Below the pieces are notes generated by a model. That model had not been told where the DNA came from. It worked only from the letters and a program-made list of their open reading frames with translations, and made no database searches. From assembly GCA_028279865.1 (NCBI GenBank), contig JANQMV010000055.1, positions 1 through 37,995 on the forward strand: DNA of 37,995 bases, written 5' to 3'. Source of the stretch: Candidatus Altimarinota bacterium. GTDB taxonomy: Bacteria > Patescibacteriota > Gracilibacteria > JANQMV01. A program made the translations under genes and the position numbers. Positions 1 through 37,995 of the stretch are shown one piece after another; the stretch's first letter is position 1, and each line of letters begins with the position of its first letter.

Positions 1-617
<617 letters not shown>

Positions 618-1388
618 CTACCCTTTCAACTCTTCAACAAACTCCCCCACAGCCTCTACTCCCTCCTCCTCCAAAACCCGAATCGCCTGCGAACCGACAA
701 TCGCAAAATCAGCCTTACCTTTAAGAAAATCAACATCTTCTTTCTTCGAAATTCCGAATCCAACACTAAGAGGTAAATCTGTAAACTTACGACAACGTGT
801 GAGAAACTCATCAAGCTCTGCTCCAAAATTAGTCTCCGCCCCAGTCACTCCTGTACGTGCAACACAGTAAATAAAACCTTTTGCCACCTCAGCAATACTT
901 TGAAGTCTTTCATCTGTGGAAGTCGGCGCCATGATAAAAATCGGAGTTAAGTCATTTTTTTCACAAGCCGCTAGATATTCACCCGCTTCTTCCGGCGGAA
1001 TATCCGGAACAATTAGACCTTCAATTCCGACTTCACTCGCATCCTGACAAAATTTCTCAAAACCGTATTTTACTAAAATATTCGCATAAGTCATAAAAAG
1101 CAACGGCGCAGAAACCTTGCCTGACAACCGCTTTGCCAAATTAAAGGCATCCTGCACCTTCACACCACTTTCAAGTGCTATCTGAGATGCCTTCATAATT
1201 GTCGGACCATCCGCAATCGGATCTGAAAAAGGAATCTGAAGCTCAATAAAATCAGCTCCGCTTTGATCCATCTCAAGCACTAATTTTTCAGTAGTCTCCA
1301 AATCGGGATAACCAACAACCACATGAGTCATTAGACCCATTTGGTTTTCTGTTTTTAATTGCTTTAGTTTGTCTATAATTTTTTGCAT
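618..1388 (-). CDS. trpA: Tryptophan synthase alpha subunit
   Basis: TrpA cleaves indole-3-glycerol phosphate to indole and glyceraldehyde 3-phosphate; indole normally passes to TrpB. The 256-residue product has normal length for the TIM-barrel family. The catalytic pair falls exactly at the textbook positions, Glu49 (ADFIELQIPFSDP) and Asp60 (DPIADGP), and a phosphate-binding loop is seen at VGFGISKKED. The stop is TAG. No other trp gene is in the window, so trpB is either elsewhere or indole is used otherwise. The gene downstream is gyrB; upstream is a transposase, so it does not sit in a visible trp operon. No Trp-codon leader peptide was found upstream. Confidence 0.95.
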   Translation of the reverse strand: MQKIIDKLKQLKTENQMGLMTHVVVGYPDLETTEKLVLEMDQSGADFIELQIPFSDPIADGPTIMKASQIALESGVKVQDAFNLAKRLSGKVSAPLLFMTYANILVKYGFEKFCQDASEVGIEGLIVPDIPPEEAGEYLAACEKNDLTPIFIMAPTSTDERLQSIAEVAKGFIYCVARTGVTGAETNFGAELDEFLTRCRKFTDLPLSVGFGISKKEDVDFLKGKADFAIVGSQAIRVLEEEGVEAVGEFVEELKG

Positions 1389-1404
1389 GGTAATTTTATT
1401 TAGA

Positions 1405-1550
1405 ATTCAAAACGAAGTTTTGCTTAGGTCAGAAAGGTTGCAATTCGGAGATTTCAACCAACTGCATTTATATATCCCGTAAAAACGGAATTATGCTAGT
1501 TACAGTCTGGAGACTGTAACTAGCCTGACCTTATAACAACTCTGTTGTTT
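1405..1550. repeat. Palindromic REP-like unit, trpA side of the transposase
   Basis: Three hairpins in a row: CAAAAC..GTTTTG followed by CTTAGGTCA at about 1409-1431; a perfect 13-bp inverted repeat (CTAGTTACAGTCT) at 1496-1523; and AACAAC..GTTGTT at about 1535-1550 preceded by TGACCTTA. An imperfect palindrome GGTTG..CAACC lies at 1437-1459. The same order recurs on the other side of the transposase (2096-2180), as expected for REP sequences mobilised by RAYT transposases. Confidence 0.75.
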
Positions 1551-2079
1551 GCACCGCAATTATTGAATGATCATCACTTAACCAATTCCGAGCAGAAGAA
1601 TAAACCCATTCCTCCTCTTTTTCAACATATCCTTTCTTCACAGGATTCTGATGAACATAATTTAATTTTTGCTTAAAAAATTTTTCAATTTCAATAATTT
1701 CAGGATAATTATTCTTTTGCCAAATTTGAAAAGTGTTCTTATTTCTTTTGAAAATCGTTGTCTTCAAAAGATTTTGAATATAACGACGATTGTCTTGCTC
1801 AACAATTTTTCTAAGTTCATGAGTTGTCCACTTTTTAAAATCACGTAAAAATATTTCTGCGGAGTAAGGCTGCTCTACTTGAAAAAGCAGATGAATATGA
1901 TTTGTCATAAAAACAAATCCAAACAAGGTTAAACCCTTGTTTTGTTGACAGTATTTTAAAGAATTTAAAATTGTTTCAAAATATTCATTCTTCGTAAAAA
2001 CATCTATCCATTCAATCGTTGTGAGAGTACAGAAGTGTATGGCATTTGGTTTTTCGGGAGATGTATGCAGAGATGGCAT
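1531..2079 (-). CDS. REP-associated tyrosine transposase (Y1_Tnp family)
   Basis: The 182-residue protein belongs to the IS200-like/RAYT single-strand transposase family. It carries the HUH metal-binding motif as HIH in GFVFMTNHIHLLFQ and the conserved block YVHQNPVKKGYV, whose Tyr is the expected DNA nucleophile, followed by the family tail W.YSSARNW. Such enzymes cut and join hairpin-bearing single-stranded DNA. The gene is bounded on both sides by the same three-hairpin unit, so gene and repeats probably form one REPtron-like element inserted between ddl and trpA. It is short but within the family range and has no frameshift or internal TGA, so it may be active. Confidence 0.88.
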   Translation of the reverse strand: MPSLHTSPEKPNAIHFCTLTTIEWIDVFTKNEYFETILNSLKYCQQNKGLTLFGFVFMTNHIHLLFQVEQPYSAEIFLRDFKKWTTHELRKIVEQDNRRYIQNLLKTTIFKRNKNTFQIWQKNNYPEIIEIEKFFKQKLNYVHQNPVKKGYVEKEEEWVYSSARNWLSDDHSIIAVQTTELL

Positions 2080-2095
2080 GTTTTGTAATTTAATA

Positions 2096-2180
2096 ATTCA
2101 AAACAGAGTTTTGTTTAGGTCATTTAAAGTTACAATCTCCAGATTGTAACTAGTGTGACCTTAAAACAACTCCGTTGTTA
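2096..2180. repeat. Palindromic REP-like unit, ddl side of the transposase
   Basis: Second copy of the three-hairpin unit: CAAAAC..GTTTTG plus TTTAGGTCA at 2100-2122, an inverted repeat GTTACAATCT/AGATTGTAAC at 2129-2150, then GTGACCTTA and AACAAC..GTTGTT up to about 2179. Stem bases differ from the 1405-1550 copy in compensated positions (CAGTCT/AGACTG versus CAATCT/AGATTG), which supports selection for the fold. Confidence 0.75.
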
Positions 2181-2187
2181 ATCAAAA

Positions 2188-3372
2188 CTATTCCTTCGGC
2201 ATCTTCATCCCCCCCGTCGCCTTCTTCAAAATATCCGAATCAAACAGCGTCATAAAACTTTGCTTCTCTTCATATTTTTCAATCGCAAGCTGAATCAACC
2301 GATCCACCATCTCCTCACCTGAAACTCCCGAGGGTTCCCAGAGGTGTAATTGAAGCGATCCCGGAATTGTGTTGATTTCATTTGCATAAAATTTGTTGGT
2401 ATCTTTATCCACCAAAAAATCCACACGACTCGTACCGGAACAATCCAAAACTTTAAAAACTTTCACCGCCATATCCTGAATTTCTTTCGTCATTTTTTCA
2501 TCAAGTTCCGCAGGGATTTTCACTTTACTTTCAATCCCCTTCATCGTACCTCCTTCATTAATATACTTTTCTTCAAAAGTGAGAAAGTCTTCATATGAAG
2601 CCGGCTGTTCAAGCAGAGAAGGAACAGGCTCATCATTTCCCAATAAAGCACAATTAATTTCTACTAAATTTTCTACACCTTCTTCCACAATAATTTTGCG
2701 ATCATAATGCGCCGCCACTTCTATCGCAAATCCAAGCTCTTTACGATTTTTGGCTTTAGAAATTCCAATGGAAGAACCAAGATTAGCTGGCTTTACAAAA
2801 ATGGGATATTTCAAATCTTTCTCAATTCTATCATAGACTTCTTCCGGTTTTTCTCCCCACTCTTTGCGCATAAACCATTGGTATTTTACCATCGGAACAT
2901 CATTAGCTTTCCAGATATCTTTCATTAAAACTTTATCCATTCCAAGTGCACTTCCCAGCACTCCGCACCCTGTCACCGGACAATTTAAAAGTTCCGCCAT
3001 TCCTTGAATTGTTCCGTCTTCTCCGTTCATTCCGTGCATCACCGGAAACAAAACATCAATTTCTAAAATTTTTCCACCCCCAAACATTCCACCTTTTTTT
3101 GTAAACTTTAAGCCTTTTGCTTTTGCATCAAGTTCAACAGCATAGCCTCCAAAATCCTTAAAATCACACCCTTGGCAATCTTTGAATGTATCCATCTGCT
3201 GCAAAGAATCGTGGTATTGAAAATTACCATACTTATCAACATAAATCGGAAGAATATTATATTTATCAAGCTTTCTTAAATTTTCCATCACAATCTGAGC
3301 AGAGACAATCGACACATCATGCTCAACATTTTTCCCCCCAAAAACAACAGCGACATTCAGCTTTTGTGACAT
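2188..3372 (-). CDS. ddl: D-alanine--D-alanine ligase
   Basis: This ATP-grasp ligase joins two D-Ala residues for peptidoglycan precursors. The N-terminus VAVVFGGKNVEHDVSIVSA is the classic Ddl fingerprint. The ATP-grasp core shows FPVMHGMNGEDGTIQG (about 110-125), KPANLGSSIGISKA (about 195-208) and the metal-binding end FYANEINTIPG (about 328-338). At 394 residues it is longer than E. coli DdlB (about 306) and closer to the DdlA/Van group, with an extra segment after residue 60 and a C-terminal tail. It ends in TAG. It points to a self-made peptidoglycan wall. The downstream transposase element separates it from trpA. Confidence 0.94.
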   Translation of the reverse strand: MSQKLNVAVVFGGKNVEHDVSIVSAQIVMENLRKLDKYNILPIYVDKYGNFQYHDSLQQMDTFKDCQGCDFKDFGGYAVELDAKAKGLKFTKKGGMFGGGKILEIDVLFPVMHGMNGEDGTIQGMAELLNCPVTGCGVLGSALGMDKVLMKDIWKANDVPMVKYQWFMRKEWGEKPEEVYDRIEKDLKYPIFVKPANLGSSIGISKAKNRKELGFAIEVAAHYDRKIIVEEGVENLVEINCALLGNDEPVPSLLEQPASYEDFLTFEEKYINEGGTMKGIESKVKIPAELDEKMTKEIQDMAVKVFKVLDCSGTSRVDFLVDKDTNKFYANEINTIPGSLQLHLWEPSGVSGEEMVDRLIQLAIEKYEEKQSFMTLFDSDILKKATGGMKMPKE

Positions 3373-3530
3373 AATTTTGTTTAATTACGAATTAGAAATG
3401 ATAAATTATCCCGCAAAGTCCGGGACAGGCTAAATTGATTTTAGCTTAATCTTTGAAATAATCAAAAAACTTGTTTTTATGACAAAACAATACTATAATT
3501 TCATATGAAAATATAATTTTACTTTTTTGT

Positions 3531-3752
3531 ATGTCTACACTATCAGTTCCACTCACTCCGGAAATTGAGGCAATGGTCACCAAACTTGTTAAAAATGGAT
3601 TTGCGGCTAACAAAGCCGAAGCTGCACGTAAGGCAATCATTAAAGTTGCCGAAGATGAAGCCATTGAGATGGTTTTAAAAAGTGAAAGAGAGGCAAAAGA
3701 AGGTAAACTTCTCAGAGGTGATTTAAAAAAACTCACTGAGTTAATTTCCTAA
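3531..3752 (+). CDS. Ribbon-helix-helix-type antitoxin
   Basis: The 73-residue product has the look of a ParD/CopG-type antitoxin: a short N-terminal strand (STLSVPLTPEIEAMV), a helix-turn-helix-like pair of helices with KAEAARKAI, then a charged, probably flexible C-terminal segment that would bind the toxin. The partner gene starts 3 bases after its TAA, the usual antitoxin-first order. In such modules the antitoxin normally represses the shared promoter. Family assignment is from pattern only. Confidence 0.7.
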   Translation: MSTLSVPLTPEIEAMVTKLVKNGFAANKAEAARKAIIKVAEDEAIEMVLKSEREAKEGKLLRGDLKKLTELIS

Positions 3753-3755
3753 TCT

Positions 3756-4016
3756 ATGGTTAAAGTTGCGTATACTCCGACTTTTTTAAAGGAGTTTAAA
3801 AAACTGGAAAAAGATTTACAAAACGAGGCAATTGAGAAAATTGAGCTTTTTGAAGAAGGTGTACAACATCCTTTTTTAAAAACACATAAATTAAAAGGAA
3901 AACTAAAGGACCGTTATAGTTTTTCTGTTAACTACAAAACCAGAATTGTTTTTCAATATTTATCAAAAAAAGACGTTATCTTCTTGGCAATTGGAGATCA
4001 CGATGTTTACAAATAA
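3756..4016 (+). CDS. RelE/ParE-superfamily toxin (YafQ-like)
   Basis: The 86-residue protein fits the RelE/YafQ/ParE fold: YTPTFLKEFKKLEKDLQNE at the start, a middle segment HPFLKTHKLKGKLKDRYSFSV, and a C-terminal strand with YKTRIVFQYLSKKDVIFLAIGDHDVY, close to the common R.vf.....i.l..ig.HddvY pattern. Relatives are ribosome-dependent mRNA endonucleases or gyrase inhibitors; which applies here cannot be told. It is read just after the antitoxin (3-base gap), so the two are co-transcribed. Confidence 0.78.
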   Translation: MVKVAYTPTFLKEFKKLEKDLQNEAIEKIELFEEGVQHPFLKTHKLKGKLKDRYSFSVNYKTRIVFQYLSKKDVIFLAIGDHDVYK

Positions 4017-4068
4017 ACAAAAAACTACCGACTACTTACTACAAACTATCAACTTTTCAAAAATCATC

Positions 4069-4096
4069 TTGCCAACATCTTTTTTTTGATTATACT
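4069..4096 (+). promoter_or_regulatory. Promoter for tRNA-Thr
   Basis: A -35 box TTGCCA (4069-4074) and a -10 box TATACT (4091-4096) are 16 bases apart and lie 21 bases before the tRNA 5' end, the expected distance for a stable-RNA promoter. Confidence 0.65.
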
Positions 4097-4117
4097 ACGT
4101 TCGTACTTAGCCAGCTT

Positions 4118-4193
4118 GCCACCTTAGCTCAGCTGGTAGAGCACTCGCCTTGTAAGCGATTGGTCGTCGGTTCGAGTCCGACAGGTGGCTCCA
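4118..4193 (+). tRNA. tRNA-Thr (anticodon UGU)
   Basis: A complete cloverleaf can be drawn: acceptor GCCACCT with AGGTGGC, D-arm GCTC/GAGC, anticodon stem CTCGC/GCGAT with loop CTTGTAA (anticodon TGT), T-arm with TTCGAGT, discriminator T and an encoded CCA. It reads ACN threonine codons. Confidence 0.95.
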
Positions 4194-4260
4194 TTAAAAA
4201 GCTTTTCCGGGAAATGTTTTTTTTGTAAACAAAAAGCTGCCTTTTTTAGCTTTAATTAAC

Positions 4261-4491
4261 CTACTTTGAAGATTTTTTCTTTAAAATCTTTGACAGTTCT
4301 TCTACAGAGTTAATCTTATGCAATACACCTGTACGTAAATCCATAAAAGAAATTGAAATTTCGTCTTGTTTTTGTGAGGTTAAAAGACCTCTTTCCAATC
4401 TTAAAAAGTCACAAAAATCTCCAGCAGAACTCTGACGCGTAAAAGATTCCATAAAGAAAGAATTAAAAAGTACATTAAAAGCAAAACACAT
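4261..4491 (-). CDS. Small hypothetical protein
   Basis: A 76-codon ORF ending in TAG with no family I recognise. The N-terminal dozen residues are hydrophobic; an internal Met at residue 14 (MESFTR) is an alternative start. The C-terminus is Lys-rich. It is divergent from the GNAT gene at 4555. Coding status is uncertain: it is open, AT-rich like its surroundings, and on the strand with no competing gene. Confidence 0.4.
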   Translation of the reverse strand: MCFAFNVLFNSFFMESFTRQSSAGDFCDFLRLERGLLTSQKQDEISISFMDLRTGVLHKINSVEELSKILKKKSSK

Positions 4492-4515
4492 AATAGTTAA
4501 AAACTAATTAAGGGT

Positions 4516-4545
4516 TTGCTAAAGTAAGGTAAAAATGCTTATAAA
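4516..4545 (+). promoter_or_regulatory. Promoter for the GNAT gene
   Basis: TTGCTA (4516-4521) and TATAAA (4540-4545) lie 18 bases apart, or 17 if TTATAA is taken as the -10. The ATG at 4555 is only 9 bases beyond the -10, so the mRNA would be nearly leaderless. Confidence 0.5.
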
Positions 4546-4554
4546 AGGTATAAA

Positions 4555-4992
4555 ATGAATAAAATTATCTTCAAAAAAGTCTCTTCAAGTGAATGGGAAA
4601 AAGTTAAAAAAATTGAGCAAACCGCTGACACTAATTTGTTTCGTCCTTATCCAGGAGAAAAAGCTTTTAAAAAAACAATCTTAGAAAGTGTTTTTTGTTT
4701 TATTCAGCAAAATGGGGAAACAATTGGCTTAATTCAATATGAACAGAAAAGTAAAAATGAAGTCTATGTTGGAGATTTGGTTGTTTTACCAGAGTTCCGC
4801 AATCAAGGAATTGCGAAACTCGCTTTCAAAAAACTTTTTAATGACTTAGGGGACGAGAAATATTCCCTTCATACTCATCCCCAAAACACCCCGGCAATTA
4901 TTTCTTACCTGAAAGTTGGTTTTAAAATTATGAAGTGGGTGGACGATTATCACGGGACTGGAAAACCGAGGCTTTATTTGGAAAAAAATTAA
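4555..4992 (+). CDS. GNAT-family N-acetyltransferase
   Basis: A 145-residue single-domain GNAT enzyme. The acetyl-CoA site is visible as VYVGDLVVLPEFRNQGIAKLAFKKL (about residues 71-94), i.e. beta4 followed by the pyrophosphate-binding R..G.A loop, and the C-terminal half has the usual NTPAIISYLKVGFKI segment where a substrate-side helix and strand follow. The substrate is unknown. The next gene begins 15 bases downstream on the same strand, so the pair may be co-transcribed. Confidence 0.85.
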   Translation: MNKIIFKKVSSSEWEKVKKIEQTADTNLFRPYPGEKAFKKTILESVFCFIQQNGETIGLIQYEQKSKNEVYVGDLVVLPEFRNQGIAKLAFKKLFNDLGDEKYSLHTHPQNTPAIISYLKVGFKIMKWVDDYHGTGKPRLYLEKN

Positions 4993-5006
4993 TCTATTTT
5001 TATAAA

Positions 5007-5876
5007 ATGAAAATTAAAGCTTATACCTTAAACGCATTTTCAAAATCAAACAACGGCGGCAACCCTGCGGGAGTAGTTTTAGATGCAGATAAACTATCAG
5101 ATAAGCAAATGCTACGAATTGCTCAAGAAATAGGTTTTTCAGAAACCGCATTTGTAAAAAAATCAAATAAAGCTGATTTTAAGCTTTCTTTTTTCACCCC
5201 AACTGAAGAAGTTGATTTGTGCGGACACGCCACAATTGCAACTTTTTTTCTTATGAAAAATTTAGGTTTAATTCAATCAGGCAGGTACACACAAGAAACA
5301 AAAGCAGGTGTTTTAGACATTAAAGTAAAGGAAGAAAACACAATTTTTATGAACCAAAACAATCCGCATTTTTTTGAAGAAATTGATAAGAAGGAAATTG
5401 CTGATTCATTAAATATCTCAACAAAATCATTAGCAGCAGATTTACCAATCCAAATCGTTACAACTGGACTAAGAGATATATTAGTACCAATAAAAAATCT
5501 TTCTGATTTACACTCAATTAAGGCAAATTTTGAGAAGATTACAGAAATTAGTAAAAAATACAAGGTAGTCGGCTATCACCTTTTCACTTTGGAAACCAAA
5601 CTCAACTCAACAGCTCACTGCAGGAACTTTGCACCTCTTTATAACATCCCTGAAGAATCTGCTACAGGAACTTCTAATGGAGCGTTAAGCTGTTACCTTT
5701 TTAAGCACAAAAGAATAAATAAAAAACAAATAAATAATTTAGTTTATGAGCAAGGGTATTCAATGAATAAACCTTCAGAAATATTCGTCAAACTGAAAGC
5801 TGATGACAAAAAAATCGCTGAAGTAAGAGTAGGAGGTATTGCCTCAAACATTCAAGAAATAACAATTGAAATTTAA
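5007..5876 (+). CDS. PhzF-family isomerase/epimerase-like protein
   Basis: This 289-residue protein has the two-lobed diaminopimelate-epimerase fold of the PhzF family. Key motifs are YTLNAFSKSNNGGNPAGVV (N-terminus), IGFSETAFV with the conserved Glu, FFTPTEEVDLCGHATIAT, and the second-lobe block EESATGTSNGALSCYLF. Characterised relatives include the phenazine enzyme PhzF, but most have unknown substrates. I take the ATG at 5007 because the motif begins there; an in-frame ATG at 4935 would overlap the GNAT gene and add 24 unrelated residues. Confidence 0.88.
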   Translation: MKIKAYTLNAFSKSNNGGNPAGVVLDADKLSDKQMLRIAQEIGFSETAFVKKSNKADFKLSFFTPTEEVDLCGHATIATFFLMKNLGLIQSGRYTQETKAGVLDIKVKEENTIFMNQNNPHFFEEIDKKEIADSLNISTKSLAADLPIQIVTTGLRDILVPIKNLSDLHSIKANFEKITEISKKYKVVGYHLFTLETKLNSTAHCRNFAPLYNIPEESATGTSNGALSCYLFKHKRINKKQINNLVYEQGYSMNKPSEIFVKLKADDKKIAEVRVGGIASNIQEITIEI

Positions 5877-5889
5877 ACGGTTTTATCCA

Positions 5890-5918
5890 TTGAATTTTTA
5901 CCTCAAAAATGCTAGAAT
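5890..5918 (+). promoter_or_regulatory. Promoter for trkA
   Basis: TTGAAT (5890-5895), a 17-base spacer and TAGAAT (5913-5918) match sigma-70 consensus well. The ATG at 5946 follows after a short A-rich leader with no Shine-Dalgarno sequence. Confidence 0.65.
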
Positions 5919-5945
5919 TCACTAATTAATAAACAAAAAACAAAA

Positions 5946-7304
5946 ATGAATATTACAATTTTGGGATGAGGAAATATCGGACGTACTATCGCCGCACAGT
6001 TTATTTGCGAAGAACACAATGTTTTTCTTGTTGAAAATAAACGTGAAGAAGTCTGATATATTGAAGAAAATCTGGACCTTTCCGTTATTCACGGAAATGC
6101 AAATAACACAACCATTCTGGAAAATGCCAATATTGAAGAAGCAGACTTGCTTTTGGCAGTAACCGATGATGATAATACAAACATTCTCGCTTGTGAACTT
6201 GCAAATTTTTATAACAAAAAGTGTAAAAAAATTGTACGAATTTCGGATGTCAGTTATTTAAACAAAGAACATATTTTATCCAAAGTTGACTTCAAAATTG
6301 ATCACGTAATTAATAATGAAGAAATTCTTGCAAAAAACTTAAAAAAACTAATTGCTTTCCCGGGGGCAACAGATTTATCAACTTTCCTTGATGAAAAAAT
6401 CATTCTGGGTGGTTTTAAAATTAAACCAAGCTCTCCCTTTTTCGATCAAAAAATCAAAGACCTGCCCTTGCCGGAAGAAGCCCGCGTTATTGCCTACGCC
6501 GACAATGGACATTTTCATCTAGCCGAACCTCATCTCACCCTGCAAGAATACTCAATAATCTATCTTGCTTTCCCTAGTGAAATTTCAAACAAAATTCAAA
6601 AACTGATTAACCCTAATTACAAAAAAATTAGAAGTTTAGTCATTTACGAAGACTGCAACAAAGATATGCAAAAAACTTATTATTTAAGTGAAAAATTGAG
6701 CAAAGATTTAAAAATCAATGACATTCGCATTGTAGTCAGGTCAAACCAAAAAGCCAAAGAGCTCTCCAAAATTTCACATAATCAAATTCTGACAGGAAAA
6801 ATTGCAAAACCGTCCTTCTGGTACAGGCAAGAGCTCAATGAAGCGGATGCGTTTTTAGCCTTATCCGAAAATAATGAAAAAAACATCCTCGCAGGCTTGG
6901 TATGAAACCAGCTGTGAATTTCAACCATCTTAACACAAGCGGAACTTCCTGAATACTCAGCACTAACCTCCTCAACTCCTCTAACCTCCATACTTAGCCC
7001 CTCAATTTTGGCAGTAAATGAAATTTTACAACAAACCCATCATGAAGAAATAAAAAAAATGACTATCTTGAATTACCTGGATTTAGAAGCCATCGAATAT
7101 GAAATCGGAGAAAAAAGTAAAGCCAAAGGAAAAACGATCAAAGAAATAATTGGTAAAAACAATTTCGTAATTTCACATATTTTGCGAAACGGAAAAATAC
7201 AGAAACCAAAAGAAAAAACTACTCTCAAAAAAGGAGACAAGGTTTTGCTTATCACAAGCATAGATAAGTTAAGTTACCTTTCTGAGATGTTTAAAGTAGG
7301 GTAA
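5946..7304 (+). CDS. trkA: Trk potassium uptake regulator TrkA, read with UGA as Gly
   Basis: TrkA is the cytosolic NAD(H)/nucleotide-binding gating ring of the Trk K+ transporter. Read through four in-frame TGA codons (5967, 6054, 6903, 6915) the frame gives 452 residues, close to E. coli TrkA (458). Domain order: RCK-N Rossmann domain (ITILG-G-GNIGRT at the start; first UGA is the middle Gly of GxGxxG), TrkA-C (about 145-220), second RCK-N (about 225-365) and TrkA-C ending KKGDKVLLITSID. The third and fourth UGA fall in LV-G-NQL-G-IST, where relatives have the conserved Gly before the strand. The second Rossmann domain lacks a GxGxxG motif (VIYEDCNKD), so it may not bind nucleotide. Under the standard code this would be three fragments. 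Confidence 0.92.
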
Positions 7305-7321
7305 CTCCGTAGCCCCCCTTT

Positions 7322-7476
7322 TGTCATCCCGGAATTCTATCCACTTTAATAAAAAATATAAATAGTTAGAATATCCGGGATCTCCCTTTCCTAAGATAAT
7401 AATTAAACCTAATTGGATCCCTTAGGTTAGTGACAAAAATTAGCTCCGAGAGATTCCCGCCTCCGCGGGAATGACA
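7322..7476. repeat. MITE-like intergenic repeat, copy 1
   Basis: A 155-base unit between trkA and trkH with ends TGTCATCCCGG and CGGGAATGACA. The left half has ATCCGGGATCTC and resembles the copies at 34634 and 35808; the right end carries the GATTCCCGCC/GGGAATGACA hairpin of the copies at 18351 and 29436. It has no coding capacity. Confidence 0.75.
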
Positions 7477-7520
7477 ATAATGACAAAACAGGAATAATTT
7501 ATAATCTATAATTTACAAAA

Positions 7521-9005
7521 GTGCACCTCAAAGCGGGTTGAAAAAGTATCGCGCCCATTCAAATTATCATTGGAATCGCAATGCTTTTGACAAGCCTTGT
7601 TTCAATTTTTTACAAAGAGAATCCTTGGCCACTTTGGTTTGGTTCTGCTATAAGTTTAGCTTTTGGCTTTTGACTGTATTGGCTTTCACGAAAAGCAAAC
7701 TTAAAACAAGAAATCAGGACAAGAGAAGGCTTTGCCATTACAACCTTTAGCTGGATTTTAGCTGCGCTTTTTTGAGCCATTCCTTTTTACTTGTCAAACT
7801 TTCCGGATTTAAATCTGTCAGCCAGTTTTACCGACAGCTTCTTTGAATCAATGTCCGGCTTCACCACAACAGGAGCAAGTATCTTGAGCAACATTGAACA
7901 GTTCCCAAAAGGAATTTTGTTCTGGAGATCACTCATGCATTGGTTTGGCGGAATGGGAATTATTGTCCTTGCGATTGCGATTTTACCAAATATAGCAATC
8001 GGAGGTATGCAGATTTTTAAAACAGAAGCTCCTTGACCTTTTAAAAAAGATAAACTGATGCCGCGCATCAAAGACGTTGCAAAAGTACTTTGGAAAGTTT
8101 ATTTAATTTTTACAGTTTTGGAAATTATCGCCTTAATGGCGGTCGGACTTGATTGGTATGATGCTATTACACATACATTTGGAACAATTGCAACAGGAGG
8201 GTTTTCGACTTATAACGATGGTATTAGCGGTCTGAACAATCATGCTGCAGAAATTACAATTACCATTTTTATGATCTTGGCCGGAATTAATTTTTCACTT
8301 TATTTTTCATTCTTCAAAGGCAAAATCACCGCACTCTTCGATCGAGAACTAATGGTCTACTTAAGCCTTATTTTAATTGTTTTTGGTTTAATTGTCTGGG
8401 ATTTAAATAATCACCAATACTACAAATCAATCTGAGAAACCGTTCGTTTAGCTTTCTTTCAGGTTCCTGCGATTTTAACAACAACAGGTTATACTACCGC
8501 AAATTTCGATGACTGGCCAAATTTTTCGAAATGACTTCTTTTTATTTTAATGTTTATTGGAGGATCAGCAGGCTCAACAGCCGGTGGCTTCAAAATCATC
8601 AGGCATATGGTTATTTTAAAATATATCATCATTGAACTAAAACGCATCATCAACCCTAGTCTGGTTCAAACTGTCAAAATTGCAAAAAGACCTATTGAGC
8701 AATCAATCGTAAACTCGATTTTAGCCTTTGCAGGAATTTATTTAGGCTTATTTGCATTAGGCGGACTTGCCTTAACATTTTATGGAATTGATACAGAAAC
8801 CGCATTTTCAGCCTCAATAGCCAGTCTTGGTAACATTGGTCCCGGTTTTAATTTGATTAGCCCTATCAGTAATTATGGTTTTATGCCAACAGAAGCAAAA
8901 TGGATACTATCATTCTTGATGCTAGCCGGACGTCTGGAAATTTTTACGTTTATTATTTTGTTCGTACCGGGAATTTGGAAAAACACGAAAAAATGGAGTT
9001 TTTAA
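7521..9005 (+). CDS. trkH: Trk potassium uptake protein TrkH, read with UGA as Gly
   Basis: TrkH is the membrane channel subunit that works with TrkA. One frame from a GTG start to TAA gives 494 residues (E. coli 483) if six in-frame TGA codons are read (7539, 7671, 7773, 8034, 8433, 8532). The GTG is favoured because VHLKAG matches the MHFRAI start of known TrkH and an in-frame TAA sits 9 bases before it. The four pore loops are visible: [39 protein letters not shown] and SLGNIGPGF, plus [14 protein letters not shown]. The UGA at 7773 falls in LF-G-AIPF and that at 8034 in EAP-G-PFKKDKL, both Gly in relatives. A possible -10 TATAAT is at 7500. A repeat separates it from trkA. Confidence 0.93.
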
Positions 9006-9014
9006 ATCATTATG

Positions 9015-9048
9015 AAAGAAGGTGATGTCATATGACATCACCTTCTTT
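9015..9048. terminator. Bidirectional hairpin between trkH and the convergent gene
   Basis: A perfect 34-base palindrome (arms AAAGAAGGTGATGTCAT) sits between convergent genes. The arm ends give a short A/U tract on either strand, so it can end transcription from both sides. It belongs to a small hairpin family with 11390 and 29400. Confidence 0.75.
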
Positions 9049-9056
9049 ATCTTAAA

Positions 9057-9647
9057 CTAAACAATTTCTATTCACTCTCATTTCCCTTCCTTCTTTTCAA
9101 AAAATGAAATGTAGAGTTTTTTGATTACCTCGTAAGTAGCTGTCGCAAGTCCGGATAAAGTTCCTTTAAGTCGCCTAATTTTCTCTAGAATTCGTGTTAA
9201 ATAAAAAGCGCCTTTTTTCTCTTCAAGTTTCGCCTGTTTCATCAAACTTTTTATCTCTCTGTGTAGTTCTTTCCTAATTCTACGAACCATGATCCTTTGT
9301 GTCGGAAGTTTTAAAGGTGCTACACCTGAAAAAGAAAAATCATCCCCATCTGAATGAGCTTGACCTGCTTTTGAGCCTTGCTGTTTTTTATCATCTTCTC
9401 TTACTCTTTCTGAAACTTTTTCTGATGGATTTGGTACATCAAGTCCATCCATGAAATCACTTACCTCGCCTGCATCAGGCTGCAGATCAGGCTGAGAGTC
9501 TTGTTTTTGAGGTTTGAGCACATCCTGACTACCTTCTTGAAAAACCTCAGTACGCTCCGGTGTTGTTACTTTGTCAGACACTTGTGCAGTCATTAATACA
9601 ATCTGATTATAAGACAAACTCTGAATAAAACTAAATCTAAATTCCAT
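9057..9647 (-). CDS. Hypothetical protein with acidic linker and helical C-terminus
   Basis: I do not recognise a family. The N-terminal half (about 20-110) is polar and probably disordered, rich in Gln, Asp, Glu, Pro and Ser. The C-terminal 75 residues are strongly helical and charged (RIMVRRIRKELHREIKSLMK) and end with YEVIKKLYISFFEKKEGK. The standard-code stop is TGA at 9078; with UGA as Gly the frame adds seven residues (including a second UGA) to TAG at 9057, which I adopt. An internal ATG at 9593 (MTAQVSD) preceded by TATAAT is an alternative start; the longer form would be nearly leaderless behind TTGCTA..TAAAAT. Confidence 0.65.
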
Positions 9648-9730
9648 TCAGATAATTTTACCTTATTTTTATGTATTTAGCAAGGTCTTTAATTCGAAGT
9701 AATATTACAATCACAAACTCCCAACTATTT

Positions 9731-9873
9731 TGCCATTCTTGCGAAAGCGAGAATCTTCATTCAAATGTAATCCATGCAAACTCATGAATCTTTGTTCTTC
9801 AATGAAGGCAAAAGATCCTCGGATATTTTAATCTTAAACTTCTAACACTAAGGATAAAATTCCAAAGATGACG
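9731..9873. repeat. MITE-like intergenic repeat, copy 2 (diverged)
   Basis: Ends TGCCATTCTTGCG and TTCCAAAGATGACG are mutated forms of the TGTCAT/ATGACA termini. The right half keeps GATCCTCGGATATTTTAA and AAGGATAAAATTCC, as in the copies at 18351 and 29436. It fills most of the 272-base gap between two minus-strand genes. Confidence 0.65.
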
Positions 9874-9920
9874 TGTTGGTGTGTTTTCTATTCAGCATGA
9901 CTGGCAAATCTATATCTGCC

Positions 9921-10232
9921 TTAAGGATAAATCAACGGATAAACATCAATTGCAGGTTCTTCATAAGGATGAACCTTTTTTATTTTTTCTAACAATCCTG
10001 CACAAGCTTCCTCCTCACAAATAGTCTCAATTCGTTCTTCTTCAACTTCTTCCATTTTTTCAATTTCACCTAAGTAAGGACTTGCTCCCTCACAAGGCTG
10101 AAAACGACCCACACCTTTCACAGAAAAGCTGCAACCTTGATAATTTCCTATTTTTCCCGCACCATTTTTCGCCAAAACCTGACGAATTTTATCTGCATGA
10201 GAAAGCGGATTATAAACAACGATTTTGTACAT
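9921..10232 (-). CDS. Stand-alone NIF3/YqfO-type insert domain protein
   Basis: The 103-residue protein matches the PII/CutA-like domain that is inserted in some NIF3 (DUF34) proteins such as YqfO. Diagnostic segments are GAGKIGNYQGCSFSVKG, GRFQPCEGASPYLG and the C-terminal HPYEEPAIDVYPL. The metal-centre halves of NIF3 are absent, so this is a one-domain form. Its function is unknown; relatives are thought to bind small ligands. It ends in TAA. It is divergent from prs, 189 bases away. Confidence 0.85.
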   Translation of the reverse strand: MYKIVVYNPLSHADKIRQVLAKNGAGKIGNYQGCSFSVKGVGRFQPCEGASPYLGEIEKMEEVEEERIETICEEEACAGLLEKIKKVHPYEEPAIDVYPLIYP

Positions 10233-10421
10233 AATCTTTAGAACTTAAATCTTAGAGCTTGAGATGTTTAAAAAACACAAAAATTATAGTTTGGTAATTC
10301 CGGCTTGTCCAGAATCCTGCTTTTGCTCATTTATAATTCATAATTCCTATGTTTTTCCTTTAAAATTCACACAAGCTTGTGTTAGTATTCACCCAGAAGT
10401 AAATTTTAACCTCCTCTCATC

Positions 10422-11372
10422 GTGTCAAAATCAAACTTTCGATTATTTACAGGAAATGCGCATCCTGCACTAGCTCAAGAAATCGCCGGTTTAATGAAAA
10501 TGGAACTCAGCGATTTGACTATCAAAAAATTCGCCTGTGGCGAAGTTTATATCAACATTGATGAAACTGTTCGTGGCAAAGAGGTCTTCTTGATCCACAC
10601 AACACGCGGAGGAAATATAAATGAAGACTATATGGAGCTTTTCCTAATGTGCGATGCAATGCGTCGCTCTTTTGCTTCAAAAGTACATGTAGTACTACCT
10701 CATTATGGATACGCCAGACAAGACAAGCTTCACGAGGCTAGGGAGACTATCTCTGCAAAACTGATCGCAGATCTGCTTGTCAAAAGCGGAGCAGAGCATG
10801 TTATTACAATGCACCTCCATTCTGACCAAAATCAAGCATTTTTTGATGTTCCTGTTGATAATCTGAATCCGCGTAATATGTTCGCCGACTATATTAAACA
10901 AAAAGGGATTACAGATGGAGTTATTGTTTCCCCCGATGCAGGCGGAGCAAAATCTGCCAAAAAAATAGCAGACAAACTAGGCTTCTCAATCGCAATCTTA
11001 CATAAGACACGACCAGAGCATAATATTTCAGAAATCACACACATTGTCGGTGATATAAAAGGTAAAACCCCTATCATTTATGATGACATGGTTGATACAG
11101 CCGGAAGTGTCTGCAATGCTAAAGAAGTCCTGATCAAAGGCGGAAGTAATCCTGATGTTTACATGATGGCAACCCATCCGATTCTATCCAATCCGGCAGC
11201 AGAAAGATTTAGAAAAGCGCAATTTAAAGAAGTAATTTTCACCAACTCCCTGCCAATTCCCGAAGAAAAAATGTTCCCGGGTCTTAAGATTCTTTCAGTT
11301 GCACCACTGCTCGCAGGTGTCATGGAAGGTGTTATTCAACAAAAATCAATTACTCCCTTGTATTTTAAGTAG
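10422..11372 (+). CDS. prs: Ribose-phosphate pyrophosphokinase (PRPP synthetase)
   Basis: Prs makes PRPP from ribose 5-phosphate and ATP for nucleotide, His and Trp synthesis. The 316-residue length equals the bacterial standard (E. coli 315). Seen in order: FRLFTGNAHPALAQEIA start, the FGYARQD-type loop as HYGYARQDKLH, the catalytic/metal segment MHLHSDQNQAFFDVPVDN, VVSPDAGG as VIVSPDAGGAKSAKK and the PRPP loop IIYDDMVDTAGS. The start is GTG at 10422; the first conserved residues follow within six codons. A strong hairpin terminator follows 17 bases after the TAG. Confidence 0.96.
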   Translation: MSKSNFRLFTGNAHPALAQEIAGLMKMELSDLTIKKFACGEVYINIDETVRGKEVFLIHTTRGGNINEDYMELFLMCDAMRRSFASKVHVVLPHYGYARQDKLHEARETISAKLIADLLVKSGAEHVITMHLHSDQNQAFFDVPVDNLNPRNMFADYIKQKGITDGVIVSPDAGGAKSAKKIADKLGFSIAILHKTRPEHNISEITHIVGDIKGKTPIIYDDMVDTAGSVCNAKEVLIKGGSNPDVYMMATHPILSNPAAERFRKAQFKEVIFTNSLPIPEEKMFPGLKILSVAPLLAGVMEGVIQQKSITPLYFK

Positions 11373-11389
11373 TTTTTGATATCAAACAT

Positions 11390-11423
11390 AAAGAAGGCGA
11401 CATCACATGATGTCGCCTTCTTT
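11390..11423. terminator. Bidirectional terminator between prs and the slipin gene
   Basis: A 16-bp perfect stem (AAAGAAGGCGACATCA) with loop CA, followed by TTTTTT on the plus strand. It lies between convergent genes and resembles the hairpins at 9015 and 29400. Confidence 0.85.
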
Positions 11424-11443
11424 TTTAAATTGTTTACTGCTCA

Positions 11444-12199
11444 CTACTTTTTCTTCACACTATCAGAATATCCTTTAATCGCTTGCAATATGTCTGAAGG
11501 AATCATCCAAATCGTAGTGTTTGATTGATCAGATGAAAGATCATTCACCGCTTGTAAAGTCCTCAAGTGCATCGCACCTGGAGTACTGCTCAAAGTTTTC
11601 GCAGCAAGAGCAAGGTTTTCCGCAGCAATTTTATCTCCGTCAGCTTTGATAATTACCGCTCTCTTTTCACGTTCCGCTTCCGCTTCCTTGGAAATCGTTC
11701 TCTTTAAATTTTCCGGAATTACCACATCTTTTAACTCTACTGATTCAATGTCAATTCCCCACGGATCAGTTTTTGTATCAACATATTTTTCAATCTTTTC
11801 TGCAATTTCTGTCCTGTTTTGCAAAAGTTGATCTAAGGAAACTTCACCCACGGCGTTACGCATCGTTGTCTGAGCAAGTTGTGAAACAGCGTAATAGAAG
11901 TTTTCCACTTCCAAAATCGCTTTTCCTGCATCCGAAACTTTATAGTAAACTACTGCGTTAATTCTTACAGGGATATTATCTTTCGTGATTGCCTCCTGAT
12001 CCGGAACATCAACAGCTTTTGTACGAATATCCACTTTTCTCATTGTTTGAAAAATAGGAATCACAATTCTCCAACCAGGATCTTTCATACCCGTAAACTT
12101 ACCCAAAGTAAACATCACTGCCCTTTCATATTGGTTAACTTGGCGGATTAATACGACCAAACCAACTATAACGATAGGCAAGAAACCAAGATATTCCAT
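11444..12199 (-). CDS. SPFH/Band 7 family protein (slipin/stomatin-like)
   Basis: A 251-residue membrane-anchored SPFH protein. A short hydrophobic segment (LGFLPIVIVGLVVLI, residues 4-18) is followed by the stomatin signature VNQYERAVMFTLGKFTG, the SPFH body (VDIRTKAVDVPDQEAITKDN) and the typical DIESVELKDVVIPENLKRTI and EAEAEREKRAVIIKADGD stretch that forms the coiled coil. Such proteins form rings that organise membranes and proteases. I choose the ATG at 12199; a longer frame from 12337 would overlap the upstream rhodanese and add 46 atypical residues. No NfeD partner is adjacent. Confidence 0.9.
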   Translation of the reverse strand: MEYLGFLPIVIVGLVVLIRQVNQYERAVMFTLGKFTGMKDPGWRIVIPIFQTMRKVDIRTKAVDVPDQEAITKDNIPVRINAVVYYKVSDAGKAILEVENFYYAVSQLAQTTMRNAVGEVSLDQLLQNRTEIAEKIEKYVDTKTDPWGIDIESVELKDVVIPENLKRTISKEAEAEREKRAVIIKADGDKIAAENLALAAKTLSSTPGAMHLRTLQAVNDLSSDQSNTTIWMIPSDILQAIKGYSDSVKKK

Positions 12200-12303
12200 A
12201 TAAAGAAAAATTAAGATTAAATATAGCGAAAAAACTCTAGCCTTTTTTAAAAAATAAGACAACTTATTTGACTTTACGACCTTCAGTTTTTGCTGTTCAA
12301 AAT

Positions 12304-12630
12304 CTATTTCAGGACTGGTAAACCTGCATTCATCCAAGCTACAATACCACCCATATCATAAACTGTTTGAAAATTAAGCTCTTCCATTATTTTTAAAGAA
12401 ACTCCACTACGAAAACCTGTCCTACAATAAATTAAATACATTTTTGTTTTATCTAATTTATTCAAATCACTTCTAAAATCTTTAGCATAAAAATTAAGGT
12501 TTCGAGAGTTTTGTAAATGTCCGATCAAAAATTCATTTGACGTCCTCAAATCGAGAATTATAAAATCCTCATTTTCCATATTTTGATCAATCAAATCCTT
12601 TCCCTCCAAAGTTGTAATTTTTGCAAACAT
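12304..12630 (-). CDS. Single-domain rhodanese
   Basis: The 108-residue protein is one rhodanese domain: FIILDLRTSNEFLIGHL near the N-terminus and the active-site loop YCRTGFRSG with the sulfur-carrying Cys, then the C-terminal MGGIVAWMNAGLPV. Such domains transfer persulfide sulfur. It stands 104 bases before the slipin gene on the same strand and could share its transcript. The stop is TAG. Confidence 0.92.
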   Translation of the reverse strand: MFAKITTLEGKDLIDQNMENEDFIILDLRTSNEFLIGHLQNSRNLNFYAKDFRSDLNKLDKTKMYLIYCRTGFRSGVSLKIMEELNFQTVYDMGGIVAWMNAGLPVLK

Positions 12631-12842
12631 AGTTTGTATTAAAATTTCTATCTCCTTTCTCCTTATTTAAACACACTAAAATTACTAAGAAGATCTACTG
12701 AATTAATTAAAAATATTCACGAGACATTAATTTTAAAGTCGTTTTATCTTTTGTTATTCTTTAGCTATTTTACGTCTAAAAGCATCATATTTGTTTTTAT
12801 ATGCTTATTAATAAAATGTAAGCTTAAATAGTCATCTGAGTT

Positions 12843-12968
12843 TTATTGATAGAACAAATCCGTTCTATGATTTTTATATTTCTTCTTTGAATCCTCAGTT
12901 AATCCAACATAAAAACTATGATCTTTTAAACTTTGAAGAACATAAACATAATAAAAATTCGAAGGTAC
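12843..12968 (-). pseudogene. GIY-YIG nuclease-like remnant
   Basis: About 41 codons resemble the start of small UPF0213-type GIY-YIG proteins (FYYVYVLQSLKDHSFYVGLTED), then the frame degenerates and stops at TAA 12843. No start codon precedes the motif and the upstream frame runs into tRNA-Ser genes, so I read this as a decayed gene fragment beside a tRNA cluster. Confidence 0.6.
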
Positions 12969-12979
12969 TTCTTTAGTAA

Positions 12980-13071
12980 TGGCGGAGAGGAGAGGATTTG
13001 AACCTCCGGTTCCATTTGCATGGAACAACACATTAGCAGTGTGCCGCTTTCGACCACTCAGCCACCTCTCC
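12980..13071 (-). tRNA. tRNA-Ser (anticodon GCU)
   Basis: A 92-base class II tRNA: acceptor GGAGAGG/CCTCTCC, discriminator G, encoded CCA, a long variable arm (TTCCATGCAAATGGAA) and anticodon loop CTGCTAA. It reads AGC and AGU. It is third in a minus-strand group Arg, Ser(UGA), Ser(GCU). Confidence 0.94.
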
Positions 13072-13108
13072 GTAGCAGTTTTATTTGCGAAAAATATTAA
13101 ATAATTTC

Positions 13109-13198
13109 TGGCGGAGAGACAGAGATTCGAACTCTGGGTACCATTGCTGGTACAACGGTTTTCAAGACCGCCGCCTTCAACCACTCAGCCATCTCTCC
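13109..13198 (-). tRNA. tRNA-Ser (anticodon UGA)
   Basis: A 90-base class II tRNA with acceptor GGAGAGA/TCTCTCC, discriminator G, encoded CCA, long variable arm with GTACC/GGTAC, and anticodon loop CTTGAAA. It reads UCN codons. The anticodon UGA must not be confused with the recoded UGA codon, which needs a tRNA with anticodon UCA. Confidence 0.94.
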
Positions 13199-13284
13199 GT
13201 AATTTTTCATAAATGTTTTGAAGGTTCATCTCACAAACGCGGAAGCATTCTAGCTAAATCAGAAATGCTTGTCTATAAAACTTT

Positions 13285-13361
13285 TGGTGTCCCAGGCGCG
13301 ATTTGAACGCACGACCTCAGCCTTCGCAGGGCTGCGCTCTATCCAGCTGAGCTACTGGGAC
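13285..13361 (-). tRNA. tRNA-Arg (anticodon GCG)
   Basis: A 77-base cloverleaf: acceptor GTCCCAG/CTGGGAC, D-arm GCTC/GAGC, anticodon stem CAGCC/GGCTG with loop CTGCGAA (anticodon GCG), T-arm GTGCG/CGCGC, discriminator A and encoded CCA. Most bacteria use an A34 (inosine) tRNA for CGU/CGC; here position 34 is G, so CGC and CGU can be read without TadA editing. These are the main Arg codons in the two leader peptides of this window. Confidence 0.93.
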
Positions 13362-13434
13362 ACAGAACGGTTTTTATTTTCAAAAAACAGCGAAAGCAGG
13401 TTAACAAATAACCTAAACAAAGGCAATTAAAAAT

Positions 13435-14940
13435 TTACCCTCTCTGTACAATTTTATTCAGTGCTTGAAGGTATGCTTTTGCACTTGCCACAACAATATC
13501 GGTATGCACGCCTTTACCTGTAAAAGTTCGCCCCTGCTTATTCTTCACTTTCACAATAACTTCTGCGACAGCATCAATTCCTTCGGTAACAGCATTCACA
13601 TTAAATTCCATCAACTCACCATGATCACCAATAATCTGATCGATCGCCTTATATATAGCATCAACAGGACCTGTTCCTTCGCCCTTAGCTTTTTGAATAT
13701 CTCCCTCCACATTAACCTCTACAAAAGCATTTGGCTGGTGGATTGTTCCTGTATGCACATCCAGATCTTTAAGTTGGAATTTCTGCTGATTGGTTGCCAT
13801 TTCATCATTCACAATCGCTTCCAAGTCTTCATCATAAACTTCCTTTTTCTTATCACACAGTTCTTTAAAGCGAGTAAAGACCAGTAGCAATTCCTCATCT
13901 GATAAATCAAAACCGATTTGCTGCAAACGATCGTTCAATGCAGCACGCCCGGAGTGTTTACCAAGTACCAAACGATTTGTATCCAGACCAATGTCCTCAG
14001 CACACATAATTTCAAAGGTTTCTCTCTTTTTTAAAATTGCATCCTGATGAATACCAGACTCATGCGCAAATGCGTTTTTACCAACAATCGCTTTGTTCGC
14101 TTGTACGTGTAGTCCCGTGATACTAGAAACCAAGCGTGAACTTTTATAAATTTCTTTTTTGTTAATATGCGTTTTTTCAGAAAAAAACTCCGAACGCACA
14201 TCAAGTGCCATCACAACCTCTTCGAGAGACGCATTTCCTCCTCTTTCCCCAAGTCCGTTAATCGCACACTCAATCTGCCTTGCCCCGTTTTGTACCGCTG
14301 CCAGAGAATTCGCAGTCGCCAGTCCCAAATCATTATGACAATGCACACTTAAGATCACGTCCTCTTTCAAAGCCGGAACCCTTTCAATAATGTCTGCAAT
14401 AAACTTGCCAAACTCATTCGGGATTGCGTAACCGACACTGTCTGGAATATTAATCGTCGTTGCACCTTCTTCAATTGCGACTTTAATCACTTCACACAAA
14501 TAATCCAATTCCGTGCGGCTTGCGTCCATCGCACTAAACTCCACATCTTGACATAAGCTTCCTGCCAATTTAACAGCTTTTCGTGCCATTTCCAAAACCT
14601 CTTCCTGAGTCTTTTTCATCTGATATTTAAGATGAATTTCAGAAGTAGAAATAAAAGTATGAATTCTCGGACAACTTGCTTCCTGGATCGCTTCCCAGCA
14701 AACTTCAATATCTTTTGGCACAGCGCGTGCAAGTCCGCAAATTGTAGATTTTGTAACCTTTTTGGCTATTTGATTAACTGCATTAAAATCATCTTTTGAA
14801 GTAATCGGAAAACCCGCCTCAATAATATCCACTCCCAATTTTTCCAACTGTAAAGCCACTTTAATTTTTTCTTCGGTATTCATGCTCGCTCCCGGACTCT
14901 GCTCTCCGTCACGTAAAGTTGTATCAAATATTTTAATCAT
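13435..14940 (-). CDS. leuA: 2-isopropylmalate synthase
   Basis: LeuA condenses acetyl-CoA and 2-oxoisovalerate, the first step of leucine synthesis. The 501-residue protein begins IKIFDTTLRDGEQSPGASM, the HMGL-like active-site signature, and has the HCHNDLGLATANSLAA metal motif (about 200-215), the second signature VNGLGERGGNASLEE as INGLGERGGNASLE and the HESGIHQDAILK loop. The C-terminal 130 residues form the LeuA dimer/regulatory domain, so Leu feedback is likely. It ends in TAA and has no internal TGA. No leuB, leuC or leuD is in the window, and no Leu-codon leader is visible upstream. Citramalate synthase is a less likely alternative. Confidence 0.93.
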   Translation of the reverse strand: MIKIFDTTLRDGEQSPGASMNTEEKIKVALQLEKLGVDIIEAGFPITSKDDFNAVNQIAKKVTKSTICGLARAVPKDIEVCWEAIQEASCPRIHTFISTSEIHLKYQMKKTQEEVLEMARKAVKLAGSLCQDVEFSAMDASRTELDYLCEVIKVAIEEGATTINIPDSVGYAIPNEFGKFIADIIERVPALKEDVILSVHCHNDLGLATANSLAAVQNGARQIECAINGLGERGGNASLEEVVMALDVRSEFFSEKTHINKKEIYKSSRLVSSITGLHVQANKAIVGKNAFAHESGIHQDAILKKRETFEIMCAEDIGLDTNRLVLGKHSGRAALNDRLQQIGFDLSDEELLLVFTRFKELCDKKKEVYDEDLEAIVNDEMATNQQKFQLKDLDVHTGTIHQPNAFVEVNVEGDIQKAKGEGTGPVDAIYKAIDQIIGDHGELMEFNVNAVTEGIDAVAEVIVKVKNKQGRTFTGKGVHTDIVVASAKAYLQALNKIVQRG

Positions 14941-15072
14941 CTTTTGCTAAATTAATGTAAAATTTGTAAAATGGTTGTTGTTTTATGCGAAGGCTAAAGT
15001 AGCATAAGTTGTATAGAGATACAATTCTTTGTCACATAAATACTTTGTAATATAAAAATAATTTTTCTTTTT

Positions 15073-15591
15073 ATGAAATTTACAGAAGATCAACTACATA
15101 CTGCTGTTAGTCTTTATTTAGCAGGACGCATTATGGAGGAAAATGAAAAAGCTCTATGGGAAACAGACACATTCAAAAAATCAAAAGACAGTATTCCTAA
15201 TCTAGGACGCCTTTTGATGATAAAGAATATAGGTATTGGTGCAATTATTATATATTCATATGCGATTGAAAACCTTTTTAAGGCTTTTTATCCTAAAAGA
15301 AAAAAAGGTCATCTCAATATTAATGATATTCCTCATGATTTAGGATTAAAAAAACTTGAAGCAATAATGTTTTTTAAAACAATTTTTCCATTACTACAGA
15401 AGGGATTTCTTAGATACAATGAACCTCGTCAAGAAGAAAATTTAATTGCTCCGAAGATTACTAGAAAAATTTTTATAAAGACATTTAAATATTTTACTGA
15501 AAAATTCTCAATTGAACTTAACGATGTAAAATGTTTTAAAGTAGAATTTTTTAACTTTAAATATCCCTTCATAGAAGAATTAGTAAAATAA
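15073..15591 (+). CDS. Hypothetical helical protein
   Basis: A 172-residue product I cannot assign. It is predicted mostly helical, with a middle hydrophobic helix (NIGIGAIIIYSYAIENLFKAF) followed by KRKKGHLNINDIPHDLGLKKLE. The EN-LFKA..(G)H..HDL arrangement recalls HEPN-type proteins, but the catalytic RxxxxH motif of HEPN RNases is not present, so this is only a hint. It is divergent from leuA with its own AT-rich upstream region. Confidence 0.55.
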   Translation: MKFTEDQLHTAVSLYLAGRIMEENEKALWETDTFKKSKDSIPNLGRLLMIKNIGIGAIIIYSYAIENLFKAFYPKRKKGHLNINDIPHDLGLKKLEAIMFFKTIFPLLQKGFLRYNEPRQEENLIAPKITRKIFIKTFKYFTEKFSIELNDVKCFKVEFFNFKYPFIEELVK

Positions 15592-15883
15592 TTCAGGCTA
15601 CCCCCTAAGCACAATTTTTATTCTTGCGTTGGTTCAAGTTTTCAACTTGAATCAAATCTTTTGCCTCTATCCGTTTTATATTTTGTGTTTAGTAGCAAAC
15701 ATCAGAAGCAGTTTACAAAACTGCTCTAACTAAAAAAAAGCTTGAACAGTCTTTTTGAGATTTTTTTTCAATTATACTTAAAAACAACTTCAATTTAATC
15801 AAAACATTGTGCTAAGCTTTAACTAGAAATTTTATCAAAAACTCAGAATAAATTTTTATCTCATTTCAAGCTTTAATCATCAA
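15592..15883. other. Intergenic region with a hairpin
   Basis: No gene seen. A palindrome near 15634-15652 (TTCAAGTTTTCAACTTGAA) is the only clear structure. The rest is A/T-rich. Confidence 0.5.
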
Positions 15884-16804
15884 ATGCCATACATCCTCAC
15901 AGAAAAAATTAAAATTGGTATCAGTGCTTGTAATTTCGGTGCTCGTGTTCGTTGGAACATTCGCGGTTGGGATAAATTTTCAGCACTAGACCGGGAAAGG
16001 AATTCTTTTATATGGACCCCTGTTTGCCCGGAAGTATTAAGTGGGCTTGGAGTACCTCGCGCCACCATTAAATTAGTCGGTGGTAACGGTGACGAATTCT
16101 GGGAATCAAAAGCAAAAGTAAAAAATAAAAAAGGAGAAATCGTAACAGAGCAAATCAAAAAAGGCACCCTCGCTGCTCTTGAAAATGTTAAAAGAGCTGA
16201 ATGCGAAGCCTTTGTTTTTATGGAAGGTAGTCCTACCTGTGGAATTTATCGAACAACACTCAAAAACAAAAGACTTGGTAAACCGCCTGGAACTTTTGGA
16301 AGCTTGCTTTTAAAGGAAGAACTTTTTTTAATTCCCGCTCAAGATCTGCAAAGTCCCGTCAAATGGTGGGACTGGAGAAGACGGCTACATGCTTTCATCT
16401 GGCTAAAAAGAAAGGAAATTAAATCAAAAAAAGAACTTTACGAAATCTGGCATAATTATAAATTTATTTGTCAGGAAGCTGATTTGGAAATTGCAAGAAA
16501 AATCGGTGAAGAAATTGCACAAATTGATCAACTAACAAATAAAGTAATACAAAACTGGAAAAAAAAGGTTTTAATGCTCCTACGACAACCTTCAACTTTT
16601 CCGAGAATAAAATCCATTCTACAAAAACACTTCGCACATTACAATAAGCATTTTAACGGTAAAACAGAAAAAATCAGCCTCCCTCCGGACAAAATCTCTA
16701 AAACGAATTTTATCAATCAAATCAAAAAAATGGAGAAAAAAGCTTTCATAGAAAAATACGACTTCGGAGGTGTGCCTGTCATTTTCAGATCAACAGAAAG
16801 ATAA
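15884..16804 (+). CDS. DUF523-DUF1722 (YbgA) fusion protein
   Basis: The 306-residue protein joins two domains. Residues 9-150 are DUF523: IGISACNFGARVRWN at the start, VCPEVLSGLGVPR and FMEGSPTCGIY, with Cys16, Cys48 and Cys119 placed as the [4Fe-4S] ligands known from thiouracil desulfidase TudS. Residues about 165-300 are DUF1722 (YbgA-like), rich in Lys and aromatic residues, ending FGGVPVIFRST. The fusion exists in other bacteria but the function of the C-terminal part is unknown. The first motif is unusual: SACNFG replaces the common SxCLLG. Cluster binding is inferred. Confidence 0.85.
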   Translation: MPYILTEKIKIGISACNFGARVRWNIRGWDKFSALDRERNSFIWTPVCPEVLSGLGVPRATIKLVGGNGDEFWESKAKVKNKKGEIVTEQIKKGTLAALENVKRAECEAFVFMEGSPTCGIYRTTLKNKRLGKPPGTFGSLLLKEELFLIPAQDLQSPVKWWDWRRRLHAFIWLKRKEIKSKKELYEIWHNYKFICQEADLEIARKIGEEIAQIDQLTNKVIQNWKKKVLMLLRQPSTFPRIKSILQKHFAHYNKHFNGKTEKISLPPDKISKTNFINQIKKMEKKAFIEKYDFGGVPVIFRSTER

Positions 16805-16854
16805 AAATTCACAATAAAAATATTCAACACCTTTATCAATTTAAAAATTTCGCC

Positions 16855-17265
16855 ATGTTTACAACTCAAAACGTACTCTCCTATTTTACAATTTTTTTAA
16901 CCTTTAGCGTCATAGACGCTATTTGGTTAAAATTTATAGCAGGTAGTTTTTTTGTTAAAAAACTCGGACCTCTTTTGAGAGAAAGCTTAGACCTGAGACT
17001 TTTTTTGTTTTTCTATTTGATCTACGCATTAGCAATCTTTGTTTTTGCAGTTCAACCTGCTCTTAATAAAGGTTCATTAATAAATGCCCTTTTGTTAGGA
17101 GGTTTTCTCGGCTTTATTGCTTATGCTGCCTATGATTTGACAAACTTAGCAACCTTAAAAAACTGGTCAGTCACATTTGTCTTGGTAGATCTTGTCTGGG
17201 GGACTTTGCTTACCGCTTTCACTGCCGGTACGGCTTTTTATTTGATAAAAAATTTCATCAATTAA
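16855..17265 (+). CDS. DUF2177 integral membrane protein
   Basis: A 136-residue protein with about four membrane segments. The DUF2177 signature is clear: FSVIDAIWLKFIA near the N-terminus, LFFYLIYALAIFVF, GFIAYAAYDLTNLATLKNW and VLVDLVWGTLLTAF. The conserved D-W and YDLTN polar residues inside membrane helices suggest transport or an enzyme, but no function is established for the family. It starts 50 bases after the DUF523 gene. Confidence 0.85.
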   Translation: MFTTQNVLSYFTIFLTFSVIDAIWLKFIAGSFFVKKLGPLLRESLDLRLFLFFYLIYALAIFVFAVQPALNKGSLINALLLGGFLGFIAYAAYDLTNLATLKNWSVTFVLVDLVWGTLLTAFTAGTAFYLIKNFIN

Positions 17266-17316
17266 ACCGCAAAACTTAAAAAATAAAAACTAAAATTTAA
17301 ATCAAACATTATTAAA

Positions 17317-17709
17317 ATGGAAAAATTAGATTCTCAAACAAAGGAATTGGAACTTGCAAGATTTGATTTAGAAGAAACACTAAAAAAGCGCTGTCAAGAG
17401 CTCGGTGATTCAGATGATATCTGTGCCAAATCCGATATCATTTTGAATGCTATCGAAGAAGATGATGTCAGAACACTCATAAAATATGCTGATCTTCAAA
17501 AAAGCCCCATTGAAGGATACCAAATGCTCCTTATCAACTATATTCGCATCTTACTTACTCTCAAACCAAGATTAAAGGATAAATTAAGTGGTATCAACGG
17601 AAAAACTGTAAAATATCTTTTGGAAATTACTTCCGAATCAGAAAACACGAAAATAGGTCAGATCATCTCAAATTCACAAGATGAATTAGCCCCTTTTACT
17701 AGAAACTAA
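17317..17709 (+). CDS. Hypothetical protein
   Basis: A 130-residue soluble protein of unknown family, mostly helical, acidic in the first half (LEETLKKRCQELGDSDDIC) and basic after residue 90. It follows the DUF2177 gene by 51 bases on the same strand and could be the last gene of that transcript. Confidence 0.55.
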   Translation: MEKLDSQTKELELARFDLEETLKKRCQELGDSDDICAKSDIILNAIEEDDVRTLIKYADLQKSPIEGYQMLLINYIRILLTLKPRLKDKLSGINGKTVKYLLEITSESENTKIGQIISNSQDELAPFTRN

Positions 17710-17762
17710 AAAAACTAAAAGCTTTAAGTAAAAATCACTAATGTCTGGATTAAACCTTTCAG

Positions 17763-18323
17763 CTATCTTCTAAGAAACCAGAAAGTAGTTTGATACCCTT
17801 GATTTGCGGGCAAATTATCTTCGATTATTTTTAATCCGTAAATCTCCGCACAATTCTTCAAGGCAATCACCAAAACATCTTCAGCGTACTCCCCTTCCTT
17901 CAATCTCTTCGCCGCAATCGCCGTGTCCTCAGCTTCAACTAATTCTGCCAGAGGATATTTTTTTTGCAAATATTCTTTATGTTCTTTCAATGCCTGAGGA
18001 TGTGAAATAATTTTTGAGTAATTCTCTCTGGGAAGTTTCTTAATTCCCAAAAGCACATGTTCTATCGACAAAGAAATTTCATCAATTTTCTCAAACTCAT
18101 ATTTTCCCATCGCAACTTGCGTCTCCTCCACCAATCCACCCCGTGAAGATTCATACGCAAAAGTACCCAGATCAATTTGCCCTTCATCCAAAGCAGACAA
18201 AACATTCTCAGAAGAAATCAAATAATCAATTTCATAATCCGAAATCTCCTGCCTTTTACAAAACTCATGACAAGCTATTTCATTCGCACTGCAGATGTCT
18301 CCTTGAATTCCGATTTTGAGCAT
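17763..18323 (-). CDS. Prephenate dehydratase-like protein, no ACT domain
   Basis: The 186-residue protein is similar to the catalytic domain of prephenate dehydratase (phenylalanine synthesis): IGIQGDICSANEIAC start, ESSRGGLVEET in place of the usual ENS-GSV loop, ISHPQALKEHKEYL, AIAAKRL..G and LKIIEDNLPANQGYQTTFWFL. The family motif TRF is TTF here and the ACT regulatory domain is missing, so either it is an unregulated form or a relative with another substrate. It ends in TAG. Neighbouring amino acid genes (trpA, leuA, arg) fit a partly retained amino acid metabolism. Confidence 0.72.
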   Translation of the reverse strand: MLKIGIQGDICSANEIACHEFCKRQEISDYEIDYLISSENVLSALDEGQIDLGTFAYESSRGGLVEETQVAMGKYEFEKIDEISLSIEHVLLGIKKLPRENYSKIISHPQALKEHKEYLQKKYPLAELVEAEDTAIAAKRLKEGEYAEDVLVIALKNCAEIYGLKIIEDNLPANQGYQTTFWFLRR

Positions 18324-18350
18324 AGTAAGTAAGTTTAAAATTTACTTTTT

Positions 18351-18499
18351 TGTCATTCCCGCGAAGGCGGGAATCTATCGAAGGTTTATTCAGAAAACAA
18401 CCTCAACAATTTGCTTTAATACGTCCTTCCTAAGAAATAGATCCCCAGATATTTCATTTTTATAGTTTTATTAAAAAGGATGAAATTCCGAGGATGACA
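18351..18499. repeat. MITE-like intergenic repeat, copy 3
   Basis: Left end TGTCATTCCCGCGAAGGCGG is the start of a 34-base stretch identical to 29436-29469; the right end AAATTCCGAGGATGACA also matches that copy. Inside is GATCCCCAGATATTTC. Total 149 bases, with no coding. It takes up much of the 325-base gap between the prephenate dehydratase-like gene and trpS; the rest of the gap shows only A/T-rich sequence. Confidence 0.78.
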
Positions 18500-18648
18500 A
18501 CAGCCGTCTTTCTGGCTTGTCCAGAATCTCGAACATAAACTATTGCTTTATTTTCCTCAAGCCAACACGCTTAGAATAATTTTTAATTTCCCCTTTCTAA
18601 TGTTAAAATTCCTACGCCTATTCTAAACTAAATTTAACTAAACAAAAA

Positions 18649-19611
18649 ATGCGCTATTTATCCGGGATTCAGCCAAGCGGAGATTTTCATATCGGGAACT
18701 ACTTCGGCATGATGAAAAGAATGATCGAAATGCAAGACAAAAGCGATCTTTTCGCTTTTATCGTTAATTTTCACGCACTCACATCCGTCAGTGATCCTGA
18801 AAGACTCAGACAAGGAACCGAAAAAGCAATTTTGGACTATTTAGCCCTAGGACTTGATCCGGACAAATGTACTTTTTGGCTTCAATCTGATGTACCGGAA
18901 GTAACTGAACTTGCTTGGATTCTAAGCTGCGTAACACCGCACGGACTACTGGAAAGAGCACATAGCTACAAAGATAAAGTTGCCAAAGGGATCAGCCCGA
19001 ATCTGGGGCTCTTCACTTATCCTGTCCTGATGGCAGCGGATATTCTAGCTTACAATGCCGAAATTATTCCTGTCGGCAAAGATCAGAAGCAACATGTTGA
19101 AATGGCACGTGACATTGCGGTCAAATTTAACAATCATTATGGAGAGACTTTCGTCGTTCCAAAAGAAGAAATTAATAAAGAAGTTGCCACAGTGCCGGGT
19201 GTGGACGGACAAAAAATGAGTAAGTCTTACAATAACTACATTGAAATCTTTGCGCCTGACAATGTGATTAAAAAGAAAATTATGAGTATCAAAACAGACT
19301 CAACACCTGTTGAAGATCCAAAAAATCCTGACACTTGTAATGTCTTTGCCTTGTACAAGCTTTTTGCCAATGCAGCTGAATTAGTCGAAATGCGCCAAAA
19401 GTACGAAGCCGGAGGGATGGGGTATGGTGATGCCAAAAAAATCCTACTGGAAAAAATTCTTAACTACTTTGAGCCATTCAAAACCAAAAGAGCAGAACTC
19501 GAAAAAAACAAAAATCAAATCACTCAAATCATGAAAAAAGGCGCCCAAAAAGCACGCGATATCGCCAGTCCGATTTTGGAGACTGTACGTAAGAGAGTAG
19601 GTTTACAATAA
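18649..19611 (+). CDS. trpS: Tryptophanyl-tRNA synthetase
   Basis: TrpRS charges tRNA-Trp. The 320-residue protein has class I signatures HIGN at residues 14-17 (SGIQPSGDFHIGNYFG) and KMSKS near residue 187 (VDGQKMSKSYNNYI), and the Trp-pocket segment YPVLMAADILAYNAEIIPVG. Length is typical (E. coli 334). The ATG follows an A-rich leader without Shine-Dalgarno sequence. In a code-25 organism UGG alone encodes Trp, consistent with normal use of TGG in this window. Confidence 0.97.
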   Translation: MRYLSGIQPSGDFHIGNYFGMMKRMIEMQDKSDLFAFIVNFHALTSVSDPERLRQGTEKAILDYLALGLDPDKCTFWLQSDVPEVTELAWILSCVTPHGLLERAHSYKDKVAKGISPNLGLFTYPVLMAADILAYNAEIIPVGKDQKQHVEMARDIAVKFNNHYGETFVVPKEEINKEVATVPGVDGQKMSKSYNNYIEIFAPDNVIKKKIMSIKTDSTPVEDPKNPDTCNVFALYKLFANAAELVEMRQKYEAGGMGYGDAKKILLEKILNYFEPFKTKRAELEKNKNQITQIMKKGAQKARDIASPILETVRKRVGLQ

Positions 19612-19777
19612 AAAAGATAGCTATCCCTCCACTTTTAGGGGAGGTTAGGAGGGGTATAAATCAAATCAAACATCTTGGATACTTAAACACCTTACCCCTA
19701 TCAATATTCCCTATTCGACTTCGCTCAGGGTAGGCTCCAAAAGGAGATAAGAAGAAATCCTAACTTACATCTAAAAC

Positions 19778-20686
19778 ATGCAAATTTTCAACGCACTTTT
19801 CGTTTTAATTCCAATCGTCATAGCAGGCTCTCTCAGCCGTAAATTCAACATTCTATCAAACGAACACTTAAGGGGACTCTCCGCTTTTGTTTATTATTTT
19901 GCATTACCTGCCTTATTTTTAGAAAAAATTGCTAATCTAAATTTAAACACGATTAATCTTAATCTCCTCATCGGAGCTATTCTACCAATTTTTATCACGA
20001 TTTTTTTGCTTTTCTTGTTAAAAACAGTAAAAATAATCAATAAAAAATGGTTTGTTTTACTTGCTCTTTCAGTTGTTTTCAGCAGTAATGCATTTTTTGG
20101 AGTAGCTTTTTTTGAAGCACTGCTTGGTAAGCCCGGACTTGATTTTATGATTGTGATTTCTTCAGTCATGGGACCGATGGGTATTATTCTCAGCCTCATG
20201 CTCTTTGAATACGCAACTCAAAAGAAACACAGCCTGCTTTATTTACTAAAGATACTGCGTAATCCTTTGATTATTGCCATCTTAACCGGCCTCTTTCTTT
20301 CAATCACAAAAATTCAATTGGGCTTCCTATTTAGTTCCTTGGAAATGCTGGGTAAAACAGCCGCACCCACAGCCATATTTACATTGGGAATGTTTATGTA
20401 TGATCGTTTTCAATTCAAAAACCTACGTCCCGCAATCCTGCCCGCTTTATTTAGGCTTATCTGTTTTCCGATTGTCACCCTGCTGACTCTCACATACTTA
20501 CTTGATCCAGAAATAGAATTATTAAGCTGGGTTTTTCTCCAAAGCGGTATTCCGGTAGCAATTTCAATCTTTATTTTCGCTGAACGTTATAACTACGAAG
20601 CAGAAGTTTTATCCAACATCATCATCCTAACCTCAATTGGAAGTTTTATTGTCTTACCAGTTATTTTCTTTTTTTCCGGAGTTTAA
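19778..20686 (+). CDS. AEC-family (auxin efflux carrier-like) permease
   Basis: A 302-residue polytopic membrane protein with about ten hydrophobic helices in two groups of five, the layout of the AEC/Mem_trans family. The N-terminal IVIAGSLSRKFNILSNEHLRG and the middle LFLSITKIQLGF..LEMLGKTAAPTAIFTLGM segment are typical, the latter being the helix-break region of the transport core. Bacterial members export organic acids such as malate; the substrate here is unknown. Its TAA is only 3 bases from the end of the convergent aldolase when that gene is read with code 25. Confidence 0.85.
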   Translation: MQIFNALFVLIPIVIAGSLSRKFNILSNEHLRGLSAFVYYFALPALFLEKIANLNLNTINLNLLIGAILPIFITIFLLFLLKTVKIINKKWFVLLALSVVFSSNAFFGVAFFEALLGKPGLDFMIVISSVMGPMGIILSLMLFEYATQKKHSLLYLLKILRNPLIIAILTGLFLSITKIQLGFLFSSLEMLGKTAAPTAIFTLGMFMYDRFQFKNLRPAILPALFRLICFPIVTLLTLTYLLDPEIELLSWVFLQSGIPVAISIFIFAERYNYEAEVLSNIIILTSIGSFIVLPVIFFFSGV

Positions 20687-20689
20687 ATC

Positions 20690-21511
20690 TTACTTAAGAA
20701 AACGACTTCCTTTTTCTCAATTTAAGATTTTTAAAGCCTCTTCCACACTTTTATCATCATGGACAATCGCTCCTGCTGCTGCGATTAGTTTTGCCGGATT
20801 TTCGTGCTGGAAGGCATTTCTTCCCATCGAAAGACCTGCACATCCTCCATCCATTGCACCACGAATCATTTTTAAAGTATCCTCATCAGAAAGCTTAGAA
20901 CCACCTGCAATCACCACAGGAGCCATACATCCTTCGGTAACCTCACGCATAGATTCAGGATCACCGGTATAGTAAGTTTTGATAATATCAGCTCCGAGTT
21001 CCGCACCAATACGAGCAGCGATTTTTACGTATTTAGCTTGCTGTGGATCACCATCAATTCCTTCTCCACGAGGATACATCATTGCCAATAAAGGCATCCC
21101 CCACTCCAGACAATCTCCGGCAATTTTCCCTAAAATTTCAAGCTGCTTTGATTCATTTTTAGAGCCTACGTTAATATGCACAGAAACTCCATCAGCCCCC
21201 ATTTTTAAGGCTCTTTGCACAGTATTGGTCAGAACTTTGTCATTTGGGTCTGTCGGATTTAAGCAGCTACTTGAAGAAAGATGCAGAATTAAACCAACGT
21301 CTTTGCCGTGCTTCCGATGACCGTATAGTGGTAATCCGATATGTCCAACTACAGCATTGGCTCCGCCGTCTGCAACAGAATCCACAGCTGCGCCTAAATC
21401 CATTAGTCCATCAATCGGACCAACCGTTACCCCATGATCCATAGGAACAATAATTGTTTTCCTTGTGTCTCGGTTAATAATGCGTTCGAGACGAATTTGT
21501 TTACCTAACAT
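20690..21511 (-). CDS. DhnA-type class I aldolase (FBP aldolase / ADH synthase family)
   Basis: The TIM-barrel Schiff-base aldolase is recognisable by IIVPMDHGVTVGP, VGHIGL, MYPRGEGI, GAELGADIIKTYYTGD (Lys as Schiff-base residue) and VVIAGGSKLSDEDTL. Relatives are archaeal-type fructose-bisphosphate aldolase and 2-amino-3,7-dideoxy-heptulosonate synthase (AroA'); the sequence closely resembles the latter in several segments, so the reaction is undecided. The standard-code stop is TGA at 20717-20719 after residue 264. With UGA as Gly, nine more codons (GEKGSRFLK) lead to TAA at 20690. The upstream leader carries attenuator-like hairpins (see 21553-21628). Confidence 0.88.
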
Positions 21512-21552
21512 GTTTGTTTGAGTTAAATGTTAAAAATATTTTTTAATAAAAT

Positions 21553-21628
21553 AAAAAAACTCTTCGCCTGATAAAGTAACGAAGAGTAATTGACTTGAAT
21601 CAGCTTAAGCAAAAACGCTCTTCGTTAC
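21553..21628 (-). promoter_or_regulatory. Attenuator-like leader before the aldolase gene
   Basis: On the minus strand three segments occur in order: GTAACGAAGAG (21628-21618), ACTCTTCGTTAC (21587-21576) and CGAAGAGT (21566-21559), then six U residues. Segments 2 and 3 make an 8-bp terminator hairpin; segments 1 and 2 make a perfect 11-bp competing hairpin. The aldolase ATG is about 40 bases further. It may also end rplU transcripts. The signal is unknown. Confidence 0.6.
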
Positions 21629-21694
21629 GACGAAAAGTAGTAAAAGTAAAACCCCCAGAATGCTTGTTTTTGACTTAAAATCACAATTAATAAA

Positions 21695-22222
21695 TTATTT
21701 CTCAGTAGTTTTTTTTGTAGTTGTAGTCTTTTTCGGTGCTGCTTTTTTAGTTGTTTTCTTAGCAGCAGTTTTAGTTTCCTTTGACTTTACAGACTTCATT
21801 GTATCAACTTTTTTTGCTTTTGTCACGTCTTTTTTTGCTTTTGTTGCTTTTTTAGCTTCAGTTGGCGTTTTTGTTTTCTTTGTTTTTGTAACAGGTTTTG
21901 CCTTTTTACCTCCAATGCTTACAATTTCCACCTCTGTATATTGTTGTCTGTGTCCTTGTACCTTGGAATAACGCTTCTTTGGTTTCATTTTAAAAACACG
22001 CAGTTTCTCTCCTTTACCATGAGAAAGAATCTTCGCTTCCACTTTTTCATCTTTCAAAAGAGGCATTCCTACTTTAAAACCCTTACCGTCTGCCTCACTC
22101 ACAAGCAATACATTTTCAACATTAAAAGTTTTACCTTCCGCTAAATCAATTTTTTCGGTTTGAAATTTTGTACCAACTTCTACATTATATTGTTTTCCCC
22201 CAAGTTCAACTACAGCTAACAT
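21695..22222 (-). CDS. rplU: 50S ribosomal protein L21 with long basic tail
   Basis: Residues 1-105 are L21: MLAVVELGGKQYNVEVGTKF, a central VENVLLVSEADGKGFKVG and the C-terminal KPKKRYSKVQGHRQQYTEVEI that binds 23S rRNA. The remaining 70 residues are a low-complexity tail of Lys, Thr and Ala (KKATKAKK, KKTTKKAAPKK types), resembling histone H1-like tails. Typical L21 has about 103 residues. rpmA (L27), the usual next gene, is not adjacent: downstream is the aldolase. It has no internal TGA. Tail function is unknown; extra rRNA or nucleic acid contact is a guess. Confidence 0.95.
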   Translation of the reverse strand: MLAVVELGGKQYNVEVGTKFQTEKIDLAEGKTFNVENVLLVSEADGKGFKVGMPLLKDEKVEAKILSHGKGEKLRVFKMKPKKRYSKVQGHRQQYTEVEIVSIGGKKAKPVTKTKKTKTPTEAKKATKAKKDVTKAKKVDTMKSVKSKETKTAAKKTTKKAAPKKTTTTKKTTEK

Positions 22223-22463
22223 ATTGACTGTTTTAATTAAAATAAATTTATACTTCTTCGCTTTAAAAAATTATTAACAGTAGAATGCGACGAAGCATCA
22301 TATTTCTTATACTAAAGCAATAACTTCGCAGCATAATACGTGTCATTTTTATTGCGAAGGCGTATTAAGCGAAAAGAGTTTATAATCAAGGCTAATGAAA
22401 GTCAAGCTTTTGTTTTTATCGAAAAAGTATGTTAAAGTAAATACGCTTTCTAGCAGAAACGAC

Positions 22464-23057
22464 ATGAAAAAAATTCTTATCGCTACCCACAATCAGGGAA
22501 AATTCAAAGAATTACTTGAAGTTTTAGAAGATTTGCCTTTCGAGTTCGTTTCACTAAACGATTTGAATGTAACTCAAGACACCGAAGAAACCGGCTCAAC
22601 GTATGCTGAAAATGCCGTCTTAAAAGCAGAGTTTTTTCATAAACTTACTAAATTACCCACAATTGCAGATGATTCGGGCATTGAAGTCACTGTCTTAGGT
22701 AATGAGCTTGGTGTAAAAACAAGACGCTGGGGAGCTGGTGAAAAAGCCGATGATAAAGAATGGCTTGAGTTTTTTCTGGACAGAATGAATGACGAAAAAG
22801 ATCGTAGCGCACGTTTTATTTGTGTTGTTGCGGCTAAAGGATTTGAAAAAGAGACTAAAACGTTTGAAGGAGAATGTAACGGTAATATTCTGCATAGACC
22901 CGCTTCACATATAGAACCGGGAATTCCTCTTTCTTCTGTCTTTTTACCTTTTGGTGCAAAAAAAGTTTTTTCTGCTTTAACAAAGGCGAAAAAAAATGCA
23001 ATTTCTCATCGCGGACAAGCAGCAAAAAAACTAAAAGAATATCTCGAAAATTTATAA
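22464..23057 (+). CDS. rdgB: XTP/dITP diphosphatase (HAM1/RdgB)
   Basis: The enzyme hydrolyses non-canonical purine nucleotides (XTP, dITP) to keep them out of DNA. The 197-residue frame starts MKKILIATHNQGKFKEL with the ATHN-GK motif, followed by ETGSTYAENAVLKAEFF, IADDSGIEV and the C-terminal SHRGQAAKKLKEYL. An in-frame ATG at 22395 would add 23 residues with no family match, so I take 22464. It is divergent from rplU and 18 bases before the HAD gene. Confidence 0.93.
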   Translation: MKKILIATHNQGKFKELLEVLEDLPFEFVSLNDLNVTQDTEETGSTYAENAVLKAEFFHKLTKLPTIADDSGIEVTVLGNELGVKTRRWGAGEKADDKEWLEFFLDRMNDEKDRSARFICVVAAKGFEKETKTFEGECNGNILHRPASHIEPGIPLSSVFLPFGAKKVFSALTKAKKNAISHRGQAAKKLKEYLENL

Positions 23058-23075
23058 TTTATTAAAACAAAACTA

Positions 23076-23720
23076 ATGCTTAAGAAAAAAACAACCATCC
23101 TTTTTGATGTGGATGGCACTCTTTTTGATTCCATTCCGACAATTTTAGAGAGTTTTCGGGAAATGTTTAAAAAGCTAAAGGAAAAATATCCGGGCGATGA
23201 AGCCATCAAATCTTTTCTAGGTTCGGATCTAGACAACACACTCAAAGGCTTCATTCCCAAAGAAAAAATCCCGCTAGCCAAACAAACCTATCGTAAAATT
23301 TATCTTACTAAACAGGATGCCGGAATTGTCCCTCTTTTCCCTGACACGGTTGAAGTTTTAGAATATTTAAAAGAAAATCATTATCAGCTCGGCATTGTCA
23401 CAACCAAGACCCGCCAATCTGCCTCAGTGCTTTTCGAAGATCATAATATTAGTCATTTTTTTGAGATTATGATTGGCGCTGAAGATGTAACAAACAGAAA
23501 GCCTCATCCCGATCCTTTGCTCAAAGCTGCAAAAGATCTAAATGTTGACGTACGCAATACTGTCTATATTGGAGATGCGATCATGGATAAACAAGCTTCC
23601 AATAAAGCAGGTATGGATTTTATTGCAGTAACAACAGGATCAGTTTCAAAAGAAGCCTTTCAAAAAGCAGGACAAAAAATTATCCTGCCTGAATTAATTA
23701 ACCTAAAAGAATTTTTCTAA
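23076..23720 (+). CDS. HAD-superfamily phosphatase (phosphoglycolate phosphatase-like)
   Basis: A 214-residue HAD hydrolase with all four motifs: I, FDVDGTLFDS (nucleophile Asp11, acid Asp13); II, VTTKTR; III, Lys in NRKPHPDPLLKAA; IV, VYIGDAIMDKQA. A helical cap sits between residues 18 and 85. This resembles Gph or PpaX, which remove phosphate from phosphoglycolate or pyrophosphate, but substrate cannot be told. It lies 18 bases after rdgB and is probably co-transcribed, a pairing that fits nucleotide or phosphate clean-up. Confidence 0.88.
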   Translation: MLKKKTTILFDVDGTLFDSIPTILESFREMFKKLKEKYPGDEAIKSFLGSDLDNTLKGFIPKEKIPLAKQTYRKIYLTKQDAGIVPLFPDTVEVLEYLKENHYQLGIVTTKTRQSASVLFEDHNISHFFEIMIGAEDVTNRKPHPDPLLKAAKDLNVDVRNTVYIGDAIMDKQASNKAGMDFIAVTTGSVSKEAFQKAGQKIILPELINLKEFF

Positions 23721-23730
23721 AATTCTACGA

Positions 23731-24072
23731 CTAAGCAGCATCCATTTTTTCGACTTGCTCTAACGTTGCCATACCTGAATGTATGGCAGCAGCTCCATCT
23801 GTTGTATGCTTAATACTTATAATACCACTTCTAAGTCTTGCTTGATCAAACTCTTGTAAGACTTGATAATTTGGCTTATCTTGCCAGCCTAGTAAGTCAA
23901 AAATACTAACAACACATTCTAGCTGAACATCTGGCAAAAAAGCAGCCTGTGCGCCCAGTGTTTCCACCTCTTTTTGTTCCTTTTGATTCAAAGAATTCGT
24001 ATTTGAAAGCACCTTCCTTTCTAAATAAAGCGCCCTTTCATCTTGAGAATTTGCTACATTGCTTAACCCCAT
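23731..24072 (-). CDS. Small hypothetical protein
   Basis: No family recognised. I use the ATG at 24072 (MGLSNVANSQDERALYLERK, 113 residues) because a good promoter (24103-24131) would start the mRNA just before it; an in-frame ATG at 24114 lies inside that promoter. The product is soluble, with an acidic-amphipathic character and a central QKEQKEVETLGAQAAFLP. It is convergent with the HAD gene (10 bases apart), and ends in TAG. Confidence 0.55.
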   Translation of the reverse strand: MGLSNVANSQDERALYLERKVLSNTNSLNQKEQKEVETLGAQAAFLPDVQLECVVSIFDLLGWQDKPNYQVLQEFDQARLRSGIISIKHTTDGAAAIHSGMATLEQVEKMDAA

Positions 24073-24102
24073 ATCTGCTAAATTAAAGATAAACTCAATC
24101 AC

Positions 24103-24131
24103 AAGATACGACATTATAACAAATATGTCAA
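24103..24131 (-). promoter_or_regulatory. Promoter for the small hypothetical gene
   Basis: On the minus strand TTGACA (24131-24126), a 17-base spacer and TATCTT (24108-24103). The -35 box is consensus. The ATG at 24072 lies about 30 bases past the -10. Confidence 0.6.
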
Positions 24132-24141
24132 GAAAAGGTCT

Positions 24142-25140
24142 TTAAACTACATTTATAGACTCATCTTCCACAAACGCCGCAATATTCTCACCCGTTGTAT
24201 CAATAATTCTCTCCAATGCTTCTTTACTATAGAACGCAATGTGTGGAGTGAAGACTACATTATCCTTATCAATCAAAATATGATCACGGATTAAAGTACG
24301 CAACTTGTGTGGGTTTTTTTGGTCATAGAGAAGCTGCTTTTCTTCTTTAATCAATTCCTCCCCCTCAAGTACATCCAGTCCCGCCCCTGCCAAGATTTTT
24401 TCATCCAAAGCTTGAATCAGAGCTTCGGTTTCCACTACTCCTCCTCTTGCTGTATTAATCAAAATTGCCCCCTTCTTGATTTTATGAATATTTTTGCGAT
24501 TAATCAGGTGGTGAGTGTGTTTACTCTCCGGTAAATGCAAAGTGATAATATCAGACTTACTCAAAAGAGTTTCAAGATTATCCGTGTATTCAAAATCTAA
24601 AACCTCTGAAAGAAAATTGTTTTTATGCGTATCCTGAACAATCACATTCATCCCAAAACCTTTAGCAATCCGAATCACATGCAAACCGATATTCCCCGCG
24701 CCAATCACTCCAAGAGTTTTGTCTTTTAAATCAAAACCTTGCAATCCATCAATCGAAAAATCATTCCGAACAGTACGCACATAAGATTTATGCACGTTAC
24801 GTGATAACGCTAAAATTAAGGCAAAAGTATGCTCAGCTACAGTATTTTCACCATAATAAGGAACATTACAAACTGTCGCATTTCTTTTTTCAGCCTCTTT
24901 TAAGTCAATGTGATCATAACCTGTCGAACGAGTTGTGATGAGTTTCAAATTCGGTAACTTTGAAATAACCTGCCGGCTTACCTTAGAATAAATAAAAACA
25001 GATATAGCATCGGCATTCTTATACTCATTTACATTTTCGAGAGTTAATTCATCCTTACAAAAAAGTAAATCGTGTCATTTAAGTTTTTTCTTCAAAATTC
25101 TTTTTTCCCAGCCTTGTATTTCAAAAAATGCAATTTTCAT
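24142..25140 (-). CDS. D-2-hydroxyacid dehydrogenase (D-lactate dehydrogenase-like), one UGA
   Basis: Read from the ATG at 25140, the frame gives 332 residues with one in-frame TGA (25077-25075, codon 22), in LKKKLK-G-HDLLF, where relatives often have Gly-His. A standard reading starts at codon 65 and loses the N-terminal part of the catalytic domain. The NAD domain shows LGVIGAGNIGLHVIRIAKGFG; catalytic residues are Arg in INTARGGVVET, Glu in LDVLEGEE and His in VVFTPHIAFYS. VPYYGENTVAEHTFALILA is typical of D-LDH. Relatives reduce pyruvate to D-lactate, which would serve fermentation, or act on other 2-ketoacids. Confidence 0.88.
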
Positions 25141-25206
25141 ATGTTTTGTTTTTAATTTTTAAATTTAGATAATTATAACAAAAATAAACACTAAAAACAA
25201 TGAAAT

Positions 25207-25356
25207 TGTCATTCTTGTCCCGCTAAGCACGAAGAATCTTCATTTAGACATAATCCGCATCATCTTACAAATCACCATATTACCAACACAACCAAAATAT
25301 CCTCGTAGATTTCATTCATATACTTTTTATTAAAATAAATGAAATTACAAAAACCT
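25207..25356. repeat. MITE-like intergenic repeat, copy 4 (degraded)
   Basis: Left end TGTCATTCTTGTCCCGC..GAATCTTCATTTA resembles the copy at 9731. The middle ATATCCTCGTAGATTTCATTC and TTAAAATAAATGAAATTAC keep the element layout but the right terminal ATGACA is lost. The end point is approximate. Confidence 0.5.
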
Positions 25357-25406
25357 GTCCTTTGCTTGATCAAGGAATGAAAGGGGCTGCATCATTGCTA
25401 AAACTT

Positions 25407-26546
25407 TTAACTCTCCTGATAATACCTCCCCAAAACACCATTCAAAACCACAAAACTACCCAAGGCAAAGACCAAAACCCAATGCGGATCAAATTGTAAA
25501 AAAGTAACCAAAGCAGCAAAAGTCAAAGCAATCGTCGAGCCAACATCCCAACCCGTTTCCGCAAAAAAATGAAACCACAAAACATTTTTACTTTTTTTGG
25601 CAGAATTATAAAGTGCGGTACTTACCGCCGGTGTATAAAAACATGTCGCCAAAGCATAGATCAAATCAAAAAAGATTACCTCCGTCACAGTTTCAACCAA
25701 AAATGCACGTCCAAAAATGGTCAAAATCATTAAAATAATTCCAATACGATAGATTTTTTTACCTGATCCGTTATCAATCCCATTACCTAGTAACAAAAAA
25801 GCGAGAATTTGTAAAAAAGCCGCAAGGCTGAGAAGACCTCCAAGCGTCGCCGCGTTTCCAAGCAAAATAAAAAGAATAATATTCCACGTAAAAATATGTG
25901 CATTATAAAGCCAACCATCACCCACATAAAGCCAAAAACCGGCGCGCTCTTTCCAAGCTTTTTTAAATGAGATTTCTTTACCGAATTTCACTTCCGGAGC
26001 AAAGTATACAGGAATAGTTGAAATCAAAGTTAAAATTGATGCTGTATAAAAAGCTGCATAAAACCCTAATGTATTAATTAAAATTCCCCCAATTAATGGT
26101 CCTGCCGTAGACGCAATTCCAATCAAAGATTCACGTACGCCCAATTGCTTACCACGATCTTCATGATCTCCCAAAGCAGCATAATAAGCGTGGAAAGGCA
26201 GCCAATAAAAAACATCCGCCCATGCCGCATAAAAAATAAAAAGAGCCAACCACCAATCTAAACCCGAAACTTGACCAAGCAAAAGATAATAGCCCATAAA
26301 GAAAACCGCACCAAACAAAACGCTTTTTCTTAAGCCTCTCTTTTGCGCTAACCACAAACCAACCGGTCGAATCATTGCCCTAATCAAAAACAAAGATATC
26401 CAGACCAAAAAAACCTGATAAAGCGGTAACCCCAACTGATAAAGATAGATTGCCGTAAAAATCTCCGCCACACCAATCGCAAAACGCTTGATTGCAGCAT
26501 GAATATTAATCAAATTTACCGCCCGGTTTCTGAAAAATTTTTTCAT
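25407..26546 (-). CDS. MFS transporter
   Basis: A 379-residue polytopic protein with 11-12 hydrophobic helices and the loop 2-3 signature in weak form (PVGLWLAQKRGLRKSVLFG), a marker of the major facilitator superfamily. The helix 5 region GIASTAGPLIGGILINTLGFYAAFY is typical. Two Trp/Tyr-rich helices (ADVFYWLPFHAYYAALGD) are unusual. Substrate unknown. It follows uvrC on the minus strand (about 68 bases from the uvrC stop), so co-transcription is possible. Confidence 0.85.
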   Translation of the reverse strand: MKKFFRNRAVNLINIHAAIKRFAIGVAEIFTAIYLYQLGLPLYQVFLVWISLFLIRAMIRPVGLWLAQKRGLRKSVLFGAVFFMGYYLLLGQVSGLDWWLALFIFYAAWADVFYWLPFHAYYAALGDHEDRGKQLGVRESLIGIASTAGPLIGGILINTLGFYAAFYTASILTLISTIPVYFAPEVKFGKEISFKKAWKERAGFWLYVGDGWLYNAHIFTWNIILFILLGNAATLGGLLSLAAFLQILAFLLLGNGIDNGSGKKIYRIGIILMILTIFGRAFLVETVTEVIFFDLIYALATCFYTPAVSTALYNSAKKSKNVLWFHFFAETGWDVGSTIALTFAALVTFLQFDPHWVLVFALGSFVVLNGVLGRYYQES

Positions 26547-26613
26547 TAATTAATTTATAAAAAAAATCCTAATGGTCATTTATAATTTTTAATTTAACAT
26601 TCTTAATTTCCTG

Positions 26614-29307
26614 TTAAAGTTCTTTTCTCAACTTCTGCATCAATCCCTTCCCCACAACTCCAATTAATTCCCCGTCTCCTGCATTTTTAACTCCTTCCAC
26701 AGAACCAAAGCGCTGTAAAAGTTTTTGTTTCATTTTCGGACCTAGCCCCACAATTTCATCCAGTTTTGAATGCACCATTCTCTTACTTCTCAACTCTCGA
26801 TTAAATGTCACAGCAAAGCGATGAGACTCATCACGAATACGTTGAATTAAAAAAGAAACTTCCGAATTTGCCTCAACCGGAATCGGATCTTTTTGATCAG
26901 ACGTAAAAATTTCTTCTTCCTTCTTCGCCAAACTGATTAAAGGAACTTTTAGCTTAAATTCGTCCAAAGCTTTTTGAGCCATCCCAAGTTGCCCTTTTCC
27001 TCCGTCAATTACAATTAAATCAGGCTTTGAAGCAAACGATTTATCAATATGTTCTTGCCGAGATTTGATGTAGGCAAAATATTTAGAATCCGGTTTCTGA
27101 CAATATTCACAAGTTTTGACATGATCTTTAAGCTCTTTTGGTAAATCATAAATTTCCTGAAAGCCTACTTTAAAAAGCAAAGGAGCCTTATCAGAAGAAG
27201 TCACGGCATAAACTTTGGATAATTTAGAACGCCTGATTAATTCAGTACACAGAAGCGTTGCAAAACCTTTACTTCTCTCTTTTTTGTGTACCCACAGTGT
27301 TCCTAATGCTTTCACTTTTTCCGAATAAGTTTTAATCCGAACAAAACCAACAACTTCCTTAGGTTGTTGCTGGTTCAATGTCTCTGACTTGAACCTTAAA
27401 CTCTCCTGAGTTGTATCCGCTTGGTTTGTGGTCAATGAATTAATAGGCATATCTTGAGGTTTTGAACCCCCTGTATCCTTGCAGGACACTGCCCCCTTGC
27501 TAAGGGGGTCTTTTTTAAACGCAGTTTTTTCAATTCTTTCAGCTTGAGGCTTGCAGCTTAAGGCTTGCTTCTCCAAAATCAAAAAATCTTTAACCTCCAA
27601 ATCTTCATCATCTAATTTTTCCTTTTTAACAATTTTTTCAACAAATTCTAAATCCGCTTTCTTCCCTTTACGCAATTTATAATCATCACCCAAAAGCAAC
27701 TTTTTATCATCAAAAGCAATATATTTCAATCTACGCTCCAAAACTTCCTGCATTGCCTTAAAATCATCAATTTCCCCTTCCTCCAAAGAGCGTAGCTTAA
27801 AATGGCGGTAATCAGAATTTTTCGGTTTGCCGTTATGGAAAACTACCATTGACCCAACCGTATCTGTCCCTCCCAAATGAGAAATATCATAACATTCCAT
27901 TCTTCTGATTTTCTTCTCCACACTAAGCACATCCGAAAGCTCATCCAAAAGTTTTTCATAATCAATCGTACGTTCCTCCATCCATTTCAGACGATTGGCT
28001 TTTGCATAAGACATTGAATTCTTTTCCGCCAAAGCAATTAACGCATTTTTCTTACCCTTTTGTGGTACAAGCAATTTGACGTTTCTACCTGCTAATTCTG
28101 AAAGAAATTGCTTAAATGCCCTTAATGCTCCCCGCCTTTCCAAGGAGGGGTTGGGGGAGGTATTAACTGCTGGTTCAATGTCTCTGACTTGAACCTTATT
28201 GTTTTTTCTGTTGCTCTCCTGTGCAACATCCGCTTGGTTACTTTGAACTTTCAACTTTGAACTTTCAACTTCAGCGCTGACAACACCCCCCTGCCCCCTC
28301 AAGGGGGTTTCTTTACCAAGCGGAATCGGCAACAAAATCTCCTTTGGAATATCCGTTGCAGCAGCATAGTATTGCTCTAAAAAAGCTTCTAAAATTTGAG
28401 CTTCACCTTCCTGATCAAGCGACTCCCCCTCTACAATAAATTTTTCTTGTCCGATCATTTTTCCATCACGAATCTGTAATAATGTAAAAAATGTCTTGCC
28501 TAAATCCTGCACAAAACCAAACACATCCCGTTCTTCAAAATTGGCTTCGGAAATGTATTGCTTGTCCGTGATATTTTGTACTGCAAAAAGGTTATCACGA
28601 AGTTTTCCGGCTCTTTCAAATTTACGCTGAGCAGCAGCTTCTTGCATTTCGACTTTAATCTGCTTCTCAATCTCAGCAGTTTGTCCTTTCAGAAATAAAA
28701 CAATTTTATCAATAATTTTACGGTATTCTTCCTGACTGACTTTTCCAATACAAGGTCCCAGGCACTTTTTGATATGATACTGCAAACAAGGCAAATTACG
28801 CGCTACGCCTTTAACCACAACTGAACCTTCTACATCCCGAATATCATAATTACAATCACGAAACGGAAAAATCTTGGTAAGTAGCTTCAGAGTTTTATCT
28901 ACACTGGATTTACTTGTTTTCGGTCCAAAATACTTCGCTCCGTCTTTTTCCATCTTGCGAACGACCATCACTCGTGGATAATCTTCGTTTAAAGTCACTT
29001 TGATATAAACAAAATTCTTATCATCCTTCATTAAAATATTGTATTTGGGTCTTAACTCTTTGATAAAATTTGTTTCCAGAATAATTGCTTCTTGCTCCGT
29101 ATTAGTTTCAATCCACTCAAAATCCGCAGTATTTTCAACTAATTTCTGATTTTTAGGACCGTGATTGGCAGATTTTTGAAAATAATTTTTAACTCGACTT
29201 TTCAAATTTTTTGCTTTACCGACATAAAGCACCTTTCCTTTTTTATCCAGAAATTTATAAATCCCCGGGGAAGTCGTCAGGTTTTTGAGCTTGTCTTTAA
29301 TACTCAT
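26614..29307 (-). CDS. uvrC: Excinuclease ABC subunit C with embedded GNAT domain and repeat-derived inserts
   Basis: UvrC makes both incisions in nucleotide excision repair. Seen in order: GIY-YIG nuclease (about 10-90, GIYKFLDKKGKVLYVGKAKN), Cys-rich segment (DCNYD..CLQYHIKKCLGPC), UVR helix pair (about 205-240), the RNase H-like nuclease (ECYDISHLGGTDTVGSMVVF, VIDGGKGQLGMAQKAL) and the C-terminal (HhH)2 (VGLGPKMKQKLLQRFGS). The 897 residues exceed the usual 600. The extra is a GNAT domain (about 541-735) inside the nuclease domain and two low-complexity inserts, about 333-396 and 581-650, encoded by palindromic repeats. Frame is intact, with no TGA. Whether the inserts are kept at RNA or protein level is unknown. 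Confidence 0.95.
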   Translation of the reverse strand: MSIKDKLKNLTTSPGIYKFLDKKGKVLYVGKAKNLKSRVKNYFQKSANHGPKNQKLVENTADFEWIETNTEQEAIILETNFIKELRPKYNILMKDDKNFVYIKVTLNEDYPRVMVVRKMEKDGAKYFGPKTSKSSVDKTLKLLTKIFPFRDCNYDIRDVEGSVVVKGVARNLPCLQYHIKKCLGPCIGKVSQEEYRKIIDKIVLFLKGQTAEIEKQIKVEMQEAAAQRKFERAGKLRDNLFAVQNITDKQYISEANFEERDVFGFVQDLGKTFFTLLQIRDGKMIGQEKFIVEGESLDQEGEAQILEAFLEQYYAAATDIPKEILLPIPLGKETPLRGQGGVVSAEVESSKLKVQSNQADVAQESNRKNNKVQVRDIEPAVNTSPNPSLERRGALRAFKQFLSELAGRNVKLLVPQKGKKNALIALAEKNSMSYAKANRLKWMEERTIDYEKLLDELSDVLSVEKKIRRMECYDISHLGGTDTVGSMVVFHNGKPKNSDYRHFKLRSLEEGEIDDFKAMQEVLERRLKYIAFDDKKLLLGDDYKLRKGKKADLEFVEKIVKKEKLDDEDLEVKDFLILEKQALSCKPQAERIEKTAFKKDPLSKGAVSCKDTGGSKPQDMPINSLTTNQADTTQESLRFKSETLNQQQPKEVVGFVRIKTYSEKVKALGTLWVHKKERSKGFATLLCTELIRRSKLSKVYAVTSSDKAPLLFKVGFQEIYDLPKELKDHVKTCEYCQKPDSKYFAYIKSRQEHIDKSFASKPDLIVIDGGKGQLGMAQKALDEFKLKVPLISLAKKEEEIFTSDQKDPIPVEANSEVSFLIQRIRDESHRFAVTFNRELRSKRMVHSKLDEIVGLGPKMKQKLLQRFGSVEGVKNAGDGELIGVVGKGLMQKLRKEL
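27103..27687 (-). other. GNAT acetyltransferase domain inside uvrC
   Basis: Residues about 541-735 of UvrC read as a GNAT fold: N-terminal DDYKLRKGKKADLEFVEKIV, a second-helix stretch ending FLILEK, then after the repeat insert VVGFVRIKTYSEKVKALGTLWVHKKERSKGFATLL (strand 4, then the acetyl-CoA loop) and the C-terminal APLLFKVGFQEIYDLPKELK with CEYC. The ending resembles N-acetylglutamate synthase-like GNATs. It is placed between RRLKYIAFDD and SRQEHIDKSF of UvrC. Confidence 0.75.
27358..27567 (-). repeat. Repeat-derived insert 2 in uvrC
   Basis: This in-frame block (residues about 581-650) falls in a surface loop between GNAT strands. It contains 31 bases (27368-27398) identical to 28168-28198 in insert 1, a palindrome GGTTCAA..TTGAACC, plus a C-rich inverted repeat around 27490-27512 (GCCCCCTTGCTAAGGGGG). 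Its codons give low-complexity polar residues. Confidence 0.8.
28120..28311 (-). repeat. Repeat-derived insert 1 in uvrC
   Basis: This in-frame block (residues about 333-396) lies before the nuclease core. It includes the 31-base identity with insert 2, a further shared piece (CTCTCCTG...ATCCGCTTGG), a tandem GAACTTTCAACTTT stretch and GC-rich arms (CTCCCCGCC...GGAGGGG). Its peptide has NTSPNPSLERRG, the translation of a common dispersed intergenic repeat. Confidence 0.8.
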
Positions 29308-29399
29308 TTTAAAATTCGCAACTTAAAATTTAAAATTCACCCTACCCCTCATTCTAATACCTTGTGAAATAAAATGCTAGTTATTACTGTTCGTTCTAA

Positions 29400-29429
29400 T
29401 GAAGGCGACATTTCACAATGTCGCCTTCA
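29400..29429. repeat. GAAGG-type hairpin between uvrC and the flavodoxin gene
   Basis: A 12-bp perfect stem (TGAAGGCGACAT) with a 6-base loop. Its core matches the hairpins at 9015 and 11390, but here it lies between divergent genes and lacks a U-tract, so a terminator role is doubtful. Confidence 0.65.
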
Positions 29430-29435
29430 TATTCC

Positions 29436-29589
29436 TGTCATTCCCGCGAAGGCGGGAATCTATCGAAGGCATTCATTTTCACAAAACTAAAGGATATAAT
29501 TTTGTTTTATGTCATTAAATGGAGTAGGGATCCCCGGATATTTTAACTTTTATATTCTTTACGCTAAGGATAAAATTCCGAGGATGACA
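29436..29589. repeat. MITE-like intergenic repeat, copy 5
   Basis: A 154-base unit with left end TGTCATTCCCGCGAAGGCGG and right end AAATTCCGAGGATGACA. Its first 34 bases equal those of the copy at 18351. The centre has GGATCCCCGGATATTTTAA and ACGCTAAGGATAAAATTCC. It lies in the 356-base gap between divergent uvrC and the flavodoxin gene, together with the hairpin at 29400. Confidence 0.8.
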
Positions 29590-29663
29590 GTCTGATAAAG
29601 AAGATGACAAATTGGAATTTCTTCTCTAAAATTCAGACAATAAAGTCCATTATTCAAAACAAC

Positions 29664-30121
29664 ATGAAAACACTCGTCGTCTACTATTCAAAAACCGGAA
29701 ATACAAAAAAATCGGAGAAATAATTGCAAAAAAATTAAACGCTGACCTTGATGTTATTCAGGATCACACAAACAGAAAAGGAATTATCGCCTGGATTCTG
29801 GCAGGACGTGATGGAATGAGACGCAAAACAACCCAAATTTCTTATAAAAAAGATCCTGCCAAATATGATTTGGTTGTGATTGGTACGCCTGTTTGGGGCT
29901 GGAATATTACGCCTCCGGTGAGGACTTATTTACAGGAAAATAAAGATAAATTCAAAAAAGTTGCTTTTTTCAAAACTTGTGGTGACAGCAAAAATAAAAC
30001 TTTCCCTGATATGGAAGCAGAAAGCCAATCTCCTTTAGCTACGCTTTGTGTTTTGGATAAAGAAGTTAAAACAAAAATTTCTCAAGAAAAAGTTGAGGAA
30101 TTTTGTGAGAAGTTCAAATAA
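29664..30121 (+). pseudogene. Flavodoxin-like protein, frame broken at an A7 run
   Basis: The start MKTLVVYYSKTGNTKK is the FMN-binding P-loop of flavodoxins, but the frame hits TAA about 19 codons in. The other frame, entered after the seven-A run at 29704-29710, continues IGEIIAKKLNADLDVIQDH and runs to TAA at 30121, with IGTPVWGWNITPPVRTYL typical of flavodoxin-like proteins. One more A at the run would give one open frame of about 152 residues. The run reads A-AAA-AAA, a -1 slippage heptamer, so it may still yield full-length protein; deletion or a sequencing error is equally possible. Confidence 0.75.
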
Positions 30122-30124
30122 AGT

Positions 30125-30631
30125 TTATCTATGCCTTCGCTTTTCTCTTTTACGCCTTCCATTACGATTTTTTTGCGCTTTAACTTTAGATTGCTTAAAT
30201 CTGTCATCAAATTCCATTTCTTGTTCCAAAGCTTCAACATGAACAGCTTTTTGACCATTAAGCGACACTGGATCAAACTCATCAACAGAAACACCTAGGC
30301 TTTCAACAAACTGGGGACAATCATCTCCGTAGTCAAAAAAGAACGTGCCTGTCTTCGGACTTCTATAAAATCTTTCTGACACTAAGCTTCTTGTTACTTG
30401 AATGCCTGCTTTTAAAGCACTTAAACTAACTTGATCTTCCCTACTATTTTGAGAGAAGTCATTTTCTAAAGTGCCTAAAATTGTCATTAAATCTCCAGAT
30501 TCAGATAAAATTATTCTCTCCTCTGGGTCTGGCTGATATGATAATTGCTCTACAGCTTCTTCTTCAACTTGATCCGCATCAAAGCATCTACCTTTTTCAT
30601 TGGCAATAAATTCTGCATCAACTCGTCTCAT
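30125..30631 (-). CDS. Hypothetical protein with basic C-terminal tail
   Basis: A 168-residue product without a family I know. The first 70 residues are acidic (EEEAVEQLSYQPDPEERI), the middle has a short aromatic patch (GTFFFDYGDDCPQFVES), and the last 30 are strongly basic (RFKQSKVKAQKNRNGRRK), suggesting nucleic acid or ribosome contact. It is convergent with the flavodoxin gene (3 bases apart). A well-formed promoter lies upstream, and the stop is TAA. Confidence 0.6.
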   Translation of the reverse strand: MRRVDAEFIANEKGRCFDADQVEEEAVEQLSYQPDPEERIILSESGDLMTILGTLENDFSQNSREDQVSLSALKAGIQVTRSLVSERFYRSPKTGTFFFDYGDDCPQFVESLGVSVDEFDPVSLNGQKAVHVEALEQEMEFDDRFKQSKVKAQKNRNGRRKREKRRHR

Positions 30632-30670
30632 AGATATTAAAAGTTAAAAAATAATTAAAATTTATATCTC

Positions 30671-30698
30671 ACTATAGTATAAAAAATACATGTGTCAA
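30671..30698 (-). promoter_or_regulatory. Promoter for the 168-residue hypothetical gene
   Basis: On the minus strand TTGACA (30698-30693), a 16-base spacer and TATAGT (30676-30671). The start codon at 30631 is about 40 bases beyond. Confidence 0.65.
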
Positions 30699-30759
30699 TA
30701 TCTTCTTTACTTTTTAAAACAACTTGCTATATTAAACTGCACAATTTTTTAAATTAAGA

Positions 30760-32517
30760 ATGACAAAAGAGAAAAAAAGCATATTCAAACACTATTTACC
30801 TGAAATCAAAAAATACAAAGGCTGGCTAATCGCCATGATTATCGGAATGCTTGTCGTCATTGCGGTGGATTTAAGCATCCCTTTTTTAATCCGCGATTTA
30901 GTCAATCTCTTCTCCACACCCGCAAACGAAAACTACGAAACCGCCCAAAGCATCGTTTGGAAAATTGCCGGATTGTTCTTTGTCATCTGGATCGCCTGGT
31001 GCGTAAATGAATACTCCATCACACGCTTTGAACTCAAAGGGATGCGTGATATCAACGAACGCTGCTTCAAAATGATGCAAAAGCATTCCTTTCGCTTTTT
31101 CACAGACAACTTCACCGGATCATTAGTCAAAAAAGTTTCCCGTTTCGTCTACGCCTTTGAAACTTTAACCGACATTTTTTACTTCAACTTCCTCTATCAG
31201 ACGATTTACCTCACCAGCGTTTTCATCATCTTTTTACGCGAAAAAACTTTCTTGGGCATCATCTTTCTGATCTGGAGCATTCTTTTCCTCGTGGGGAATT
31301 ATTACTTTGCCATCTGGAAAATGAAATATGACAAAAAAGCAGCTGAAGCTGATTCTAAGCTCAGTGCTACTTTGGCGGATTCTTTTAGCAATTATTCAAC
31401 CGTCAAATTTTTCGCCCAAGAAAAGCAAGAAGCAAAGCTCTTTCAAAAAGTCTCTAAAAACTGGTTTGCAAAAAACATCTTTAGCTGGGACTTGGCGAAT
31501 CATATCAACCTAGTGCAAGCTTTTCTTATAATCGGACTGGAAATCATAGTTTACTACTTCGCGTTACAATGGTGGAAAGAAGGTAATTTTCAAGTGGGAG
31601 ATTTCGTCTTTATCCAAACATATTTACTCGGGGCTTTCCATCGTCTCTGGGATTTTGGCAGAAATATCCGGGATTTTTTCAGGAAGCTAGCAGATGCACA
31701 GGAAATGGCGAATATTTTTGAAAAGGAAATTGAAGTCAAAGACGCTCCAAATGCGAAAATTTTGCGTGTAAGACAAGGAGAGATTGAATTTAAGGATGTA
31801 AACTTTGCGTATGAAGATGATTCTGTAAAAGCGTTTAAAAAGTTTAACCTAAAAATTAGTGCCGGTGAAAAAATAGCTATCGTCGGACATTCGGGAGGCG
31901 GAAAGTCAACTTTTGTAAAATTACTTTTCAAGCTTTATAACATCCAATCAGGAGAGATTTTAATTGACGGACAAAATGTCGCGGAAGTAACTCAAGAGTC
32001 TTTACGCAAAAATATTTCTCTCGTACCTCAGGATCCGAATCTTTTTCACAGAAGCATTGCCGAAAACATTGCTTACGGAAAAACGCACGCCAAGCAAAAA
32101 GAAATTGTCAAAGCAGCCAAACTCGCTCAAGCGGATAAATTTATTAACAAACTGCCAAATGGTTACAAGACTTTGGTCGGTGAACGTGGTGTCAAACTCT
32201 CCGGAGGAGAAAAACAAAGAATTGCGATTGCCCGTGTGATTTTAGAAAATGCTAAAATTCTGGTTTTGGATGAAGCGACCAGTTCACTTGATTCGGTTGC
32301 GGAAAAAGAAATTCAAACCGCAATCGAAAACGTCATGGATGACAAAACCGTAATCGTCATCGCTCACCGTCTCTCTACAATTAAGAAAGTCGATCGCGTG
32401 ATTGTCCTTGATGAAGGAAAAGTCCTGGAAACAGGCAGCCACCACCAGCTCATCCGCAAAAAAGGAAAGTACGCCGAGCTGTGGTCTCATCAGGTTGGAG
32501 GATTCTTGGCGGAGTAA
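30760..32517 (+). CDS. ABC exporter, fused membrane and ATPase domains
   Basis: A 585-residue half-transporter that would dimerise. The first 310 residues hold six membrane helices (first at about 21-45); the ATPase half has Walker A GHSGGGKST (376-384), Q-loop SLVPQDPN, signature LSGGEKQR, Walker B ILVLDEATSSLD and switch IAHRLST. Such type IV exporters move lipids, peptides or drugs outwards; the substrate is unknown. Its start lies 37 bases after an A/T-rich promoter-like region. A strong terminator follows. Confidence 0.94.
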   Translation: MTKEKKSIFKHYLPEIKKYKGWLIAMIIGMLVVIAVDLSIPFLIRDLVNLFSTPANENYETAQSIVWKIAGLFFVIWIAWCVNEYSITRFELKGMRDINERCFKMMQKHSFRFFTDNFTGSLVKKVSRFVYAFETLTDIFYFNFLYQTIYLTSVFIIFLREKTFLGIIFLIWSILFLVGNYYFAIWKMKYDKKAAEADSKLSATLADSFSNYSTVKFFAQEKQEAKLFQKVSKNWFAKNIFSWDLANHINLVQAFLIIGLEIIVYYFALQWWKEGNFQVGDFVFIQTYLLGAFHRLWDFGRNIRDFFRKLADAQEMANIFEKEIEVKDAPNAKILRVRQGEIEFKDVNFAYEDDSVKAFKKFNLKISAGEKIAIVGHSGGGKSTFVKLLFKLYNIQSGEILIDGQNVAEVTQESLRKNISLVPQDPNLFHRSIAENIAYGKTHAKQKEIVKAAKLAQADKFINKLPNGYKTLVGERGVKLSGGEKQRIAIARVILENAKILVLDEATSSLDSVAEKEIQTAIENVMDDKTVIVIAHRLSTIKKVDRVIVLDEGKVLETGSHHQLIRKKGKYAELWSHQVGGFLAE

Positions 32518-32525
32518 ACCCCCTT

Positions 32526-32566
32526 AGAGCTGACAGGTTTTAAAAACCTGTCAGCTCTTTTTTTTT
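32526..32566 (+). terminator. Intrinsic terminator after the ABC exporter
   Basis: A long stem (arms AGAGCTGACAGGTTTT and AAACCTGTCAGCTCT, 32526-32558) is followed by nine T residues. It starts 9 bases after the exporter stop. Confidence 0.92.
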
Positions 32567-32779
32567 GTCATCCTCGGAATTTTATCCTTGGTGTTAAAAG
32601 TATAAAAATAAAATATCCGGGGATCTCTACTATTTGAAATGACATAAAACGAAATTAGATTCTTGATGTTTTTGGTAAATTATTCCTCCGACAGATTCCA
32701 GATATTTTTTCTAATTCCAGAGTTATAAATTTAAATGGATAGAATTAGAATAAACCTACACGGAAAGTTCTGGAATGAC
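32566..32779. repeat. MITE-like intergenic repeat, copy 6 and adjoining fragment
   Basis: TGTCATCCTCGGAATTTTATCC at 32566 opens an element whose first inverted end is ATGACA at 32639-32644. A second fragment (GATTCCAGATATTTTTTC... to TTCTGGAATGACG at 32779) extends it. It is the left part of the 757-base gap between the ABC exporter and argG; the rest holds the argG promoter, leader and attenuator (32801-32989), an inverted repeat (32994-33076), and about 200 bases of A/T-rich sequence with nothing I can name. Confidence 0.65.
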
Positions 32780-32800
32780 GAGGATAACCTTAAAAAAAAT

Positions 32801-32828
32801 TTGACAAATCAAAATTCCACGCTAAACT
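32801..32828 (+). promoter_or_regulatory. Promoter for the argG leader
   Basis: TTGACA (32801-32806), a 16-base spacer and TAAACT (32823-32828). The mRNA would begin about 15 bases before the leader ATG at 32851. Confidence 0.65.
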
Positions 32829-32850
32829 TAGCTTACAATTTTCAACTGAC

Positions 32851-32934
32851 ATGCAAATTAATTTAACTCAAATCAGCGTAGCTAACCGTCGCACTCGCCG
32901 TAGTCATACTTCGGTCGAGTTTGTTGTGAATTAA
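32851..32934 (+). CDS. Arg-rich leader peptide of argG
   Basis: A 27-codon ORF, too short for ordinary gene calling. Its start is MQINLTQISVANRRTRRSH; four of five consecutive codons (32887-32901) are Arg (CGT CGC ACT CGC CGT). It begins about 15 bases after the predicted transcript start and ends 28 bases before a terminator hairpin. The Arg run lies in segment 1 of the attenuator, so a ribosome starved of charged tRNA-Arg would stall there. The call rests on layout, not on conservation. Confidence 0.8.
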   Translation: MQINLTQISVANRRTRRSHTSVEFVVN

Positions 32935-32989
32935 TTTAAACCCAAATATCAAACAACTTCCTACGACCGAACAAGGTCGTATTTTTTTT
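32893..32989 (+). promoter_or_regulatory. Arginine attenuator before argG
   Basis: Three exclusive pairings are visible. 1:2, ACTCGCCG (32893-32900) with CGGTCGAGT (32912-32920), one bulged base. 2:3, TTCGGTCG (32910-32917) with CGACCGAA (32964-32971), 8 bp. 3:4, TACGACC (32962-32968) with GGTCGTA (32975-32981), then eight T. Stalling at the Arg codons blocks 1:2 and frees 2 to pair with 3, so no terminator forms. Confidence 0.8.
32962..32989 (+). terminator. Intrinsic terminator of the argG attenuator
   Basis: Stem TACGACC/GGTCGTA with loop GAACAA, followed by a run of eight T. It is about 285 bases before argG. Confidence 0.85.
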
Positions 32990-32993
32990 GTTT

Positions 32994-33076
32994 AGAGATG
33001 CCATCTTTATCTAAAAAATAACAACAATCTCAAAATTTTACTTATTCTTTCAAAAAAACAAAAAAGATGGCATCTC
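32994..33076. repeat. 15-bp inverted repeat with 53-base loop
   Basis: AGAGATGCCATCTTT (32994-33008) and its exact reverse complement (33062-33076) flank an A/T-rich loop, just after the attenuator and before argG. Role unknown. Confidence 0.7.
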
Positions 33077-33274
33077 TGCCCTACGCAAGCTCCCCTCAGG
33101 ATGACAAAGGAACTTACTAACTCTTAACTAATTTACAAATGTTCTACCCTCAAAAAATCAACCGCCAGACCCTCTACCGATATTCAAACAAACTAACAGC
33201 TAATAGCTAAAATCTTCTCAGCTATTCAAAACCTAGCCAAAACAATACTTTATTATCTATTAACCCAAAAAAAC

Positions 33275-34498
33275 ATGGAAAACAAGAAAATCGTACTCGC
33301 CTACTCAGGAGGACTGGACACATCTATCATCACAACCTGGCTCGTTCAAAACGGCTTTGAAGTGATTTGTCTACTGGTAGACCTCGGACAAAAAGTTGAA
33401 GATGTAGAAGAACTTAAACAAAAAGCCCTAAACTGTGGTGCCAGCAAATCAGTTGTCCTGGATTTAAAAGAAGAATTCGTCAAAGAATATGTCTTTGAAG
33501 TAATGAAATGGAATGCTAAATACGAAGGAGAATATTTATTGGGAACATCCGTTGCCAGACCACTTATCGCCAAAGCTCAAGTTCAAATCGCCGAGCAAGA
33601 AGGCGCTCAATGGCTTTCACACGGAGCAACCGGAAAAGGGAATGATCAAGTTAGATTTGAAATGGGATACTATGCCCTCAAACCGGATGTAAAAGTTTAT
33701 GCACCATGGAAAGATCCTAAATTTTTGGAAAAATTTCCGGGCAGAAAAGAAATGATTGATTTCGCCGAAGAAAATAATATTCCAATTAAAGCAACCAACG
33801 AACAACCTTGGTCAAGTGATGAAAATTTACTCCACATTTCTTTTGAAGCAGGAATGCTCGAAGATCCGTGGACAAAACCACTGGATGAAATGTATGAATT
33901 TTCGAAAACTCCACAAAATGCCCCGGATCAAACCACAGAACTTTTCCTCGACTTCGAAGATGGTCTACCGGTTAGCCTAAATGGAGAAAAACTTTCTCCA
34001 GCAGAAATGCTGCACAAGTTAAACGAAATCGGAGGAGAAAACGGAATCGGGCAACTCGATATGGTGGAAAACAGATTTGTGGGAATGAAATCCAGAGGAG
34101 TCTACGAAACTCCGGGAGGAACAATTTTGTGGAAAGCACACAAAGCAATGGAAAGTATCACCATGGACAGAGATTTGATGCATTTAAGAGACTCTCTCAT
34201 GCCTGAATTTGCAAAAATGGTTTATAACGGTTTTTGGTTTTGCGCTAAAATGAAAGCCATGCAAAAACTCATTGCACAGTCACAAAAGAAAGTAACCGGA
34301 ACTGTCAGATTGGATTTGTACAAAGGAAATGTCAGAATTACCGGAAGAAAATCGGATTACTCTCTCTACGATGATAAAATCGCCTCAATGGACGACGACG
34401 GAGGTGCTTACAACCAAGAAGACGCCATCGGTTTCATCAAACTAAATGCCCTGCCACAAAGAGTAGAAGCAGCGAAAAGAGGAGGATTGTATCTTTAA
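33275..34498 (+). CDS. argG: Argininosuccinate synthase
   Basis: ArgG joins citrulline and aspartate to argininosuccinate using ATP. The 407-residue protein starts MENKKIVLAYSGGLDTSII, with the N-type ATP pyrophosphatase P-loop SGGLDTS, and shows the substrate segment GATGKGNDQVRFE (about 114-126), the aspartate/citrulline residues near LLGTSVARPLIAK and the C-terminal tail that makes tetramer contacts. Normal length for the family (about 400). It heads the arg cluster and lies behind a translation-coupled attenuator. It has no internal TGA and ends TAA. A 326-base gap with two repeats follows before argF. Confidence 0.97.
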   Translation: MENKKIVLAYSGGLDTSIITTWLVQNGFEVICLLVDLGQKVEDVEELKQKALNCGASKSVVLDLKEEFVKEYVFEVMKWNAKYEGEYLLGTSVARPLIAKAQVQIAEQEGAQWLSHGATGKGNDQVRFEMGYYALKPDVKVYAPWKDPKFLEKFPGRKEMIDFAEENNIPIKATNEQPWSSDENLLHISFEAGMLEDPWTKPLDEMYEFSKTPQNAPDQTTELFLDFEDGLPVSLNGEKLSPAEMLHKLNEIGGENGIGQLDMVENRFVGMKSRGVYETPGGTILWKAHKAMESITMDRDLMHLRDSLMPEFAKMVYNGFWFCAKMKAMQKLIAQSQKKVTGTVRLDLYKGNVRITGRKSDYSLYDDKIASMDDDGGAYNQEDAIGFIKLNALPQRVEAAKRGGLYL

Positions 34499-34520
34499 TC
34501 CAAGACTAAAGCTGCAAATT

Positions 34521-34606
34521 TGTCATCCTGAGGAGTGAAAAGACGAAGGATCTCCGCCACTGACTGCCAGAGATTCTTCACTCCGTAAACTACGTTCAGA
34601 ATGACA
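34521..34606. repeat. MITE-like intergenic repeat, copy 7 (short)
   Basis: Ends TGTCATCCTGAGGAG and TTCAGAATGACA; 86 bases. The interior (GAAAAGACGAAGGATCTC and GAGATTCTTCACTCC) is near-palindromic. It resembles a different subtype of the same termini. Confidence 0.6.
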
Positions 34607-34633
34607 CGTCTATAACTTCCAAATCCCTCCCCG

Positions 34634-34766
34634 TGTCATCCCGGAATTATGTCCGCTTTAATAAAAAAATAGAAAAGTCATAATATCCGGGATCTCACTG
34701 CTGAATATTAGATTCCGGATATTTTAACTCTAAAATTAACATCAAAGATAAAATTCCGGAATGACA
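34634..34766. repeat. MITE-like intergenic repeat, copy 8
   Basis: Ends TGTCATCCCGGAATT and AAATTCCGGAATGACA are inverted repeats of each other; 133 bases. The left 63 bases differ from the copy at 35808 by one substitution and one indel. Confidence 0.8.
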
Positions 34767-34824
34767 TTTTTTCTACTAAAACAAATAAATCGTCTCCTAC
34801 TCAACAATTCTAACAAGCAAAACT

Positions 34825-35772
34825 ATGAAAAAAAACTTAACCAAAATCAGTGATTTGGATAAACAGGAAATATCCAAAATCATCAAACAAGCTTTTTTGT
34901 ACAAAAAAGAAAAAGATCAGGGCAAAGAACACGCTGATATTCTCAAGAAAAAAACGATTGCAATGATTTTTGAAAAAGCTTCGCTCAGAACAAAAGTTGC
35001 CATGGAAACAGCCGCCTATCAATTAGGCGGACATGCTGTTTATCTTACCAGTTCACAGATTCTTGCCAGTGGAAATAATCAGCAAGGCAGAGAATCAATT
35101 CCTGATATCGCACACAATTTGGAAAGATTTTGCGAATTGATTACCGCCAGAGTTTATCATCATGAAACAATTAAAATCCTCTCCGAATCAAGCAACAAAC
35201 CTGTCATCAATCTACTCTGCGATCAACATCACCCCACACAAACACTCGCTGATCTGATGGTCATTTATTGGCACAAGCAAAGTTTTGAGAACTTAAAAGT
35301 CTGCTTCATCGGTGATGCCAATAATGTTTCACAGGACTTAATGCAAGGTTGTAGTATTATGGGAATTGATTTTTCCATCGCAACGCCGGAAAGCTACCCT
35401 GTGCCTAACAATGTCATCACAGAAGCTCTCAACCACGCTTCTAAATCCGGCGCAAAAGTTGAAGTCACTACTTCTCCCGAAATAGCAATTAAAAACGCTG
35501 ACTTTGTCTACACAGATACGTTTATTTCCATGGGAGAAGAAGATCAGTATCAAGCAAAAATCAAAGAATTTGCTGACTATCAAATAAATTCAGAAATTCT
35601 CAAACATGCTAAAAATGATGTAAAATTTATGCACTGCTTACCCGCACACCGAGGAGAAGAAGTCACAGATGAAGTTATGGACAGCAAACATTCAATCATC
35701 TTCGACCAAGCAGAATGCAGACTACACATTATGAAAAGTTTGTTGCATTATTACTTTGGATGAAAACATTAA
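34825..35772 (+). CDS. argF: Ornithine carbamoyltransferase
   Basis: OTCase makes citrulline from ornithine and carbamoyl phosphate. Signatures: EKASLRTKVAMETA (carbamoyl-phosphate loop, SxRT as SLRT), HHPTQTLADLMVI, the SMG loop in TDTFISMGEEDQ, and the catalytic HCLPAHRGEEV. Under the standard code it stops at TGA (35761-35763) after 312 residues. With UGA as Gly it gains Gly-Lys-His and ends at TAA 35770-35772. It follows argG by about 326 bases and precedes argH by about 180, all on one strand; the gaps hold repeats and no leader ORF like that of argG. Confidence 0.95.
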
Positions 35773-35807
35773 AAAAGCGTTCCGATGGGAACTAGTCTCC
35801 CCTTTTC

Positions 35808-35870
35808 TGTCATCCCGGAATTATGTCCGCTTTAATAAAAAATAGAAAAGTTATAATATCCGGGATCTCA
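35808..35870. repeat. MITE-like intergenic repeat, copy 9 (left half)
   Basis: TGTCATCCCGGAATTATGTC through ATATCCGGGATCTCA, nearly identical to the left half at 34634. The right half is missing. It sits between argF and argH. Confidence 0.78.
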
Positions 35871-35949
35871 AACATCACACACTCTACAATCCCGGCACGG
35901 AAAAACATCCGCGCCTGCGATAAATGAAATTTCTAAACTCTAAACCACT

Positions 35950-37149
35950 ATGCAAAAAATCTGGCAAAAATCAGCACAAAGTAATACTTCCGACATTGCA
36001 AAAATTGTCGAAAAATTTACCGTAGGAGATGATTATATCCTTGATCAAAAAGTCCTCCCCTATGACTTAAAAGCCTCCAAAGCACATGCACAAATGCTGC
36101 ATCAAATTAAAATCATTTCCAAGGAAGAACTGGAAGCTTTGGAAAAAGGTTTGGCTGAAATTAAAACTTTATGGAAAAAAGGAGAATTCGAAATTTCCAG
36201 AACAGATGAAGATTGTCACACGGCGATTGAAAAGTATTTAACGGAAAAATTCGGAACAGTCGGAGAAAAAATCCATACAGGCAGAAGCAGAAATGATCAA
36301 ATTCTGGTGGCGATGCGTTTGTTACAAAAGCATTCTCTGCAAAGCTTTACTGAGCAGATTGAAGGTTTGCTGCAAAGCTTTACAGAACAAACTGAAAAAT
36401 TTGGCAAGATTAAAATGCCCGGTTACACACATATGCAAAGAGCCATGCCGTCTTCTGTCGGAATGTGGCTGGGTAGTTTTGAAGCCAGCTTCAAAGATAA
36501 CTTCCAACTAATGCAAAGCACTCAAGCAGTTATTGATCAAAATCCTTTGGGCAGTGCCGCAGGTTTTGGAGAAAATACTTTTGGCTTGGATCGAGAATTT
36601 ACTTCAAAGAAGCTAGGCTTTGCTAAAACACAAACTAATCCGATGTATTGTGCCTATTCCAGAGGAAAATTTGAAAAAATTATTCTGGATAATTTAGGAA
36701 ATTTCATGCTGGATTTTGGAAAATTTGCCAGCGATCTTCTACTTTTCACAACCAAAGAATTCGGATTCTTCGCTTTACCGGATGAATTTTTAACGGGTTC
36801 TTCCATCATGCCGCAAAAAAAGAATTACGACGTACTGGAATTAATGCGAGGCAAAACAAGCGTCTTCTTTGGTTATCAATCGCAAATCCAAGAAATAATT
36901 AAGAACCTTCCCTCAGGTTATAATCGAGATTTCCAACTAATCAAAGCACCATTTTTAAAAGCTCTGCAAACTTTTGGAAACTGCTTGGAAATGACGAATC
37001 TGGTTGTAAATAACTTACAGCCAAATCAAGCAAAACTTGAAGAAGCTTGCAGTCAGGAACTTTATGCCACGGATGAGGCGTACAAACTGGTTAAAAACGG
37101 AATAAGCTTCCGTGAAGCTTACAAAAAAATTGGTGCTAAATACATTTAA
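35950..37149 (+). CDS. argH: Argininosuccinate lyase, short C-terminus
   Basis: ArgH splits argininosuccinate to arginine and fumarate. Visible are the N-terminal ILDQKVLPYDLKASKAHAQML, EDCHTAIEKYLTEKFG, HTGRSRNDQI, the helix PGYTHMQRAMPSSVGMWLG and the flexible catalytic loop GSSIMPQKKN. It has 399 residues, some 50-60 fewer than E. coli ArgH (457): it stops after SFREAYKKIGAKYI, just where the last helical part of the family begins. Active-site segments are all present, so it may be active; a shortened lineage form is likelier than truncation because the stop is TAA with no repeat at the end. Confidence 0.94.
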   Translation: MQKIWQKSAQSNTSDIAKIVEKFTVGDDYILDQKVLPYDLKASKAHAQMLHQIKIISKEELEALEKGLAEIKTLWKKGEFEISRTDEDCHTAIEKYLTEKFGTVGEKIHTGRSRNDQILVAMRLLQKHSLQSFTEQIEGLLQSFTEQTEKFGKIKMPGYTHMQRAMPSSVGMWLGSFEASFKDNFQLMQSTQAVIDQNPLGSAAGFGENTFGLDREFTSKKLGFAKTQTNPMYCAYSRGKFEKIILDNLGNFMLDFGKFASDLLLFTTKEFGFFALPDEFLTGSSIMPQKKNYDVLELMRGKTSVFFGYQSQIQEIIKNLPSGYNRDFQLIKAPFLKALQTFGNCLEMTNLVVNNLQPNQAKLEEACSQELYATDEAYKLVKNGISFREAYKKIGAKYI

Positions 37150-37187
37150 ACAACTTGCTTCAGCTGTTTGTAAAACAATAAATCGAA

Positions 37188-37253
37188 ATGATTAATCTTT
37201 TATTAAATCGCCGTATCAGAACTCTTCGCTTGCGTACTGTACGTAAACGCTAA
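37188..37253 (+). CDS. Arg-rich leader peptide of the argB-like gene
   Basis: A 21-codon ORF with seven Arg codons (CGC CGT, then AGA, CGC, CGT, CGT, CGC). The peptide is MINLLLNRRIRTLRLRTVRK plus Arg. It is 39 bases after argH and ends 23 bases before a terminator hairpin. Its Arg density makes coincidence unlikely, and most of its Arg codons suit tRNA-Arg(GCG). Confidence 0.82.
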   Translation: MINLLLNRRIRTLRLRTVRKR

Positions 37254-37302
37254 TTTTTAAACTAAAAAAATTAAGCCTTACGTGATAGTGCGTAGGTTTT
37301 TT
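37227..37302 (+). promoter_or_regulatory. Arginine attenuator before the argB-like gene
   Basis: Terminator arm CCTTACG (37276-37282) pairs with CGTAGG (37291-37296). The leader end ACGTAA (37241-37246) can pair with TTACGT (37278-37283), part of that 5' arm, as an anti-terminator. GCGTAC..GTAaaCGC (about 37232-37250) forms a protector hairpin over the last Arg codons. It is weaker than the argG version. Confidence 0.7.
37276..37302 (+). terminator. Intrinsic terminator of the argB attenuator
   Basis: CCTTACG and CGTAGG form a 6-bp stem with one bulged T and an 8-base loop, followed by six T. It lies about 30 bases before the gene start. Confidence 0.78.
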
Positions 37303-37330
37303 CTTCTTGTAAATATTTAATTTGTCAAAT

Positions 37331-37995
37331 ATGGAACTAAGTGAAAAAAGGTATTTTCAAAATCTCTACAGGAAAAGTAATCTTCTAATAAAAAGCAGTG
37401 GAGAAGGTGTCTTGCCTCAAAATATAGAAAATCTAACAAAAAACATTAGGGAATTGCTTCTTCAAGGAACCAAAATAACCCTGATTCATGGTGCAGGAAA
37501 ACAAATTGATGCAGCATGGAGAAGAAGCGGACACACAGAAGAAAGACCCAAAAGAGACGGAGTTGCTCTTACTACCCCCGAGGTGCTCTATGATGCTGTT
37601 TTGCCTGCAGAGGAACAAATACAAAATGAGCTTGCGCAATACTTTGACACTATTGATCACACAACCATACCAAGAGCAAACATTAGAGGTGAAATCAAAG
37701 ATTATGAAAAAATGGGATTTACAGGTACGCCAGTTGAAGTAGAAAATCTTGATTTTGAAAAAACTTTACAAATTATTGGATTCACAGGTGTAACTGAGAG
37801 TGGACAAGAATTAAATATAAATGGGGATGAAATAGCAAAGGTGATTGTTAAGACACGTCAAAGTTTTGACAAAGTTATTTTCGCAACCGAAAGCGGAGGT
37901 GTTTTGAATACTGACAAAAAAATTGTCCACGCAATTGCACTTGAAGATATTCCAGAAATTCTGAAAGATTTTCATCCAAAAATCAAAGTTGAAGG
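37331..37995 (+). CDS. argB: Acetylglutamate kinase-like amino acid kinase (partial)
   Basis: The first 221 codons run open to the window end. The fold reads as an amino acid kinase: an N-terminal helix, ITLIHGAGKQIDAAWRRSG (substrate/phosphate loop, like the HGGG region of acetylglutamate kinase), RDGVALTTPEVLYDAV, a central GFTGVTESGQELNINGDEIAKVI resembling the LNINAD part of NAGK, and ATESGGVLNTDKKIVHAIA where NAGK has LTDVPGVL. ArgB phosphorylates N-acetylglutamate. The Arg attenuator and argGFH neighbours favour this over other amino acid kinases such as aspartokinase; it could be a fused NAGS-NAGK, which would show in the C-terminal part beyond the window. Confidence 0.72.
   Translation, partial: MELSEKRYFQNLYRKSNLLIKSSGEGVLPQNIENLTKNIRELLLQGTKITLIHGAGKQIDAAWRRSGHTEERPKRDGVALTTPEVLYDAVLPAEEQIQNELAQYFDTIDHTTIPRANIRGEIKDYEKMGFTGTPVEVENLDFEKTLQIIGFTGVTESGQELNINGDEIAKVIVKTRQSFDKVIFATESGGVLNTDKKIVHAIALEDIPEILKDFHPKIKVE

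Follow-up and report, generated by a model that had tools for sequence, protein, structure and literature searches.

How two related, hairpin-rich inserts came to lie in frame within one DNA repair gene is the question raised by uvrC of a Candidatus Altimarinota bacterium (Patescibacteriota, Gracilibacteria). The gene occupies positions 26614-29307 (minus strand) of the 37,995-nt stretch of DNA that was analysed, here called the window. It matches TIGR00194 (uvrC) with 527 bits, and its frame is intact and open over all 897 codons, as had been predicted; the 897-aa product contains GIY-YIG, UVR, RNase H and HhH domains and a nested GNAT domain. Two additional segments were delimited by aligning the protein with 23 UvrC sequences from its class, which are 39-47% identical to it: insert 1, of about 62 residues (residues ~333-394; ~28126-28311, minus strand), and insert 2, of about 69 residues (residues ~581-649; ~27361-27567, minus strand). 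Both are missing in all 23 proteins, so that insert-free versions of the gene, which the original prediction looked for in relatives, do exist. In one of these relatives (genome G048) the uvrC homologue is unbroken at the site of insert 2 and has only about 13 nt at the site of insert 1. The uvrC genes of several class relatives require TGA as a sense codon, which suggests a place in the Gracilibacteria/Absconditabacteria group of Patescibacteria.

An AlphaFold model of UvrC, built with the alignment of the 23 relatives, folds over most of its length; pLDDT falls below 50 in two long segments, residues 333-392 and 584-647. Both inserts are disordered in this prediction and are most likely flexible loops. 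Both are real and, judged from the alignment, arose after the lineage had separated from the relatives that were sampled. Insert 2 falls in the nested GNAT domain, within one of its beta-hairpins. In UvrC of this class, a GNAT acetyltransferase domain is nested in the RNase H endonuclease domain (residues ~540-735 of the window UvrC; also seen at locus L161).

The original prediction had assigned to the region 27358-28311 a 31-base identity between the inserts, a longer diverged repeat and hairpins in each, and all of these were recovered. The 31-nt repeat is perfect (27368-27398 and 28168-28198), and the 26 nt next to it are 81% identical. All parts of the inserts are given here as read on the minus strand. 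In insert 1 the 31-mer (28168-28198) encodes KVQVRDIEPA and carries a terminal hairpin, hairpin A (GGTTCAAGTC-AGA-GACaTTGAACC, tag CCAGC), at 28172-28195; in insert 2 the 31-mer (27368-27398), with hairpin A at 27372-27395, is read in a different frame, as RFKSETLNQ. Beside it lies hairpin B, whose stem covaries among copies (insert 1, GTTGCACAGGAGAGCAAC, 28210-28227; insert 2, ACAACTCAGGAGAGTT, 27399-27414). A C-type GC hairpin is found in both inserts (insert 1, CCCCCTTGAGGGGG, 28294-28307; insert 2, CCCCCTTAGCAAGGGGG, 27492-27508), and insert 2 also contains hairpin D (GTGTCCTGCAAGGATACA, 27472-27489). The peptides NTSPNPSLERRG and SKLKVQS, which had been taken for translated intergenic repeats, come from sources other than the 31-mer family. 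The former is encoded by an adjoining second, GC-rich palindrome at the 3' edge of insert 1 (28130-28160), a repeat distinct from the shared family, and the latter by a heptameric simple repeat nested in insert 1 (28240-28269). Heptameric simple repeats (GTTCAAA/GTTGAAA, GCTTGAG/GCTTGCA, CTCGTGG/CTCGTAG) adjoin many element copies in frame, as at 27541-27566 and at the heptamers of insert 1 in the window and at loci L003 and L011, as though repeats accumulate at such sites.

The 31-mer marks the end of a composite, hairpin-built element that is dispersed and about 60-210 nt long. In the genome (1.48 Mb; a draft assembly of 59 contigs, probably metagenomic), the 31-mer pattern with up to 3 mismatches occurs at 10 sites, compared with 0 for the reversed control, and its recurrence is no chance match. 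BLASTN with insert 2 and a pattern search placed family copies in many contigs. A covariance model built on hairpins B and A, with a short calibration and rough E-values, gave 12 clear copies at 54-94 bits, with the next match at 34.7. They lie in uvrC (two), priA (two), uvrA, recG, ileS, murD, ispE, trpE, trpCF and a gene with a UPF0489 domain. In addition, uvrA contains an extra diverged hairpin in tandem, and argS contains the 5' part of the element alone; in all, in-frame members reside in at least 11 conserved genes.

All 12 clear copies fall within long open frames of conserved genes and on the strand of the host gene (p = 0.00024 under equal strands), and the covariance search of the genome found no clear intergenic copy of the composite. 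The repeats are thus dispersed, as predicted, and the 31-mer recurs in other genes; the proposal that the inserts are translated intergenic repeats failed. The in-gene distribution has p of about 4e-5 on the assumption that every intergenic insertion and one in-gene insertion in six is retained; this argument depends on the assumed survival, because the coding fraction alone gives 0.09. Alignments to PDB sequences showed solved, insert-free homologues with a gap at the insert for IspE, ArgRS, MurD, TrpE, UvrA, PriA and TrpF. The break is cleanest in UvrA, where about 50 extra residues of the query (465-520) fall between residues 461 and 466 of the homologue. TrpCF (locus L012) has a second, different insert at residues ~313-357 (CPEKTGRGQGVCDSFEVKDSEPAPHKRRQARKTKK), which is missing in solved homologues. 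Two contigs of the genome (C1 and C37 of G000) start inside element copies, in ileS and recG respectively; repeats probably break the assembly, and further copies may hide at contig ends. No other carrier of the element was found among 99 genomes of the same class by DNA search or among 242 by the covariance model; plasmids and phages gave no match to the element, and viral contigs none to the exact core pattern.

What kind of sequence is the element? Hairpin A fits the form of a REP: an imperfectly paired hairpin, 20-40 nt long, that carries a conserved unpaired tag on one side, here G(C/T)T-GG / CCA(G/A)C. The hairpin A core was found in Patescibacteria MAGs, in Candidatus Anammoxibacter (about 20 copies), in a Thermodesulfovibrionia genome and in Saprospiraceae. 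Outside this genome it is nearly always intergenic, in some cases as inverted pairs with GTTGG...CCAAC ends. The terminal hairpin belongs to a REP type, tagged GYT-GG, that lies between genes in other phyla. This genome, too, has intergenic REPs in which that tag accompanies a different stem (GGAGCAA), and the intergenic relatives of the composite have other stems or apices and weak covariance scores only. One independent intragenic case was met: an open reading frame of at least 807 aa in a Parcubacteria genome (RS_2_6) contains a close variant (KTVQVGDTEPA/T) twice, in frame both times. A degenerate-pattern match in a methyltransferase-like gene of an uncultured bacterium (L073) looks like chance, and most other ORFs of more than 100 aa at matches in foreign genomes look spurious. 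The Thermodesulfovibrionia contig CALZJD010000091.1 (L054, ~3503-3730) carries a tandem array of a GGTTCAAGTCAGGAGACATTGAACCAACAGAGG hairpin.

RAYTs, the REP-associated Y1/HUH transposases, were defined by two flanking inverted REPs (Nunvar et al. 2010, PMC2817692). Y1_Tnp genes are present in 10 of 10 tested genomes with the hairpin core; because 5 or 6 of 14 control genomes have them too, this co-occurrence is weak by itself. A Saprospiraceae genome contains a RAYT in two copies, flanked by REPs of the GGTTCAAGTCAGGAGACTTGAACCAGC type (GGTTCAAGTC(AGGA/GGGA)GACTTGAACCAGC), to which the terminal hairpin of our element, with its tag, is near-identical over 27 nt. Inverted GGCTCCAGTCAGGAGACTGGAGCCAAC REPs (GGCTCCAGTCAGGAGACTGGAGCC) with the apex of hairpin B stand on both sides of a Parcubacteria RAYT. 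In both cases the flanking REPs have the apex of the in-gene hairpins. The genome studied here has four RAYT-like Y1_Tnp genes, none of which is flanked by the exact in-gene hairpin A. The RAYT on contig C10 has inverted GGTTCAACCTACAAGGTTGAACCAGC REPs on both sides, with the stem and tag of hairpin A and a different apex; the covariance (RNA) model recovered them independently as weak matches. Another of the four, of 182 aa, lies in the window (1531-2079, minus strand) between a downstream hairpin (CTAGTTACAGTCTCCAGACTGTAACTAG, 1496-1523, minus strand) and an upstream partner (AGTTACAATCTGGAGATTGTAACT, 2128-2151, minus strand). It shares 57% identity with the Parcubacteria RAYT and 37% with the Saprospiraceae RAYT; in a RAYT tree most forks are unresolved. 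The RAYT on contig C14 is flanked by GAAGGCGA..TCGCCTTC hairpins (locus L085), one copy of which stands beside uvrC (29401-29428).

We consider that the uvrC inserts are copies of one intragenic REP family that a RAYT (Y1/HUH) transposase has moved in the past, with a probability of roughly two in three. The proposal draws on the dispersed copies, all of them in genes and on the coding strand, on the insert-free relatives, on hairpins that are kept while the codon positions diverge equally, and on the same or nearly the same hairpin and tag beside RAYT genes. According to this proposal, the transposase would at some time have mobilised short hairpin DNA, and some hairpin elements would have landed in frame inside genes. 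Such copies could persist there, since the frame stays open, a disordered loop forms and deletion is hard without breaking the frame, while intergenic copies would be lost by deletion. Movement of the copies by a RAYT, translation and tolerance of the inserts and deletion of intergenic copies are all inferred steps. A RAYT near REPs is no proof that this RAYT moved them. Several findings stand against the proposal: the REPs of the C10 RAYT differ in apex, the composite is intragenic where classical REPs are intergenic, it exceeds a REP in length, and no RAYT link is shown for its 5' hairpins C and D. A more specific version, which we put forward tentatively, is that a RAYT-type REP lineage of Patescibacteria has become specialised for life in genes; it would be compatible with translation, confined to coding sequence and there to the coding strand, RPE-like with an identified transposase, and of a REP type found in several phyla.

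The same findings leave some room for a different route, i.e. selfish palindromes resembling the Rickettsia palindromic elements (RPEs) that were spread by another transposase, by recombination or by gene conversion, the likeness to RAYT-associated REPs being a shared ancestral hairpin only. That the exact element flanks none of the RAYT genes of this genome is in its favour, as is the 5' half (hairpins C and D and the heptamers), for which no RAYT link is seen. However, the near-identity of the terminal hairpin and tag to the Saprospiraceae RAYT REPs, and the recurrence of stem and tag at both ends of the C10 RAYT, speak against it, and we judge this route rather unlikely.

It seems improbable, on the other hand, that the inserts are functional protein modules, such as linkers or interaction peptides, selected for their peptide. 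Such a role might be suggested by the many conserved enzymes that hold inserts, several of them of DNA repair, and by the 5' part of the element, which is read in one frame in all copies and gives a recognisable peptide (PLSKG...GG..Q); stops in the other frames of the 5' part, however, suffice to explain this constancy. The hairpins that make up the copies are C (CCCCCTTnnnAAGGGGG), D, B (variable stem, apex CAGGAGA) and terminal A (GGTTCAAGTCAGAGACATTGAACC), the last followed by AGC in 11 copies and by AAC in recG. In hairpins B and A together, 93.9% of the cells pair, against 25-42% in slid structures. In five pairs of hairpin B both partners differ among copies, and covariation scores higher than in all 500 shuffles; because the shuffles leave relatedness among the copies in place, weight is put on the slid control and the changed stems. 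Hairpin A varies so little (93% identity among copies, compared with 66% upstream) that compensatory changes on both sides of a pair are not seen in it. This conservation of DNA is kept although the frames differ between genes. First, copies in which hairpin A is read as KVQVRDIEPA resemble those that read it as RFKSETLNQ as closely in this hairpin as the members of either group resemble one another. Secondly, murD reads it in the third frame. In the commonest subfamily, moreover, the three codon positions diverge about equally (0.25/0.32/0.26), and the inserts of UvrC are predicted to be disordered, both of which argue against selection for the peptide. The pattern of conservation in these copies indicates that the constraint acts on DNA or RNA structure and that the peptide need only stay open.

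The strong hairpins could also mean that the inserts are removed from the RNA in the manner of an intron or bypassed by the ribosome, for which the mobile bypass elements of yeast mitochondria are a precedent. Group I or II introns and bypass elements interrupt the frame or bring stops, whereas all copies here are stop-free and in frame, which would be needless under removal or bypass, and no catalytic intron features were noted; this explanation is very improbable. An assembly artefact or decaying pseudogenes, as a draft in 59 contigs with two starting inside a copy might suggest, can be dismissed almost entirely in view of twelve separate contexts, long open frames and conserved domains on both sides where the contig allows.

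Returning to an intragenic REP family as the preferred reading, we compared it with known systems. The original prediction likened the inserts to RPEs, and the likeness stands in part. RPEs (summarised in PMC10969869) and the protein-coding palindromes of Wolbachia are palindromic elements of about 100-150 nt that, like ours, lie in frame in unrelated housekeeping genes, where they add a peptide; a hairpin-rich palindromic element in frame in many unrelated conserved genes, and a disordered insert, are found here too. The terminal tag, however, is GYT-GG and not the CGTC reported for R. conorii RPE sequences (PMC3733652), and the host is a patescibacterium. In R. conorii, close to half of the RPEs lie within genes (PMC10969869), compared with 12 of 12 clear copies here. 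The family works like an RPE, a likeness in manner; judged by the terminal tag, it would not be an RPE by descent. REP, BIME and REPIN sequences with a RAYT (the GTAG super-family) share with it the short hairpin, the unpaired end tag and the inverted pairs, but in most hosts they are intergenic. Their RAYT gene stands between two inverted REPs (PMC2817692), an arrangement that the C10 RAYT of this genome shows with the stem and tag of hairpin A but another apex; here the tag is GCT or GTT before GG, and the composite is longer and intragenic only. Because neither of the tags described by Di Nocera et al. 2013 (GTAG and CGTC; PMC3733652) is present, the family is filed as a variant, and not under RPEs or GTAG REPs.

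Intragenic REPs and REP clusters are also found in ORFs of Opitutus terrae, Thioalkalivibrio and Thauera, where they encode 20-82 residues (PMC3733652); most REPs of these organisms are intergenic, whereas all clear composites here are intragenic, and phylum and tag differ. Many of those intragenic REPs are in genes of DNA synthesis and repair (uvrA, uvrB, recBCD, dnaE2), and R. conorii RPEs likewise occur in uvrB and dnaE (PMC3733652). Repair and restart genes (uvrC, uvrA, priA, recG) make up, by plain count, 4 of the 11 host genes with clear copies, which agrees with that reported bias. Prokaryotic MITEs (ERIC and others) are also short, non-autonomous and able to fuse in frame with host genes; unlike them, our element has a hairpin architecture of REP type, and neither terminal inverted repeats nor target-site duplications were recognised in it.

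The kind of element is therefore already known, from RPEs and intragenic REPs, while the lineage, the tag, the exclusively intragenic distribution and the RAYT link look new. No link to REPs flanking RAYT genes was found in the RPE literature consulted, and none of the papers searched connects Patescibacteria with REPs. Protein-coding palindromes are hereby extended to Patescibacteria, with the Parcubacteria protein as a second case, and one REP type is common to distant phyla. How protein-coding palindromes move has been a question since RPEs were described in 2000. The match of the terminal hairpin to RAYT-flanking REPs hints at an answer, and this genome combines in-gene copies with a transposase gene that has their stem and tag on both sides, which makes the question testable.

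Other repeats were noted in the same genome. A high-copy intergenic family (GTCATTC...GGGAATCT...ATCCCGGA...GGATGACA) occurs in the window at 18332-18503, 29413-29600, 32564-32779 and 34507-34700; none was seen within conserved genes in a 429-kb sample of genome stretches, on which gene calls for the surroundings were crude, and its distribution is the reverse of that of the intragenic family. A further in-gene repeat, with the peptides ILASS.ARKSPES and EDFSTAP...FGRND, is present in a MurC-like gene, a 546-aa ORF and a 481-aa ORF (loci L132:9207-10655, L132:14391-16031 and L120:2436-3881). A 1167-aa PHP-like ORF (L135:16188-19691, minus strand) contains the in-frame palindromes GGTAGAGACACATTGCAATGTGTCTCTACC and CAGACAGCTAAAGCAGTCTG...CTGCTTTAGCTGGTTG, and a variant of the latter is found in a 287-aa ORF (L127:9552-10415, minus strand).

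Follow-up and report, generated by a model that had tools for sequence, protein, structure and literature searches.

A GNAT acetyltransferase fold within the nuclease domain of UvrC in Peregrinibacteria-like bacteria

The window, by which we mean the whole stretch of 37,995 nucleotides analysed here, encodes a UvrC protein in which a complete GNAT acetyltransferase fold interrupts the RNase H-like nuclease domain, and related domains occupy the same loop widely in the same Peregrinibacteria-like class, a group of very small and largely uncultured bacteria. We consider it probable that this arrangement goes back to an old GNAT insertion into a permissive UvrC loop, where the domain possibly acts as a tethered acetyltransferase in those lineages that have kept it intact and as a scaffold in those in which it has eroded.

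The window's UvrC, an open reading frame of the minus strand, scores 527.5 bits against TIGR00194 (cut-off 285.45). Its features, listed from the N-terminus to the C-terminus, are as follows.

26614–29307, minus strand: uvrC, 897 amino acids, the only copy in the genome (TIGR00194)
29038–29268, minus strand: GIY-YIG domain, residues 14–90 (Pfam PF01541, 45.7 bits, cut-off 22.6)
28111–28320, minus strand: repeat-derived insert 1, residues 330–399, ahead of the RNase H domain (repeats D1, D2 and D5)
27697–27933, minus strand: first half of the RNase H domain, residues 459–537, with the putative catalytic Asp474; its last helix ends in RRL at 525–527 (Pfam and alignment)
27061–27687, minus strand: embedded GNAT domain, residues 541–749, from β1 to the last strand (Pfam, AlphaFold model and fold match)
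27355–27570, minus strand: repeat-derived insert 2, residues 580–651, within the β2–β3 hairpin of the GNAT (repeats and model)
27259–27276, minus strand: acetyl-CoA pyrophosphate loop RSKGFA, residues 678–683 (alignment of 72 inserts)
27175–27180, minus strand: Leu710-Leu711, where most relatives have Tyr-Tyr or x-Tyr; site of the putative general acid (alignment)
26773–27021, minus strand: second half of the RNase H domain, from PDLIVIDGG, with the putative catalytic Asp768 and His829 (alignment)
26617–26766, minus strand: C-terminal helix-hairpin-helix, residues 848–897 (PF14520, 18.8 bits, below the cut-off of 27; alignments with 2nrt and 3c65)

A UVR (UvrB-binding) motif is matched weakly at residues 217–245 (PF02151, 19.5 bits, cut-off 21.5). 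Asp474, Asp768 and His829, which we take to be the RNase H catalytic triad of UvrC, are the same in every one of 22 aligned UvrC C-terminal halves (alignment A2), and to judge from its sequence the nuclease is left intact by the insertion of the GNAT. The distance from the RRL end of the last helix to the PDLIVIDGG strand is 234 residues in the window's UvrC, compared with 9–36 residues in those of the class members compared that have no domain at this site.

Pfam divides the RNase H domain into two pieces and places PF00583 (Acetyltransf_1) between them, at residues 650–701 (26.0 bits, cut-off 20.7, E = 1.2e-5). Two other Pfam GNAT models remained below their cut-offs on the insert (PF13508, 21.2 versus 27; PF13673, 16.9 versus 23.6), and a profile built from 16 other UvrC-embedded GNATs matched the window's site with an E-value of 2.2e-20. 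An AlphaFold model of residues 440–897, computed from 22 sequences (mean pLDDT 81.7), contains the GNAT elements from β1 (543–547) through the last strand (742–748), with pLDDT values mostly of 84–94 in the GNAT blocks and of 71–78 near the end. A VIA-align search with this model returned GNAT chains with Z-scores ranging from 13 to 16.7 over 127–146 residues, and for the UvrC part a match to 8b0q (Z = 23.2, r.m.s.d. = 1.7, 164 residues). The domain match, the model and the fold matches all bear out the proposal of an earlier note that a full GNAT fold lies within the nuclease domain. The span given there, 27103–27687, is too short at the end of the domain, since the last strand runs on to position 27064.

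The highest GNAT score (Z = 16.7, r.m.s.d. = 2.3, 138 residues) was obtained for N-acetylglutamate synthase (NAGS; PDB code 2r8v), followed by 3d2p (Z = 15.4), ArgA 5yge (Z = 14.5) and GNATs of a general kind at about 14. When the relative L143 was analysed in the same way, 2r8v again matched (Z = 16.2) with other GNATs at 15–16; the likeness to NAGS is only suggestive, because in this relative other GNATs score nearly as high. Membership of the insert in the NAGS family was rejected (NCBIfam PRK07757, an amino-acid N-acetyltransferase-like model, 16.5 versus a cut-off of 154), and the resemblance to NAGS-like enzymes proposed earlier stands as a structural one.

Repeat insert 2 separates strands 2 and 3 of the GNAT and is largely disordered in the model, where pLDDT drops below 50 at residues 594–638 and 640–645. 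It shares repeats of 31 nucleotides (100%) and 26 nucleotides (81%) with insert 1 at 28168–28239. The window's UvrC is a nested build, with a repeat inside a GNAT inside an RNase H domain, and the repeat does sit, as had been noticed, in a loop of the GNAT itself. All Pfam matches within the insert are to families of the GNAT type, with no mobility enzyme among them.

The acetyl-CoA loop of GNATs follows the motif [RQ]xxGx[GA], and a tyrosine ahead of GF commonly, though not universally, serves as the general acid. The loop of the window's domain, RSKGFA, is intact, in agreement with what the earlier note had read from the sequence, and leucine stands at the position that is tyrosine in 54 of 72 inserts. 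With the loop present, the tyrosine absent and a repeat in the hairpin, the window's domain looks part-way to a scaffold; its chemistry may also be independent of that tyrosine.

A UvrC match was found in 185 of 192 genomes of the class, and in many of these the match to TIGR00194 is interrupted near position 444. When UvrC loops were surveyed across the class, on loci among the matches listed, the loop was resolved at 113 of 114 loci; it had fewer than 50 residues in 22 and at least 90 in 91, a fraction that is biased upward in that sampling favoured inserts and UvrCs of the UGA code without a gap in the match were mostly left out. A GNAT-core profile matches 79 of the 91 long loops. Nine inserts without a profile match (L016, L025, L029, L062, L064, L075, L077, L086 and L100) appear from their position and relatives to be eroded GNATs, and some of them could be other domains. 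The type-A GNAT insert, to which the window's belongs, is present in at least 17 families, and in a GNAT-core search at E = 1e-13 a member of the family turned up in 84 of the 192 class genomes, for the most part in frames of UvrC size. Of 379 genomes sampled across the phylum, 48 had a GNAT match at E = 1e-10; judged from match span and frame size, 36 of these lie in UvrC (34 in the same class, two in family f47) and the other 12 appear to be free-standing. The domain is found in two of the three genomes of the small class to which f47 belongs. Among 26 loci listed for named genomes with one generic pattern, at least five from Candidatus Peregrinibacteria match the GNAT query over its whole length, and a sixth named-genome locus (L161) carries an insert of domain size at the same point and matches the query only in its flank. 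As a separate observation, many other families of the phylum encode short UvrCs of about 400–500 residues whose TIGR00194 match ends near position 230; in G352, the one case with a second match listed, the match resumes near 359. The middle of these short proteins thus seems to be missing.

To our alignment of 72 type-A inserts, made without family f7, L007, L022 and the class inserts missed by the first patterns, we owe a view of how the active site has fared. The acetyl-CoA loop is kept in 45 inserts and lost in 27. Tyrosine is present at one or both general-acid sites in 58; loop and tyrosine occur together in 43 inserts, neither in 12, and the loop without the tyrosine in only two, one of which is the window's. 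The most conserved columns include the β5 Tyr (69 of 72), a Lys early in the domain (67), the GF pair (67 and 66) and a Pro (62), and the Arg and Gly of the loop rank 34th and 35th of 150 columns. Selection was assessed with a pairwise codon test on 23 pairs, of which L043/L054 was left out because one of its two inserts was misdelimited; dS was saturated in many pairs, and the 13 of the other 22 with a finite insert dS gave insert dN/dS values of 0.03–0.42. The insert changes faster than the UvrC core in 19 of 22 pairs, and eroded inserts, such as those of f15 and f8, have dN/dS values of 0.14–0.42. The insert is under purifying selection, looser than that on the nuclease, also where the loop has been lost. 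A difference in rate between intact and eroded inserts was considered and rejected, as their dN ratios overlap.

In the explanation that we favour, a GNAT would have entered the RNase H (5′-incision) domain in a Peregrinibacteria-like lineage, at the loop that leads from its last helix to its fourth strand. In the RNase H fold this helix-to-strand loop emerges on the face opposite the catalytic site, and for that reason a domain could be added without blocking incision. The GNAT would fold independently and, from RNase H topology, is expected to face away from the nuclease site; its inheritance would have been mostly vertical. Where loop and tyrosine are both kept, the domain most likely still works as an acetyl-CoA enzyme on its UvrC tether, and its substrate might be something nearby, for example UvrB, the UvrC that carries it or a different protein on the DNA. 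Catalysis would have decayed in many lineages, and in part in the window, with the fold remaining as a scaffold. We favour this explanation because of the fold, its breadth, the retention of motifs, purifying selection, the invariant nuclease residues and, as described below, trees that broadly follow the families, a second host in RecG and a tandem pair of GNATs in L222. Against it we count the 27 of 72 inserts without the loop (12 of them also without the tyrosine), the structural columns being the most conserved, the faster change of the insert, a clean loss in L041 and the missing tyrosine of the window.

A somewhat unlikely reading of the same data is that chemistry was lost early and only the fold was kept, as a structural or interaction domain (a spacer, or a contact to UvrB or DNA), with the conservation of the loop being residual. 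The way in which structural residues outlast the acetyl-CoA loop is consistent with this, as is the purifying selection on the eroded f15 and f8 inserts. In net positive charge, too, the inserts exceed the core about twofold (+5.5 versus +2.7 per 100 residues, n = 93). However, a mere scaffold has no need of a loop that most inserts have kept, nearly always with the tyrosine, and many UvrCs manage without any domain at the site.

The UvrC loop holds a range of other contents. In family f7 it contains nothing, a Lys-rich stretch, or GNATs that branch separately from those of type A (89/95; 90/83 in a second tree). In L007 (G006, f7) a nucleotidyltransferase takes the place of the GNAT (PF10706, 28.6 bits, cut-off 21), and in L022 (G008, f9) a serine α/β hydrolase (PF06821, 45.9 versus 22 bits); low-complexity or coiled-coil-like stretches occur as well. 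L222 (G141, f25) apparently has two GNATs in tandem, the second with a motif that is degenerate by eye. L041 (f5) has 24 residues in the loop and nests among GNAT-bearing kin (95*), which amounts to a clean loss. A single origin for everything at the site is rejected, both by the separate position of the f7 GNATs and by the other folds that Pfam assigns to L007 and L022. At another place, after DGGKGQLSS, the f22 UvrCs L101, L102, L104 and L105 carry a different, low-complexity insert.

Such variety might indicate a loop that tolerates almost anything, in which domains land and decay without benefit. The range of occupants (GNAT-B, nucleotidyltransferase, serine hydrolase, low-complexity or coiled-coil-like stretches, or none), the clean loss in L041 and the entry of small repeats into the insert as well all suit this idea. 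We nevertheless find it doubtful, as all testable inserts are under purifying selection, the domain has been kept across no fewer than 17 families, and active-site motifs are retained in more than half of the inserts.

The RecG helicases of L217/L221 (G177:C2) and L238 (G545:C4) contain a related GNAT in the stretch that separates the DEQH motif from MTATPIPRT. These genomes represent two genera of f14, a UGA-recoded family whose UvrCs, where read, have no GNAT; that of G177 matches TIGR00194 unbroken. In a tree in which L217 represents the G177 copy and L178 and L031 were left out, both RecG copies group with free-standing GNATs of f11 in a single clade (99/99). The window's own genome also encodes a free-standing GNAT (L169, G000:C40:2418-2873), which as a query matched 48 of 192 class genomes at E = 1e-6. 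Its best class matches besides itself are f8 UvrC-embedded domains (41% over 141 residues), and it fell among the f8 UvrC inserts with 99/99 in one tree and only 85/78 in a later one, so that its placement is unsure. In RecG of L227 (f14), Pfam finds a DUF559 domain (PF04480, 110.9 bits) near TIGR00643 position 284, with repeat-like peptides rich in Pro and Gly on either side; RecG has such a domain in many f14 genomes, L228–L236 being similar by eye. It is conceivable, and we offer it tentatively, that the GNAT family is this class's DNA-repair-associated acetyltransferase, housed in UvrC in most families and in RecG in two or more genera of a family with no such domain in UvrC, and elsewhere a protein on its own. 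It would acetylate partners on damaged or branched DNA, with the UvrC loop as a docking bay filled with different enzymes.

Trees of the insert and of the UvrC core both group broadly by family. The core tree has f7 as one clade (100) and the window with f10 (86), and the insert tree also places the window's insert with f10, weakly (84/79). A further GNAT tree omitted 27 of 103 candidate rows as long, eroded or redundant, and L216 in that tree is a UvrC fragment at a contig end rather than a free-standing GNAT. With 28 rows tested, a single clade of all type-A UvrC GNATs was borderline (AU p = 0.0516), and therefore there may have been one insertion or a few. That borderline value, the related GNAT in RecG and the free-standing relatives in the class, including one in the window's genome, would be compatible with a mobile or parasite-like domain spreading between loops of host genes; a parasite-like domain had been raised in the earlier note. 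We consider this very improbable: insert and core trees agree broadly by family, the insert holds only GNAT families and no mobility enzyme, type A is spread over its many families, and the single clade of RecG copies and f11 GNATs indicates one event, not many. An artefact of assembly or annotation is practically negligible, as open frames recur across dozens of separate assemblies, some in one contig (G045, G102), and also in named Peregrinibacteria records, and we found no support for it.

A link between repair and acetylation is a hypothesis. The RecG-embedded GNAT of two genera and the purifying selection on the domain speak for it; the loss of the loop in 27 of 72 inserts, the absence of the tyrosine in the window and the unrelated domains at the site elsewhere speak against it. 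UvrC is a widely conserved repair protein, and a loop that took up whole, mostly unrelated enzyme domains, one of them kept so broadly, is a natural experiment in domain insertion. Every stage can be seen in it: intact enzyme, pseudoenzyme, remnant, replacement and clean loss. A domain that is kept, worn down or replaced according to lineage raises the question of a physical linkage of repair and acetylation. Should the intact forms prove active, these bacteria would have an acetyltransferase built into nucleotide excision repair, a link that we did not find in print. A full-text literature search likewise returned no report of a GNAT in UvrC, in keeping with the earlier note, to whose author such a protein was unfamiliar. 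Bacterial excision repair is the subject of a review (PMC7835731).

Among known systems, the closest for the host domain is the RNase H-like 5′-endonuclease of UvrC itself (PDB codes 2nrt and 2nrz; 8b0q from Deinococcus; 3c65 from Bacillus stearothermophilus), which has the same fold and catalytic columns. These solved structures align on either side of the insert and carry no intervening domain, whereas the window has its 234 residues with a GNAT. For the inserted domain, the GNAT domain of NAGS (2r8v, 3d2p) and the ArgA-like 5yge are the best structural matches, but they share only 17–18% identity with the window's GNAT, which, unlike them, sits inside a nuclease. A conserved insert of 16 residues has been described in Deinococcus UvrC (PMC5867870); it is likewise a lineage-specific insert in a surface loop, but it is not a domain and need not occupy the same loop. 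The RecG-embedded GNAT of the two f14 genera comes nearer, as a related GNAT of the same class in a loop of a repair or recombination enzyme; it differs in its host, a helicase, and in that its nearest kin are the free-standing GNATs of f11.

Follow-up and report, generated by a model that had tools for sequence, protein, structure and literature searches.

Arginine biosynthesis is normally under the control of ArgR or of T-boxes, and ribosome-mediated attenuation is the textbook mechanism for Trp, His, Leu, Thr, Ile/Val and Phe. Attenuators of this trp/his type, known from trp, his, leu, thr, ilv and phe in E. coli/Salmonella, have a leader ORF in which codons for the end product are clustered, RNA arms that pair as 1:2, 2:3 or 3:4, an intrinsic terminator, and anti-termination that depends on a stalled ribosome. 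The DNA in front of argG in a Candidatus Altimarinota bacterium resembles them in each of these respects, with arginine as the end product, and raises the question of whether this is how the organism reads its arginine supply.

Results

Layout of the argG leader region

The DNA analysed, referred to here as the window, is the forward strand of contig JANQMV010000055.1 from position 1 to 37,995 (37,995 nucleotides; assembly GCA_028279865.1; GTDB lineage Bacteria; Patescibacteriota; Gracilibacteria; JANQMV01). The leader region is flanked by an ABC transporter gene (30760–32517) on one side and argG on the other, and the relevant features are as follows.

32526–32558, + strand, terminator ending the upstream ABC transporter gene and marking the unit boundary (15-bp stem and T run)
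32801–32828, + strand, sigma-70-type promoter TTGACA-N16-TAAACT (10/12 consensus matches; function inferred)
32851–32934, + strand, leader peptide ORF of 27 codons, MQINLTQISVANRRTRRSHTSVEFVVN (similar Arg leaders in relatives)
32887–32901, + strand, regulatory codons CGT CGC ACT CGC CGT (Arg Arg Thr Arg Arg) (predicted terminator probability ~0 only with a ribosome here)
32893–32900, + strand, arm 1 of protector stem 1:2, ACTCGCCG (minimum-energy fold)
32910–32920, + strand, arm 2, TTCGGTCGAGT, shared between arm 1 and arm 3
32964–32971, + strand, arm 3 of anti-terminator 2:3, CGACCGAA, overlapping the 5' arm of the terminator
32962–32989, + strand, intrinsic terminator 3:4, TACGACC-N6-GGTCGTA (32962–32981) followed by T8 (32982–32989) (fold and terminator scan)
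33275–34498, + strand, argG, argininosuccinate synthase, controlled gene (Pfam Arginosuc_synth, Arginosuc_syn_C)
34825–35763, + strand, argF, ornithine carbamoyltransferase, controlled gene (Pfam OTCace, OTCace_N; table 11 ORF; stop TGA)
35950–37149, + strand, argH, argininosuccinate lyase, controlled gene (Pfam Lyase_1, ASL_C2)

The promoter, the 27-codon ORF and its four Arg codons in five are present base for base where the initial annotation had placed them, and the pairings that it had drawn were likewise confirmed at their positions. Stem 1:2 joins arm 1 to CGG-T-CGAGT of arm 2 (32912–32920) in 8 bp with one bulge, anti-terminator 2:3 joins TTCGGTCG of arm 2 (32910–32917) to arm 3 in 8 bp exactly, and terminator 3:4 is followed by eight T. 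The leader ATG has no clear Shine–Dalgarno sequence. With the RRTRR leader before argGFH and an intrinsic terminator between the leader ORF and argG, the locus meets the trp/his-type description given above.

No terminator-like site was found on the + strand from argG to the end of argH, the next being at 37277–37296, so the attenuator is positioned to govern argG, argF and argH together. The gap of ~290 nt between terminator and argG holds a perfect 15-bp inverted repeat (32994–33008 and 33063–33077), the arms of which are 54 nt apart with no T run after them. The sequence TGTCATCCTGAGG occurs in the gaps before and after argG (33094–33106, − strand, and 34521–34533, + strand) and probably represents an intergenic repeat family. 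No comparable leader was seen at leuA in the same window (13435–14940). ArgJ was not found in genome G000; the cell may therefore import ornithine or citrulline and turn it into arginine through argF-argG-argH alone.

Predicted stall-dependent folding of the leader RNA

With each codon placed in the A site in turn, the RNA was folded from the leading edge of the ribosome through the terminator. The terminator pair probability is ~0.9 or more at almost every ribosome position; it is 0.95 without a ribosome and is also high with a ribosome at the stop codon. Only with the ribosome at N12-R13-R14-T15 does it fall to ~0, and at R16 it is 0.2. The minimum-energy structure includes the 2:3 anti-terminator when the ribosome is stalled at the Arg cluster and the terminator when it is at the stop. 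The dip remained at the Arg cluster for assumed footprints of 9–20 nt and temperatures of 15–45 °C. The locus thus shows, albeit in silico only, what is expected of a trp/his-type attenuator: pairings 1:2, 2:3 and 3:4 that exclude one another and among which the position of the ribosome decides.

As a null, the peptide was kept while its synonymous codons were redrawn and the spacer was shuffled, giving 100 versions. The switch statistic D is 0.90 at the argG locus and ~0 in the null, in which none of the 100 versions reaches 0.90. Across 29 leaders of the class the mean D is 0.297 compared with − 0.034 ± 0.029 in the null, and 11 leaders have D ≥ 0.3 where 0.4 would be expected. According to the model, then, stall-dependent switching is retained in very divergent leaders, far beyond the synonymous-codon null. 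In the simple folding model, several other loci, L035, L061 and L064 among them, lack a dip at their Arg codons. The family of the argGFH genome is represented by this single genome, and the genomes compared include no close relative in which base-pair covariation could be followed at the locus. Stems were aligned in the genus g26 group (L013, L014, L036 and L041, with L047), which holds too few distinct sequences for a covariation count.

From these elements the following mechanism can be put together, in which the transcription start, the translation of the leader and the regulation in vivo are inferred from sequence. Transcription would start near 32835, and a ribosome would translate the 27-codon leader while RNA polymerase extends the RNA. 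Were Arg-tRNA scarce, the ribosome would stall on CGU CGC ACU CGC CGU and cover arm 1, leaving arm 2 free to pair with arm 3; the terminator would be blocked and argGFH transcribed. With arginine in good supply, the ribosome would reach the stop at 32932 and cover or pass arm 2, so that 3:4 could form and transcription would end near 32989. Without translation, 1:2 would form and transcription would be terminated as well. Although no expression data exist, we are confident that the argG-argF-argH operon is controlled by ribosome-mediated transcription attenuation at this region, with charged tRNA-Arg as the signal.

Arg leaders before arg genes in related genomes

Among the 353 genomes of the class, 72 carry argG. 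A short ORF containing RR lies just before a terminator in 37 of the 63 regions upstream of a first arg gene, the runner-up amino acid being Lys with 8; the Arg-rich short ORFs that the initial annotation had proposed to look for in related Gracilibacteria do therefore exist. By the stricter measure of at least three Arg in five codons the count is 28/63 (Lys equivalent 5). The 37 positive loci, a few of which may be spurious (L030, L057), span about 15 families by the labels used for these genomes. Typical leaders, each with a terminator after it, are MNFKVLFTNLRRRP, MNIWNLVSQLRRRRL, MFILNSRRRRFKRQKFRR, MHNLFSRRNRRRRKKPQKFR, MTNLFTTSLRRRPFSK and MIKLTSTTSVVRRSRLRQKLR. In argF-first operons the leader precedes argF (L015, L016, L048, L059 and L078), and tandem attenuators, with two Arg leader–terminator units, are found before argG in L060 and before argF in L016. 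In L055 and L058, arm 3 nearly duplicates arm 1 (CTCCACT), arm 4 nearly duplicates arm 2 (AGTGGAG), and the leader stop codon TAG lies inside the 1:2 hairpin.

Short ORFs are common and the window leader lacks a clear ribosome binding sequence, and one might suppose that an unrelated terminator happens to follow a meaningless ORF. At least three Arg in five codons before a terminator were found in 24 of 67 argG upstream regions, compared with 0.9 ± 0.8 in dinucleotide shuffles, and a leader with terminator precedes 21 of 43 arg genes as against 5 of 252 other genes from the same stretches of genome (up to 20 kb). These results, together with a 20-amino-acid control and the synonymous null, rule out a chance ORF with a stray terminator, which is refuted statistically at the level of the class and to which we attach next to no probability. 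The judgement in the initial annotation that chance was unlikely is borne out both by the shuffles and by the failure of every randomised version to match the observed D.

The window argG groups with a minority argG type (L002, L028 and L003–L007; 53–74% identity), most of which are without a leader: among these nearest homologues by protein identity, none was found at L028 or L003–L007, and at L002 (73%) an Arg leader is present but a strict intrinsic terminator is missing. L002 is one reason to consider that control might be coupled to translation without regulated termination, the terminator merely fixing a constant level, or Rho or RNA decay setting expression; the long stretch after the window terminator, with its strong inverted repeat (32994–33077), could also matter here. 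Against this, arms 2 and 3 overlap the terminator exactly, its predicted loss is specific to the position of the ribosome, and leader is followed by terminator in more than half of the regions examined (the 37 of 63). We consider such control without regulated termination extremely unlikely, and regulated attenuation remains the preferred reading.

In other classes of the phylum, argG upstream regions are mostly without such leaders. Genome G599, which belongs to one of these other classes, has leader MTTTHNVIRRRRSLAEG and a terminator in front of argG (L094), and on this sequence evidence a putative Arg attenuator occurs outside the class too. L086 and L090, also from other classes, have very short ORFs, MKYRWRWRNF and MTKRWRRKN, directly before argG with no terminator.

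Two further leaders were seen within the class. In genome G014 an Arg leader, MEKHRITARQNRRQNWIFQKVR, the third in that genome, lies with a terminator before a gene for a LysE-type translocator (L137, 10363–10989, − strand); starvation-induced control of a member of this exporter family would be odd. In genome G035 a Thr-run leader, MNKFALIITTTTTTTIM (IITTTTTTTIM), with a terminator precedes an aspartokinase–homoserine dehydrogenase gene (L113, 1423–3225, − strand). The latter is a threonine attenuator in the same class and, having come from the same blind scan, a natural positive control.

Arg codon choice in leaders and genes

The leaders write arginine mainly as CGC/CGT (86 of 111 codons), in contrast to the matched argG genes (19 of 230). 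In the window, CGC/CGT account for 2 of 28 Arg codons in the arg genes and 113 of 276 in other genes (Fisher p = 1.5e-4). Over 26 leader-bearing loci the arg genes use the codon class of their leader less than other genes do (Mantel–Haenszel odds ratio 0.49); it is lower at 18 of the 26 (Wilcoxon p = 0.0013, with no correction for relatedness), the exceptions being L013, L036, L037, L039, L041, L046, L061 and L075. A tRNA that is expected to read the leader codons is encoded in the window, its role being inferred.

13285–13361, − strand, tRNA-Arg with anticodon GCG (ARAGORN)

Selective charging of isoacceptors predicts such a pattern for attenuator codons (PMC1183508), and we infer that the contrast between leader and argG is tied to it.

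Codon choice also bears on what makes the ribosome stall. The basic leader peptide might itself arrest the ribosome, the trigger being free arginine, ornithine, a polyamine or a drug; in the folding, a stall at the same site gives the same switch of the same RNA arms. Basic peptides are known to slow ribosomes. There is also a precedent in Salmonella, where speF is preceded by orf34, a uORF that is linked to ornithine and has two Arg codons (PMC6386406). Unlike arrest peptides, which depend on fixed residues, the Arg leaders have only the Arg run in common across the class, while there is wide variation in flanking residues, in length and in where the run lies. Lys-rich leaders are far rarer than Arg leaders, which also speaks against arrest by a basic peptide as such. 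The preference for the single class CGY indicates tRNA charging rather than the peptide. Nascent-peptide arrest is thus very unlikely in our view, and we retain sensing of charged tRNA-Arg.

Other regulators and the genetic code

A search for ArgR, as had been suggested together with the attenuator, found none in the organism's own genome and none above cut-off in any of the 353 class genomes, while the same search was positive in 9 of 14 control genomes. ArgR control of argGFH was rejected on this ground. The T-box (RF00230) had no match in the window; the same tool detected T-boxes above the Rfam gathering score before argG in L087 and L102, from other classes of the phylum. An Rfam family, riboswitch or T-box at the argG leader was likewise rejected, since the only matches were meaningless and far below gathering scores.

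The organism had also been labelled UGA-recoded, and this label is wrong or at least unsupported. An intact RF2 (prfB; 343 aa, SPF motif, 464 bits) is encoded alongside RF1, argF ends in UGA, and in-frame UGA is absent from most genes of the window. Loss of RF2, expected if UGA were read as Gly, was not observed in the genome, and because RF2 is kept intact the argGFH genome is, as far as sequence can tell, probably not recoded. Some relatives clearly are, with 14–27 UGA in argG. Of the long genes in the window that match Pfam, trkA (5946–7304, + strand; 4 in-frame UGA) and trkH (7521–9005, + strand; 6) alone contain several and look recoded, with UGA at Gly-like positions; no close relative of TrkH was found in the class, and the two genes may be genes from a lineage in which UGA is Gly, read-through genes or broken genes. 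The leader contains no UGA codon, so the label is irrelevant to the attenuator mechanism, and recoding as a part of the attenuator was set aside for this reason and because of the RF2 in the genome.

Discussion

The reading of the region as an arginine attenuator, already put forward in the initial annotation, is supported by the stall-dependent folding, by the class-wide occurrence of Arg leaders and by the absence of ArgR. The mechanism itself is classical ribosome-mediated attenuation. The Arg leaders differ from the trp/his type in sensing arginine and in controlling argGFH or argF-first operons in a class without ArgR; they share little beyond the Arg run, occur in tandem copies and match no Rfam family.

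Three other systems invite comparison. In the fungal arginine attenuator peptide (arg-2/CPA1) a short uORF also makes an arginine gene respond to arginine, but this is nascent-peptide arrest in eukaryotes at excess arginine and involves no transcription terminator. The T-box leaders before argG in L087 and L102 likewise switch a terminator and, as we infer for these two, read the charging of tRNA-Arg; unlike the argG leader, T-boxes work without a leader ORF, by binding uncharged tRNA themselves, and none matches at the argGFH locus. In Salmonella speF, ribosomes on the consecutive Arg codons of the orf34 uORF report the arginine supply, but the target is ornithine decarboxylase and the means are Rho, folding of the RBS and RNase G decay, without an intrinsic terminator before arginine-synthesis genes (PMC6386406). 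A survey of actinobacteria reported no such attenuator for arginine, and T-boxes for arginine are cited there from elsewhere (PMC1262725). We found no published ribosome-mediated attenuator for arginine biosynthesis in the open-licence literature, to which our search was limited, and within that limit this use appears new.

It is tempting to extend the argument to the class as a whole. CPR bacteria without ArgR would read their arginine supply mainly through tRNA charging, by leader peptides before the first arg gene or transporter; the leaders would use the CGC/CGT isoacceptor class that is avoided in the arg genes, and starvation would then be felt by the sensor first, at a time when the enzymes can still be made. 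For this generalisation our judgement is evenly balanced.

The argG leader region offers a ready-made reporter design, and the Arg leaders form a natural setting in which to test the theory that attenuator leaders draw on other tRNA isoacceptors than biosynthetic genes do. If true, class-wide arginine attenuation in these uncultured CPR bacteria with reduced genomes would show how regulation is possible with few transcription factors.

Follow-up and report, generated by a model that had tools for sequence, protein, structure and literature searches.

The window, that is, the whole stretch of 37,995 nucleotides that was analysed, comes from a genome of 1.48 Mb in 59 contigs. It carries an argG-argF-argH cluster followed by an argB-like gene, and a separate short arginine-rich ORF with an intrinsic terminator precedes each of the two, the cluster and the argB-like gene. 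The class to which the genome belongs is probably Gracilibacteria-like, within Patescibacteria, judging by the genome size and by the many in-frame TGA codons of some of its members. The features, all on the forward strand, are as follows.

32801-32828, forward: promoter-like TTGACA-16-TAAACT upstream of leader 1 (consensus match only)
32851-32934, forward: leader ORF 1, 27 codons and a stop, MQINLTQISVANRRTRRSHTSVEFVVN
32910-32917, forward: predicted antiterminator 5' strand of leader 1, TTCGGTCG, pairing with CGACCGAA at 32964-32971
32962-32989, forward: intrinsic terminator 1 with its T-run, stem at 32962-32981
33275-34498, forward: argG (argininosuccinate synthase), TIGR00032, 486.8 bits against a cut-off of 268.2
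34825-35763, forward: argF (ornithine carbamoyltransferase), TIGR00658, 358 bits against a cut-off of 280.85
35950-37149, forward: argH (argininosuccinate lyase), TIGR00838, 324.8 bits against a cut-off of 279.5
37188-37253, forward: leader ORF 2, read from the sequence, 21 codons and TAA, MINLLLNRRIRTLRLRTVRKR, with seven Arg codons (CGC CGT AGA CGC CGT CGT CGC)
37228-37246, forward: predicted antiterminator 5' strand of leader 2, within leader ORF 2, containing ACGTAA at 37241-37246 (RNA fold and duplex test)
37277-37302, forward: intrinsic terminator 2, stem CTTACGTG-ATAG-TGCGTAGG at 37277-37296, T-run to 37302
37322-37993, forward: argB-like gene (amino-acid kinase domain), in-frame ATG at 37331, truncated by the contig end

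The last gene had been called argB-like in an earlier note on this DNA. Membership in the amino-acid kinases holds, as the Pfam AA_kinase score is over its cut-off (41.8 against 24.9), but the narrower identity is uncertain, the argB score of 57.5 bits being under the cut-off of 151.3. Because no argC match over the cut-off was found in this genome and the argB score is below its cut-off, the reaction of the gene product is uncertain. The named relatives of argG (33275-34498) are Planctomycetota and Deferribacteraceae MAGs, with 53-57% identity in four long matches, while the closest members of the class to which the source genome belongs show 73-74% identity; horizontal transfer of argG is possible. 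A 30-base repeat, TCCCGGAATTATGTCCGCTTTAATAAAAAA, lies in both intergenic gaps flanking argF (34639 and 35813). The window also contains, at 13285-13361, a tRNA-Arg with the anticodon GCG, which is unusual in bacteria; this tRNA would decode CGC and CGT, and these are the Arg codons that the leaders prefer.

Leader ORF 2 starts 38 nt after the end of argH and ends 23 nt ahead of the stem of terminator 2, which is directly followed on its 3' side by TTTTTTCTTC. The ORF and the terminator had been described in the earlier note and are both present, as is the proposed pairing of ACGTAA (37241-37246) with TTACGT (37278-37283). The predicted pairing is longer, as the whole strand 37228-37246 pairs with nearly the entire terminator at -26.2 kcal/mol against a shuffled mean of -14.3 (p=0.0005). 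The antiterminator is the minimum-energy fold of 37150-37330 (z=-2.60, with 2 of 200 shuffles equally good), in which leader 2 RNA forms one long hairpin between 37228-37246, inside the ORF, and the terminator sequence. Pairing with the 5' arm of the terminator alone was no better than chance (shuffle p=0.42), and the partner swap on the 5' arm only, with a rank of 0.17, failed. Folding of the free RNA gave -28.0 kcal/mol for the leader in the antiterminator fold and -8.9 for the terminator stretch alone. Since the free leader 2 RNA folds as the antiterminator, favouring readthrough, termination at this leader would require an active ribosome. No Shine-Dalgarno-like sequence was seen by eye ahead of leader 2, and no promoter-like site was found near it at the scan threshold. 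In an Rfam search of the window only tRNAs reached the gathering score, and thus no T-box or other curated leader family was detected.

Judged by its sequence, leader 1 is of the same build as leader 2, with an Arg-rich ORF and a terminator ahead of argG-argF-argH. The pairing of TTCGGTCG with CGACCGAA on the 5' arm of terminator 1 was better than in shuffles (p=0.006), and the shuffle test against the whole terminator failed (p=0.18). The predicted fold of leader 1 retains the terminator and has ACTCGCCG, where the Arg codons lie, paired with CGGTCGAG. The classical attenuator design includes a protecting first hairpin, and the leader 1 fold resembles it, with the Arg-codon hairpin in that place. 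Antiterminator and terminator are predicted to be mutually exclusive at both leaders, for leader 2 only when the whole terminator is considered and for leader 1 only with its 5' arm.

Could such arrangements be due to chance, terminator 2 being that of argH or incidental and the Arg-rich ORF noise? Arg-richness alone is not rare, as 12 of the 371 short ATG ORFs in the window reach 4 or more Arg within 10 codons, and shuffles of the region also yield terminator-like sites, with a mean of 4.7 against the 9 found. The combination of an Arg-rich ORF with an adjacent terminator was rarer: the scan of the window returned three cases, namely leader 1, leader 2 and one antisense within argG, and a scan of 290 kb of the same genome gave one weak match. 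The survey of the class bears on the same question. For the survey, a leader counted as strict if 4 or more of 10 codons were Arg and a terminator lay within 90 nt. argG is present in 64 of 288 class genomes, and 60 stretches were taken around 66 listed matches; with 30 argF-family loci, 30 carA loci, 11 of 12 argB-like loci and the window, this yielded 358 distinct genes with an upstream gap of at least 80 nt. Strict Arg leaders preceded 18 of the 66 arg-first units and 2 of the 277 other units (Fisher p=2e-12), some of the 18 looking weak (e.g. L060 and L102), four genomes coming from one genus and related leaders being non-independent samples. The earlier note had named equal frequency before arginine and other genes as what would refute its claim, and the counts favour the claim. 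This enrichment argues against chance, as do the matched antiterminators with their fixed placement described below, and we consider chance a very improbable explanation.

Among leaders ahead of the 66 arg units, Ser came next after Arg with 6, then Leu with 5 and Lys with 3, and none of the counted Arg leaders was the tail of a long ORF, so the counts were unchanged. Where the arg gene of an operon is not its first gene, strict leaders were present in 3 of 15 cases. They were absent at 60 of 81 arg-containing units, among the genomes without them being those with the closest argG (L043 and L044, 73-74% identity). No Arg leader was found at 30 carA loci (whose units are also counted among the 277), at 30 argS loci, at 29 argC-family loci, 14 of them over the argC cut-off, or at the five named argG loci, which are distant (Planctomycetota, Planctomycetaceae, Deferribacteraceae). 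The idea of an arginine regulon run by attenuation is supported by the enrichment at arg units, but its extension to carA, argS or argC found no support in the loci examined.

A relaxed criterion (RR and at least 3 Arg) gave 28 leader rows, and further RRR-bearing ORFs exist, several of them without a called terminator. Altogether, Arg leaders of differing sequence stand before arginine genes in more than twenty related genomes. The suggestion that two unlike leaders follow the same logic agrees with this, as unlike leaders recur across the class and another genome, G035, likewise carries two dissimilar ones, L066 before argG and L110 before argF. In one genus (g26), where four genomes carry three distinct leaders, CGCCGC and GAAGCTG are conserved in the ORF, and the terminators of the four genomes retain the GGCTTC arm while the opposite arm changes. 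Relatives whose genes contain TGA codons in frame (L073, L090, L094 and L097) have leaders that can likewise be read in frame. In other classes of the phylum, such leaders were found at 3 of 19 argG loci, namely L206, which has a TTG start, L215, and L222, where a gene of 192 amino acids lies between the leader and argG. The argG of L206 (1432-3066) has a C-terminal extension, residues 406-530, that matches positions 929-1049 of TIGR01369. By this match the extension may be the end of a carbamoyl-phosphate synthase large subunit, and a fusion is possible.

Pairing and placement were assessed over the leader set. Pairing of the antiterminator with the 5' arm of the terminator exceeded that of dinucleotide shuffles (p<0.05) for 20 of the 28 leaders and for 3 of the 19 ORF-terminator pairs that served as controls. 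These control pairs as a set also showed a slight excess of pairing (Fisher p=0.017). For the codon, swap and geometry tests 25 of the 28 rows were used, the start being taken as the nearest in-frame ATG that retains the Arg run; three with non-ATG starts were dropped (L062, L068 and one before argF in the window), and L206 lay outside the geometry set. The 25 rows comprise 24 distinct leaders (L066 and L067 are identical). When terminators were swapped among these 24, ranking by pairing with the 5' arm placed the own leader among the best 10% in 18 cases and in the upper half in all 24; with the whole terminator the numbers were 15 and 23, respectively. The first RR lies at codon 7-15 in 25 of 25 leaders, a figure that depends partly on the choice of ATG. 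The distance from the first RR codon to the start of the antiterminator strand falls between +12 and +30 nt in 22 of 24 leaders, with a median of 19, compared with 246 of the 552 swapped pairs. Outside the class it is +20 in L215 and +22 in L222. Toeprint positions in passages of PMC13009471 fit a stalled ribosome reaching about 13-16 nt ahead. By its position in the sequence, the antiterminator thus starts about where a stalled ribosome would end, and the strand would be left free.

The Arg codons of the leaders are biased towards CGT and CGC, which make up 80 of 114; in long ORFs from these loci they account for 807 of 2570 (p=1e-16). A portion of PMC1183508 discusses selective charging as a reason for codon choice, and pairing needs could also shape the codons of the leaders. 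A TTGACA-like box precedes 19 of the 25 leaders, compared with 76 of the 277 other genes. A leaderless-mRNA model, in which the -10 box would lie at a constant short distance ahead of the ATG, was rejected, as the spacing proved variable.

Sequence and statistics together establish the ORFs and terminators, the competing pairing and where it falls, the enrichment at arg genes and the recurrence in relatives. We consider it very probable that the leaders form an arginine-specific, ribosome-mediated transcription attenuator of the classical kind. RNA polymerase would make the leader RNA at the same time as the short ORF is translated by a ribosome. When Arg-tRNA is scarce, the ribosome would wait at the first Arg codons of leader 2 (codons 8, 9 and 11), leaving the downstream strand free to pair with the terminator sequence, and transcription would read through into the argB-like gene. 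Leader 1 would act in the same way on argG-argF-argH. We infer that the leader ORFs are translated, that ribosomes stall there and that readthrough responds to arginine.

Stalling could also arise otherwise, if the Arg-rich nascent peptide sensed a small molecule or an antibiotic in the ribosome tunnel. The peptide of leader 2 does contain an RLR stretch, and an Arg-Leu-Arg motif is found, according to part of PMC8632094, in antibiotic-resistance leader peptides. However, apart from the Arg runs and where these lie, the leader peptides have little in common, and it is arg genes that follow them, which makes such arrest highly unlikely. Alternatively, stalling could expose or hide the start of the downstream gene. 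At many loci the distance of about 20-50 nt from terminator end to gene start would suit translational control of this type, but the hairpins are followed by T-runs and terminator 1 ends 293 nt upstream of argG; we regard this explanation as improbable. Transcription attenuation by a ribosome waiting at Arg codons remains our preferred reading.

ArgR (PF01316) was not found over the cut-off in any of 192 class genomes, the source genome among them, and two weaker matches were seen; the same profile was over the cut-off in 8 of 14 control genomes. We lean towards the view that arg genes in the class, and also in parts of the wider phylum, are controlled mainly by ribosome-mediated attenuators instead of ArgR, the leaders repeatedly arising or being rewritten with only the Arg run and the antiterminator spacing kept.

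Histidine genes offered a side case. On the minus strand of L279, ahead of 1780-2652, an HHH leader, MTSFVREIASHHHASLRT, and a terminator lie directly upstream of hisG (TIGR00070), and the sequence suggests a histidine attenuator. This was the one clean His leader case among the 30 hisD loci fetched. In L290 a Trp-repressor-family gene (136-462; PF01371, 97.9 bits) with HHH in its tail lies directly before hisG; a second His leader there was rejected, as the HHH is the tail of that gene, which has a GTG start.

The control of biosynthesis in tiny uncultured bacteria with few recognisable regulators is poorly known, and the leaders supply a concrete switch for such bacteria that can be tested with reporters. 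Through them arginine would join the amino acids with synthesis genes under leader-peptide attenuation, and they show a mechanism retained through geometry and not through sequence. The CGT/CGC bias permits a test of the theory of selective tRNA charging.

The attenuation mechanism itself is already known; what was not found described is its arginine specificity for these genes. In the open-access papers searched, no Arg-leader attenuator of argG, argF or argB was found, and the one paper among them that contains both 'Patescibacteria' and 'leader peptide' applies the latter term to bacteriocins. The fungal arginine attenuator peptide is likewise encoded by an arginine-responsive upstream ORF but is eukaryotic and acts through arrest by the peptide. 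Closest in design are the trp, his, leu, thr and phe leader-peptide attenuators of Proteobacteria, Actinobacteria and some Firmicutes, which share the short ORF rich in the pathway amino acid, the antiterminator competing with an intrinsic terminator and the regulatory codons preceding the antiterminator strand. They differ in that the amino acid here is arginine and the host class is without ArgR over the cut-off. In an excerpt of PMC1262725 arginine appears among the T-boxes, and attenuators are listed for His, Thr and Phe; according to passages of PMC2965389 no such attenuator had previously been shown outside Proteobacteria and Actinobacteria, Bacilli being added by that paper. In a Pseudomonas strain, attenuation is predicted for carA, a gene common to arginine and pyrimidine synthesis that also follows a leader peptide (PMC4997734, in part); Arg codons are not described in those passages, and here none of 30 carA loci had an Arg leader. 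The rbfL leader of Staphylococcus aureus also senses arginine limitation through Arg codons of its ORF, but, as sections of PMC13009471 describe, a ribosome binding site is blocked and expression falls when arginine is scarce. In the orf34/SpeF leader of Salmonella, as portrayed in parts of PMC6386406, consecutive Arg codons likewise sense arginine through ribosome pausing, but termination is Rho-dependent and involves RNase G, and the target is ornithine decarboxylase, not arginine synthesis.
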